A stretch of 46,154 nt of DNA from Leptolyngbyaceae cyanobacterium SM1_4_3 (GTDB taxonomy: Bacteria; Cyanobacteriota; Cyanobacteriia; Elainellales; Elainellaceae). Position 1 is the first letter of the stretch, and every line of letters starts with the position of its first letter. Below are positions 1 to 46,154 of the stretch, piece by piece. Under the pieces are notes generated by a model that saw only the letters and a program-made list of their open reading frames with translations, did not search any database and was not told where the DNA came from. The position numbers and the translations under genes are program-made. The stretch lies in NCBI GenBank assembly GCA_012031415.1, contig JAAUTN010000014.1, positions 1 through 46,154 of the forward strand, given 5' to 3'.

Positions 1-739
<739 letters not shown>

Positions 740-844
740 AGCTCAATTAGCCTCTACATACAAATAAAGTAGTCAAAATCTGTTGCAGACAGAGGGTTAC
801 TGCCTGGATAGAGTTTTTGAACAAATACGATGTCGCTAACCTCA

Positions 845-900
845 GTCTAATCGCTAACTCAACCCGTGATGAAAGGCGGGTTTGGAGTTAGCAGTTAGAC
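845..900. repeat. Imperfect palindrome between the histidine kinase and ftsH
   Basis: GCTAACTC-AACCCG (853-866) faces CGGGTTTGGAGTTAGC (877-892), with outer GTCTAA/TTAGAC arms. It lies downstream of the minus-strand kinase gene and upstream of ftsH. It has no T-run, so a classical terminator is unlikely, though it may still stabilise an mRNA end. Confidence 0.5.
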
Positions 901-941
901 ATATTGAATATTTCTGAGAGCGAATCTTAACTAAATTTAAC

Positions 942-3761
942 CTAATTAGAGGAATTAGAGCAACCGATGGAATTTATTCGCCTGGAGAGCGGCAGGGTAA
1001 ACCAAAAAGTACTGCCACTTCCGAGGCTGCTGTTGACTCCGATTTTGCCGCCGTGAGCGAGAATAATTTGCCGACAGACATAAAGCCCTAGACCTAAACC
1101 AGGGACGTAGCGCGATCGCGCTTCTCGTGCATAAAGTTCAAACACATAGGGGCACTGCTCAGATTTGATTCCCAGTCCGCTGTCTTGAATGGTGCAGCGC
1201 AGCATTGCGGCTTCTATGTCAGCGCTGAGAACTAGTTCTATACCGGGAGGATTGTGTTTGACTGCGTTGGTGATCAGGTTGGTGAACAAACGCCAAAGCT
1301 GAGCATCGTCAGCGCTCACAGGCGGTAAATCAGCCGAAATCAAATTTTTGAGTGTCACCTGATTTTTGGTTAGCAGCGGCTCCAGGTCTGCCAAAACGGA
1401 CTGCACAAAGGGCTGGAGGTAAAGGGGTTGGCAGTGCAGGACGAGACAGCGCACCTCGGTGTCGTGGGCTTCGACCAGGGAGCTGAGCAGACTAAGCTGG
1501 CGATCGCTCCCCTGCCACATTCGCTCTAGGATTGAGCGATTGACCGCCACTGATTTACCAGACTGGTTTAACAGGTTTTTCAACACCATCGAAGCGCCCA
1601 TTACAGGAGTTCGCAAGTCGTGAGTGATGGTATGCAGAAATGCCTGTAGCTGTCTGCGCGATTCAAACTCAGTTCGTTGCAGCCGCTCATACAGAAACAC
1701 TGCCAAATCGCAGATGAAGCAAAACCAGAACAGATAGAGAAAAATGCTGGCTTGGTGGACTGGCTCTCCATCAACTGGGGTTAACCCCAGCGTCAGATAG
1801 GCACCGACGTAATATCCCACTGCTCCGACTTGGGAAATGACGTGTAGCCACCAGCGCACAGGTATCAGAGCCGCCTGCACCAGCAAAATGATGCAAAGGC
1901 TCAAGATGTCGATGTAGACGGAGCCAAATAGCGTACCAATAATTTGTGGTACTAGCGTTACAGACCAGGAGAATCCTAGAAATATTAGATTGGGGTATTG
2001 CTGTCCAAACTGGGTGGAGTGTAGCGTAAGCCAGAAGCATAAACTTAGCCCCATGAAGGCAAAAATTGGAAAAATGAGTGCCCGATAGGTGGCTGAAAAC
2101 TCGGCAAACTCGGATGGCAAGAAGGCTGCCATGTGCCAGTAGCCAAACGCAATCGTCAGAACGTAGGTTAGCGTTAGCCAGAGGCTCAGCCGCAGCCGAC
2201 CGCGCAGCAGATTTTCTTGCCAGGTTTCATAGTTGGCAGATTCGGAGGAGGGTTGAATGTTTCCCAATAAGGCAGTTAGCGATCGCCCCACGCCGCTCTG
2301 CGCTGCCCGACAGAGCGGCTCAATTTGCTGAACTAGGGTGGCGGGCGATCGCCTCTGCTTTACTTCAGCTAAGTCAAATTCAGCGATTGGGTTGGGTTTG
2401 TCTAGGGGCAAAGTGAACCAGACCGTTGTGCCGCTCTGAGGGGCGCTGTTGATGCCGATGCGTCCGCCGTGTGCTTCGATAATTTGACGGCAGAGAGGTA
2501 GCCCTAAGCTCAGCGGTTGAGAGCGTCTCCGGAACCGCACATCGTCAAACAGGCGATCGCCCTGTCCTGATATGCCAGCGCCATCATCCTGAACTAGACA
2601 GTAAACTCTGTTAGCCTCAGCCGAACTGTGTTTTAGCTTCGCTCTCAGCGTTAGGGTGACTCCAGGCGGGTTATGCTCAATCGCATTGGCGATTAAGTTG
2701 TTAAACACTCGCCCCAGTTGGGTTGCATCGGCACTGACGGGCGGCAGATCTGCGGGTAAACGATTTACAATCGTCACCTGCCTTCGGGCTAGCAGCGGCT
2801 CAAAGTCTGTTAGTACGGCTTCTACCAGGCAACTCAGTTGCAATGGCTCTATCTTGCAAACGCACGGTTTGCGGCGGGAATGGGCTTCAAGTAAAGAGTT
2901 GATTAGCTTAAGCTGGCGATCGCTCCCCTCCAGCATTCTCTCTAATGTCTGGCGGCTCACTGCGACCTGTTCGCCCGCCTGATCGAGCAACGATCGCAGC
3001 AACAGCAGCATTCCTGTAACCGGATTTCGCAAGTCATGGGAAACCGCGTGTAGGAAAAACCGTAACTCTCGCTGGGCGCTGAATTCAGCTCGCTGAAGCT
3101 GCTCGTACAGGTAAACTGCCAAATTGCAAATCAGACAAAACCAAAACACATACACCCACACCACTAGGCAGGCATAAACAGGCTGGTCGTTAATGGTGAT
3201 GCCCAGGGCTGAATTGACCCCCAAAAAGTAAATTAGAACCCCTAGCTGGGCAACCAAATGCAGGAACCAGCGCACCGGAATCAGCGTAGCTTGAATCAAA
3301 AATGCTAGATTCCAGGCAACCAGGTCTGGATTGGCTATGCCGTTAAGCGTTGCCACAACTTGCCCAACCAGCGTAATAGACCAGGACAAACAAAGAAATA
3401 AAACGCCTGGATAGCGGCGACCCACCTGCGTGGTGTAAAGCACAACGCAGGATAGCAGCGACAGCAACATAGCCGCCTCTAGCGTCAACACCAATCGATA
3501 GGAAACGAAATGACTGGCTTTGAATGCTTCTGGATTGGCAACGAAACTGTGAAAGTCAAGGGCAATGAAGGTTAGAAGGCAAGGAACTGCTAGCCATAGC
3601 CCCAGACGTAACCGACTCAACATAAAGCGGTCTCGCCATGCCTCATATCCTGTCGATTCAGAGGCGGGTTTGGGCTGCTTGACCAGAGGCAACCCCTCCT
3701 GAACGAGCAAGGCGATCGCCGCTTTACTCGTTGATACCCAACTTCTGAACTGGGATGCCAT
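942..3761 (-). CDS. Tandem-duplicated membrane sensor histidine kinase (two complete kinases in one chain)
   Basis: The 939-residue protein is two copies of the same unit with a period of about 472 residues. Each unit has a short lead (ESxxYExW), about six TM segments (roughly 52-220 and 522-692), a HisKA domain with HDLR (H242 in SHDLRNP; H714 in THDLRTP) and a HATPase_c domain. N boxes are NNLIANAIEHN (354-364) and TNLITNAVKHN (827-837). D boxes are DDGAGI (392-397) and DSGLGI (860-865). The ATP-lid G2 box is intact in the second unit (GLGLGL, 888-893) but reads LSLGLPL in the first. No receiver, PAS or HAMP domain is visible, and no response regulator lies next door, so signal and partner are unknown. 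Histidine kinases normally work as dimers, so the fused pair may act as a built-in dimer; that is inference. Confidence 0.9.
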   Translation of the reverse strand: MASQFRSWVSTSKAAIALLVQEGLPLVKQPKPASESTGYEAWRDRFMLSRLRLGLWLAVPCLLTFIALDFHSFVANPEAFKASHFVSYRLVLTLEAAMLLSLLSCVVLYTTQVGRRYPGVLFLCLSWSITLVGQVVATLNGIANPDLVAWNLAFLIQATLIPVRWFLHLVAQLGVLIYFLGVNSALGITINDQPVYACLVVWVYVFWFCLICNLAVYLYEQLQRAEFSAQRELRFFLHAVSHDLRNPVTGMLLLLRSLLDQAGEQVAVSRQTLERMLEGSDRQLKLINSLLEAHSRRKPCVCKIEPLQLSCLVEAVLTDFEPLLARRQVTIVNRLPADLPPVSADATQLGRVFNNLIANAIEHNPPGVTLTLRAKLKHSSAEANRVYCLVQDDGAGISGQGDRLFDDVRFRRRSQPLSLGLPLCRQIIEAHGGRIGINSAPQSGTTVWFTLPLDKPNPIAEFDLAEVKQRRSPATLVQQIEPLCRAAQSGVGRSLTALLGNIQPSSESANYETWQENLLRGRLRLSLWLTLTYVLTIAFGYWHMAAFLPSEFAEFSATYRALIFPIFAFMGLSLCFWLTLHSTQFGQQYPNLIFLGFSWSVTLVPQIIGTLFGSVYIDILSLCIILLVQAALIPVRWWLHVISQVGAVGYYVGAYLTLGLTPVDGEPVHQASIFLYLFWFCFICDLAVFLYERLQRTEFESRRQLQAFLHTITHDLRTPVMGASMVLKNLLNQSGKSVAVNRSILERMWQGSDRQLSLLSSLVEAHDTEVRCLVLHCQPLYLQPFVQSVLADLEPLLTKNQVTLKNLISADLPPVSADDAQLWRLFTNLITNAVKHNPPGIELVLSADIEAAMLRCTIQDSGLGIKSEQCPYVFELYAREARSRYVPGLGLGLYVCRQIILAHGGKIGVNSSLGSGSTFWFTLPLSRRINSIGCSNSSN

Positions 3762-4045
3762 AGGAGGCGATTCCTCGTAACATAGATTTCCTGGTTGATA
3801 TCAGAGATTTTGAAATGATACAGACTTTTGAGCTAGGCAGACGATTCACGCTAAACCGCCGCTTGCAAGACAACTAACTTCAAGATCTAATGCTATTAGG
3901 TCAGGGAAAGCAATCACCTCCCCCTGACGATTCACCCGTTCGGGGGATAAATTCGGGTCTCTAAGTCCCCAACTGTCCCCGATAGTGTAATGGTCGCCGA
4001 GAAGGGCTAATCTTCCGGGAGGGCTAATCTTTTAAGACGGTGGGC

Positions 4046-4561
4046 CTACTGATTACCCGTAATGCGAATGACGTAAGGATGGTAGCTACCCCGATTGTAG
4101 GAGCCGACCCACACCTGATAGCTACCGGAGAGCCACTGTCCAGCAATTCCAGGATTGTTGCTCTGATAGTCATCGTTACACCAGCTTCCGCCAGGACCGC
4201 GCACAACTAGAGTCGTATCTTCAGGGCTTTCAACTTGAATGCTGAGGTAGCTGAAGAACTCAGTCAGTTGAATAGTGTGGTCGGGCTGCTCATCGACAAA
4301 ACCAGCACACGGACCAGTAGCAGTTTCAGCCCGGCCAGCGATGTTGCTGGCCGTTAACGGCCCACCGCTAATTCCTCGAACTGTCGTGGGGTCTGGAGAG
4401 AAGTCAGGACTCAGGGTAACGTTTTCAAAGATTGAAATGACAGGAGACTGAACCTGTTGAGCATGAGCAGGCGCATCCGCTAACGGTCCAGCCGTGAAGA
4501 CACTGGTGGTCAAGAGTGTGGCTGACAGTCCAATTTTTGAGCGCAGTCCATAAATTTTCAT
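4046..4561 (-). CDS. Small secreted beta-rich protein, PPC-like, function unknown
   Basis: I take the start at 4561 (MKIYGLRSK) because a signal peptide follows directly: hydrophobic stretch then ADAPAHAQQ, a good signal peptidase I site near residue 35. Starts further upstream (to 4684) would add about 40 residues lacking secretion features. The mature part of about 137 residues has TTLVVRGPGGSW, a conserved WCNDD, GIAGQWLSGSYQVWVG and a C-terminal YHPYVIRIT. That pattern resembles pre-peptidase C-terminal (PPC)-like beta-sandwich domains found in cyanobacterial exported proteins. Two cysteines could form a disulfide outside the cytoplasm. The gene stands alone between the kinase and gltX. 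The family assignment is tentative. Confidence 0.7.
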   Translation of the reverse strand: MKIYGLRSKIGLSATLLTTSVFTAGPLADAPAHAQQVQSPVISIFENVTLSPDFSPDPTTVRGISGGPLTASNIAGRAETATGPCAGFVDEQPDHTIQLTEFFSYLSIQVESPEDTTLVVRGPGGSWCNDDYQSNNPGIAGQWLSGSYQVWVGSYNRGSYHPYVIRITGNQ

Positions 4562-4746
4562 TCTGGTGATATTAGCGATATTTAAAGGGCTGGAAATAAG
4601 GGATATAGTTCTAGGGCTGTTATGGATTGGGACTATTACAGATTTTTTATGGACGCTAGCCCAGTTAGGCGAGTTCCAAGTCAAACGGTTTGGTCAACTT
4701 TTACCACAAATCTTTTACTGAGGAGTGTGAATTAATTAACCTGCGG

Positions 4747-4788
4747 GGTAGGTGTCTCACTCACCCGGACGGGCAAGATGCCATTCCA
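4747..4788. repeat. Dispersed repeat, partner of the element at 9720-9765
   Basis: The reverse complement reads TGGAATGGCATCTTGCCCGT, then CCGGG and TGAGACACC, closely matching the palindromic element at 9720-9765 with a few small deletions. It fills part of the 368-base gap between the secreted protein and gltX; the rest of that gap holds only the inverted repeat at 4826-4859. Confidence 0.6.
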
Positions 4789-4825
4789 CAAAATATACAG
4801 TCTACTTAATTTCTAATCCTAAGCA

Positions 4826-4859
4826 GCAGTAGGAGCGAACAAGTGTTCACTCCTACTGC
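4826..4859. repeat. 15-bp inverted repeat downstream of gltX
   Basis: GCAGTAGGAGCGAAC (4826-4840) faces GTTCACTCCTACTGC (4845-4859), one mismatch, four-base loop. It is about 70 bases beyond the gltX stop and could end that transcript, but no T-run follows on either strand. Confidence 0.6.
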
Positions 4860-4929
4860 CAATCTTGCTAGTTTAGAGGACGCTATGGGGCTGCTGCTGG
4901 CTTGATTGATCCGCTGGATCTGGGCGTGT

Positions 4930-6375
4930 TTAGGCGGTCAGGGACAGAGCGCTTTTTAGCCGCAGTTGGTCTAGATTGTGCTGATGCAGCAACAGCCAGG
5001 ACTGAATCAGGTCTGGTCCCTGCATATCGGTCGTTAAAGCAGCCCGGAGCGATCGCATCACCAGCCCTTTTTTCAAATTTTCTGCCTTCACCACCTGCTT
5101 GATCATTTCTTGGGCAGAGGCTTCACCTAGCTCAATATGCTCTGACAAAGCTGCCAGAACGCCCTGCAAAGCTGCGGCTGTGCCTTCTTGCCGCAGTTGC
5201 GTAACTGCCGCCTCAGAAAACTGCATTTCTGGGTCAAACAGGTAGCGGGTCATGGGCACGGCTTCATCCAGTCGAGATAGACTCGCTCCAATCAGCGCCG
5301 AGACTTGCTCTAGCCAGGGGCGATCGCCCTCTGCATCAAAGGCATAGCCCGCCTCCTGCCAGTAGGGAATCAACAAATCAGTCAGCTTTGTCGCTGGCAT
5401 TTCGTGTAAATACTGACTGTTGAGCCAGTTCAGCTTATCCCAGTCAAATTTTGCGCCTGCCTTATTCACCCGCTCAAAGCCAAACTGCTTTGCCGCTTCC
5501 GCTAAGGTAAATCGCTCCTGTGTCGCATCGGGTGGAGACCAGCCCAACAGCGTCATGTAGTTCGCCAGGGCTTCTGGCAAATATCCCATCTTCTTGAAAT
5601 CAAAAATTGAGGTCACGCCATCTCGCTTAGACAGCTTTTTGCCAGCCGGACTGAGAATCAGCGGCGTGTGAGCAAACTCTGGCACCGCTGCATCCAGCGC
5701 TTCGTATAGCAAAATTTGTTTAGCAGTATTGGCGACATGATCTTCACCCCGAATGATGTGAGTAATTTTCATGTCAATGTCGTCTACCACCACCACAAAG
5801 TTGTAGAGCGGCTGACCAATTTGATCGACAGGTGCGCGACGAGCAATCACCATGTCGCCCCCCAAATCGCCGCCCCGCCAGGTCACTTTGCCGCGCACTA
5901 GATCTGTCCAGCTAATTTCGCGATTATCTTCAATTTTGAAGCGAATCACGGGTAGCCGTCCTTCTGCCTGAAATGCAGCTTGCTGTTCAGGAGTCAGGTT
6001 ACGGTGGCGGTTGTCATAGCGGGGGGCTTCGTTTCTAGCTTCTTGCTTAGCCCGCATTGCCTCTAGCTCTGCTTCGGTGCAGTAGCAGTGATAGGCCAGT
6101 CCCCTGTCTAGCAGAGTTTTGGCTGCCTGACGATATAGATCAAGCCGCTTGGTTTGAAAGAATGGCCCCTCATCCCAAGTCAATCCTAGCCAGGTTAGAC
6201 CCTCTAGAATGTTTTGGGTATATTCAGGGCGCGATCGCTCCAGGTCAGTATCTTCAATTCGCAAAATAAACTGACCGCCATGATGCCGCGCAAACAGCCA
6301 GTTAAACACAGCCGTTCTTGCAGTGCCGATGTGCAGGTTTCCCGTTGGGCTAGGAGCAATGCGAACGCGAATCAC
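4930..6375 (-). CDS. gltX: Glutamyl-tRNA synthetase
   Basis: Charges tRNA-Glu with glutamate; in cyanobacteria this enzyme is usually non-discriminating and also feeds tRNA-Gln (via GatCAB) and tetrapyrrole synthesis. Class I signatures are clear: [10 protein letters not shown] with the HIGH-type motif LHIG at residues 14-17, and the KMSKS-type loop KLSKR at 247-251. FILRIEDTD (36-44) and the RGEDH segment (209-213) are also present. The length of 481 residues is normal for a bacterial GluRS, with the C-terminal anticodon-binding domain intact. The start codon is GTG (6373-6375), preceded by a GAGAG stretch; it is chosen because [12 protein letters not shown] is the typical N-terminus. It is followed by the hairpin at 4826-4859 and has no obvious operon partner. 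Confidence 0.97.
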
Positions 6376-6552
6376 AGTTAGACTCTCTCAGTTGAAACGA
6401 CCAAATTGAACCGCAGCTAATAGCAAGGCAATTAGGCAATCTAGCAATCTAGCGGCTGACGATCAACTCACCCACCAATTTACCTCAGTCCAAGCGACAT
6501 CAGCAGCGATGCTCTAAAGCAATGCTCTAAAGCAATGCCCTGAATAATGAAT

Positions 6553-7119
6553 TTAAGCAGCAGACATTTCTCGTTGAGTTGCGCCTCGCAGCTTCTGAGT
6601 ATTTTCAACTAGACTTTGGGCAAAAGCATCTAGTCGTTTGGCAAGACTTTCATCCCGCAGGTTGCCTTCCTCGTCAAAGGCTTTCCAGGCTTGCCCAATG
6701 GCAACCTGTTCAGGAATTGTCCAGGCGTGAACCCACCGAGCAATCGTTCGCATATCGTTCAAAGCGTTGCTGTTGGACTGCCCGCCCAATACGCTGATTA
6801 AGCCTGTCACTTTGCCAGAAAAATGCTCAAACCCCATCAGGTCGAGTGCATTTTTGAGGACACCGCTGAGGCTACCGTGATATTCGGGTGTGGCTAGGAT
6901 AATTCCGTCTGCCTCCAGTACGGCTTGACGCAACCGCTCAACATCAGGATAGTCCGGGTACTCATCGCCGCCATCACAAAAAGGCAGATTTAGCTGACGC
7001 AGATCTAAAACTTCGACATCAGCGCCCAGGGCTTTGACCCTCTCTGCCGCTACCTTTAAGGCTTGTTGACTGTAGGAGTCAGATCTTAAACTTCCAGCAA
7101 TCCCAACAATCTTGACCAT
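6553..7119 (-). CDS. NADPH-dependent FMN reductase family (flavodoxin-like)
   Basis: Soluble flavoprotein of the NADPH_FMN_red family (relatives: chromate/quinone reductase ChrR/YieF, azoreductases). It likely carries out two-electron reduction of quinones or similar acceptors. The FMN phosphate loop is GIAGSLRSDSYS (residues 6-17), and the family motif PEYHGSLSGVLKNALD lies in the middle. The length of 188 residues is typical. Substrate cannot be read from the sequence. The gene is transcribed alone, divergent from ftsH, and a candidate operator palindrome lies 54 bases upstream of its start. Confidence 0.92.
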   Translation of the reverse strand: MVKIVGIAGSLRSDSYSQQALKVAAERVKALGADVEVLDLRQLNLPFCDGGDEYPDYPDVERLRQAVLEADGIILATPEYHGSLSGVLKNALDLMGFEHFSGKVTGLISVLGGQSNSNALNDMRTIARWVHAWTIPEQVAIGQAWKAFDEEGNLRDESLAKRLDAFAQSLVENTQKLRGATQREMSAA

Positions 7120-7167
7120 GACTCAGATTCCTTTTTTTGCAATCTTGAATTAACTTTAAGTATAGCG

Positions 7168-7197
7168 CTAAACGTATTCATTACGAGTACGCTTTAG
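7168..7197. promoter_or_regulatory. Candidate operator upstream of the FMN reductase
   Basis: The 19-base core CGTATTCATTACGAGTACG (7173-7191) is palindromic at 7 of 9 pairs, flanked by CTAAA on the left and CTTTAG on the right. Its place 54 bases before the reductase start fits repression by a small redox- or drug-sensing dimer (MarR, HxlR or TetR type), but no regulator gene is adjacent. The rest of the 367-base divergent gap to ftsH shows nothing clear. Confidence 0.4.
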
Positions 7198-7486
7198 GAT
7201 CGAGAATTTAAGTCCTGATGGGGCAGTGCAGTTGGGTGGAGTTGGGCTGTGGAGTTAGACTAGGAATGTGGAGTATCTACTCAATCCGGTTAGTTACTGT
7301 AATTTTCAATTGCCTAAGCCACAGATTCTTTGTCGGAAGTTACATTCAGTAAGGCATACAGCAAAAAAACTGAACACACTCAGGCGCGAAGCGCTGTAGG
7401 TTTGAACTGGGGGATCTCATTCACAAAGCTTAGGAAAGTTTGTAGTCAGAAGTCGGGCTAAGGTTAGCCGGGAAAGGCAGTTTAGT

Positions 7487-9457
7487 ATGAGTCATTTTAG
7501 GAATAAGGTGTCAATGCAGCGTTCTGATAGAAGCAATCGATTCTCTTCTGAGGGTTCCAACGATTCTGGACAGGTTTCTCAGAAGAATAAGGGGCGATCG
7601 CCTACCCAAGCTGCCGCAGTGTCGGGCGCAATGACCGCCGTTTGGATGATGTTACAGATGGCGTTGCCCAGCGCTCCAGCGCTAGCCCAAACCAGACAGG
7701 AATCCCTGAGCTATAGCGACTTACTTGAGCGAATTGAAGATAGGCAGGTCAAACGAATAGAAATTGACTCTGCTAGAGGGGTTGCGCGGGTTGAACTGGA
7801 AGGCGAATCTGCTGACACCGCCCTTCAGGAGGTGACGCTGTTTGCAGGCGATCGCAATTCTGAACTAATTGAGGCTGCTCGTGATCAAGGCGTGACGATT
7901 GATGTCCAGCCCACAGCCAGCAACAACGTTGTTACATCGCTGATGATTCATGGGCTGCTAGCATTCTTGCTGATTATGGGGCTGTTGATGATTTTGCGAC
8001 GCTCTAGTAACGCTTCAGGGCAAGCGATGAACTTTGGCAAGTCTAAAGCTCGTTTTCAAATGGAAGCCAAGACAGGCGTGATGTTTGACGACGTAGCAGG
8101 CATCGAAGAAGCCAAAGAAGAACTCCAGGAAGTCGTCACCTTCTTGAAAAAGCCAGAACGCTTTACCGCAGTCGGCGCAAAAATTCCTAAAGGTGTGCTG
8201 CTCGTTGGTCCTCCCGGAACAGGTAAAACCCTCCTGGCAAAGGCGATCGCCGGGGAAGCGGGCGTTCCCTTCTTCAGCATCTCTGGTTCAGAATTCGTGG
8301 AAATGTTTGTCGGGGTCGGGGCTTCGCGAGTGCGTGACCTGTTCAAAAAGGCAAAGGAAAACGCGCCTTGCATCATCTTCATTGATGAGATTGACGCAGT
8401 TGGACGGCAGCGGGGTGCTGGCATCGGTGGCGGCAACGATGAGCGAGAGCAAACCCTCAACCAGTTGCTCACCGAGATGGATGGCTTTGAGGGCAACACC
8501 GGAATCATCATCATCGCAGCAACCAACCGTCCTGATGTGCTCGACTCTGCCCTGCTACGTCCCGGTCGCTTTGACCGTCAGGTTTCCGTCGATCCACCCG
8601 ATATCAAGGGTCGTCTGGAAGTACTGGAAGTTCATGCGCGGAATAAGAAGATTTCTCAGGAAGTTTCCCTGGAGGCGATCGCCCGTCGCACCCCCGGATT
8701 TACCGGAGCCGATCTTGCAAACCTGCTGAACGAAGCGGCAATTCTCACTGCCCGTCGCCGCAAGGAAGCAATCACCATGCTAGAAATCGACGATGCGGTA
8801 GATCGCGTTGTCGCAGGCATGGAAGGAACACCGCTGGTGGACAGCAAGAGCAAGCGACTGATCGCTTATCACGAGTTAGGTCATGCGATCGTTGGAACGC
8901 TGCTCAAAGCACACGATCCGGTACAGAAGGTGACGCTGATTCCTCGTGGTCAGGCTCAGGGTCTAACCTGGTTTACCCCTAATGAGGAGCAGGGCTTAAT
9001 TTCTCGCTCTCAACTGATGGCAAGAATCACCGGAGCACTGGGCGGAAGAGCGGCTGAACACGTAATTTTTGGCGATGCTGAAGTTACCACAGGTGCAGGC
9101 AATGACTTGCAGCAGGTGACAAACATGGCAAGGCAAATGGTGACTCGCTTCGGGATGTCTGACCTCGGCCCACTTTCTCTGGAAAGCCAGCAGGGAGAAG
9201 TCTTCCTCGGTCGTGATTGGATGTCTCGCTCAGAATATTCTGACGAAATCGCTGCCCGAATTGACGCTCAGGTCAGGGCGATCGTAGAGCATTGCTATGA
9301 CGATGCCCGTCGCATCATCCGCGACAACCGCGCAGTGATCGATCGCCTGGTAGACCTGCTAATCGAGAAGGAAACTATTGATGGCGAAGAGTTCCGCCAG
9401 ATTGTAGCGGAGTACGCCGAGGTTCCTGAGAAAGAGCAGTACGTTCCACAGCTTTAA
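7487..9457 (+). CDS. ftsH: FtsH-type AAA+ zinc metalloprotease, intact copy
   Basis: Complete 656-residue FtsH. It has a basic, Ser/Asn-rich N-terminal extension (1-40), a first hydrophobic segment (45-68) ending in APALAQ like a signal peptide, a periplasmic or lumenal domain, and a second TM (150-170). The AAA+ module has Walker A GPPGTGKT (241-248), Walker B IIFIDEID (296-303) and the second region of homology with arginine fingers (R358, R361). The zinc site is HELGH (462-466). The end ([11 protein letters not shown]) is of the FtsH2 type. The AAA+ part is almost identical at DNA level to the broken copy at 1-250, whereas the N-terminal third differs, so the two are likely different paralogues (FtsH1- and FtsH2-like) homogenised by gene conversion. 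A second possible start is M10 at 7514. A terminator follows at 9593-9619. Confidence 0.95.
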
Positions 9458-9512
9458 TTCTTATTAGCTAGTGCTGCGCCACAGCTAAAAATTAGGGTTG
9501 GTAGTCAGTGCT

Positions 9513-9530
9513 TTAGCGCTGAAGCGCTAA
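9513..9530. repeat. 8-bp perfect inverted repeat after ftsH
   Basis: TTAGCGCT-GA-AGCGCTAA, about 55 bases after the ftsH stop. No T-run follows; it is a possible mRNA-end structure upstream of the true terminator. Confidence 0.4.
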
Positions 9531-9592
9531 CTGCAAGCCAAAGCATTACCCTAAAGTTAAGCGGCGACTCTGCACCAGTTCAAATCATGGGG

Positions 9593-9619
9593 AAGGGGCA
9601 CTAAACGGTGCCCCTTTTT
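9593..9619 (+). terminator. Rho-independent terminator of ftsH
   Basis: Stem AAGGGGCAC (9593-9601) and GTGCCCCTT (9608-9616) with a six-base loop, running into T at 9615-9619. It lies 135 bases after the ftsH stop. Confidence 0.85.
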
Positions 9620-9719
9620 CATTCAATTTCCTTTAAGATTTTTGGGAAGCATCCTGTCTTCCCTCGCCGGACTCATTACCAAGCGGGAACTTCCAACGAG
9701 CGTATCACTGGACCTGTTA

Positions 9720-9765
9720 TGGAATGGGCATCTTGCCCGTTCGGGCGGGTGAGATACCCATTCCA
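9720..9765. repeat. Palindromic dispersed repeat (TGGAATGGG...CCCATTCCA)
   Basis: Arms TGGAATGGG/CCCATTCCA enclose a second pair GCCCG/CGGGC. The same element, reversed and partly decayed, lies at 4747-4788. The small minus-strand open frame over this stretch (9623-9889) looks like an artefact of the repeat. Confidence 0.7.
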
Positions 9766-9946
9766 GAGTTTGTAGCGATCGCCACGCCAACAAAGAGCTT
9801 AAGCCCCTTATCCCACACGAGAATGCGTCAGTCTTGGTAAAATCAACGCCGTTTCTAGAAAGGCAAGCACCTCCTATCCGTAGCTTCATTTTTTAAACTG
9901 GCAGAACAGAAAATTTACAGATTGTCTACCGGATTAAAGCTCTGTC

Positions 9947-9987
9947 CTTAATCCTGCGATCACCGTTTCTTAAATCAACTTATGTAA
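9947..9987 (+). promoter_or_regulatory. Possible Pho box upstream of phoX
   Basis: CTTAATCC (9947-9954), GATCACCG (9958-9965) and CTTAAATC (9969-9976) sit at an 11-base period, followed by CTTATGTA at 9979. The Synechocystis Pho box is three 8-bp repeats of the type PyTTAAPyPy(T/A) with 3-bp spacers. Only the first and third units fit, and imperfectly. Location 120-150 bases before a phosphatase gene supports it. Confidence 0.35.
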
Positions 9988-10097
9988 AGTCTCTCAGCAT
10001 AGGTACTTGATAACCGATGTCTTCTGAGATATTGAACCGTTTGAGGGAAGGCATCGGTATTCGTTTAGGTAGAGATCCTGTAGAGAGAACACACTGT

Positions 10098-12317
10098 ATG
10101 ACCTTTAAACGCCGACACTTTCTCATGTTCTTGGGCGCGAGTGCTGGCTCGATCGCCCTCGGACCGATTGCTCAGGTAGGGCAAAAGTTTTCCATGCCAT
10201 TCCAGGCTGGAGCAGCAAACGCCAGCACTGTAGATGGATTAACCTTTACTCCTGTTTCAGGGCCAGTACCGCTTGAATACACCGGAATTTTACCTTCTGA
10301 CCAACCCAGCCAGTACGGTAGCTACCAGGTCGTCGATGACATGGTAGTACCAGAAGGCTTCACCTATGACGTAGTTGTAGCCTGGGGTGATGAAGTTGGA
10401 GATTCCCGCTTTGGCTACAACAATGACTACCTCTCTTTCGTTGAAACTGCGCCCAACGAAGGGTTTTTGACTGTCAATTTTGAGTACATCAGCGGCAAAG
10501 CCTGGATGCAAACTTATCCAATGGTAATTGGTCGCTCTTTGCCGTTTGAGGAGGTTATGGCAGCCGCAGCCGCTACCGAGGGCGAACTCGACGCTTTTGC
10601 CTTGCCAGATAGCGATCCGCTCAAAGCGCAAATCATTGAAATTTCCAAAGAAGGTTTGATTGACCAGGGAATTGGCGTAATTTCTATTCGTCGCAACGCA
10701 GACGGCGCATGGGAGCGCACTTACTCTGAAGCCGATCGCCGCATTACAGGCATCTCTGGCTTGGAAGACGGTCGTTATCTCAGAGCAACCGGCCCTTCTA
10801 TCGCCGTATTTGAGAAAGCCACCAAGATGGGTTACGACGATGGGTTGGGTAGCCAAATCATCGGTTCATTCCAAAACTGTGCAGGCGGAACAACCCCCTG
10901 GGGTACCGTTTTCAGCGCTGAAGAAAACTTTCAGGATCAAGTGCCTGAACCCGTGTTAGCAGACGGCTCCTCCTTAGAGCCATCCGAGAAGCTGTTTATC
11001 ATCACAGAAGATGATGTGGACGGTCGTGGCAACCCACTAGGATTAGCGGGTAATAAATACGGTTGGATGGTCGAAGTTGACCCCGCCAACCCAAATGACT
11101 ATGGCGTTAAGCACACCTGGTTGGGACGCTACCGCCACGAGGCAGTTGGAATTCGAGCAGTCGCAGGAAGCCGTTTGGCTTTTTACTCAGGCTGCGATCG
11201 CCGGGGCGGTCACGTCTACAAGTTTGTCAGCAGCGGCACAGTCAGCGACCCTCAAGATAAAGCCAACTCTCAACTGCTGTCTGACGGAATGCTCTACGCT
11301 GCCAAGTTTAACCCCGACGGCACAGGTAGCTGGATCGCGCTAGAACCTAGCACAGCTATCAACCCCGACTTGCCCAGCAACATTGCAGGTGGGCAACTCG
11401 ACTTGCCGCTCCGTCCTGATGGCGGTATCTTTACCGCAGAAAGTGACGAGGCAGTGTCCCAGTTTAAGCAGCAGTACAGCACCCTCAGCGACCTTTACGA
11501 AGGAACCGATGAGGAAAAGCAGGGCGCAATTTTGATTGACGCTCACTATGCTGCAAATGCGGCTGGCGCAACTACAACGGCTCGTCCAGAAGATACCATT
11601 GTTGATCGCAATACAGGTACGCTTTACATTGCCTTTACCTCTGGCACTCCCGGTGGAGATGGCGGACCTGATGCCCGCATCTTTGTTGGGCCCAACGGCG
11701 AAACCGAGTATGAGTACGGCTTCATCATGAAGCTAGAGGAATCGGGAAATGACCCCGCTGCAATGACTTTCAACTGGGAGATGATTTCTTTAGGCGGTGA
11801 ACCTGCTGATGGCGGCTTGGGATTCTCTAACCCCGACAACATTGAGGTAGATGCAGACGGCAACCTGTGGATGGTGACGGACACGTCTACCAGCAGTCAC
11901 AATAAAGCCGTTCCCAGTCGAATCGATGCAGACGGCAACCCAATCAAGCAAACCGATACACTGGGCATTTACGGCAACAACTCCGTCTGGTTTATACCTA
12001 CCTCCGGCCCTAATGCAGGTAATGCCTACCTGTTTGGCTATGGTCCAATGGAATGTGAAACCACTGGACCCTACCTCAGCAAAGACCAGCAGACGCTCTT
12101 CCTGGCAGTTCAGCATCCCGGTGAGCGAAACGGAATGCGTCAAGAAATGGCATCTGAAACCCGTGAGTACGCCATGAAGACCACTGACGGACAGGAATTC
12201 ATGCAGTCCCGTGAAGTGCCACTTGGCTCTAATTGGCCCGGCAAGACAGCAAATGAGCCGCCGAAACCCGCTGTGATTGCAGTACGACGTACTGACGGAA
12301 ACAGCTTTACTGCCTGA
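10098..12317 (+). CDS. phoX: PhoX-type alkaline phosphatase, Tat-exported
   Basis: Periplasmic or extracellular phosphatase of the PhoX (DUF839) family; known members need Ca and Fe and release phosphate from organic esters. I choose ATG 10098 rather than 10017 because a twin-arginine signal begins there at once: FKRRHFLMFLG (residues 3-13), hydrophobic core, then a likely cut near residue 42 (AGAANA). Family blocks visible are NCAGGTTPWGTVFSAEENF, WLGRYRHEAVGIRA, CDRRGGHVYKF, ARPEDT and SNPDNIEVDADGNLWM. The mature part of about 700 residues matches the family. A weak Pho-box-like array lies upstream and a strong terminator downstream, so it is probably monocistronic and phosphate-regulated. 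Confidence 0.92.
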   Translation: MTFKRRHFLMFLGASAGSIALGPIAQVGQKFSMPFQAGAANASTVDGLTFTPVSGPVPLEYTGILPSDQPSQYGSYQVVDDMVVPEGFTYDVVVAWGDEVGDSRFGYNNDYLSFVETAPNEGFLTVNFEYISGKAWMQTYPMVIGRSLPFEEVMAAAAATEGELDAFALPDSDPLKAQIIEISKEGLIDQGIGVISIRRNADGAWERTYSEADRRITGISGLEDGRYLRATGPSIAVFEKATKMGYDDGLGSQIIGSFQNCAGGTTPWGTVFSAEENFQDQVPEPVLADGSSLEPSEKLFIITEDDVDGRGNPLGLAGNKYGWMVEVDPANPNDYGVKHTWLGRYRHEAVGIRAVAGSRLAFYSGCDRRGGHVYKFVSSGTVSDPQDKANSQLLSDGMLYAAKFNPDGTGSWIALEPSTAINPDLPSNIAGGQLDLPLRPDGGIFTAESDEAVSQFKQQYSTLSDLYEGTDEEKQGAILIDAHYAANAAGATTTARPEDTIVDRNTGTLYIAFTSGTPGGDGGPDARIFVGPNGETEYEYGFIMKLEESGNDPAAMTFNWEMISLGGEPADGGLGFSNPDNIEVDADGNLWMVTDTSTSSHNKAVPSRIDADGNPIKQTDTLGIYGNNSVWFIPTSGPNAGNAYLFGYGPMECETTGPYLSKDQQTLFLAVQHPGERNGMRQEMASETREYAMKTTDGQEFMQSREVPLGSNWPGKTANEPPKPAVIAVRRTDGNSFTA

Positions 12318-12366
12318 GTGAGTAAGCTGTGACGGTATAAGCTCACAACATCTGATATATGTTTAT

Positions 12367-12402
12367 TGGGCAATGGGCGATCGCTCATTGCCCATTTTCT
12401 TT
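12367..12402 (+). terminator. Terminator of phoX with a HIP1 site in its stem-loop
   Basis: TGGGCAATG (12367-12375) pairs with CATTGCCCA (12386-12394), followed by TTTTCTTT. The part between is G-GCGATCGC-T, so the whole 28 bases form one long palindrome around a HIP1 octamer. Confidence 0.85.
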
Positions 12403-12482
12403 GATATGGAGAGTTATGCTTGATGCAAGTCATCTTCGCGCCTTGATCCCCTCTGCCAGAGCTTTTTGAGTGAGAATTGCCT

Positions 12483-13037
12483 ATGACTTCATTGGCAAAG
12501 TCGATTGTTCGCATCGGGCTACTTGCTTTTCTGGCGCTACCCCTGTCCATGTTGCCTCACACTCAACTCAGCAGGTCTGATGCCTTGAATACTGCCTCTC
12601 TCATAACAGTTGTAGACAACCTCCACAGACAAAACTTTCTTACAGAATCCACCTACCAGAAAGTTAGGCGTTTGATAGAACTGGGTGGAATACAAGGGCG
12701 ATCGCATTTACTCCGCTGTGTGATAGAAGATTCATTTCGCCGCTGGTCAGAATCTTCTGAAATTTCTGCACTTAGTGAATCCTCTGTTTGTGGTTCTGAG
12801 AATACCACACGCCTTCTAGTAATTTCTGGCGAAATGCCTTTCGCGGAACTCCAAAAGTCACTTTAACGGTTAAATGGTACAGGTGTGCTAAGTCCACCAG
12901 TCTATCAGCAATTGAAGGAGGAACTTGCGGTAGGTCAGATTAGCTTAGATGTTGACCTATTTCAACAAGCCGAGACCCGGATGCAGCAGTACGAGCGGCT
13001 TCAGCCAGAGGCGATCGCTCCTAACTATTTGCACTGA
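12483..13037 (+). pseudogene. Small secreted protein interrupted by an in-frame TAA
   Basis: From ATG 12483 the frame gives 127 residues with a signal peptide (AKSIVRIGLLAFLALPLSMLP) and then stops at TAA 12864-12866. The same frame continues without another stop for 56 codons to TGA 13035-13037 (RLNGTGVLSPPVYQQLKEEL and on to EAIAPNYLH). The join reads smoothly as one protein (SGEMPFAELQKSL / RLNGTGVL), and the second stretch looks like coding sequence. I infer one gene of about 185 codons with a nonsense mutation, or a sequence error. I do not recognise the family; the middle resembles a short helical segment (VVDNLHRQNFLTESTYQKV). Confidence 0.6.
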
Positions 13038-13040
13038 TGA

Positions 13041-13847
13041 TTAATAATTTTTGATCATCAACTCTTTACCTTTGGCAGCAAATTCCTGCTTGTAATTGTT
13101 CATGCCGTATTGCAACGTCCATTCAACGATGTTGGCAAAACTAAATAGATTCCGAATTTCAGGAGAATCGTCATAAGTAATGAGCCATTTGTGGGAACAT
13201 TGCCTCATATTTGCTGCAAAGCGTTCATGATCAAAAGAAGTATGTAACCCTCCTCTGACTCCATACAATCGCGATTTTGTAGCGTTGAAATAGGGCGGGT
13301 CGAGGAAAATAAATACTTCGTCTCCCTCTTGAAACAGCAACTTTGCATAGTCCTGATTGGTGATTTGAACAGAAGCTAAAAGTGGAGAAAGCTGTCGCAG
13401 TCTACCAATTGAGGAATCTGTAAACCTGCGCTCAAAAGCCTGTTGGGAATATCCGCCCGAATCCACCGTACCAGAAAAAGTAATCCGATTTAGCACAAAA
13501 AATCTAACTGCCCGGTCAAACTCGCTTAGTTTTAAATCGGCACGGGTGAAATGCTCAAATAGTTCTCGTCCACTCGTATATTTCTGCTTAATTTCTATTA
13601 CTCTCTCTACTAAAGCTTCAATATCATCTCTGGCGCTTTCCCAAAAGCAATACAAATCAAAATTTAAGTCATTAATCCAGTAAGTCCTGACTCGATTGTT
13701 GAATAGCTGCCTAATTGCTAGAAAAACCGATCCTCCTCCCACAAATGGCTCTCGAAACTCTACAAAATTGAGTGGAACAGAAGGCATGATTTGCCCTATA
13801 GCCTTTGATTTGCCACCGGGATAGCGAAGTGGGCTTTTAATCTTCAT
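13041..13847 (-). CDS. D12-class DNA N6-adenine methyltransferase (Dam-like), orphan
   Basis: Transfers methyl from S-adenosylmethionine to adenine in DNA. Typical D12/M.DpnIIA layout: LRYPGGKSK near the N-terminus, AdoMet-binding FREPFVGGGS (31-40), VLNRITFSG (118-126), catalytic DPPY (183-186) and a C-terminal NNYKQEFAAKGKELMIKNY. Length 268 residues is normal for the family. No restriction enzyme gene is adjacent, so it is probably a solitary methylase. Target is inferred, not seen: relatives with this layout modify GATC, which lies at the heart of HIP1. Its end is 3 bases from the end of the convergent small gene. Confidence 0.93.
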   Translation of the reverse strand: MKIKSPLRYPGGKSKAIGQIMPSVPLNFVEFREPFVGGGSVFLAIRQLFNNRVRTYWINDLNFDLYCFWESARDDIEALVERVIEIKQKYTSGRELFEHFTRADLKLSEFDRAVRFFVLNRITFSGTVDSGGYSQQAFERRFTDSSIGRLRQLSPLLASVQITNQDYAKLLFQEGDEVFIFLDPPYFNATKSRLYGVRGGLHTSFDHERFAANMRQCSHKWLITYDDSPEIRNLFSFANIVEWTLQYGMNNYKQEFAAKGKELMIKNY

Positions 13848-13942
13848 TCAATTATGTGGCTGAATAGGTTGAGCAATCAGGCGGATGAGGTTTTGGGACG
13901 AAATTGGGGAAACTAGGTATAGTTTCGGAGTGAAATACTATT

Positions 13943-14254
13943 ATGCTTCCTGTTGTCGTCCATGAACCCTCTATTCGTCTATTCAGCTTTTATTTTGAGG
14001 GAAGCATCTATCAGGGCATGAGCTATCAGGGAAAGCTTTACAAACTAATTAAATCTTTTGACGCAGAGGAACGGCTGAAGTCCTATACGCTGGGCTGTGA
14101 GATTTCTAATCAAAATTATCACGTCGCCATCACTGTTTCAACGGAGAAATATCGCGTTTGGGTAGACTTGTCTGCCAAAAATGAACCAGAAACCATACAG
14201 CTAGATGCTTTAGTTGAAGGGACTGGAGAAGTTCAAGGCTTGCAATATCGGTGA
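13943..14254 (+). CDS. Conserved-looking small protein, function unknown
   Basis: A 103-residue soluble protein with no signal peptide or TM segment, rich in aromatic residues (FSFYFEGSIYQGMSYQGKLYKLI) and likely mostly beta-strand. It has a weak GGAG upstream of the ATG. I recognise no family. It is divergent from the methylase gene and its last 45 bases overlap the 3' end of the phosphatase on the other strand. Confidence 0.6.
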   Translation: MLPVVVHEPSIRLFSFYFEGSIYQGMSYQGKLYKLIKSFDAEERLKSYTLGCEISNQNYHVAITVSTEKYRVWVDLSAKNEPETIQLDALVEGTGEVQGLQYR

Positions 14255-15478
14255 GTGATGGGTGTCAGGATAGTGTAGGACGCTGATTGCGGTTTGGCTA
14301 AGCTGCAAGTAATTTGCCTGTTCTGATTTAAGTCCTAGAACTTGCCCTACAAGAGTTCTAAGCAATGCGATGGGGGCGACAATCAGCCCTGTTGTTAGAA
14401 GAGGATGGGCAGTGGACGCTGTTGTGGTAGTAGAGGGAAGGTGGGTGGCGACCCCTTGCGGGTATCTCTTTGAGATCGCCCTCTCCCACGCCTGAGCAAA
14501 ATCCTGCTCTGTAGCCTGATAGGGTATGACCTCGTTATGATGTTGAAACTGCTCCATCAAAGCTTCACAGCCTGATAATTCACTGCTTAGGCTGAAATCA
14601 ATTGGAACAGATTGCAGACGGGCGATCTGCTGGGCTACTTGGTCTGAATTGCTCTCTCCACAAGGCAACAGCAGCAATCGTAGACCCTGCCGACCTTCCT
14701 TTAACTTGGGTAAAGTTTCATTCAGGTGAATCGTACTGTTCATCATTTCTAGCTGGGCTGGACGAGCAAATGGGTTCCAGTCCGCCGAGAAACTGAGTAT
14801 ACTCACGCCGCAGTTTGACTGTTGCAACTGGTGATAGCGGCTAGGAGGTAAATCAAGAGCCGTGCTGATTAAACCCCGGATTGCACCGCCATGACTGACA
14901 ACTAACAGGGTTTGACCACGATGGCGAGGAATGATGTGCCAAAAGCGGCTTACCTGTTCATACAGGTCGAGTACCGGAAACCGCTGCTGAATCACAGGCG
15001 CAATCATTCCTGACTGCCGCGAACGAGCGGTTTGCAGGCTCACCTTGTCAGCTTCTGCCAGACTTAATTTCTGCGGATAAGCCATTTGAAACGTGTGGGG
15101 CTGCTCTTTCCAATGGCGATAGTCATCGGCAAAGCTTTCTCGCACCACTTGATAGGGTAACCCTTCCCAGGCAGGCAGATCAATTTCTTGAAGCAGATCG
15201 GAGGTGTGCAAAGGAAGTGAGTCACCGTTTGGCAAGGTCATCAACATTTGCTGAGCCGTTTGGTATGCCCGTTTTAGCGGGCTGCTGTAAACTGCATCAA
15301 TAGTTAAGGACTGGAGAAACTGACCGGTTTGGTGAGCCATCTGCACTCCTTTTTCAGTCAGCGTGGAGCGATCGCTACACCCTTGATGTCTTTTTTCGGC
15401 GTTGTAGGTGCTTTGACCATGACGCACCAAAATTACACGAGTGCTTCCAGTCGCATCTGATCTGAATTCGGAGTGCAT
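14210..15478 (-). CDS. Two-domain histidine phosphatase (phosphoglycerate mutase superfamily)
   Basis: The N-terminal domain has the catalytic VRHGQ (H20), YSSPLKRAYQTAQ, an acid-containing LQEIDLPAWEG and SHGGAIRGL with the second catalytic His, so it should be an active phosphatase or mutase. The C-terminal part (about 255-422) looks like a second, degenerate copy without the RHG motif. Relatives in cyanobacteria include metabolite phosphatases such as phosphoserine phosphatase; the substrate here is unknown. Residues about 333-344 (ISKRYPQGVAT) are encoded by a 34-bp dispersed repeat also found in recJ. It starts 12 bases after the aldo/keto reductase gene, so these probably share an mRNA. 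Confidence 0.9.
   Translation of the reverse strand: MHSEFRSDATGSTRVILVRHGQSTYNAEKRHQGCSDRSTLTEKGVQMAHQTGQFLQSLTIDAVYSSPLKRAYQTAQQMLMTLPNGDSLPLHTSDLLQEIDLPAWEGLPYQVVRESFADDYRHWKEQPHTFQMAYPQKLSLAEADKVSLQTARSRQSGMIAPVIQQRFPVLDLYEQVSRFWHIIPRHRGQTLLVVSHGGAIRGLISTALDLPPSRYHQLQQSNCGVSILSFSADWNPFARPAQLEMMNSTIHLNETLPKLKEGRQGLRLLLLPCGESNSDQVAQQIARLQSVPIDFSLSSELSGCEALMEQFQHHNEVIPYQATEQDFAQAWERAISKRYPQGVATHLPSTTTTASTAHPLLTTGLIVAPIALLRTLVGQVLGLKSEQANYLQLSQTAISVLHYPDTHHSPILQALNFSSPFN
14447..14480. repeat. 34-bp dispersed repeat inside the histidine phosphatase gene
   Basis: Begins GGCGACCCCTTGCGGGTATC and ends GAGATCGCC. It matches 44262-44295 at 32 of 34 positions. Extra GTGGG/CCCAC arms extend the palindrome here (14441-14488). 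The phosphatase frame stays open through it. Confidence 0.8.
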
Positions 15479-15490
15479 AGGTTTATCTTC

Positions 15491-16474
15491 TTATTTGCCA
15501 ACTGTTGCCGCAATCTTTTGACTCGATGAACTCGATGAAGAGGAGGTATCCAGAAGAGATACCAGATGCTCCCTTTCCGCAGAAGACAGGGTTTGCTCTC
15601 CAGCCCTGGCATTCATGGCAGCCTGTTCTGGCGATTTTGCGCCGGGAATCGCAACGGGCTGCACGGGATGGGATGTCACATAGCGCAACGCTGCTGTAAT
15701 CATTTCATCTCCTGGCTTTAGCTCGGTTTTTAGCCCTTCGACCATGCTCATTTGCCGCTCAAATTTCTGCTGTCGGTTTTCTTTTTGATGCCAGTTAGAG
15801 CGAATGGTGTCCGTGAAGACGGTTTCCGGGGAATATTTGCCCGATAAAAGTCCTTTACTCAGCGGACCTCTCACCAAAACTGCAATGTTGTGTTTCTGGC
15901 AATAGGGCAAGATTTTAGATTCAGGTTTGCGATTTAAAAGTGAGTAATCTAGCTCAACCACTTGGCAGGTATTGTTAGCATTGAAGCGCTTGATCACGTC
16001 TAACTCATTGGTAGAAATGCCATAAGCGCGAATGAGTCCCTGCTCTTTCAGTAGTTCAAAGGCTTCTAGATAAAGGGTTGGATCTTCGATTTCACCTTCG
16101 TGACAGAGCATCACATCAACCCAGTCGGTTCGCAGGCGAAACAGGGAGGCATGGGCGCACAGACGAATGTTATCAACGGAGTCTTTGGGAAGGGGATGTC
16201 CTTCTCGTCTGCCCCAACTGCCGATTTTGGTGACAATGTGAACCTGATCCCGGATATCTTTTAGGGAACGTCCTAACCGTTCTTCAGACAGTCCAGCGGG
16301 AATGCCGTAGCCTTCGGCGGTGTCAAACAGGTTCACGCCATTGTCAAAGGCGCTGCGAACGGTTGCCAGTGCGGTTGCTTCGTCGATTTCGCCCCATTGG
16401 TTGCCAATATTCCAGGTGCCCATGCCGATTGCGGATACTTGCCATCCAGTATTACCAAAATCTCGATAAAGCAT
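15491..16474 (-). CDS. Aldo/keto reductase, tandem copy A
   Basis: Soluble NADPH-dependent reductase of the aldo/keto reductase fold. ATG 16474 (MLYRDFGNTGW) is chosen because AGGAGA precedes it by about 7 bases and the paralogue begins the same way. The classic tetrad region is GVNLFDTAEGYG, with LFRLRTDWVDVMLCHEG, ELDYSLLNR, VRGPLSKGLLSGKY and a C-terminal PVAIPGAKSPEQ for cofactor binding. The tail contains a run of eight serines made by a small tandem repeat. 327 residues. It has the same layout as the neighbouring copy at 16567-17538. The natural substrate is unknown. Confidence 0.93.
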   Translation of the reverse strand: MLYRDFGNTGWQVSAIGMGTWNIGNQWGEIDEATALATVRSAFDNGVNLFDTAEGYGIPAGLSEERLGRSLKDIRDQVHIVTKIGSWGRREGHPLPKDSVDNIRLCAHASLFRLRTDWVDVMLCHEGEIEDPTLYLEAFELLKEQGLIRAYGISTNELDVIKRFNANNTCQVVELDYSLLNRKPESKILPYCQKHNIAVLVRGPLSKGLLSGKYSPETVFTDTIRSNWHQKENRQQKFERQMSMVEGLKTELKPGDEMITAALRYVTSHPVQPVAIPGAKSPEQAAMNARAGEQTLSSAEREHLVSLLDTSSSSSSSSQKIAATVGK

Positions 16475-16518
16475 TGCTGTATCTCCTACTTTTGTGTATG
16501 GATAAATGTTTACTGTGT

Positions 16519-16548
16519 GATGGGCACGCGTTGCTTTGCCCATCCTAC
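16519..16548. repeat. GATGGGCA...TGCCCATC intergenic repeat
   Basis: GATGGGCACG...TTTGCCCATCCTAC hairpin in the 92-base gap between the two aldo/keto reductase genes. Further copies lie at 17599-17632, 17652-17681 and 36874-36907. Confidence 0.7.
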
Positions 16549-16566
16549 GATTCAGACTTTGAGCAA

Positions 16567-17538
16567 TCAGGCTGCAACGGTTGTCCCTTCGCCTGTTTGG
16601 GAAGATGTGGATTCGAGGTGCTGAATGAGGGCTTCTCTCTCTGCGGGAGTGAGGGTGCGATCGCCCACGTTTGCATTCATCGCCGCTTGCTCAGGTGACT
16701 TAGCCCCTGGAATGGTTACGGGCTGCACAGGGTGAGACGTGACAAAGCGCAGGGCTGCGGTAATCATCTCCTCTCCGGGTGTCAGAATGGTTTTGAGGCG
16801 TTCGACCTTAGCCATATCTTGCGCTAACTTTTCTCGTCGGGTGTCGTCTATGTACCATTCAGCGCGAACGGTGTCTGTAAAAACGGTGTCGGGCGAGTAT
16901 TTGCCGGACAATAGCCCTTTCCCCAGTGGGCCGCGCACAACGACAGCGATGCCGTGTTCTTGACAGTAGGGCAAGATTTTTGACTCGGCTTTGCGATTTA
17001 AAAGTGAGTAGTCTAACTCCACGACGCTACAAGTGTTATTGGCATTGAAGCGCTCTAATACTTTCAGTTTGTCGGTTGAAATGCCGTAAGCGCCAATGTA
17101 GCCCTGCTGTTTGAGCAATTCAAATGCCTCTAAATAAACACTGGGGTCTTCGATTTTGCCTTCGTGACACAGCATTACATCAATGTAGTCAGTTCGTAAA
17201 CGGTAGAGACACGCCTGCACACACAAACGAACCATATCAACTGTGGTCATGGGTACGGTTTGCCCGGTGCGTCTGCCCCAGCGACCTACTTTGGTCATGA
17301 TGTGAATGCGATCGCGAATTCCTTCTAGAGCTTTGCCTAAACGCTCTTCGGATAAACCGCAGGGAATGCCGTAGGATTCTGCCGCATCAAACAGGTTTAC
17401 GCCATGATCGAAGGCGCTGCGGACGGTTGCCAGGGCGGTTGCTTCGTCAATTTCTCCCCACTGGTTGCCGATGTTCCAGGTGCCCATTCCAATAGAGGAT
17501 ACCTGTAAACCAGTTTTGCCAAAGTTACGGTAGAGCAT
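16567..17538 (-). CDS. Aldo/keto reductase, tandem copy B
   Basis: Close paralogue of the gene downstream (same MLYR-FG-TG-QVS-IGMGTWNIGNQW start and the same IPGAKSPEQAAMNA block), clearly a tandem duplication. It has a strong Shine-Dalgarno, AAGGAGG, before ATG 17538. Catalytic-region motifs are GVNLFDAAESYG, TKVGRWGRR and MLCHEGKIEDP. Note the Asp-Ala-Ala-Glu-Ser-Tyr variant against Asp-Thr-Ala-Glu-Gly-Tyr in copy A. 323 residues. It is probably first in an operon with copy A and the histidine phosphatase. Confidence 0.93.
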   Translation of the reverse strand: MLYRNFGKTGLQVSSIGMGTWNIGNQWGEIDEATALATVRSAFDHGVNLFDAAESYGIPCGLSEERLGKALEGIRDRIHIMTKVGRWGRRTGQTVPMTTVDMVRLCVQACLYRLRTDYIDVMLCHEGKIEDPSVYLEAFELLKQQGYIGAYGISTDKLKVLERFNANNTCSVVELDYSLLNRKAESKILPYCQEHGIAVVVRGPLGKGLLSGKYSPDTVFTDTVRAEWYIDDTRREKLAQDMAKVERLKTILTPGEEMITAALRFVTSHPVQPVTIPGAKSPEQAAMNANVGDRTLTPAEREALIQHLESTSSQTGEGTTVAA

Positions 17539-17598
17539 ATTGCCTCCTTACAGTTTTGCAGGGTTGAAGAGATATGTACATTGAATAACCAGTTATGC

Positions 17599-17681
17599 GT
17601 AGGATGGGCAAAGGGCATCGTCCATGCCCATCGGTTCAAGAATCGCATTTTGATGGGCACGCTTTGCTTTGCCCATCCTAC
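17599..17681. repeat. Two head-to-head copies of the GTAGGATGGGC repeat
   Basis: GTAGGATGGGCAAAGG...CCATGCCCATC (17599-17632) and GATGGGCACG...TTTGCCCATCCTAC (17652-17681) form two hairpins and together a larger palindrome. They fill the gap between the glycan cluster and the aldo/keto reductase operon. Confidence 0.75.
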
Positions 17682-17687
17682 AGTTAA

Positions 17688-18893
17688 CTAACGCATCCTA
17701 CTAGCTGAAGCCTTCTCAAGTGGAGGAGTTGAGGAGTGAAGTGCATCAGTTTGGTGAGTAAGCTTGTTTTTGTGGGGTGGCTGTATCCTCTTTGCTTTAG
17801 CTAGCTTGCGAGTGTAGCGATCGAACCAATAGTGATTCAGCTTTCTCTCCCAAACCACCAACTGTTTTTCTAACTCCTTAGCCCGCTCTTTACTCAAGAA
17901 TGGCAATTGGGCGATCCAGGGTTTAATCAACTCCTCGCGCCGCCGCCAGCCCAGCTTTTTGTAGCGCTTTTGGAAGTATTTGCTTTCGGTAAGATTCCAC
18001 TTTTCCTGAAAGTGCATTAAGCTCTCTCGCTCCCAGGCATCGCTCCAGCGAATCATGAAGTAGGGCAGATCTGCCCAGTTCAGCGGCGGTGCGGGGGGAT
18101 GGGTGAGGAATGTCACCACAGAGGCGGGTTCAAAGTAGACGGTGCCGCCTGCACGCATTACGGTCATGCAAAAGTCGATGTATTCTTTGGTGCAGGAAAA
18201 GCCTTCGTCCAGGTAGCCAATTTGCTCAAACAGGCTGGTTTGTACGAGCATGGCGTGGAATTCAACAAATCCGATGGGTTCCCGTTTGAGGCGATCGCTC
18301 ACTTCTTCAACGCGCCGATTCTGAAAATAGGTTTTCTCATGCACTGTCCACTTACCCGTTTCACCGGGAACTTGGGGCACAGTGGGTTCACCTTTAACAA
18401 ATTTTGCTAACTCTTCTGGCGACATATATTCACCGCCTGCACAGTGAATAATTTCATGCACAGGTTGATATTGGCAAACGAGAGAACCAACGACGGTTGC
18501 TCCCGTTTCTTTGGTACAGTTAACCAGTGCCTTGAGCCATCCTGGGGAGAAAATGACATCGTTATCCACAAAGACAACATATTTGCTGTGAACGTAGCTC
18601 AATCCCAGGTTTCTAGCCTGGTTGGGTGAAAGATAATACTCACTCCGAACCAGTTGAAACCCTTTTGCTTGAGCTTGGGATTCGAGATAGCGTCGCAGTT
18701 TGGCAGGAGAGTTATTGTCTACGTAAATCAGCTTGAAGGGAAATGATGTGTTTTCGTACAGGCTCTCCAGGGAGCGCTCAGCAAATTGAAATCGCTCACG
18801 GGGTACTACCACAAGGGTGACTTCTGGTTCTAGAGTCGAAGTTTCCTGGGTAGAAGTCAAACTTTGAGTTCGAGATGTAATGGACGATGACAT
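17688..18893 (-). CDS. GT2-family glycosyltransferase
   Basis: GT-A fold inverting glycosyltransferase. ATG 18893 has AAGGAG seven bases upstream. The N-terminal catalytic domain shows VTLVVVPRERF, LIYVDNNSPA, SPNQARNLGL and the metal-binding DNDV (in YVVFVDNDV). The C-terminal 120 residues are a long basic tail containing MIRWSDAWERESL and KWNLTESKYFQKRYKKLGWRRREELI, shared with the GT2 at 22439-23590, so the two are paralogues. No TM segments, so it works in the cytoplasm. It is last in the eight-gene minus-strand glycan cluster; its sugar and acceptor are unknown. Confidence 0.9.
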   Translation of the reverse strand: MSSSITSRTQSLTSTQETSTLEPEVTLVVVPRERFQFAERSLESLYENTSFPFKLIYVDNNSPAKLRRYLESQAQAKGFQLVRSEYYLSPNQARNLGLSYVHSKYVVFVDNDVIFSPGWLKALVNCTKETGATVVGSLVCQYQPVHEIIHCAGGEYMSPEELAKFVKGEPTVPQVPGETGKWTVHEKTYFQNRRVEEVSDRLKREPIGFVEFHAMLVQTSLFEQIGYLDEGFSCTKEYIDFCMTVMRAGGTVYFEPASVVTFLTHPPAPPLNWADLPYFMIRWSDAWERESLMHFQEKWNLTESKYFQKRYKKLGWRRREELIKPWIAQLPFLSKERAKELEKQLVVWERKLNHYWFDRYTRKLAKAKRIQPPHKNKLTHQTDALHSSTPPLEKASASRMR

Positions 18894-18940
18894 CTACTTC
18901 TCCTTAAGTCCTATTGGAAAAAGAGTCTTATTACTCGTTT

Positions 18941-19047
18941 ACTCGTTCCCAGGTTCTACCTGGGAATGCCCTTTCAGCGGCTCTGCCGCCAGTTTTTAGG
19001 AGGCAGAGCCTCCAGTTCTGCATTCCCAGGCTGAGCCTGGGAACGAG
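18941..19047. repeat. Nested palindrome R1 (CTCGTTCCCAGG...CCTGGGAACGAG)
   Basis: Outer arms CTCGTTCCCAGG and CCTGGGAACGAG enclose further hairpins (GGCTCTGCC, GGAGGCAGAGCCTCC). Sister elements lie at 22267-22396 and 23638-23754, all in gaps of the same glycan cluster. Confidence 0.8.
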
Positions 19048-19070
19048 GGGTAGGGGGGTGGGCTACTCGT

Positions 19071-20975
19071 TTATCCTAATGCCAGTGCATAGGAGTCTAG
19101 ATCATCGGGGCTGGAGCCGATCGCCGTCTGCAATTGATACAGCGCTGCATACCGACCGCCCAGGCGCATTAGCTCATTGTGAGTGCCGCGTTCGAGAACT
19201 TTGCCTTTCTCGATATAGAGAATTTGATCCGCCGAGACTGCACCTCGGAGATCGTGAGTGATCAAAAAAGTGGTGCAGGTTTGAGCGAGACGCTCCAGTG
19301 CTTCTGTGACGGCGTGTTCATTCTCGTTATCCAGACCCACGGTGGGTTCATCTAAGATGACGATTCTGGCTTTGCGAACAGCGGCACGGGCGATCGCAAT
19401 TCGCTGTCGTTGTCCACCTGACAGGGTTGCGCCCCGTTCACCCATGATGGTGTCATAGCCCTGGGGTAGATCCAGAATGAACTCATGAGCGTTCGCCAGA
19501 CGAGCCGCTGCCTCGATTTCGGCATCGGTTGCGCCCAGTGAGCCGTAGGCAATGTTGTCCCGGATACTCACCGCAAACAAGACACTTTCTTGTAAAACAA
19601 TGCTCACCTGACGGCGCAGAGACTCTAGCTTGTACTCCCGCAGATCGTGTTCGTCGATCAAAATTTGACCTTCAATCGGGTCATAGAGGCGCAACAGCAA
19701 ACTCACCAAAGTAGATTTGCCGCCCCCCGAAGGCCCGACCAGGGCTACCCGCTGACCGGGTTTCGCCTCAAATGAAACGCCATTTAGAATCCCTTTGTCA
19801 GGTTCATAGCCAAAGGTGACATTGCGAAACCGGACCGCGCCCCGAAAGGGAGGTGCCTCGATCGCCCCTCGCGCATCTCGAATGTCAGGAACGGTGTCGA
19901 GCAAGTCAACCACCCGCTCACCGGAAGCCGTCGCTTTGGCAATTTGCGCCATGTATTTTGCTAGCTGTTTGGTCGGCTTAAAGGAGGTTTTGAGGTATGT
20001 GATAAACACTAATAAGTCACCAGGAGTCGCTGCGCCCTGAATCACTAACTGCACTCCGCGCCATAGTACAACTGCGGTGGCGATCGCCACCAACATTTCT
20101 ACCGTGCGTTGCAGCCCAGCGGATAGCTGCTGCGTTCGAGCTACTTCTTCCTGACTTTTGCTGTTCTCGTCGGAGAACATACTTTCTAGCATTCCTTCCA
20201 GGGAAAGCGCTTGAACCACCTTGATCGCGCCGATTGCCTCAGCCGCCGTTGCCGCCATTGCCCCCTCTCGTTTGCGCTGTTCGCGGGCGACGGTGTGAAT
20301 CCGCTTGGTTAGCTTTAGCGTCGAGAGAATGAAAAAGGGAAACACTAATAGCCCGATGACAGCAAGCTGCCAGTTCATCCAAAGCATCACGCCTATCATG
20401 CCAAATAGGGTGAGCGTGTTGACAAACAGCGGCACAGCGGCGGTGATGGTGACTTCACGCAGTCGATCAATGTCGTTAATGATGCGCGTGATTAGATCTC
20501 CCCCTCTCGCTTTGCTGTGAAAGGAGAGTGAGAGACGCTGAAGGTGGGCGTAAAGCTTTGCCCGAATTTCAGCAATGATGCGGCTGGCGGCGATCGACAT
20601 ACTGACCAAACTCATGTAAGCAGCACCCGCTCGTAGCGCCGTCGCTGCCACAATCGCCGCAGTCAAAACGGTCAACAGCACCATTTGGGGCAAATCATTG
20701 AGAAAGGCGATCGGCAGAGGCGGCGCATCGTCCCTCGGTATGATGATGTAGTCAAAGATTAGCTTGAGCGGCCAGGGTTCTAGCAGTTGGGCAAGAATTT
20801 CTGCCAGCAGCCCAACCCAGGCTAGCGTGATCAAAAAGCCCTCTTTGCGAATTTCAGGCCAAAACCGCGTGACAATCCGCCGGATGCCTGCTGATGCCGA
20901 TTGCAGATCTTTTGGACGTTTTCGCTTGATTAAGGCTGACTGCTTTACAGCCTTCCTTCCGCTTGATTTTGGCAT
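19071..20975 (-). CDS. ABC exporter half-transporter (TMD-NBD fusion, MsbA-like)
   Basis: One-piece half exporter that dimerises in the inner membrane to move a lipid-linked or amphipathic substrate. The transmembrane domain covers about 48-340, the nucleotide domain about 376-615. Walker A GPSGGGKST (414-422), Q-loop Q462, signature LSGGQ (518-522), Walker B IVILDEP (538-544) and switch H574 are all intact. 634 residues. Its place between glycosyltransferases suggests it flips or exports the glycan or glycolipid they make; that is inference from context. Confidence 0.94.
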   Translation of the reverse strand: MPKSSGRKAVKQSALIKRKRPKDLQSASAGIRRIVTRFWPEIRKEGFLITLAWVGLLAEILAQLLEPWPLKLIFDYIIIPRDDAPPLPIAFLNDLPQMVLLTVLTAAIVAATALRAGAAYMSLVSMSIAASRIIAEIRAKLYAHLQRLSLSFHSKARGGDLITRIINDIDRLREVTITAAVPLFVNTLTLFGMIGVMLWMNWQLAVIGLLVFPFFILSTLKLTKRIHTVAREQRKREGAMAATAAEAIGAIKVVQALSLEGMLESMFSDENSKSQEEVARTQQLSAGLQRTVEMLVAIATAVVLWRGVQLVIQGAATPGDLLVFITYLKTSFKPTKQLAKYMAQIAKATASGERVVDLLDTVPDIRDARGAIEAPPFRGAVRFRNVTFGYEPDKGILNGVSFEAKPGQRVALVGPSGGGKSTLVSLLLRLYDPIEGQILIDEHDLREYKLESLRRQVSIVLQESVLFAVSIRDNIAYGSLGATDAEIEAAARLANAHEFILDLPQGYDTIMGERGATLSGGQRQRIAIARAAVRKARIVILDEPTVGLDNENEHAVTEALERLAQTCTTFLITHDLRGAVSADQILYIEKGKVLERGTHNELMRLGGRYAALYQLQTAIGSSPDDLDSYALALG

Positions 20976-21005
20976 GGTTGGTTTGTGAACGTTATTAGGT
21001 GAGAA

Positions 21006-22226
21006 TTAGGCGAAGCTAGGACGGGCGATCGCAGGCAGCTTTGGCACTCCCAAAACCTGTTGATAAACAGACTCCCAATTCTGTTTCTCAACTTGAGGTG
21101 CAAGCTTTTGCAGCACTGTGTTTCTAGCTGCAACGCCAAACTGTTGACGCAGATTGGGCTGAGTAATCAGCCGTCTCAGGGCCGTCACCAACTCTGTGCT
21201 AGAGCAAGGATTTACCACTAACGCATTGACCTCATTGTCAAGCATTTCACCAATCGCATCCACGTTAGTTCCCACAACTGCTCTGGCTGCTAGCATGGCT
21301 TCCAGCAAGGCGTTGGGGCAACCGTCATGAACTGAGGGAATGGCAAAGATATCCATGTGAGACAAATAGGCGAGCGCTTCAGTTCGGCTAATTTTGCCTG
21401 TGATCACCACGCGATCGGCCACTCCACTGTTGAGCAGTTCTTGTTGCCAATAGTCTCTTTCCTTTTCAACAAAGTCACCGACCAGGAGTAAGGTTATCTC
21501 TGTTTCAGCCTGCAACTCTCGGCAGGCATCGAGCAAGTATTCCACTCCCTTTTTGTCGCGGAAGTTGCCCACAGAGCCAATGACCGTTCCTTGCAGGCGA
21601 TTGACCAGCGTAGGAGTAGGCAGGTGATCAAATTCAATGGGGGCGATCGAATTCCAAAAGGCAGAAGATTTCTGCTGAATTTCTGGCACTAGCACCCTTG
21701 CCCGCTGCATTAACTCTTTGCTAACAAAGGTTGTCCAGGCAGAGTTGGCAAGCGTCCAGGTAATTTGCCCGTGCTGTTGAGGGCTAAACATATGTTTGTG
21801 CAAATCAGCGCCCCGCACACTATTGATTACGGGAAGCCCATTTTCTCGCGCCAGAAGGGTGGTCAGAAAGCCCATTTCGTTGATAAAAAAGGCATGGAAA
21901 ATATCAAACTGGTACGCCTGATGCAGACTCTTAAGCTGGTCGTAAAGATCACAAAGGTAATCTTGCTCCTTTGCTAAAGTTGATCGTACCGCAGGCTGAA
22001 GTCGATGAACTGTAATGCCATTTTTTACTGTGGTTTGACAATTGGCGCGACGATATTCACCTGCTGCTGCCAGTTCGCGCTCAGTCCGAAAAACTGCTCG
22101 AAATACGGCAACGTGAACGTCATAGCCTAGCTCTAGGAGCATTTGAGCAATACGATAAACGGACTCACCGACTCCGCCCACATCGGGGGGAAATTCGAGA
22201 GCGGTGATACAAACTTTGAGTATCAT
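21006..22226 (-). CDS. GT4-family glycosyltransferase
   Basis: GT-B fold retaining glycosyltransferase. I place the start at 22226 (MILKVCITALEFPPDVGGVGE); the longer reading from 22325 is encoded by repeat R2 and is not expected in the protein. Donor-side motifs are IGSVGNFRDKKGVEYLLDAC and the E-x7-E type signature around SVHDGCPNALLEAMLAARAVVGTNV, close to classical GT4. About 406 residues. The gap to the ABC gene is 30 bases, so the two are co-transcribed. Confidence 0.93.
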   Translation of the reverse strand: MILKVCITALEFPPDVGGVGESVYRIAQMLLELGYDVHVAVFRAVFRTERELAAAGEYRRANCQTTVKNGITVHRLQPAVRSTLAKEQDYLCDLYDQLKSLHQAYQFDIFHAFFINEMGFLTTLLARENGLPVINSVRGADLHKHMFSPQQHGQITWTLANSAWTTFVSKELMQRARVLVPEIQQKSSAFWNSIAPIEFDHLPTPTLVNRLQGTVIGSVGNFRDKKGVEYLLDACRELQAETEITLLLVGDFVEKERDYWQQELLNSGVADRVVITGKISRTEALAYLSHMDIFAIPSVHDGCPNALLEAMLAARAVVGTNVDAIGEMLDNEVNALVVNPCSSTELVTALRRLITQPNLRQQFGVAARNTVLQKLAPQVEKQNWESVYQQVLGVPKLPAIARPSFA

Positions 22227-22266
22227 AGTGCAGTTTGAGTAAAGTGGTCGTGAGTTTTCTAGATTC

Positions 22267-22396
22267 CCTCGTTCCCAGGCAGAGCTTTTCCTCGTTCCCA
22301 GGCAGAGCCTGAGAACGCCTTTCAAGTGGCTCTGCCACTTAATTCCAGGAGGCAGAGCCTCCAGTTCTGCATTCCCAGGCAGAGCCTGGGAACGAG
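22267..22396. repeat. Nested palindrome R2
   Basis: CTCGTTCCCAGGCAGAGC appears twice at the left and closes with GCCTGGGAACGAG at the right, enclosing AAGTGGCTCTGCCACTT and a GGAGGCAGAGCCTCC hairpin. Same family as R1. Confidence 0.8.
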
Positions 22397-22438
22397 TTTT
22401 AACGAGTTGTCGTGAGTTCTCTGATTTTGGAGTGTGCT

Positions 22439-23590
22439 TCAGGCTACGAGTTGTTTTTGTTCGCTATCCTTTATTACAGTTTGAAGCTCTTGCTCTTGAC
22501 TTAGAATCCGCTTTTTCTGCTTGAGGTAGCGGCTGTAGAAGTAGTGGTTTAGCTGCCTTTCGACTGAACTCAGGAAACTTTCTAACCAGGGATTTCCTTT
22601 GCCAAAGGTGAGACGCTGCACTAGTGGCTCAATCAGCAGTTCGCGCCGCCGACCGCCAATTCCGGCGTAGCGTTTTTTGAAGTATGAATCTTCGGTCAGA
22701 TTCCATTTGTCGCGTAAATGATGCAGGCTAGCCAAGTCCCAGGCATCGCTCCAGCGCACCATGAAGTAAGGTAAATCAAACCATTTGAAATCGGGCAATC
22801 GGGTTGCACCGAAGAGTTCGACCAGTCCTTTTTTGTTTTGGGCGACTCCTACGGTGTCTGTGGTGACGACAGATTCCCGCTCACAGTAGATTGAACCGCC
22901 TGCCTCCAGGACGGTTAGACACAGGTCGATATGTTCGCGGGTAGCCAGCATTTCTTCATCGAGTAGCCCAATCTGGTCAAAAATGGCGGTACGAGCCATC
23001 ATGCAGTGGAATTCAACGTAATCACACTGGGTTCGGCGGATTTGGTCGCGCACGTCGGCGATCGCCCTCCCCGTCAAATAAGCCTTCTGACGCAGCCGCC
23101 GCTTAATTTTACCGGCTGATTTTACATCAGTGAAGATGTAAGTTTCTCCTCCTGCATTGTGAATTACACCATGTTCTGGTTTGCCAATGCAGGTGAGTGG
23201 GCCAACGATTGTGGCTCCGGTTTCTTCAGCACATTCAACTAACTTGGTGAGCCAGTCCGGTTCCACCACTACGTCATTTTCCAGGAAAACCACATAGTCC
23301 GTTCTGGCTTGGCTCAGGACATAGCGCAGTCCTACGTTTCTCGCTTGGTTAGGAGAGATGTAGTAAGCCGTCCGAATCAACTGAAAGCCCTTTTCTTGAG
23401 CCTGCTCTTGCAGGTAACGCTGAATGTGAGTGGGGGTGCAAACATCGACGTACACCAGTTCAAAAGGATAGTCTGTGTTGCGGTAAATGCTCTCAAGCGA
23501 CTCGCGGGTATGGCTGAACCGCTCTCGTGGGCCAACAACAATTGTAACGGTAGGCTGTGTGGTAATTGGTTTGGCGATCGCTGTTTCCAT
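22439..23590 (-). CDS. GT2-family glycosyltransferase, paralogue
   Basis: I take ATG 23590 (METAIAKP) because GGAGG lies about 8 bases upstream; a TTG two codons earlier is possible. Catalytic domain motifs are VTIVVGPRERF, LVYVDVCTP, SPNQARNVGL and the metal site ENDVV (in YVVFLENDVV), where the usual DxD is changed to E-N-D. The C-terminal tail is shared with the GT2 at 17688-18893 (MVRWSDAWDLASL, KWNLTEDSYFKKRY). 383 residues, soluble. It probably adds a different sugar to the same glycan. Confidence 0.9.
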   Translation of the reverse strand: METAIAKPITTQPTVTIVVGPRERFSHTRESLESIYRNTDYPFELVYVDVCTPTHIQRYLQEQAQEKGFQLIRTAYYISPNQARNVGLRYVLSQARTDYVVFLENDVVVEPDWLTKLVECAEETGATIVGPLTCIGKPEHGVIHNAGGETYIFTDVKSAGKIKRRLRQKAYLTGRAIADVRDQIRRTQCDYVEFHCMMARTAIFDQIGLLDEEMLATREHIDLCLTVLEAGGSIYCERESVVTTDTVGVAQNKKGLVELFGATRLPDFKWFDLPYFMVRWSDAWDLASLHHLRDKWNLTEDSYFKKRYAGIGGRRRELLIEPLVQRLTFGKGNPWLESFLSSVERQLNHYFYSRYLKQKKRILSQEQELQTVIKDSEQKQLVA

Positions 23591-23637
23591 TTTCAAACCT
23601 CCATGTGACTACTTTTCTGGGAAGATGTTATTTTTAC

Positions 23638-23754
23638 TCGTTTACTCGTTCCCAAGCTCCAGCTTGGGAATGCCAAACTGGAAGCTCCAGCTTCCTCTTA
23701 CTTCAGGAGAAGCTGGAGCTTCTCTGGAGCAGTTCCCAAGCTGGAGCTTGGGAA
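23638..23754. repeat. Nested palindrome R3, entering the downstream end of a coding region
   Basis: GTTCCCAAGCTCCAGCTTGGGAA at the left and TTCCCAAGCTGGAGCTTGGGAA at the right flank AGAAGCTGGAGCTTCT hairpins. It is the AAGCT variant of the R1/R2 family. It overlaps the last codons of the MurG-like gene. Confidence 0.8.
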
Positions 23755-24980
23755 TCAGGAATAGCTTGAAAATCAGAAAACCAGGAATCTTCGTTTAATA
23801 ACTCCTTTAAGCGGGATGCTGACTTGGGTGCGCCCTGTAGATCAAACTGATGGGTAAACCGATGGGAAACTGGTTTTTGGTTGAGGTAAGTGATCATTTT
23901 TTGGGCAAGGCGATCGCCCGTCAAATCGTCAGACTGAAGCATTTGCAGCACTCCTAGTTTCTCCAATTTTTGAGAACGCAGGCTTTGTTCACCTGATTGA
24001 TCCTCTGAGGGTGAAGGAAACACTAGCGAACGAACGCCTGTTCTGAGAATATTCATTGTGGTGTTATAGCCCGCCATACTGATAGACAGATCGGCCTTGT
24101 TCATGTAATCAATCAAATGGGGAGTAAATCGACGAATCGTAAGATTTTTTTGTTGATCTGCGGCTGCTTGCAGCTTCAGCACTTCTGCTTCCGCCATGAA
24201 TGGCCCGGTGAAAAGGTAAATTTTATGAGGCAATGCTTTTTCTAAAATTGGGCTGGCTTCCGCGATCGCATTAAGCAATTCATATCCGTGTCTACCGCCG
24301 CCAACGCTGCCTAAAATCATCGGTTCTGACTGATTGAGAGCAGCCAAATCTGCCGTATCGGGTGCAATGTGAGTGGGCGGCGATTGAGCGACAAATCCGG
24401 TGTAATAGATCTCACAATCCAGGTCTTCTACTCTAGAGAAACATTCCTCTAGTCGCTGCAACTGCGGGTCAGAGTGGAATAAAACTAAGTCATAGTATTG
24501 ACTCACCCAGTTGCAGGTTCGTTCTTGCTTTTTGGCGCGAGCGCTATCGGTCATCACTTGAGTCATGATGATATCTCGCAGACAGCACACAACTCTGGTT
24601 TGCCGTCCAGATGCCTGAATGTGTTTGAGTAATGGAATTAGCTCAAACCGCAGCGCGTGCTTGCTAAAGGGGAAACTCTCGGTGATGAAACAGTCTGGCT
24701 GGATCTGTTCAAACATCTGAAGCAGCAAATTCTTGCGGCTCTCTTGAACTTGCTCCAAACTGACGGTAGCATCAACGGCTTTTAGCTCTGGGCCTTCCAT
24801 GCGAAGTGCAGGTAAAGTAATCACTTCGACGTTAGGCGGCAGTTCAAAGCCGGGTACGTCTTGTCCACCATTAATGAAATAGACTTGAAACTCCTGAAGC
24901 AAACTGCGAATAATTTCTGTACTCCGTACCAGATGTCCCATGCCTGCCAGGTGTTGGCAGTAAAACATGACTTTTTTCAT
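23703..24980 (-). CDS. MurG-like (GT28/GT1 type) glycosyltransferase A
   Basis: GT-B fold enzyme with MurG-like layout. It starts MKKVMFYCQHLAGMGHLVRS, a nucleotide-sugar enzyme N-terminus with a GHLxRS loop. The C-terminal donor domain has GSVGGGRHGYELL, MAGYNTTMNIL and SEDQSGEQSLRSQKL, comparable to the GGxGxxx and MNxAE-like regions of the family. The ATG has GAGG seven bases upstream. The last 17 or so residues (DSQAPAWELLQRSSSFS) are encoded by palindrome R3, so the tail is repeat-derived. It is a tandem paralogue of the broken gene upstream. Acceptor unknown. Confidence 0.85.
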   Translation of the reverse strand: MKKVMFYCQHLAGMGHLVRSTEIIRSLLQEFQVYFINGGQDVPGFELPPNVEVITLPALRMEGPELKAVDATVSLEQVQESRKNLLLQMFEQIQPDCFITESFPFSKHALRFELIPLLKHIQASGRQTRVVCCLRDIIMTQVMTDSARAKKQERTCNWVSQYYDLVLFHSDPQLQRLEECFSRVEDLDCEIYYTGFVAQSPPTHIAPDTADLAALNQSEPMILGSVGGGRHGYELLNAIAEASPILEKALPHKIYLFTGPFMAEAEVLKLQAAADQQKNLTIRRFTPHLIDYMNKADLSISMAGYNTTMNILRTGVRSLVFPSPSEDQSGEQSLRSQKLEKLGVLQMLQSDDLTGDRLAQKMITYLNQKPVSHRFTHQFDLQGAPKSASRLKELLNEDSWFSDFQAIPDSQAPAWELLQRSSSFS

Positions 24981-25000
24981 CTGCTTTCCTCTCTTTGCAT

Positions 25001-26183
25001 CTACAGGTGAATTGATTGGGCGATCGCCATCTGACCATGCACGATCGCAAACACGCCACAGTTTTTTCTACCCCTTGAAAGTCAAACTCCATATGGATAG
25101 GCTGCTGGTTCAGGCAAGCCACAACGCGATGGGCAAAGCGCTCTGGCTGCAAATCTTCGGGACAAATTACAGAAACGATGCCCAACTCTTCTAGCCGCTC
25201 TGCTCGTAGAGTTTGCTCCTGGTCATCATTTCCCTTAAACGGCAGCAGCATTGAGCGAACCCCCGTCGTCAACACGTTCATCGTCGTGTTATAGCCCGCC
25301 ATGCTGATAGAGAGGTCAGCCGTCTCATGTAGGCTAGCAGGTTGGGAGTGTAGCGCTGAAGCACGACGTTAGGACGATGAGTGGCGATCGCCTCTAACTC
25401 TAAAAACAGTTCATCGGGGACAAAGGGCCCAGTAAACATTTGAATCTGGTGAGGAATGGCAGATTCCAGATAAGCTGCGGCATCCATCACACAAGACAGC
25501 AACTCATGACCAAACCTGCCGCCACCAATACTAGTTAGAATAGTCGGTCGATAGGCATCAGGAACGGGTTGCTCTTCAATGTTGGATTCTTCAAGCGACT
25601 GCACAACATAGCCTGTGTAATGCACCTCACAGTTTAAATCTTTAACGCGAGAAAAACTTAGCTCCAGTGGCTGAAATTTTGGGTCGCCATGAATCAGCAG
25701 CATATCAAAATACTGATTCATCAATCTGCAAATCTTTTCCTCATGACGTGTCTGATCTTGCTTTGTAACTACAATGTCGCGCAGGCTGCAAACCACTTTC
25801 ACCCCATTTGCCTTAGCCTGATCGAGGAAAGGAATTAACTCACTGGAAAACCGTCTTCTGCCAAAAGGAAATAGTTCAACAATTAAGATATCGGGCTGAA
25901 AACTTGCTAGAATTTCCAGCAATAGTTCTCTTCGAGTGTCTAAAACAGCGTCCAGGTCTTGGTTTGGGTCTACGGTGCGAAGTTCTTGAAACTCAGAGTC
26001 AGTGGCGATCGCAGGCAGATTTACCATTTCTATCCCAGATGGAATCTGAAACCCATCAATCACCCGTCCACCGTTAATTAAACATACTTCAAACTCTCCG
26101 AGCAACCCGCGCACAATTTCCATGCTGCGAATTAAGTGCCCAATTCCCAAAATATGCTGACAATAAAACAATACTTTCTTCAT
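25001..26183 (-). pseudogene. MurG-like glycosyltransferase B, frameshifted
   Basis: Paralogue of gene A (MKKVLFYCQHILGIGHLIRS start, GGGRFGHELL, MAGYNTTMNVL). The frame runs from 26183 to about 25278, then the coding resumes in another frame. Between the codons for LLAYM and DLSIS there are 8 bases where gene A has 9 (25318-25325), so one base is missing. A second slip is likely in the T6 run at 25062-25067: with one more base the frame would end cleanly at 25001, 21 bases before gene A. Without it the frame runs on to 24871, overlapping gene A. The ATG overlaps the stop of the GT4 gene (TAATG), showing translational coupling. Either decay or sequence error. Confidence 0.8.
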
Positions 26184-27475
26184 TAGACTGTCACCTTAAC
26201 TGCTTGAGAAGATGTCACTTTAGCGGGTGTGCAGCTCACTGCGCTAAGCAATAGATCTCTAGTTTGTTGAGTGTTGTGAGTAAGAGAAAATTGCTGCGTC
26301 ACCTGCTCCCGTGCAGCGCAACCTAGCTCCTGCATCAAATCTGGTTGAGCCAGCAGATATTCCAATTCTGCGGCTAAGAGGAGTGGAGCCTGCTGAAGAA
26401 CCAGCAACCCATTCCGCATATGCTCAACTAATTCCTCAATCTCTGGAGTGTTAGCTGCAATCACAGGCAGCTTCATTGCCATCGCTTCCAATAGCGCTTG
26501 AGGAATGTCGCTGCAATTACCGTTTTTAGCGGTTTGGCAAGGCAACACAAACACATCTGCCTGCTGGTAAAGATCAATTAACTCGTCATGCAGCGGGTTG
26601 CTAACGAGTGAGACTACATCCTCAAGTTGCAGAGATTGAATTAGTCGTTTAATCTCAAACTGCACTAACCCATAACTGACAACCTTACAGCGGAAAGCAT
26701 ATCTCTTCTTCTTTAGCAATTGGCACGCCTGAAGTAAGTCTGTCAATCCATCCTCTTCACACGAGTGAATCACGCTAAGGAGTAGCGGTACGCGGCTTGC
26801 CTCATCTGTAACAGGCTTGCTTTCTGCTGGAAAGCGACTGAGATCAATACCGGGGTATGATAAGTAAATAGAGGAGTGATGAGCAGAAATTCCCTGTAAA
26901 AATTGTTGATTGTGACGTGTACAGGCGAGAACAAATTCAGCCTTATCCATGCGTCGGTCGAACACTTCTGGCTCAGTTGAGTAAATGTCTTTAACGTGAG
27001 CAGTAAAACTGTAGGAAATGCCTATCAGAGATTGAACCAGTTCCGCTACGGCGGCTGGAACATCAGCAGAGCAGGCATGGAGATGAGTAATCCCCAGCTT
27101 TTGTAACTCTAGTGCTAAATATCCCGCTTGAAGTAGTTCATTCAGTACCTTAGCTTCAGGGCGCGATTGCTGAAATGCTGAGGTTTGCCAATAGCGCCGA
27201 GGACTTTGTTCAAGCAATATATTCTGAGGTTGGAGCAGTTCAACCGCAGCATCGGAGCTAAACTTGGGCAGCAGTGAAGGAATGTAAGTAACGGGTGACT
27301 GGACTTCTGCAATAGCAGGGTAAACCTCTTCATCTTCAGGACGACGTAGCGAGAATATGTGTACTTTGAGTCCTTGCCGTTCCAATTCTAGAATTTCATT
27401 CAAAACATGAGTTTCTGAAATTTTTGGGAAAGTTTTCAGCAAATAACCAATCGGGGCAGCATTTGGGTAGTACAT
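26183..27475 (-). CDS. GT4-family glycosyltransferase
   Basis: GT-B glycosyltransferase related to colanic-acid-type enzymes: IGYLLKTFPKISETHVLNEI near the N-terminus, ITHLHACSADVPAAVAEL, SYPGIDLSRFP, and the donor site VFVLPCQTAKNGNCSDIPQALLEAMAMKLPVIA. ATG 27475 is chosen (MYYPNAAPIG); an upstream TTG at 27595 would overlap the previous gene by 52 bases and is less likely. 430 residues. It ends in TAATG, coupling it to gene B. Confidence 0.88.
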   Translation of the reverse strand: MYYPNAAPIGYLLKTFPKISETHVLNEILELERQGLKVHIFSLRRPEDEEVYPAIAEVQSPVTYIPSLLPKFSSDAAVELLQPQNILLEQSPRRYWQTSAFQQSRPEAKVLNELLQAGYLALELQKLGITHLHACSADVPAAVAELVQSLIGISYSFTAHVKDIYSTEPEVFDRRMDKAEFVLACTRHNQQFLQGISAHHSSIYLSYPGIDLSRFPAESKPVTDEASRVPLLLSVIHSCEEDGLTDLLQACQLLKKKRYAFRCKVVSYGLVQFEIKRLIQSLQLEDVVSLVSNPLHDELIDLYQQADVFVLPCQTAKNGNCSDIPQALLEAMAMKLPVIAANTPEIEELVEHMRNGLLVLQQAPLLLAAELEYLLAQPDLMQELGCAAREQVTQQFSLTHNTQQTRDLLLSAVSCTPAKVTSSQAVKVTV

Positions 27476-27543
27476 TGGCTTCCAAGGATATGCAATGATG
27501 AACTTGAGCGGCTTAACTGGGGCGGGTTCCAACGTGAAAACTT

Positions 27544-28778
27544 TTATGCAGTAGGGATGTACTGAAGTTGAAACAGGCTTTGCTTGAGAGAGCAAAACTT
27601 ATGGTAAAAGGTTGGTGCGAGCAACTGAGCAATTTGAGGCAGCGCATTGAGGTCAACGGTAGGCGATAGCAGCGGTCTGGTGTTTGCTTCCTGAAGTTGA
27701 GTCTGGAGACGTTGCATTAGAACAGTAGGAGTTAGCTCGTCGGGGTGAATAGATTGAAACCAGCCCAATTTAGACATGCGTTCCGCTCGAATCCACTGCT
27801 CCTGAACGGGATTTACGCGCGGTACAACAATGGCCCGCTTGCCCAGGGAGAGAATCTCGCAAACTGTGTTGTAGCCACCCATTGAAATCACTACGTCTGC
27901 GGCATCCATGTAGCCAATTAAGTTATTGGTAAACTCCTCGATTTGCACTTGAGGATACGCACAACTTACCTGATAAAATGCACAGCGTTGACATGGAGGC
28001 ATTTCGGGACCACAAACAATCACGCTGCGAGGAATGCGATCGCTCGGTAGCTCAGCCAACCCTTTCAAATAGGTATCAACTAGCCGATATCCGTCTTCTC
28101 CGCCACCCGGAGTAACTAAAACCAACTGTTCCTCGGTAGAAACTTGCCACTCCTGGCGCAGCGCTAAACGTCCCTTATCTGTCAGCTCACGACGAATGTA
28201 ACCGCAAAACTGTATCTTTCGAGCCATGCTAAGGGGAAACTGATATTCTGCTCTAACATCAAAGATTTCTGGTGTTCCGACTACAAGCACCTGATCGTAG
28301 AAAGTGGCGATCGCTGATAATACCCCTGCTCTTTCCACTCCTGAATGGTTACTTCTGGGCTATCCAAGATGTCGCGCAAGAGCAACACAATTTGAGTTTC
28401 AGGCTGTTCCTTAGACAGATGCTCTAAAGCATCGTTGAGTTCTCCCTTGAGTCCATACGGCTTCTTATCAACCAGGAGCAGGTCCGGTTTGAAGTTTGCG
28501 ACCGCGCTCAATATCAGATCAGAACGTAGTTTTAATACTTCACCCGTTTCAGTGCCCAAGTATTTAGCAGAGAGTTCGCCGCGATCGCTCCGTCCTAAAC
28601 ATGGTAATTTGATATAATCGAGTCCCATTGGCAGCCGAAAGCTATGCAGCATCGGTGAGCCTGAAATGAGTAAAACCGACATTCCTGGAGCAGCATCAAG
28701 TAGATGTGTGCAGATTGCAAGCATTCTGCGGATGTTGCCAAGGCCAAACGTATCGTGGGAGTAGACCATCAGCCTCAT
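27544..28778 (-). pseudogene. MurG-like glycosyltransferase C, frameshifted
   Basis: Reads from ATG 28778 (MRLMVYSHDTFGLGNIRRML, GAGG upstream) to about 28316, where the frame breaks. The remaining 260 residues continue in another frame (AIATFYDQVLVVGTPEIFD through GGGEDGYRLVDTYL, MGGYNTVCEILS, LKQSLFQLQYIPTA). Adding one base around 28315 restores a single open frame of about 411 codons. The break is directly beside a HIP1 octamer (28307-28314). It is more distant from A and B than these are from each other. A conserved VCGPEMPPCQRCAFYQ with three cysteines is present. It is the first gene of the glycan cluster. Confidence 0.8.
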
Positions 28779-29123
28779 GACGAAATGACCTCGTTAAACT
28801 TGAGTATTCGCGATCTCGTTACTAAAGCCAGAACTGCTTCAAAACCTACCAGTTTCTAGAACCTTTCATCAGGTACAGACACAACCTGGCAAAAACTACA
28901 TATGCTGCGCTTTTTGCCATACTTAAACTTTCTTATAGTTTCGTGAGGGTTAAATGAAGCAAAAATTAGAAAAGATTCATGAGAGTTCTCTCATTACTGA
29001 GGTCTTGCACCAATGGTAGGAAGAATTGCACTAAAGCCTTGAGATCAATCTCTGGCTCAAAGCTAAAACTCGTTAGAACGAGTTGAACTGAGATTCCAGG
29101 GGGCATTTGAGCCAGTTTTAACT

Positions 29124-29228
29124 GACTTAATACCAATTCTTTATGAAGTTGCGCTGAACAAAGGGCTTAAGCCCCTTGTTCCACCAGGGTTCATTCTGTG
29201 TAGGCTCAAATTAAATTGGTATTAAGTC
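29124..29228. mobile_element. 105-bp MITE-like element
   Basis: Perfect 15-base terminal inverted repeats: GACTTAATACCAATT (29124-29138) and AATTGGTATTAAGTC (29214-29228). The inside holds the palindrome AACAAAGGGCTTAAGCCCCTTGTT (29157-29180) and no coding frame. No transposase is present. The remaining part of the 554-base gap (28779-29332) between the glycan cluster and the receiver gene holds nothing else I can identify. Confidence 0.65.
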
Positions 29229-29332
29229 GTGTTAGCCCGAAACTGATTCTAGGACGGATCATTGGGCAACAGACTAATTTGGTGCAAGATCTGTGGTTGG
29301 TACGCACCCAGCGCTACAGATAAACCCTGCTG

Positions 29333-29707
29333 TCACGACTCCTTGTGGCTGAGATACATTCTGACTCGCTCTAATAAATCTTTAAACCGAAATGGTTTGG
29401 TAATGTAGTCGTTTGCGGCTGCCTCTACATCTACATCTAGCCATCGCTTCTCACTAATATCGCGGGCCGTAACAATAATAATAGGCATTTGGTCGCCTTG
29501 TCGTCGTAGCTCGGCCAGGATTGCCCAACCATCCTTACCCGGAAGCCCCAAGTCTAAAATCATTAGGTCGAAATCGCCGCCTTTAGCCGCAGAAACTACT
29601 TCATTGCCGTTTTCAATGACGGTTGTCGTAAATCCATTCTGGCGCAACCCTTTTTCAATAAAGGCAGCAATGCGAGGTTCATCTTCAGCGATCAAAATCC
29701 GACTCAT
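29333..29707 (-). CDS. Stand-alone response-regulator receiver protein
   Basis: A 124-residue receiver from ATG 29707 (MSRILIAEDEPRIAAF). Phosphoacceptor D52 (DLMILDLGLPGKDG), T80 in VTARD and K104 (DYITKPF) are present. The sequence is close to the receiver of the OmpR regulator at 30241-30909 but ends right after that domain, and it has lengthened the loop after TARD (DISEKRWLDVDVEAAAN). It probably arose by duplication with loss of the DNA-binding domain. It could act as a phosphate sink or a protein-interaction output for the neighbouring kinase; that is inference. Confidence 0.85.
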   Translation of the reverse strand: MSRILIAEDEPRIAAFIEKGLRQNGFTTTVIENGNEVVSAAKGGDFDLMILDLGLPGKDGWAILAELRRQGDQMPIIIVTARDISEKRWLDVDVEAAANDYITKPFRFKDLLERVRMYLSHKES

Positions 29708-29980
29708 GAAATCGGCTTCCATAACGGAAGTCCAACAATAACAAGTATCAGGTGGCGTAGCAAACTATTAGCCTATTTCGGGGAGTTTTAGGTGAGAATC
29801 GCCTATCAGGGGGAACTGTAACTTCTCCTGTAGAAAACTTCAGTTGCTAATACAAACCTAATCCACTCCTGTAAAGGAGTGAATCTATTGCATTAAAGAG
29901 TAATAATGCTGAACCAAGACGATTTCCTCAACAGCCAAGGCTTACACCAGTAGAGCGCAAAATTAAGCGATCGCCACAGC

Positions 29981-30004
29981 AACAAAGAGCTTAAGCCCTC
30001 TGTT
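29981..30004. repeat. CTTAAG-centred repeat linked to a HIP1-like site
   Basis: AACAAAGAGCTTAAGCCCTC preceded by AAGCGATCGCCACAGC. Related copies at 9789-9810, 29157-29180 and 43984-44006. Besides this and the hairpin at 30084, the 533-base gap between the two regulator genes is empty. Confidence 0.6.
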
Positions 30005-30083
30005 TTGCAGGGAAGTGAATAAGCGTTGACGGTTTCAAACTACGCCTTACTCACATTTGCTAATAGTAGTAAGTTGCCCATGA

Positions 30084-30113
30084 AAGTTTGATGAGAAAAT
30101 TCTCATCAAACTT
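30084..30113. repeat. 30-bp palindrome
   Basis: AAGTTTGATGAGAA-AA-TTCTCATCAAACTT, perfect 14-base arms, about 130 bases beyond the end of the OmpR-type regulator. No T-run follows on the minus strand. Confidence 0.6.
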
Positions 30114-30240
30114 GAGTTTTACAGCGATTTCCAGTGAGGTGCATATCCCCGCATTTTTTGAAAGCTTTTGCTATGGGGCTTTGTGGGCGATGCCCACTCT
30201 ACAATTTGGGGCTTACTCATGTAAAAAAGGCTATAAACTT

Positions 30241-30909
30241 TCAAGACTGCAATCGATAGCCCATGCCTCTGACGGTTTCAATTAAGTCATCTCCTAGCTT
30301 TTTTCGTAAGTAGCCAATGTAGACATCGACAATGTTAGATCCAGGGGCATAGTCATACCCCCAAACGTGGTCTAGAAGCTGCTCTCGGCTCATGACCTGC
30401 CCCGGATGGCGAATCAACGTTTCAATCAGCGTAAATTCTCGGGCAGAGAGGTCTACGGGGCGATCGCCTACCTTCACCCGTCGAGTCCGCAAATCTAAAA
30501 CAACGTTGCCTGCGCTCAAGATCAGTTCATCCTGCTGACGGGGCGACTGGCTATGTCGCAGTCGGACGCGCACTCGGGCTAACAGTTCTTCAAACCGAAA
30601 TGGCTTGGTCACGTAGTCGTCAGCACCGTTCTCTAAACCGCTCACTTTGTCATCGATATTGTCCCTAGCCGTGAGAATGATGACAGGCAACTGTTCACCC
30701 TGTCCCCGCAATTCTTCTAAGACAGCCATGCCGTCTTTGCCCGGAATCCCTAAGTCTAAGATCAGCAGATCAAAACTATTGCCCAAAGCCATTGATATCG
30801 CTTCGTCCCCATCACGAGTGACAGTTGGAATGAACCCGTTCGCCCGCAATCCTTTTTCAATAAAGGAAGCAATGCGAGGTTCATCTTCAACGATTAGGAT
30901 CTTGTTCAT
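30241..30909 (-). CDS. OmpR/PhoB-family response regulator
   Basis: 222 residues. Receiver: acidic pocket E8/D9, phosphoacceptor D52 (LLILDLGIPGKDG), T80, K102. The C-terminal winged helix has LSAREFTLIETLIRHPGQVMSREQLLDHVWGYD and VDVYIGYLRKKLGDD, so it binds DNA after phosphorylation. Its first 23 bases overlap the end of the sensor kinase gene, so kinase and regulator are translated together and form a cognate pair. Target genes are not shown by the sequence. Confidence 0.96.
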   Translation of the reverse strand: MNKILIVEDEPRIASFIEKGLRANGFIPTVTRDGDEAISMALGNSFDLLILDLGIPGKDGMAVLEELRGQGEQLPVIILTARDNIDDKVSGLENGADDYVTKPFRFEELLARVRVRLRHSQSPRQQDELILSAGNVVLDLRTRRVKVGDRPVDLSAREFTLIETLIRHPGQVMSREQLLDHVWGYDYAPGSNIVDVYIGYLRKKLGDDLIETVRGMGYRLQS

Positions 30910-32374
30910 AAGACAATCTCTTAGAAGGGGGATCCAGTGGGATCACCAGGGTAAAGGTAGATCCGATACCGGGTCGGCTAAATAGTTCAACCTGACCGCC
31001 ATGTGCCTCGGCGATCGCCCGTACAATAGACAAGCCCAATCCCGCCCCTTCAGAAGGGCGATTGCGGTTAGAAATGCGGGCAAAGCGCTCAAAAATCTTC
31101 TCCTGATTGTCTAGGGTGATGCCTTCTCCCGTGTCGCGCACCCAAAATCGGATGTTATTTTTGTGACGTGACGACCCCAGGGCAATTATGGCATTTTCAC
31201 GGGTATGCTGAACGGCGTTTTGGGTCAAGTTCATAACTGCCTGAGTTATCCGCTGGCGATCGCACACGAGCTGCCCCTTGGTCTCACCCTCCAGTCGCCA
31301 GTCGCGGTTGGCTAGTCCCTTTGCCTTGCTGTACAGCGATTGCGTCAGCGCCGAAACGTCCACCGTTTCCAGCATAAGGAAATCTGGACGCTCTGCCTTA
31401 GCTAGCAATAACAAATCTTCCACAAAGCGGGTCATCCGATCTAGTTCATCATTCACCAGAGACAGCGTTTCTTGCTGTTCTTCAGGGTCATCGCTCATCA
31501 ACTCCAGATGCCCCTGAATGATAGTGATTGGGGTTCGCAACTCATGACCTGCATCATCAATAAAGCTGCGCTGGCTGACAAAAGCCGCTTGGAGCCGATC
31601 GAGCATGGAGTTAAACGTCGTCGCTAATTCAGCAAGCTCCCCAGAGCCTTGAACCGGAATCCGTCGATTTAGGTCAGACTCACTAATAGTTAGTGCCGTT
31701 GATAGAAGCAGCCGCAAAGGAGCCAGCACCCGCCCTGCAACAGCCCAGGCGAGAATAGAAGCCACCAGCACTGCCGCAAGCATCACTTCTACGATCACCA
31801 ACGTTGCATCGACGGCTTCTGCGCGTTCTCCAGCAGTGGTATGAGCGACGACAAAAACCCATTCTGACTCACTATCAATTTCAACGGGTTCAGCGACGTA
31901 GAGAACGCTATCGATCTCAGGATCTGGAAAATCTTCTTCGCCTTCTAAGGTTTGCTCAGCATTCGCCAAGTAGTTAAGCAGGGGCGAACCTGCCTGAAGA
32001 GGTTTTGGTAGAGCCTTCGGGCTGGATTGATACCGTTCACCATCCCGCAGTGCAATCAAAAACATATCGTCTTCGGGCAACTGGCGCGACAGAAATTCTT
32101 CAAACAGAAATTCCTGAAACATTTCGTCCGAATCACTCCTGGATGATTCTGCCAGTTCAATCCGCTGAGCTTCGGCAAACTCCTGAAATCGGTCCATTTG
32201 CTCATGCAGATCTTCGTGAACTCGCTCATTGATCCGTGAGAAGAGGACTTGGCGAAAGGCTGGAATAGAAAACGCTACAAAAATGAGGATAAGAATAACA
32301 TAGCAAGCTAGAATTCGACTTCGGGCTTCCCAGAAAAAATCCTGAAATTTGTTGGAGCGACCGGTTTCTAGCAC
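30887..32374 (-). CDS. Membrane sensor histidine kinase, partner of the OmpR regulator
   Basis: 495 residues from a GTG start (32374) with AAGG upstream. TM1 around 20-40, an acidic periplasmic sensor domain (about 45-190, many Asp/Glu), TM2 around 193-213, a HAMP domain (214-265), HisKA with phosphorylated H277 (GHELRTPITI), and HATPase_c with QNAVQH, DTGEGI and GAGLGLSIV. Everything needed for autophosphorylation is present. The strongly acidic sensor could bind cations, but no metal motif is clear. It overlaps the regulator by 23 bases. Confidence 0.95.
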   Translation of the reverse strand: MLETGRSNKFQDFFWEARSRILACYVILILIFVAFSIPAFRQVLFSRINERVHEDLHEQMDRFQEFAEAQRIELAESSRSDSDEMFQEFLFEEFLSRQLPEDDMFLIALRDGERYQSSPKALPKPLQAGSPLLNYLANAEQTLEGEEDFPDPEIDSVLYVAEPVEIDSESEWVFVVAHTTAGERAEAVDATLVIVEVMLAAVLVASILAWAVAGRVLAPLRLLLSTALTISESDLNRRIPVQGSGELAELATTFNSMLDRLQAAFVSQRSFIDDAGHELRTPITIIQGHLELMSDDPEEQQETLSLVNDELDRMTRFVEDLLLLAKAERPDFLMLETVDVSALTQSLYSKAKGLANRDWRLEGETKGQLVCDRQRITQAVMNLTQNAVQHTRENAIIALGSSRHKNNIRFWVRDTGEGITLDNQEKIFERFARISNRNRPSEGAGLGLSIVRAIAEAHGGQVELFSRPGIGSTFTLVIPLDPPSKRLSYEQDPNR

Positions 32375-32590
32375 TTCAGCACCCTTATTTAACTCTACCT
32401 GGCAGTGTCCTGTGGTAACGTGCGGTGGCGATCGCCCTGAGAGATACCTAGCCTATGGTGATTCAAATTTGGAAAATAAAGTTCCAAACCTGACAAACTA
32501 ATCAAATTTGATTATAAACCGCAATCCCCCTGCCCCCCCATATTATGGTTTTAATAGGGGCAGATGTCCAATATCATCAGTAACTATTGC

Positions 32591-32627
32591 AGAAAAAGGG
32601 GAAGAGCTAAGCTCTTCCCCTTTTTTC
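32591..32627 (-). terminator. Strong bidirectional hairpin after the high-light-inducible gene
   Basis: GGGGAAGAGCT (32598-32608), one-base loop, AGCTCTTCCCC (32610-32620), flanked by A5 on the left and T6 on the right, so it ends transcripts in either direction. It isolates the high-light-inducible gene from the kinase gene. The rest of the gap 32375-32672 shows no feature. Confidence 0.9.
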
Positions 32628-32672
32628 TGCAATTTAAATGGTCATTGCCTCAGAATTGCTAGCAGCTATAGC

Positions 32673-32912
32673 CTAGCGAACAACGTACTGAGGCAGCAGG
32701 TGCAAGACATCGCGCAACACACTGTACCCAGCCCAATCCCATAGCAGGTAAGCGAGGAATCCAATCATTGCTAGCCGTCCATTCCACAGTTCCGCTTGAG
32801 GAGTCCAGCCGAGTAAGAAGGCATTACGATCTACGCCGTTATATTCCTGTGCAACAGGAGGTAGATCAGTAGAAGAGCGAGTTTCTACATTAGGGCGTGG
32901 TTTAGTTTCCAT
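32673..32912 (-). CDS. High-light-inducible protein (HLIP/Scp, single-helix CAB family)
   Basis: 79-residue thylakoid protein that binds chlorophyll and carotenoid and dissipates excess light energy around photosystem assembly. ATG 32912 is chosen because GGAG lies about 8 bases before it; the upstream start at 32957 would add a short Cys-containing lead without support. The chlorophyll-binding helix carries the signature AELWNGRLAMIGF with E41, N44 and R46, after LLGWTPQ. The C-terminus (LLPQYVVR) is short. HLIP genes are usually strongly light- and stress-induced. Confidence 0.93.
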   Translation of the reverse strand: METKPRPNVETRSSTDLPPVAQEYNGVDRNAFLLGWTPQAELWNGRLAMIGFLAYLLWDWAGYSVLRDVLHLLPQYVVR

Positions 32913-33178
32913 GATTGACTCTCCAAAACAACATTTGTTTGTGCTTGTGTTTCCCATACTAGAAACTTAATAAGTTGTTGCAGTCTATCTATGGGTCTAA
33001 GCTAACTGCAACTCTATAGGATGAGATTGTGAAAAGCCAAAATGTGATCTTCAGCGCTGAAAGGTGATTCTTTCCTTGCTCTACAGCTAAAAGATCTAAC
33101 AAAAGTGAGACGTTTTCCCTGGTTCCTGTTCACACACTGGAGGACAAAGATAACGTTAAAACTTTCAGAACTTCAGAT

Positions 33179-33994
33179 ATGGCTTCCACTGCACTCATTA
33201 CAGGCGCTTCTCAAGGGATTGGAGAAGCAACCGCACTGTTGTTTGCCAGTCGTGGATATAATGTCGTGCTTGCGGCTCGTCAAGCTGAGCGGCTGGAGGC
33301 AGCGGCTCAAGCGATTCGTACTCAAGGACATTCTGCAACTGCGATTCCTACAGATGTGAAACAGCCTGAGCAGGTAAATTTGCTTGTGCAAAAAGCCGTG
33401 GATCAATATGGTTCTGTTGATCTGCTGATCAACAATGCCGGAATTTACATTTCCGGTCCGGCAGAGGAGTTTTCGCTAGAGGATTGGCACCAAGCAATTG
33501 ATACGAATCTATGGGGCTATATTCACACTATTCATGCTCTTTTGCCTCACTTTTTAGCTCGTCAAGCAGGCACCATTGTGAATGTTGGCTCAATCGGTGG
33601 GCTGGTGCCTATTCCCTATTTAACTCCGTACTCTACAAGCAAATTTGCGGTGACTGGTTTGACGCGATCGCTCCACTCAGAACTCGTCCCCAAAGGAATT
33701 CACGTTTGCGGCATCTATCCTAGTCTGATCAAAACTGATTTTTTAGAAAGAGCCGTTTTTACAGGTAAGAATGAGGAAGATTTGCGATCGCGCCAAAACC
33801 AGGTCAGCCAAATAGTAGGAACTCCTGTCATCGAAAAACCCGAAGACGTTGCCAAAGCAATTTGGGAAGCGGTGAAACACCAGCGAGATGAGGTCATTGT
33901 CGGTTCCGCAAACCTATCCGCAGTTTCTAACCAGTTGCTTCCCAACTTGGTGCAATGGGTTCTACGTAAGACATTTCAGCACAAAGATCAGTAG
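33179..33994 (+). CDS. Short-chain dehydrogenase/reductase (SDR)
   Basis: Classical SDR of 271 residues: cofactor loop TGASQGIG (8-15), R35 after VVLAAR typical for NADPH preference, D59 (TDV), NNAG (85-88), and catalytic S138, Y151, K155 (YSTSK). The substrate is unknown; the layout with a C-terminal ALIWEAVKH-like region is common among 3-oxoacyl or sorbitol-type SDRs. The stop is 17 bases from the end of the convergent VOC gene. Confidence 0.94.
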   Translation: MASTALITGASQGIGEATALLFASRGYNVVLAARQAERLEAAAQAIRTQGHSATAIPTDVKQPEQVNLLVQKAVDQYGSVDLLINNAGIYISGPAEEFSLEDWHQAIDTNLWGYIHTIHALLPHFLARQAGTIVNVGSIGGLVPIPYLTPYSTSKFAVTGLTRSLHSELVPKGIHVCGIYPSLIKTDFLERAVFTGKNEEDLRSRQNQVSQIVGTPVIEKPEDVAKAIWEAVKHQRDEVIVGSANLSAVSNQLLPNLVQWVLRKTFQHKDQ

Positions 33995-34011
33995 TGATTT
34001 ACCTAAAGATG

Positions 34012-34584
34012 CTACAGGTCTTGATAGAGTTCCAATATGTTTCCTTCAGGATCTCTGAAAAATGCAATCCTATACCCTAGCGGATCATAAGTGAACGGCT
34101 CAGTTAAAAACTCTACCCCTTCAACCTGTAGGCGTTGATAGGTTTGATCCACGTTGTCTACCTGAAATGCCAGATGTCGCCAGCCCTGTTCGTCTACGGT
34201 GCGATTAGGGGAAACGGAACCCTCAAATTCAGAGATGTTCATCTGTAATCCAGGAATTTCTACACGAACCACTTGAACCAGACTGCCATTTGGACGGGTA
34301 AGGGTAAAGCGATCGCTCACCGTAAACCCCAGCATCTCTACATACCACTGCGAAACCCGCTCTGCATTACTCACTGAGAGCGTCACATGATGCAATTGAA
34401 ATGCCGAAACCTCAACTGTTTCAGCTTCGGAACGCTGTGCATAAACGAGATCCTGTCCAGCAATGGAAATGATAATAGCCATGAGTGACAGAATTAGCGT
34501 GAATTTAGTCCAAACCAGTTTTTTGAGGAAATGTGGTATGGTTGCGTTTTTGGGAAGCGATCGCCTGATAGTCATTCGTTTCAT
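34012..34584 (-). CDS. Exported VOC/glyoxalase-fold protein
   Basis: 190 residues with an N-terminal signal peptide (KLVWTKFTLILSLMAIIISIAG, then DLVYAQRS), so the protein is likely periplasmic. The mature part has one vicinal-oxygen-chelate domain: LHHVTLSVSNAERVSQWYVEMLGF at the start, GWRHLAFQVDNVD in the middle and FFRDPEGNILELYQ at the end. H69, H137-like and E187-like residues are in the usual metal-binding places. GAGG lies 6 bases before ATG 34584. Export is unusual for the glyoxalase family; the substrate is unknown. Confidence 0.88.
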   Translation of the reverse strand: MKRMTIRRSLPKNATIPHFLKKLVWTKFTLILSLMAIIISIAGQDLVYAQRSEAETVEVSAFQLHHVTLSVSNAERVSQWYVEMLGFTVSDRFTLTRPNGSLVQVVRVEIPGLQMNISEFEGSVSPNRTVDEQGWRHLAFQVDNVDQTYQRLQVEGVEFLTEPFTYDPLGYRIAFFRDPEGNILELYQDL

Positions 34585-34678
34585 TGTCTACCTCGTTGAA
34601 TTAGATTAAGTCGATAATTAGGAAATTGAAGGCGGCAATTAGTCTTTGCCGAGAATGATGGATTACTTCTGTACGAGC

Positions 34679-34775
34679 CTTACAGCGGTTTCACTTGCGT
34701 AAAACACAAATCCCTGTGGGGGCGAACGGCCGTTCGCCCTTACCTGTGGTTTGCCCATTTGCAAGACGCTGTAAG
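34679..34775. repeat. Nested palindrome with GGGCGAACGGCCGTTCGCCC core
   Basis: Outer arms CTTACAGCG (34679-34687) and CGCTGTAAG (34767-34775), second arms TTGC/GCAA, and a perfect 20-base core at 34720-34739. It lies upstream of the VOC gene and downstream of the lipoprotein phosphatase. Confidence 0.75.
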
Positions 34776-34811
34776 ATTGGGTTGCCCAAAAGGTTTTGCA
34801 ATTTTCAGATA

Positions 34812-35531
34812 TCACCAATCTCGAATCTGCTCTGCAACTTCTAACTCACCTTGCTGATTGGTTCTCATGATGACTGCCCCGCCTGATGGAGGGTTTATTC
34901 CACTGATGTCACCAATGTTGACAAAGTGTGACACCATCACAATCACTCCAGGCGTGTTTTGATGGTCAAGTATTCGTTGGCGAACCTGTGCCGTTTGCTC
35001 TGCTTCGCTGGCGCGATTGGTGAATGTAGAATTTAGCATGGGAGAAGGTTCAACCTCGCCCAGGTTAAGGAGTCTGGCGGTATCCAAACAGCGGCAATAT
35101 TGACTGGAGAGGATCTGGTGAATGGGAATGTTGCGATCGCGGAATACCTGACCAATCCGAGCAGCCTGCTCTCTGCCTGCCTCTGATAAGTTACGCTGAG
35201 TCGCGCAGTCCTCAAGCTGAAACCCAGGCGGGTCGCCCGTCCCCGCAACGGTTTGGGCATGGCGCAACAGCACCACATATCCCGTTCCTTGCTGCATCTG
35301 TGTCCAAATATCGGCTTCAGTTGCCTGAGCAACATCTGGCGCGAGAGTTTCTGGTGACGCTGGAGATCCCAAAGGGCGGACAGACGCAGTTGGCTGAGGG
35401 GTTACGGGGGACGAGCTTGGGTTGTTGGGTGTCACGTTTTGGGGCATACAGCTACCCACAACCAGACAAACAGCAGAGACAATCAACAGAGAAAATTGAC
35501 GAACCGATCTGATCTCAACGATTTCTGGCAT
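34812..35531 (-). CDS. Lipoprotein histidine phosphatase (SixA/PhoE-like)
   Basis: 239 residues. The N-terminus is a lipoprotein signal (VVGSC lipobox, Cys about 28) followed by a Pro/Ser/Thr-rich linker, so it is anchored outside the cytoplasmic membrane. The phosphatase domain has LLRHAQT (catalytic His), SSQYCRCLDTARL, and VSHFVNIGDISG as the second His motif; the usual H-G is replaced by H-F. The start overlaps the end of the upstream aldo/keto reductase by 17 bases, showing one operon. Phosphosubstrate unknown. Confidence 0.9.
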   Translation of the reverse strand: MPEIVEIRSVRQFSLLIVSAVCLVVGSCMPQNVTPNNPSSSPVTPQPTASVRPLGSPASPETLAPDVAQATEADIWTQMQQGTGYVVLLRHAQTVAGTGDPPGFQLEDCATQRNLSEAGREQAARIGQVFRDRNIPIHQILSSQYCRCLDTARLLNLGEVEPSPMLNSTFTNRASEAEQTAQVRQRILDHQNTPGVIVMVSHFVNIGDISGINPPSGGAVIMRTNQQGELEVAEQIRDW

Positions 35532-36660
35532 TTTGAGTCGCAGCCAAACCGGGCAGGCGTACTAACCCGCTGAACTGCTTACCAGGATACCAGGGCATCT
35601 GAGCTAGGTTGCCAAAACCAGGAAGACTTTCCATGTGTCGCACCATTCGAGTCCGCATTTCCTGATCGGGAAGCGCCCCTCTCATTGCCCCTAAGTTTTC
35701 AGCAACGTGATCGGGATTGGTGGTTGCAGGAATCGCACAGGTGACAGCCGGATGGGAGACCACATATTTGAGGAAAAATTGCGCCCAGTTTTCACAGTCG
35801 ATTTCACGAGCGAAATCGGGAAGCGGTTGACCCTGAACGACCTCAAACAAACGTGCCTTTTCAAAGGGCATATTAACCAACACTGCGGTTCCCTGATCAG
35901 CCGCCGCTGGGAGGATGCGCTCTTCCACACCGCGCTCAAAAATCGAATAGCGGACTTGCACAAAATCTAACTCACCATTCTCGATCCAGCGGGCGATCGG
36001 GGCAGCATACAGCGGCAAATCGTGATGAGTTACGCCCAGGTAACGGATTCTTCCCTCCTGCTTCCACTCTCGCAAAAATGGGATGACCATTTCTACATTG
36101 ACCAGGCTGTGAACCTGCATGGTATCAATGCGATCGCGCGACAACCGCTGCATGGACTGCTCAAGCTGACGTAAGGCGTGACTATCATCTCCTAAATACT
36201 CACCCGTCGCCCAAATTTTGTTAGTGATGAACAGATCTTCAGCAATATCGAGCGCTGCTGCAAACTCGCCCACATTTACCTCTGACATCCCATAGAGCGG
36301 TGAAACATCAATCAATCGCCCACCACCATCCCAAAAGCGACGTATCACTTCTCGAATGTTGTCACGGGGCTGGTCAGACAACACATCAAACGTGAGAAAG
36401 GTGCCCATACCGATTGCAGGCAACTGTTCATTCGTTTGAGGGATTGGCTTGGTGATCACCTGTGAGGTTTGATTTGAACCAGACGGAGGAGTTTGATTGG
36501 GAGAAGTTTGGTTTGGAGTGGTTTGACTCTGGGCGATCTGATGTCCTCCTTGAACAAGGGGCGTAAACGCAGCGGTGGCAGCACCAATTCCCATTGCCCG
36601 GATTACGGCACGGCGGGAAAAGGACTGTGGCTTTGATGAGTAAGAATGTTCCGGGTGCAT
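35515..36660 (-). CDS. Tat-exported aldo/keto reductase
   Basis: ATG 36660 is chosen (GGAG 8 bases before). The N-terminus SFSRRAVIRAMGIGAATAAFTPL is a twin-arginine signal, so the folded, cofactor-loaded enzyme is exported. A Thr/Asn/Pro/Gln-rich linker follows (TPNQTSPNQTPPS). The reductase domain has GIGMGTF, GGGRLIDVSPLYGMSE (with the catalytic Asp and Tyr), TNKIWATGE and a C-terminal AIPATTNPDHVAENL. 381 residues. It is first in an operon with the lipoprotein phosphatase and divergent from a LysR gene. How NADPH would be supplied outside is unclear. Confidence 0.9.
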   Translation of the reverse strand: MHPEHSYSSKPQSFSRRAVIRAMGIGAATAAFTPLVQGGHQIAQSQTTPNQTSPNQTPPSGSNQTSQVITKPIPQTNEQLPAIGMGTFLTFDVLSDQPRDNIREVIRRFWDGGGRLIDVSPLYGMSEVNVGEFAAALDIAEDLFITNKIWATGEYLGDDSHALRQLEQSMQRLSRDRIDTMQVHSLVNVEMVIPFLREWKQEGRIRYLGVTHHDLPLYAAPIARWIENGELDFVQVRYSIFERGVEERILPAAADQGTAVLVNMPFEKARLFEVVQGQPLPDFAREIDCENWAQFFLKYVVSHPAVTCAIPATTNPDHVAENLGAMRGALPDQEMRTRMVRHMESLPGFGNLAQMPWYPGKQFSGLVRLPGLAATQNARNR

Positions 36661-36808
36661 TGAAATCGCTCCGTTCAACAAAAGGTGAGTTCAACAGAAA
36701 GTTAGGAGAATCAGCGCTTAAAAATGCCTCATAACAATCCTGGCTTTTCATAACCATTGCAACTTGATTCTGAGGCGTAAGCGGCTGTGTCTTCATCATA
36801 GTTAGGGG

Positions 36809-36824
36809 AATAGCGATCGCTATT
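36809..36824. promoter_or_regulatory. HIP1-centred 16-bp palindrome
   Basis: AATAGCGATCGCTATT in the divergent region between the exported reductase and the LysR gene. HIP1 is common throughout the window, so regulation is not implied. Confidence 0.4.
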
Positions 36825-36841
36825 TCTTTGTAGCAATAGCC

Positions 36842-36860
36842 TGATAACTTTTAGTTATCA
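36842..36860. promoter_or_regulatory. Candidate LysR-type operator site 1
   Basis: TGATAAC-N5-GTTATCA, perfect 7-base arms. It shares the ATAAC-N5-GTTAT core with a second site at 36959-36973. It lies 182 bases before the exported reductase start and 128 before the LysR gene. Confidence 0.6.
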
Positions 36861-36873
36861 ACATGAATTAACT

Positions 36874-36907
36874 GTAGGATGAGCAAAGCAGAGTGTGCCC
36901 ATCCTAC
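36874..36907. repeat. GTAGGATGAGC intergenic repeat
   Basis: GTAGGATGAGCAAAGC...TGTGCCCATCCTAC; it belongs with the copies at 16519, 17599 and 17652. It separates the two operator candidates. Confidence 0.7.
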
Positions 36908-36958
36908 GCGTAACGCACTCAGATCCAGAGTTGCTATTCTGAAGGTGCGTATGATGCA

Positions 36959-36973
36959 ATAACTCATTGTTAT
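36959..36973. promoter_or_regulatory. Candidate LysR-type operator site 2
   Basis: ATAAC-TCATT-GTTAT, 14 bases before the LysR start. It contains T-N11-A, the usual LysR-family recognition form. The position suits autorepression. Confidence 0.6.
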
Positions 36974-36987
36974 GACAAATTGATCTC

Positions 36988-37890
36988 ATGGAATTCCGCC
37001 AGCTTAAATATTTCATTGCGGTTGCCGAAGAGCTACACTTTGGGCGAGCAGCAGAATCGCTGCACCTGAGCCAGCCTGCTTTAAGCAAACAAATCCAGGC
37101 ATTAGAAGATAGCCTAGAGATTCAACTGTTGGAACGGACAAAACAGTGGGTTAAATTAACGGCAGCCGGACAAAAGTTTCTGGAAACCGCTCGACGAGTG
37201 TTGCGCGATGTCGAGGAAGGCATCCAGGTCACGCGACAGGTCGCCGACGGGCAAATCGGCAAAGTGAGAATTGGTTTGACGGAAGCGACCCTATTTTGCC
37301 TGGGAGGAGCTATCTTAAAAACTGGTCGAGAGCGCTATCCGCAGGTTGATCTAATCCTCATTAGTGGCGGAACAGAAACGCACGTTGAAGCGCTTCGCAC
37401 TCACCAAATTGATATCGGATTCGTCTACCTTCCCATTCGTGAACCCAGTCTCTATGTAGATCCTCTATACGAGGAAACTTATGTTGCTGCCGTACCTACG
37501 TCTCATCGATTGGCTAAGCACAAGCAAATTCCGCTTCAGGCGCTAGCGAATGAACCACTGATTTTTTATCCGCGATCGCTCGCCCCAGTTCTCTACGCCA
37601 ACTTCATCAAATGCTGTGAGCAAGCTGGGTTTGTCCCCAATGTTGTCCAGGAAGCTGAACTTGCCCAAACTCGCTTGGGCTTGGCGGCGGCTGGGGCAGG
37701 TATTACATTTGTGCTAAAAGATATGCAAAATCTGAGCGCAAAAGGCGTAGTTTACCGACCGCTACTCGGTGATTTTCCAGCATTAAAGTTGGCTCTGGCA
37801 CGACGACAGGTAGAATCCTCACCTGTTGTGCTGGAATTTCTCAACGTCCTTAAGGCTGTAGCACTGTCAGCCAGTAGGTTTGAGCATTAG
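36988..37890 (+). CDS. LysR-family transcriptional regulator
   Basis: 300 residues. N-terminal winged helix with MEFRQLKYFIAVAEELHFGRAAESLHLSQPALSKQIQALE, and a C-terminal periplasmic-binding-protein-like effector domain (GKVRIGLTEATLF, IDIGFVYLPIREPSL, AAAGAGITFVLKD). Family members usually control the divergent neighbour in response to a small effector, here the exported reductase/phosphatase operon. Two matching inverted repeats lie between them. The 3' end overlaps the truncated hydrolase by 24 bases. Confidence 0.95.
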   Translation: MEFRQLKYFIAVAEELHFGRAAESLHLSQPALSKQIQALEDSLEIQLLERTKQWVKLTAAGQKFLETARRVLRDVEEGIQVTRQVADGQIGKVRIGLTEATLFCLGGAILKTGRERYPQVDLILISGGTETHVEALRTHQIDIGFVYLPIREPSLYVDPLYEETYVAAVPTSHRLAKHKQIPLQALANEPLIFYPRSLAPVLYANFIKCCEQAGFVPNVVQEAELAQTRLGLAAAGAGITFVLKDMQNLSAKGVVYRPLLGDFPALKLALARRQVESSPVVLEFLNVLKAVALSASRFEH

Positions 37891-38259
37891 GTGTTGACGG
37901 AAAAACTGTATGAGTTTTTGCCAGGAGTCCTCTGCGGCTGCGCGATTGTAGGACGATCGCTCGTGACAGAAAAATCCGTGATCTGCTTCAGGATAAATTT
38001 TTAATGTATATTCTTTGCCAAGCTCCTGAAAACGAGATTCAATTTGTTGAATCCGTTCAAGTGGAATGAAGGGATCAATTCCTCCAAAAAATAGATACAT
38101 TGGCACTGTGATATTGGGTATTGCATCAATCCACTCATTTAGCACCATGCCATAAAAGGGAGCAGCAGCAGCGATGCAAAGCAGTTCCCCTTCTGGGGTA
38201 ATCGCCTCCGAAAACTTACAGGCAGTGAAAAAAGTGAGTCCACCACCTACGTGCGGCAC
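37867..38259 (-). pseudogene. Dienelactone hydrolase, C-terminal half only
   Basis: Encodes about 130 residues that match the second half of the alpha/beta-hydrolase family DLH (GGGLTFFTAC, PFYG, FFGGIDPFIP with the catalytic Asp, ADHGFFCHER with the catalytic His). Family length is about 230-250, so the N-terminal half is missing. An in-frame TAA lies 24 bases before the GTG at 38259. The residues FCC-V-PHVGGG just upstream suggest a damaged FCxGGG nucleophile motif. Likely a remnant, not a working enzyme. Confidence 0.8.
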
Positions 38260-38311
38260 ACAACAAAAATTCGTAGCTTAGGCAATTGAAACTTGCTGTA
38301 AGAGCTACTCG

Positions 38312-39067
38312 TTAAAACTCATCTGGATTTTCTCCTAACTCTCGTAGACGAGCCGCCAGTCGTTCAGCACGTTGACGTTCCTGTTCGGCACGTTGACGTT
38401 CCTGTTCGGCAATTTCTTCCGGTAATAGGACTAAGTTTTCCTCCTGATCATAGAAACGTAGCCAGGAGCAGGTTTCGGTGGGTGGTTCGCGGCGCAGGCG
38501 ACCTTCCCAAGTGCCCAACCATAATTTTAGGCGATCGCACCATAACCAACCGCGATTGTCTGGCACAATTGCCTGATATTGAGAGCCACTTAGCCGCCAG
38601 CCCTCCAGAGAGTCAGGCTCAAACGGGTCATAAATGTAGTACTCTGCCGTGCGGAATGTGCGGGCATAAAGCTGCTTTTTCTCGCCTCGATCAACTTTGG
38701 CAGTGGAGGGAGACATGAGTTCAATAATCACATCTGGATAGCGCCCCTCTTCCTCCCAAGTCACCCAGCCTTGACGTTCTTTGCTGCCGTCTACATCCAA
38801 AACGACAAAAAAATCAGGCCCTCTAAAGTCTCGATTCATCGCTTGATTGCGACTGTAGTAGACAAACATATTGCCACCTACAAAAGAGTCTGGTTTCTCC
38901 TGCAAGGCGTTCAAAGCAGAATCGATCAGCACGTTCATGGCAATACGATGGCGATTGCTTTCCAAAGGAACTCCATCATCAAAAATTAAATCGGTTGGGG
39001 GTTCAGGCGGATTCCAGTCCGGAATGTCAACAGATTGGTATTCCTGTGCTGTCGTTTCAATGGACAT
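38312..39067 (-). CDS. Uma2-family (DUF820) putative restriction-like endonuclease
   Basis: 251 residues with AAGGAGGG before the ATG. Uma2 proteins have a PD-(D/E)XK nuclease fold and are very numerous in cyanobacteria; their role is unsettled. Visible core: FFVVLDVDGSKERQGWVTWEEEGRYPDVIIELMSPSTAKVDRGEKKQLYA, with the D-V-I-I-E-L-M-S-P-S part forming the catalytic strand, and AEYYIYDP. The C-terminus is a charged helix with two direct repeats AEQERQRAE, then LAARLRELGENPDEF, as in many family members. Confidence 0.92.
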   Translation of the reverse strand: MSIETTAQEYQSVDIPDWNPPEPPTDLIFDDGVPLESNRHRIAMNVLIDSALNALQEKPDSFVGGNMFVYYSRNQAMNRDFRGPDFFVVLDVDGSKERQGWVTWEEEGRYPDVIIELMSPSTAKVDRGEKKQLYARTFRTAEYYIYDPFEPDSLEGWRLSGSQYQAIVPDNRGWLWCDRLKLWLGTWEGRLRREPPTETCSWLRFYDQEENLVLLPEEIAEQERQRAEQERQRAERLAARLRELGENPDEF

Positions 39068-39243
39068 TTACCCTCCTTGCATCAACTCGGATTACTTCCA
39101 TCTAATCTAGCAACCAGTCTAACGTGCTGCGTTACTTTGGCCTTGCTTAATCCAGCTATAAAAGTTTTGTCGAGAGCGCGTTTTGTATGGCTCTCAACAA
39201 GAATTTCATAGATTTATAGCTGTAGTCAGCTAGGTTAGGACAT

Positions 39244-39284
39244 GGACATTTGGTGGCGCGGCTCCGCCGCGCCACCAAATGTCC
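39244..39284. repeat. 41-bp palindrome GGACATTTGG...CCAAATGTCC
   Basis: Perfect 19-base arms (39244-39262 and 39266-39284) around TCC, GC-rich at the tip. It lies between the CHAT protein gene (39345) and Uma2. No T-run. Confidence 0.8.
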
Positions 39285-39344
39285 TAATCAATGTGGCTAC
39301 CGCTATAGATCAGCGATGCCCACGAATTTTGTGTACTGCAAACT

Positions 39345-40667
39345 TTACCAGGGACTCCCGACTAGGGTAAAAGCCGACCAGTAGTAGGGCAGGGATAAGT
39401 CGAGGTTCTGAAACTGCTTAAGGTCTTCAGGCAAGGGGAGCAACCCTGCTGAGGTGTAAAGCTGTCCGTCCTCAATCCTTACGTCTCCTCTCAACATGGC
39501 GCTCTGTGTTCTTCGTAGGGCTTCTGTTTTAGTGGTGACTTCTGGATTTGCTAACTGCCAATAAAACTCTCGCATCAGTGCTAAGGTGCCCAGGTCACTC
39601 ACCTGCCATAAACTTGCAACCGAAGACTTCACGCCTGCCTGAAACGCTAGCCCTGCAAACCCTAGCTCTGCTTGGCGATCGCCCAATGCCGTCTGACAAG
39701 CACTCAGCACCAGTAGCTCAACGGGCAACTCACTCCAGTCTAACTGGCGCAGTTGATCCAATGTGAGCTTATCATTTTGCCAAAGTTGAATGTATGAGTT
39801 TTCTGGTGTTCCGGGTCGAAACTGAGCGTGAGTTGCCAGGTGAACAATGCCAAATTCTCCCGATTCAATCTGTTCAATTAAATTGGTTAATGTAAATTCC
39901 TGGTTTAGGAACACTTCACTCTGCCAAATGTTCTGAGTGATAGTGGAAAGTTCTAGAGGTACGGCGTGAAGCGCAGGCATGGCTTGAAATTCAGACGCAC
40001 CCATTGCCAATACTTTCTCATTTCTAAAGTTGCTGTGCTGCTGATTGATCAGATTAAAGGCTGGAACCAGTCCGAGATTATATTTTTCTACTAAAAACTG
40101 TTGCCCATCGTGCAGGGCTGCAAAGGGAAGCGATCGCAAGATAGCTCCGCCACATAAAATTAAAGTATCGATATTTTCGGCTTGCAGTCGGGATTCCAGA
40201 GGGGCAATCAGCCAGTCATAGAGTTGTTTTGCAGAAGTTAAATGTTCTCCCGTTCGTATTGGTCGAGAAACCGCTGCCTTAAACTCATTTGCTGCTTCCA
40301 ATAGCACGGGCTGACGGGCTTCGGGCAGCGTCACTCGCACAGGCAATGTGTCAGGAATGACGAGTAACAGTTCTAACTCTTCAGGCTGAGGGAAAGCATA
40401 AATCAACGCAAACTTTTTGCCTGTCTCATTCGTGAGTCGTCCCAATGTGGTTGAAATTTGCTCTGCTGTTAGAGGCGTACCCACAAGCTGATTGCCAAAG
40501 TAGGCTTCGTATTGTCCGCGCCAAAGCTGCTCAACTTCTGCAATGCGATCGCCCGCTTCTGACGCAGCCAGTTCTGTAGACTGAGCAGACAAAAATTGAC
40601 TATTGATTCCAACAGCAAAGATAAAACTGAGTACAAATAAGAATATCCTGCGAATTGGGGCTTTCAT
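39345..40667 (-). CDS. Secreted CHAT-domain protease
   Basis: 440 residues. The signal peptide (IRRIFLFVLSFIFAVGINSQFLSAQS) puts the protein outside the cytoplasm. The CHAT domain is a caspase-like cysteine protease: catalytic His H280 in VHLATHAQF and Cys C324 in LVLSACQTALGD, with LAFQAGVKSSVASLWQVSD following as usual. CHAT proteins commonly carry TPR repeats; here only about 60 residues precede a CHAT-type N-terminal lobe and no TPR is seen. Substrate and activator are unknown. Confidence 0.92.
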   Translation of the reverse strand: MKAPIRRIFLFVLSFIFAVGINSQFLSAQSTELAASEAGDRIAEVEQLWRGQYEAYFGNQLVGTPLTAEQISTTLGRLTNETGKKFALIYAFPQPEELELLLVIPDTLPVRVTLPEARQPVLLEAANEFKAAVSRPIRTGEHLTSAKQLYDWLIAPLESRLQAENIDTLILCGGAILRSLPFAALHDGQQFLVEKYNLGLVPAFNLINQQHSNFRNEKVLAMGASEFQAMPALHAVPLELSTITQNIWQSEVFLNQEFTLTNLIEQIESGEFGIVHLATHAQFRPGTPENSYIQLWQNDKLTLDQLRQLDWSELPVELLVLSACQTALGDRQAELGFAGLAFQAGVKSSVASLWQVSDLGTLALMREFYWQLANPEVTTKTEALRRTQSAMLRGDVRIEDGQLYTSAGLLPLPEDLKQFQNLDLSLPYYWSAFTLVGSPW

Positions 40668-40793
40668 GGCATAGGGTGGATTTTAGGAGGTCTACAGTTT
40701 TCACATTAGATCACTCCCTGAACTGAATCAGCATGAAAAAGTCGGAGAAAGTCTGAGAGTCTCCCGTAATACCAACAAAGTAGAAATAACAAA

Positions 40794-40822
40794 GCCCCCG
40801 ATCTCCTTGAGAGATTGAGGGC
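40794..40822 (-). terminator. Terminator of the 173-residue unknown gene
   Basis: Minus-strand stem GCCCTCAATCTC / GAGATCGGGGGC with a five-base loop, followed on that strand by CTTTGTTATTT. About 45 bases after the stop at 40868. Confidence 0.7.
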
Positions 40823-40867
40823 CTTAAGCTCAGAGAGTTATGTCCTTTGCTTGAGGAGGATAGGATG

Positions 40868-41389
40868 CTACTTGCGGTGTCCCATCCACTTGGCGGCGAT
40901 CGCTCCCAGTGCAGCCCCAACTAGAGGATTGCTGAGGAACTTAACAATTGCAGGCTGGTCTGCCAGAACCTCATGAAAGATATCCGGGTGGCTGTGGTAA
41001 GCGAATGAAATCAGACGACTCACATCATCTGCCGACATTTTGCTGGCATGATGAGTGGAAAGACTCAATTGCCGCTCCAAGTCGCGATCGCTCAGTCCAC
41101 GCTGCTTAAAGTGCTTGAGCAAGTCACGCGCCACATCATCCCGCTCATTTGGCTTGATTTGGGCGATCGCCTTCTGCAATTCAGGCTCCATCTGGCTGGA
41201 AGGAATTCGCTCAGAATTAAACGAACGGCTAAACAGTTGTCGTCGCTCATCTCGCGAAGACCGCTGGGCAAAGTCATCGAAGCTTTGATAGCTCTCTGCA
41301 ACTTTTGTAGAATCACTGTCCAAAGACTCTACATTACCCTTCGCCAAATCATCCATAATTTGGCGCTTGTACTCATTACTACTTGTCAT
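40868..41389 (-). CDS. Unknown soluble protein, mostly helical, 173 residues
   Basis: No family recognised. The N-terminal half is polar and probably disordered (SFDDFAQRSSRDERRQLFSRSF). The middle is helical (ELQKAIAQIKPNERDDVARDLLKHFKQRGLSDRDLERQLSL). The C-terminus ends in a glycine/alanine-rich hydrophobic segment (NPLVGAALGAIAAKWMG), which may touch a membrane. GAGG lies upstream of ATG 41389, and a terminator follows the stop. It is next to a lipoprotein and a CsbD-like gene, a stress-protein neighbourhood. Confidence 0.8.
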   Translation of the reverse strand: MTSSNEYKRQIMDDLAKGNVESLDSDSTKVAESYQSFDDFAQRSSRDERRQLFSRSFNSERIPSSQMEPELQKAIAQIKPNERDDVARDLLKHFKQRGLSDRDLERQLSLSTHHASKMSADDVSRLISFAYHSHPDIFHEVLADQPAIVKFLSNPLVGAALGAIAAKWMGHRK

Positions 41390-41488
41390 GCAAATGACCT
41401 CGTTTTCAAAACCTTTTGGACTTCCTAAAGGATCGCCCTTTCAAGCAGTTAAGCTCTTGTCAAAACTCAGACCCGATCAGGCTTTAGG

Positions 41489-41917
41489 CTACTGATACTC
41501 AATCTGATGGGACTGGTTATCGTACTTCGCGGTTAAAATTAACTGCTTGTCGGGGGCATACATCAAGACTGTCAGGTTCCGGTCTGGGAAATTATTGTGA
41601 AAGCCTTGTACCAGCGATCGCGCTAGAGTACGAACCTCAGCAGGACGAACCTCTGGTGAGATAACCGCACCCAGCTTATCGTTGTCTCGCACGTAAGCAT
41701 CTCGGACTAACCCACGACTAGTTTGGATGACCCAATCTCCAAAGCTTTGTCCGGCGGCTGTGTTTCCCGTCTCAAGCTGAGAGTATGCCACGTTTGGCTG
41801 ACTAGCAGACGGGCTTTGACGAGCTTGAGTCGCAGTACCACAGGCTGTCGTAAACGTGAGTACTAGAGTTAAGACTAAAGCCGTCAGGACTTTCCGACCA
41901 TGTTGAAGAAAACTCAT
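41489..41917 (-). CDS. Small lipoprotein, function unknown
   Basis: ATG 41917 is chosen because AGGAG lies six bases before it; the earlier ATG 41923 has no room for a ribosome-binding site. Signal VLTALVLTLVLTFTTAC ends in a lipobox cysteine at about residue 26. The mature part (about 115 residues) has a Ser/Gln-rich linker and one small domain with conserved-looking FGDWVIQTSRGLVRDAYVRDNDKLG and NLTVLMYAPDKQLILTAKYD. I do not recognise the family. Confidence 0.85.
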   Translation of the reverse strand: MSFLQHGRKVLTALVLTLVLTFTTACGTATQARQSPSASQPNVAYSQLETGNTAAGQSFGDWVIQTSRGLVRDAYVRDNDKLGAVISPEVRPAEVRTLARSLVQGFHNNFPDRNLTVLMYAPDKQLILTAKYDNQSHQIEYQ

Positions 41918-42040
41918 CAACATCTCCTATTAAAAACTGACTTCAACAGTACATCATATCGACTGGAAAAAATCGAAATTTTGTAAGCCTGGGTAGGCAC
42001 GTCACCTACCCATAACTCTAAACGCTACCTAAACTTACGT

Positions 42041-42223
42041 TTAGTCAATTGCGCGCTTAACAGAATCTTTCACATCCTCAATGGAATGACGAGCTTCAGA
42101 TTCAGTTTGCTTCGCTTTGCCTTCGGCTTTATCTTTGGGGTCGCCACTCACGTTGCCCATTGCTTCTTGAGCTTTGCCCTCAATATTTTTGCTAGTGGCT
42201 TTTGCTCTATCTTCTAAACTCAT
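42041..42223 (-). CDS. CsbD-family stress protein
   Basis: 60 residues from ATG 42223 (GAGG 8 bases before; the longer reading from 42280 has no family support). A typical small, highly charged CsbD-like protein: ATSKNIEGKAQEAMGNVSGDPKDKAEGKAKQTE, mostly helical. Family members are induced by general stress; biochemical role unknown. It is separated from the divergent glycosyltransferase by a 462-base region. Confidence 0.9.
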   Translation of the reverse strand: MSLEDRAKATSKNIEGKAQEAMGNVSGDPKDKAEGKAKQTESEARHSIEDVKDSVKRAID

Positions 42224-42486
42224 AACTATGGCCTCGCTTTTGCTATTTTTGCCTGCAAAGTTGGAAATAACTGCAATCAAGCAGATAGGTAATCCGAACT
42301 TTTTCTTGACATAGAGTTAAGGTAACTTCTCACCTTATTACTTTGATAATATAGTGTAAACCTCTTACAATCATCTGCCTGAAGTTATAACTCAATGTTG
42401 GTAAATTCTTTTGTGAATCTATTAGCTTTAACTCAGTTCAAAAGATTAATTAGTAATATAGCAGTCCTATTTGATTTGTGAAAAAG

Positions 42487-42534
42487 ATAATTCATGAAAG
42501 TGCCCGCCCTCCGACGGGCACTTTCATGAATTAT
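42487..42534 (-). terminator. Perfect 20-bp stem with T-run, between divergent genes
   Basis: ATAATTCATGAAAGTGCCCG (42487-42506), 8-base loop, perfect complement 42515-42534. On the minus strand it is followed by CTTTTT, so it has the form of a terminator, yet no known gene lies upstream of it on that strand. The rest of the 42224-42685 gap shows no clear feature beyond promoter-like A/T-rich stretches. Confidence 0.6.
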
Positions 42535-42685
42535 TTAGGATCGCTATACCAATCGATTGAGTTTGCTTAAAATCTATAGGATTGTGTAAAAAAAATTATC
42601 CCCTGAGAGCGATGCAGATTTTACGTGAGACTCTTATCCTCCTGAGTGAGGAAAAGTTGGTAAGGTCTTCAAACCCATCAAAACA

Positions 42686-43957
42686 ATGGCTTCTACAAAA
42701 AAAGGACAGATTGCGCTGATCTCTGTTCATGGCGACCCCGCTGTGAAAATTGGAAAGGAGGAAGCGGGTGGACAGAACGTTTACGTTAGACAGGTTGGAG
42801 AGGCACTAGCTAAGCAGGGTTGGCAGGTCGATATGTTCACTCGACGAACCGAGCCAACTCAGGAAGCAATTGTTGAACACAGCCCTGGCTGTCGTACAGT
42901 TCGCCTTATGGCTGGCCCGCAGAAATTTGTAGGTCGTAACAAGCTGTTTGAATACTTACCGGAGTTCATGGAAGCGTTTTTGAGTTTTCAGCAGCAGGCG
43001 GACGTGGTTTATCCATTAGTTCACACCAACTACTGGCTCTCCTCTTGGGTTGGAATGGAGCTAAGGAAGCATCAACCGATTAAGCAGATTCATACTTATC
43101 ATTCTCTAGGAGCGGTAAAGTATCAGGCAGTTACAACTGTTCCTTTGATTGCCAGTACTCGTTTAGCCGTTGAAAAAACCTGTTTAGAGACGGTAGATTG
43201 CGTAGTCGCCACCAGTCCTCAAGAACGGGATCATATGCGATCGCTCGTTTCCACGAAAGGCAATGTCGAAATCATTCCCTGTGGAACAGATATTCAGCGC
43301 TTTGGTGCCATCGATCGCCCGATCGCCCGACAACAGTTAGGACTTTCCCCAGATACTAAGGTCGTACTCTATGTCGGGCGGTTTGACCCGCGCAAAGGAA
43401 TTGAAACGTTGGTGAGAGCGGTCAATCATCCCGAAGTTCGGCAGCATTCTGATTTCAAACTGATGATTGCAGGCGGCAGCCGTCCCGGACACAGCGATGG
43501 AGAGGAGCGCGATCGCATTGAGGGAATTGTGAATGAGCTAGGGTTAGGCGATCGCACCGAATTTCTCGGTCGGCTAGACCATACTCAACTTCCCACATAC
43601 TATGCAGCGGCAGATGTTTGCGTAGTGCCGAGTCATTATGAGCCGTTTGGCTTAGTGGCGATCGAGGCGATGGCAAGCGGTACGCCTGTAGTTGCAAGTG
43701 ATGTAGGCGGGCTACAGTTCACTGTTGTTCCAGAAGAAACCGGGTTACTAGCACCTGCTCAGGATGAAGATGCGTTTGCGTTCGCCATCAGCCGCATTTT
43801 GGCCGATCCAACCTGGCGCGATCAGCTAGGCAAAGCCAGCCGGCAGCGAGTTGAGTCTTGCTTTAGCTGGGATGGAGTCGCCGCTCAACTGGGCGACCTC
43901 TACCTCTCTCATCTCGACCCGCTTCACGGCAAGTTGCTTTCGGCCAGCGTGAGCTAA
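42686..43957 (+). CDS. GT4 glycosyltransferase, sucrose-phosphate-synthase-like
   Basis: 423 residues. It has the HGDP and GGQNVYVRQVGEAL N-terminal signature seen in sucrose-phosphate synthases and related GT4 enzymes, LVHTNYWLSSWVG, VVLYVGRFDPRKGIETLV and the donor site VPSHYEPFGLVAIEAMASGTPVVASDVGGL. No phosphatase domain is fused. It may make sucrose-phosphate or a related glycoside, but many cyanobacterial members are of unknown specificity. It ends next to the recJ region; the stop overlaps the small ORF behind it by 4 bases. Confidence 0.92.
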   Translation: MASTKKGQIALISVHGDPAVKIGKEEAGGQNVYVRQVGEALAKQGWQVDMFTRRTEPTQEAIVEHSPGCRTVRLMAGPQKFVGRNKLFEYLPEFMEAFLSFQQQADVVYPLVHTNYWLSSWVGMELRKHQPIKQIHTYHSLGAVKYQAVTTVPLIASTRLAVEKTCLETVDCVVATSPQERDHMRSLVSTKGNVEIIPCGTDIQRFGAIDRPIARQQLGLSPDTKVVLYVGRFDPRKGIETLVRAVNHPEVRQHSDFKLMIAGGSRPGHSDGEERDRIEGIVNELGLGDRTEFLGRLDHTQLPTYYAAADVCVVPSHYEPFGLVAIEAMASGTPVVASDVGGLQFTVVPEETGLLAPAQDEDAFAFAISRILADPTWRDQLGKASRQRVESCFSWDGVAAQLGDLYLSHLDPLHGKLLSASVS

Positions 43958-44163
43958 CGCCAACTCTTTATAAAGTTGCATAGAACAAGGGGCTTAAGCC
44001 CCTTGTCGGCGTGGCGATCGCCTGATTCAGCCGCGTTGCCAAGCTCATATCTAAAACCAGCAATCCCGCGCTTCATGAATATTACACAAGAGTAGACAAC
44101 ACCCACTGGAATATGTTTATCTAGTCCTTTGGAGTAGTATTCCTGTTCTTGTTCTGAAGTCAT
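43954..44163 (-). CDS. Possible 69-residue protein, uncertain
   Basis: Reads MTSEQEQEYYSKGLDKHIPVG and then VVYSCVIFMKRGIAGFRYELG. The first 48 residues look like coding sequence, but the last 20 (from DRHADKGLKPLVL) are encoded by the CTTAAG repeat and a HIP1-containing stretch. Possibly the start of a longer gene cut by the repeat. It begins 5 bases from the recJ GTG on the other strand. No family recognised. Confidence 0.3.
   Translation of the reverse strand: MTSEQEQEYYSKGLDKHIPVGVVYSCVIFMKRGIAGFRYELGNAAESGDRHADKGLKPLVLCNFIKSWR
43984..44006. repeat. CTTAAG-centred repeat
   Basis: AACAAGGGGCTTAAGCCCCT followed by TGTCGGCGTGGCGATCGCC. It shares its left flank (CTTTATAAAGTTGC) with the MITE-like element at 29124-29228. 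Confidence 0.65.
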
Positions 44164-44167
44164 CCTC

Positions 44168-46154
44168 GTGCCAGATCTGCCTCTTTCTGACCTGACCTCA
44201 TCGGTTCGTGCCCAGTCTGATCGTATCAGGCAACCTCAATCGCAAGCAATTCGGGCGCTGCGGCGACCCCTTGCGGGTGTCTCTTCGAGATCGCCCGTGC
44301 CTCAACAGCGATGGCAGATTGCCCCCGAACAACCGCAGCAGGCAGAAAAGCTGGCTCAGACGACTCAGCTTTCACCGCTGCTGGCACAGGTTTTGATCAA
44401 CCGAGGAATTGCGACAGCGGAAGCCGCTCAGACGTTTCTCAACCCGGAAGCGCAACTGCTGCCTTCCCCGATTGAAGAATTTCCTGACCTGACGATCGCC
44501 CTGGAACTGCTGATGTGGGCGATCGCCACCCAACAAAGAATTGCCATCTGCGGCGACTACGACGCAGACGGAATGACCAGCACGGCGCTGTTAATGCGAT
44601 CGCTCAAATTCCTGGGGGCAGACGTAGACTACGCCATTCCCAGCCGAATGCAGGAAGGCTACGGCATCAACCAGCGGATCGTAGAAGAATTTCACGAAGA
44701 AGGCGTAAAGTTAATTCTGACCGTAGACAACGGCATCGCCGCCTATGAACCGATCGCCAAAGCCAGAGAACTGGGGCTGATCGTCATCGTCACCGACCAT
44801 CACGACCTTCCCGACCAGCTACCGCCTGCTAACGCCATTCTCAACCCCAAGCTGATTCGCGAAGAGTCGCCCTATCGAGGCGTGGCAGGAGTTGGTGTGG
44901 CTTACATCCTGGCGGTTTGTCTGGCTCAATGCCTGAAGAAAACGCAGGACTTGACTACGCCGCTGATCGAGCTTTTTACCCTCGGCACGATCGCTGACCT
45001 GGCTCCGCTAACTGGGGTCAATCGCCGCTGGGTCAAGCGAGGGCTAAAGCTGCTGCCCAAGTCAAAACTGATGGGCGTAAAAGCGCTGATTCAGGTGTCG
45101 GGGTTAAGCCATGAGAAGGCGCTGAAGCCAGAAGCAATCGGGTTTCGGCTGGGGCCCCGAATCAATGCAGTCGGGCGGATCTCTGACCCGCAGGTGGTGA
45201 TTGAGTTGCTTACGACTGATGACGAGGGGCGATCGCTCGAACTGGCGATGTCCTGTGAACAGGTCAACCAACTGCGCCAAAAGCTCTGTGAACAAATTGA
45301 ACAAGCGGCGATCGCCTGGTGTGAACAGAGCCAGTTTGAGCCGCAGCGCGATCGCGTCCTGGTGATTGTGCAACCCGACTGGCATCACGGTGTAATCGGC
45401 ATTGTCGCTTCACGACTGGTTGAGCGCTACGGCGTGCCCGTTTTCATTGGCACCTATGAAGACGACGCGCAAGCAAAGATCCGGGGATCAGCCCGCAGCA
45501 TTCCCGAATTCCATGTGTTTGAGGCGCTTCAGTTTTGTGGAGACGTGCTGGAAAAGTTTGGGGGGCATCGGGCGGCAGGGGGCTTTTCGCTGGAGGCGGC
45601 AAAGTTAGATGGGTGGCGATCGCGCCTTCAGCATTATGCCAACCAGCAGCTTCAGCCCGAACACCTCAAGCCTCTGGTTTCAGTCGATGTGCAGGCTGAC
45701 CTGAGCCAGCTAACCCTGAGCCTATATCAGCAGATTGATGCACTTCACCCGTGCGGCATCGAAAACCCCGACCCGATCTTCTGGACACCCAATTTGCGCG
45801 TCGTCGATCAGCAGATGATCGGGCGAGAACAGGCACACCTGAAGCTAACCGTCACCCAGGATGGAGAAAGTCCGAGAAAAATGAAGGCGATCGCCTGGCG
45901 TTGGGGCGAATATCATCCGCTGCCAGAGCGAATTGACGCGGCTTATCGACTGCGTTTGAATGAGTGGAATGGCGAGAAAACAGTCGAGCTAGAACTTGTT
46001 GGAGTCAGGCTGCCTGAGGATGTTGACTTGCCCCCAATGCTGTCCAGTAGAACGGCCGCAAACGGAGCGACTGTAGACGTAACGATAGAGGGCAATGACT
46101 TAAACGGGCGATCGCCACTCCAACCCTTTCTCCGGCTCAGGCGCTGTCCAAAAA
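44168..46154 (+). CDS. recJ: Single-stranded-DNA-specific exonuclease RecJ, 3' end beyond window
   Basis: 5' to 3' single-strand exonuclease of recombination and mismatch repair. Motifs: CGDYDADGMTS (DYDADG 130-135), VDNG (186-189), DHHD (210-213), RINAVGRISDP, and FGGHRAAGGF in the second domain, with conserved GSARSI. The start is taken as GTG 44168, the first start of the frame; the first in-frame ATG lies within the core. The reading is open to the last base (662 codons), so the end is missing. Residues about 32-43 (RRPLAGVSSRSP) are encoded by the dispersed repeat at 44262-44295, in the poorly conserved N-terminal arm. Confidence 0.93.
   Translation, partial: MPDLPLSDLTSSVRAQSDRIRQPQSQAIRALRRPLAGVSSRSPVPQQRWQIAPEQPQQAEKLAQTTQLSPLLAQVLINRGIATAEAAQTFLNPEAQLLPSPIEEFPDLTIALELLMWAIATQQRIAICGDYDADGMTSTALLMRSLKFLGADVDYAIPSRMQEGYGINQRIVEEFHEEGVKLILTVDNGIAAYEPIAKARELGLIVIVTDHHDLPDQLPPANAILNPKLIREESPYRGVAGVGVAYILAVCLAQCLKKTQDLTTPLIELFTLGTIADLAPLTGVNRRWVKRGLKLLPKSKLMGVKALIQVSGLSHEKALKPEAIGFRLGPRINAVGRISDPQVVIELLTTDDEGRSLELAMSCEQVNQLRQKLCEQIEQAAIAWCEQSQFEPQRDRVLVIVQPDWHHGVIGIVASRLVERYGVPVFIGTYEDDAQAKIRGSARSIPEFHVFEALQFCGDVLEKFGGHRAAGGFSLEAAKLDGWRSRLQHYANQQLQPEHLKPLVSVDVQADLSQLTLSLYQQIDALHPCGIENPDPIFWTPNLRVVDQQMIGREQAHLKLTVTQDGESPRKMKAIAWRWGEYHPLPERIDAAYRLRLNEWNGEKTVELELVGVRLPEDVDLPPMLSSRTAANGATVDVTIEGNDLNGRSPLQPFLRLRRCPK
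44262..44295. repeat. 34-bp dispersed repeat inside recJ
   Basis: Same element as 14447-14480 (32 of 34 identical), in the same orientation on the plus strand. The recJ frame remains open through it. Confidence 0.8.

Follow-up and report, generated by a model that had tools for sequence, protein, structure and literature searches.

The window analysed here, a 46,154-nucleotide stretch of a cyanobacterial draft genome (Leptolyngbyaceae cyanobacterium SM1_4_3, contig JAAUTN010000014.1), carries a tandem histidine kinase gene on its reverse strand (942..3761, stop included). The ATG-started open reading frame encodes 939 amino acids, has Pfam matches to kinase domains and is of equal length at two other loci (L018 and L019). 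Each of its two units consists of a six-helix membrane module followed by a HisKA (DHp) and a HATPase (CA) domain, all on the same strand. The membrane module of unit 1, with six main helices (aa 31–225; 3087..3671), was delimited by blastp, an AlphaFold2 model and a fold alignment. It leads into a HisKA/DHp domain (aa 228–300; 2862..3080), placed by Pfam (HisKA at 233–292) and a motif table, with H242 in the motif SHDLRNP (codon 3036..3038). In the CA domain that follows (aa 303–455; 2397..2855), motif comparison found the N and G1 boxes present, the F-box Tyr gone and the ATP lid degraded; the region spanning F-box, ATP lid and G2 (aa 401–432; 2466..2561) has PLSLGL in place of GLGLGL and is a net three residues shorter than in unit 2 in the alignment. 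A fast-evolving linker (aa 456–500; 2262..2396; 47% identity and dN/dS of 0.71 against the tandem of FACHB-471) connects this to the membrane module of unit 2 (aa 501–692; 1686..2261), identified by blastp and module comparison. The second HisKA/DHp domain (aa 700–772; 1446..1664), taken from the sequence and the motif table, has H714 in THDLRTP (codon 1620..1622), and in the second CA domain (aa 775–927; 981..1439; best Pfam stretch 818–926) all checked motifs are canonical.

The two units align with 204 identities over 432 alignment columns (47%, BLAST E of 1e-132) at an offset of about 472 residues, bearing out the claim of an earlier note that two kinase units stand in tandem with that period. 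Their membrane modules are 41% identical. Pfam HisKA (PF00512) matches two stretches with a whole-protein E of 7.3e-18, as does HATPase_c (PF02518) with an E of 2.8e-45, and the protein has the hallmarks of the HisKA family: a phosphoacceptor His in an H box and a HATPase_c domain with N, G1, F and G2 boxes, degraded in unit 1. H242, H714 and two N boxes are present, as the earlier note had it; its description of two complete kinases is right in that both units have all domains, but does not extend to the degraded ATP lid of unit 1. No receiver or HPt domain was matched by Pfam in the chain up to an E of 1, and the protein is thus not a hybrid kinase. Its layout, module–catalytic–module–catalytic in one chain with diverged halves, is that of a pseudo-heterodimer. 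Among 25 families of direct repeats in positions 1–6000, 20 were shown, of which 19 measure 12–20 nt each and a single one stretches to 71 nt (77%, with a spacing of 1416 = 3 × 472); with one long, diverged DNA repeat and only short ones besides among those shown, the doubling is old.

No response-regulator gene is listed next to the tandem, the only two listed on the same contig (29360–29698 and 30568–30900) being about 26 kb away. A scan of the genome for Response_reg gave 150 scored matches among 193 candidates, with none listed on the contig of the paralogue described below (C683). A response-regulator gene adjoining a sensor kinase is common, not required. The small protein encoded upstream of the tandem had no Pfam match, either in the window or at L019. 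The ftsH genes on both flanks look misassembled or recombined in the source draft.

Distribution and unequal conservation of the two units

The same architecture of more than 900 residues, for which the earlier note had suggested a search, was found in two other assemblies, which carry the same 939-aa protein at best-segment identities of 97% and 83%; it is present in all three genomes returned for the genus. The 939-aa form is known here from these three sequences, two of which are 97–98% alike by unit. Among the matches listed for 36 genomes of the family and samples of 388 genomes from the class and 386 from the phylum, there was no further full double kinase, and the relatives in the homologue lists are mostly of the single-unit form. 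A plasmid search gave at least two records covering at least 80% of the query, in Calothrix sp. NIES-4101 (a place of 1296 nt) and Pseudanabaena sp. ABRG5-3 (1431 nt); their lengths mark them as single-unit relatives to which each half of the query matched.

All 36 CA-bearing units compared keep the H, N and G1 residues and the F-box Phe. The F-box Tyr is absent only from the three first units of the 939-aa tandem, and the middle G2 Gly only from two of those three, FACHB-471 retaining it. The tree, motif table and core count cover 41 units hand-picked from the available loci, and the genomes added for comparison were likewise hand-picked from a longer homologue list. Left out were eight single kinases with a longer module–kinase stretch (L027–L033 and L039; PAS domains were checked in L028 only), one locus with the same organism and frame as another (L026, as L024) and frames lacking a kinase.

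Compared with FACHB-471, dN/dS was 0.037 for DHp1, the lowest of the regions compared, 0.177 for CA1, 0.052 for DHp2 and 0.080 for CA2. In bootstraps, dN of CA1 exceeded that of DHp1 in 300 of 300 replicates and that of CA2 in 286 of 300, with a 95% interval for the CA1–CA2 difference (−0.012 to 0.123) that includes zero; the lower dS of CA1 (0.77 versus 1.06 for CA2) explains part of the gap in dN/dS. Between the close pair of the window and RM1_406_9, dN/dS was 0.090 for CA1 and 0.055 for CA2, and DHp2, at 0.31, was the least constrained among the six domains of that comparison. These values are no more than suggestive of CA1 being more relaxed than CA2. Judging from substitution rates, both units are under purifying selection, so the earlier view that selection holds both stands, but the hold is apparently unequal, tight on DHp1 and less so on CA1 in both dN/dS and lid motifs. 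The tandem is therefore probably not two equal kinases. Unit 1 apparently shows signs of losing its catalytic part, although CA1 may still be active, given that H242, the N box and G1 of this unit are intact.

A paralogue (B) found in four genomes of two genera (the source genome, G021, G022 and G015) has the layout membrane–DHp–membrane–DHp–CA, with the first CA absent. In its first DHp, Glu replaces His in three of the four proteins, G015 retaining His, and 19–21 of 24 core positions are still hydrophobic, compared with 4–5 of 39 at the surface. For the two of three pairs for which rates could be computed (dS of 0.6 to 1.6 by domain), dN/dS was 0.22–0.25 for the B1 module, 0.14–0.15 for the B1 DHp and 0.03–0.06 for the B2 DHp and CA. 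A further genome, G028, has two genes about 10 nt apart: the first encodes a full kinase and the second a partner that lacks a CA and has Gln in place of His. Grouping this partner with the B first units was rejected (P = 0.03, for a group named after inspection of the tree), so a unit next to a partner has probably lost its CA on two occasions; the G028 pair as sisters was not rejected (P = 0.37). Other candidates for CA-less DHp units were discarded: short frames in G281 and G018 are kinases split over two frames, the G057 candidate is split in the membrane module with a kinase match absent, and a frame of 446 codons in G167 contains the module but matched no kinase.

In the best tree, unit 1 lies near a single-unit Iningainema kinase (86/91), and the single-unit G015 kinase is the neighbour of unit 2 (99/92). 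Tests rejected neither an internal duplication of the units (P = 0.22) nor one fusion event shared with paralogue B (P = 0.33 by the first units, 0.24 by the second), and as a result neither duplication nor fusion of paralogues is favoured as the origin of the tandem.

The predicted fold of the membrane module

For the AlphaFold2 model of the unit 1 module (aa 26–240; pLDDT of 87.7), ImcA and mammalian adenylyl cyclases gave the best fold alignments. VIA-align matched the model to the first transmembrane bundles of AC9, AC8 and AC5 over 184–196 residues (rmsd 3.5–4.4) with Z-scores of 10.9–13.1, in a range where values under about 13 can reflect a common arrangement of helical bundles. Eleven of the 12 best rows fit a six-helix adenylyl cyclase bundle, Rv1625c having a Z-score of 7.3 and the rows below starting at 6.6, and the predicted fold is of this type. 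Foldseek with the same model returned no row at E ≤ 0.001 (2.8e-3 for 8wcn and 0.86 for AC5). By sequence, Pfam AC_N matched four of 22 module members (best E of 5.7e-5), with the curated cut-off of 30.9 bits not reached (17.4 for L020 and 15.7 for L065); ten other Pfam families matched one member each (E of 0.0029–0.25), and a PDB sequence search with the module profile gave no match at an E of 1. In two scanned relatives (L010 and L035) a class III cyclase domain lies behind the module, and class III cyclases are described as requiring dimerisation (PMC4821796). If the fold match holds, an adenylyl-cyclase-type 6TM module serves histidine kinases and has been doubled into one bacterial chain, as in eukaryotic cyclases.

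How the two halves may pair

Our results suggest that the tandem is probably a single-chain pseudo-heterodimeric membrane histidine kinase with a mammalian adenylyl cyclase-like layout, from which we infer intramolecular DHp1–DHp2 pairing, a division of labour, the topology and a receptor role. Single-unit HisKA kinases are expected to homodimerise, and fusion would allow one chain to supply both halves of such a homodimer. The six-helix modules, with both ends cytosolic, would each lead into DHp and then CA; the two membrane bundles would lie next to each other as a pair, with DHp1 and DHp2 joined in a single four-helix bundle. Unit 1 would act as receptor and half of the DHp bundle, leaving the chemistry to unit 2, in which CA2 with H714 would make up a full kinase. 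CA1, with the core of its nucleotide pocket kept and its ATP lid degraded, would probably be weak or regulatory, and DHp1 may have been kept as a structural partner, possibly serving as a second phosphoacceptor or a phosphatase surface. As the two modules are not alike (41% identity), the protein could convert a pair of inputs, or a single asymmetric ligand, into one kinase output, with the signal passing to a response regulator presumably encoded elsewhere.

A self-made four-helix bundle, raised as a possibility in the earlier note, is indirectly supported by the paralogues, which keep the first DHp, drop its CA and mostly lose its His. Against this single-chain arrangement, the CA-less first unit of G015 still has its His, two tandem chains could instead associate like unit with like, and the AlphaFold2 model of the whole tandem, at a mean pLDDT of 54.5 and pTM of 0.29, was of too low quality for helix pairing to be read and showed no DHp1–DHp2 contact. 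The alignment for that model had nine rows, of which the six single-unit rows all fell on unit 2, leaving three to cover unit 1, and only its helix positions were used.

Pairing of two chains like with like (1–1′ and 2–2′) would instead tie together two homodimeric kinases, joining signals or phosphate donors in a fixed ratio. Unit 1 retaining all motifs checked bar the F-box Tyr and part of G2, DHp1 being the most conserved piece relative to FACHB-471 and the prevalence of single-unit relatives, themselves expected to be homodimers, are all consistent with this, but we consider it rather unlikely, as the losses of the F-box Tyr and middle G2 Gly are confined to unit 1 among the 36 units and the first unit of paralogue B, which cannot be a kinase, is kept nonetheless and would form a separate 1–1′ dimer without an output of its own. 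Less probable still is a unit 1 that serves chiefly as an extra receptor, with DHp1 and CA1 as passengers heading for loss, unit 2 as an ordinary homodimeric kinase and paralogue B as the next step. CA1 does look relaxed and is missing from B, in which the first module and DHp evolve faster than the second DHp and CA; a passenger would nevertheless not be expected to show the lowest dN/dS of the compared regions, as DHp1 does, or to hold its core hydrophobics after CA loss, as the B1 DHp does, and G028 retains a CA-less DHp as a separate gene. Finally, an annotation error, or a misassembly joining two neighbouring or similar genes, which the 700 contigs of the source draft and the state of the flanking ftsH genes might have suggested, can safely be dismissed, as the same 939-aa frame recurs in two other assemblies, the 83%-identical tandem is flanked by the same genes on a contig of 344 kb, and the units differ at half of their residues. 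Neither outcome that would have spoken against the earlier note, homologues that are all single units or an assembly duplication, was thus seen.

Building on the pseudo-heterodimer reading, we tentatively propose, with rather less assurance, that histidine kinases independently took the route of mammalian adenylyl cyclases from a homodimeric 6TM receptor-enzyme to a single-chain pseudo-heterodimer, a monomer with an obligate in-chain DHp1–DHp2 bundle. Several stages would be preserved side by side within these few cyanobacteria: a single unit; a pair of neighbouring genes with a dead partner; a full fusion with a decaying CA1; and a fusion with CA1 deleted and the first His replaced in three of four cases. 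If so, the Glu-bearing forms of paralogue B would by necessity phosphorylate the second His in cis. Symmetric homodimers obscure the role of each half, whereas the tandem joins both in a single chain and allows each to be mutated separately, and its sister proteins are already without the ATPase of one half and often without its histidine. Half-of-sites activity, cis versus trans phosphorylation and the role of the second membrane module thereby become directly testable.

Comparison with known systems

The open-access papers retrieved with our chosen terms do not, in the portions available, describe a naturally occurring histidine kinase that, like the tandem, has two units in a single chain. 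In mammalian AC1–AC9, class IIIa pseudoheterodimers, membrane modules and catalytic units alternate, a form described as derived from a single-unit bacterial one that must dimerise (PMC9552081, PMC4821796). The tandem likewise alternates two six-helix modules with two catalytic units in one chain, and its module aligns to the first transmembrane bundle of AC9, AC8 and AC5; it differs in being bacterial, in having HisKA–HATPase rather than class III cyclase output, in one catalytic half decaying or lost and in a sequence similarity to Pfam AC_N that falls under the curated cut-off. Quorum-sensing kinases of the CqsS/LqsS type are described as homodimers in which a 6TM receptor with short loops is coupled to a histidine kinase (PMC4821796). 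By that description they resemble the tandem in carrying a 6TM receptor on a histidine kinase, and differ in being single units. A monomeric EnvZ with two DHp domains before one CA was reportedly engineered by Qin et al. in 2000; paralogue B matches its layout apart from the membrane parts, the EnvZ form being a laboratory construct. The natural LOV histidine kinase EL346 is reported to dispense with a DHp homodimer and to work by associating intramolecularly; unlike the tandem, it is soluble and of the HWE/HisKA2 type, and its DHp dimer face is blocked by the LOV sensor rather than by a second DHp (PMC10359499). KdpD, termed a 'tandem serine histidine kinase', is a case apart (PMC11018627). 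RetS and GacS are two different sensor kinases reported to interact (PMC12148439). The gene pair of G028 resembles that system more closely than the window protein does. RetS and GacS are encoded by separate genes.

A fused pair of kinase units

The minus-strand ORF at 942-3761 encodes 939 residues, and each half of the protein carries a membrane module of about 195 residues, one HisKA domain (DHp) and one HATPase_c domain (CA). Aligned with each other, the halves share 204 identities over 432 columns (47%, E 1e-132), and Pfam finds HisKA twice and HATPase_c twice, with no match for the membrane part, bearing out the earlier note's description of two kinase units set end to end in one protein. 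A single long repeat stretch (71 nt, 77%) is still recognisable in the DNA, so the doubling is old.

The draft source assembly totals 7.79 Mb over 700 contigs, and the earlier note had allowed for an assembly duplication. Recovery of the same 939-aa frame from the MAG RM1_406_9 (97%) and from FACHB-471 (83%, on a 344-kb contig) removes this doubt: the tandem protein is not an assembly artefact. Gene order in FACHB-471 matches that of the window: ftsH, FMN reductase, class I (E and Q) tRNA synthetase, a small protein, the tandem gene and a second ftsH. The small protein upstream of the tandem gene (4046-4684, minus strand) gave no Pfam match and is conserved in FACHB-471 (5221-5736 of locus L019).

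Read against L019, the ftsH genes on either side of the tandem gene seem scrambled in the draft: the fragment at 122-739 (minus strand) begins like the second FACHB-471 ftsH and diverges afterwards, and the gene at 7487-9457 (plus strand) starts like the first and ends like the second. These sequences look as if a nearly identical stretch had been misassembled or had recombined; the intervening tandem gene is intact.

The membrane module and its distribution

An AlphaFold2 model of the module (27 rows; pLDDT 87.7, pTM 0.81) has six main helices, one broken and one just 14 residues long, with the last extending toward the DHp. VIA-align placed PAO1 ImcA, a diguanylate cyclase, at the top (Z 14.0), followed by eleven AC9, AC8 and AC5 entries (Z 10.9-13.1, 184-196 residues), Rv1625c (Z 7.3) and rows from 6.6 down; Z values under about 13 may be reached by helical bundles through arrangement alone. 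Foldseek with the same model returned nothing with an E value of 0.001 or lower, the module had no sequence match in the PDB, and Pfam AC_N appeared in 4 of 22 module members, at best with E 5.7e-5, under the AC_N cut-off. Because class III cyclases also bear the module, among them a paralogue in the window's genome (locus L010 1441-2745, plus strand, contig G000:C397, by domain scan), the balance tips towards a predicted kinship, weakly supported in sequence, with the 6TM bundles of adenylyl cyclases.

A 22-row profile detected the module in 27 of 36 family genomes, and an order-level search gave the identical 36. All three genus g1 genomes have two-module frames, of 952, 944 and 949 codons; shorter two-module frames, of 780, 779, 778 and 773 codons, occur in the same three genomes and in G015 (genus g8). 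The prospect that homologues might all be single units was thus not borne out. In a class sample, scoring at most eight candidates per genome, at least 108 of 388 genomes had the module, and in an overlapping phylum sample the unit 1 module matched in 49 of 386 genomes, all of one and the same class; neither sample held a further two-module frame among the matches listed. A module-bearing frame occurs in 24 of 26 named related loci: 2 are the tandem, 15 are single kinases (one Mastigocoleus gene, present on two contigs, being counted twice) and 7 lack a kinase match, the one scanned (L035) bearing a class III cyclase domain.

Pairs of full single-unit module kinases lie close together in genomes G205 (L064 800-3991, minus strand) and G346 (L068 625-4996, minus strand) and are possible forerunners of fusion. 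In G015, the single-unit sister kinase of unit 2 is separated by less than 6 kb from an ftsH relative on contig C4 (the two genes of L071 at 4201-6099, minus strand, and 11816-13255, plus strand); the tandem gene is likewise near ftsH, a hint that the two share a locus.

Inequality of the units

We compared 41 units hand-picked from loci, 36 of them with a CA. All 36 retain the phosphoacceptor His, N-box Asn, G1 Asp, both G1 glycines, F-box Phe and last G2 Gly. Only the three first units of the tandem lack the F-box Tyr, and only two of these, from the window and RM1_406_9 proteins, lack the middle G2 Gly, which that of FACHB-471 retains. Variation at the first G2 Gly is seen in six units, of which three lie outside the tandem. 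By alignment, the ATP lid of the tandem first units is a net three residues shorter.

Between the window and FACHB-471, dN/dS (NG86) was 0.055 for module 1, 0.037 for DHp1 and 0.177 for CA1, as against 0.058, 0.052 and 0.080 for module 2, DHp2 and CA2, with 0.71 in the inter-unit linker. Bootstrapped dN of CA1 exceeded that of DHp1 in 300 of 300 replicates and that of CA2 in 286 of 300, but the 95% interval of the latter comparison includes zero, and dS is lower in CA1 than in CA2, which counts against reading CA1 as relaxed. The close pair of window and RM1_406_9 gave 0.090 for CA1, 0.055 for CA2, 0.059 for DHp1 and 0.31 for DHp2. Together, these values indicate that CA1 is still under constraint, yet probably looser, and that DHp1 is well conserved by selection.

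A second fused protein, paralogue B, has the layout module, DHp, module, DHp, CA, the first CA being missing (in the window's genome, L011 67-2406, minus strand, contig G000:C683; an open frame of 780 codons, giving 765 aa when read from its ATG). Its first H box reads SEDLR, with Glu for His, in the three g1 copies and still SHDLR in the G015 copy. In all four copies, the first DHp is hydrophobic at 19-21 of 24 core positions (defined by hydrophobicity in 90% or more of the full units) and at 4-5 of 39 surface positions. It is under selection, looser than the second DHp (dN/dS 0.14-0.15 in two pairs versus 0.03, with high dS and one pair not computable). A Tab2-like gene beside paralogue B (L050 4635-5494, minus strand) seems split over two frames in this draft, the first of which was scanned. 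Among the best 150 of 193 Response_reg candidates scored in the genome, none of the matches listed lies on paralogue B's contig, and there is no receiver gene near the tandem gene, the two matches listed on its contig being about 26 kb off.

In genome G028 (contig C318, locus L072), a full 6TM kinase (4393-5979, plus strand) and a partner of 287 codons with module and DHp only (5966-6826, plus strand) are encoded about 10 nt apart, the full kinase first, and Gln replaces His in the partner. Grouping this partner with the first units of paralogue B was rejected (p 0.03, in a test chosen after tree inspection), so CA loss next to a partner probably occurred twice. The phosphoacceptor His is present in 37 of the 41 units; the four exceptions are all partnered units without a CA, and the one other CA-less unit, from G015, retains it.

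Possible pairing within one chain

An even number of helices would leave both DHp of the tandem in the cytosol, so side-by-side pairing of its units is possible. Like units of two tandem chains might pair with each other; the most economical reading of the sequences would be a DHp1-DHp2 bundle within one chain, with unit 2 acting as the kinase. In HisKA folds the DHp hairpin leads its chain back to the membrane side, so that a first unit without a CA would be readily linked to the next module. Given an in-chain bundle, CA2 in those copies of paralogue B that carry Glu could phosphorylate only the second His, in cis.

Among the open-access papers listed by our searches, none described a natural kinase with two such units in one chain; a monomeric kinase derived from EnvZ by Qin et al. 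(2000, cited in PMC10359499) reportedly has a tandem-DHp design. The tandem can be set beside the cyclases: according to two papers (PMC4821796, PMC9552081), bacterial class III cyclases require homodimerisation and the mammalian enzymes are pseudoheterodimers in which two such units are joined in one chain. The former paper also describes the 6TM kinases of quorum sensing as homodimeric, with a receptor that can substitute for a cyclase anchor. The fused two-unit layout is common to the tandem and the mammalian adenylyl cyclases, whereas the output of the tandem is a kinase instead.
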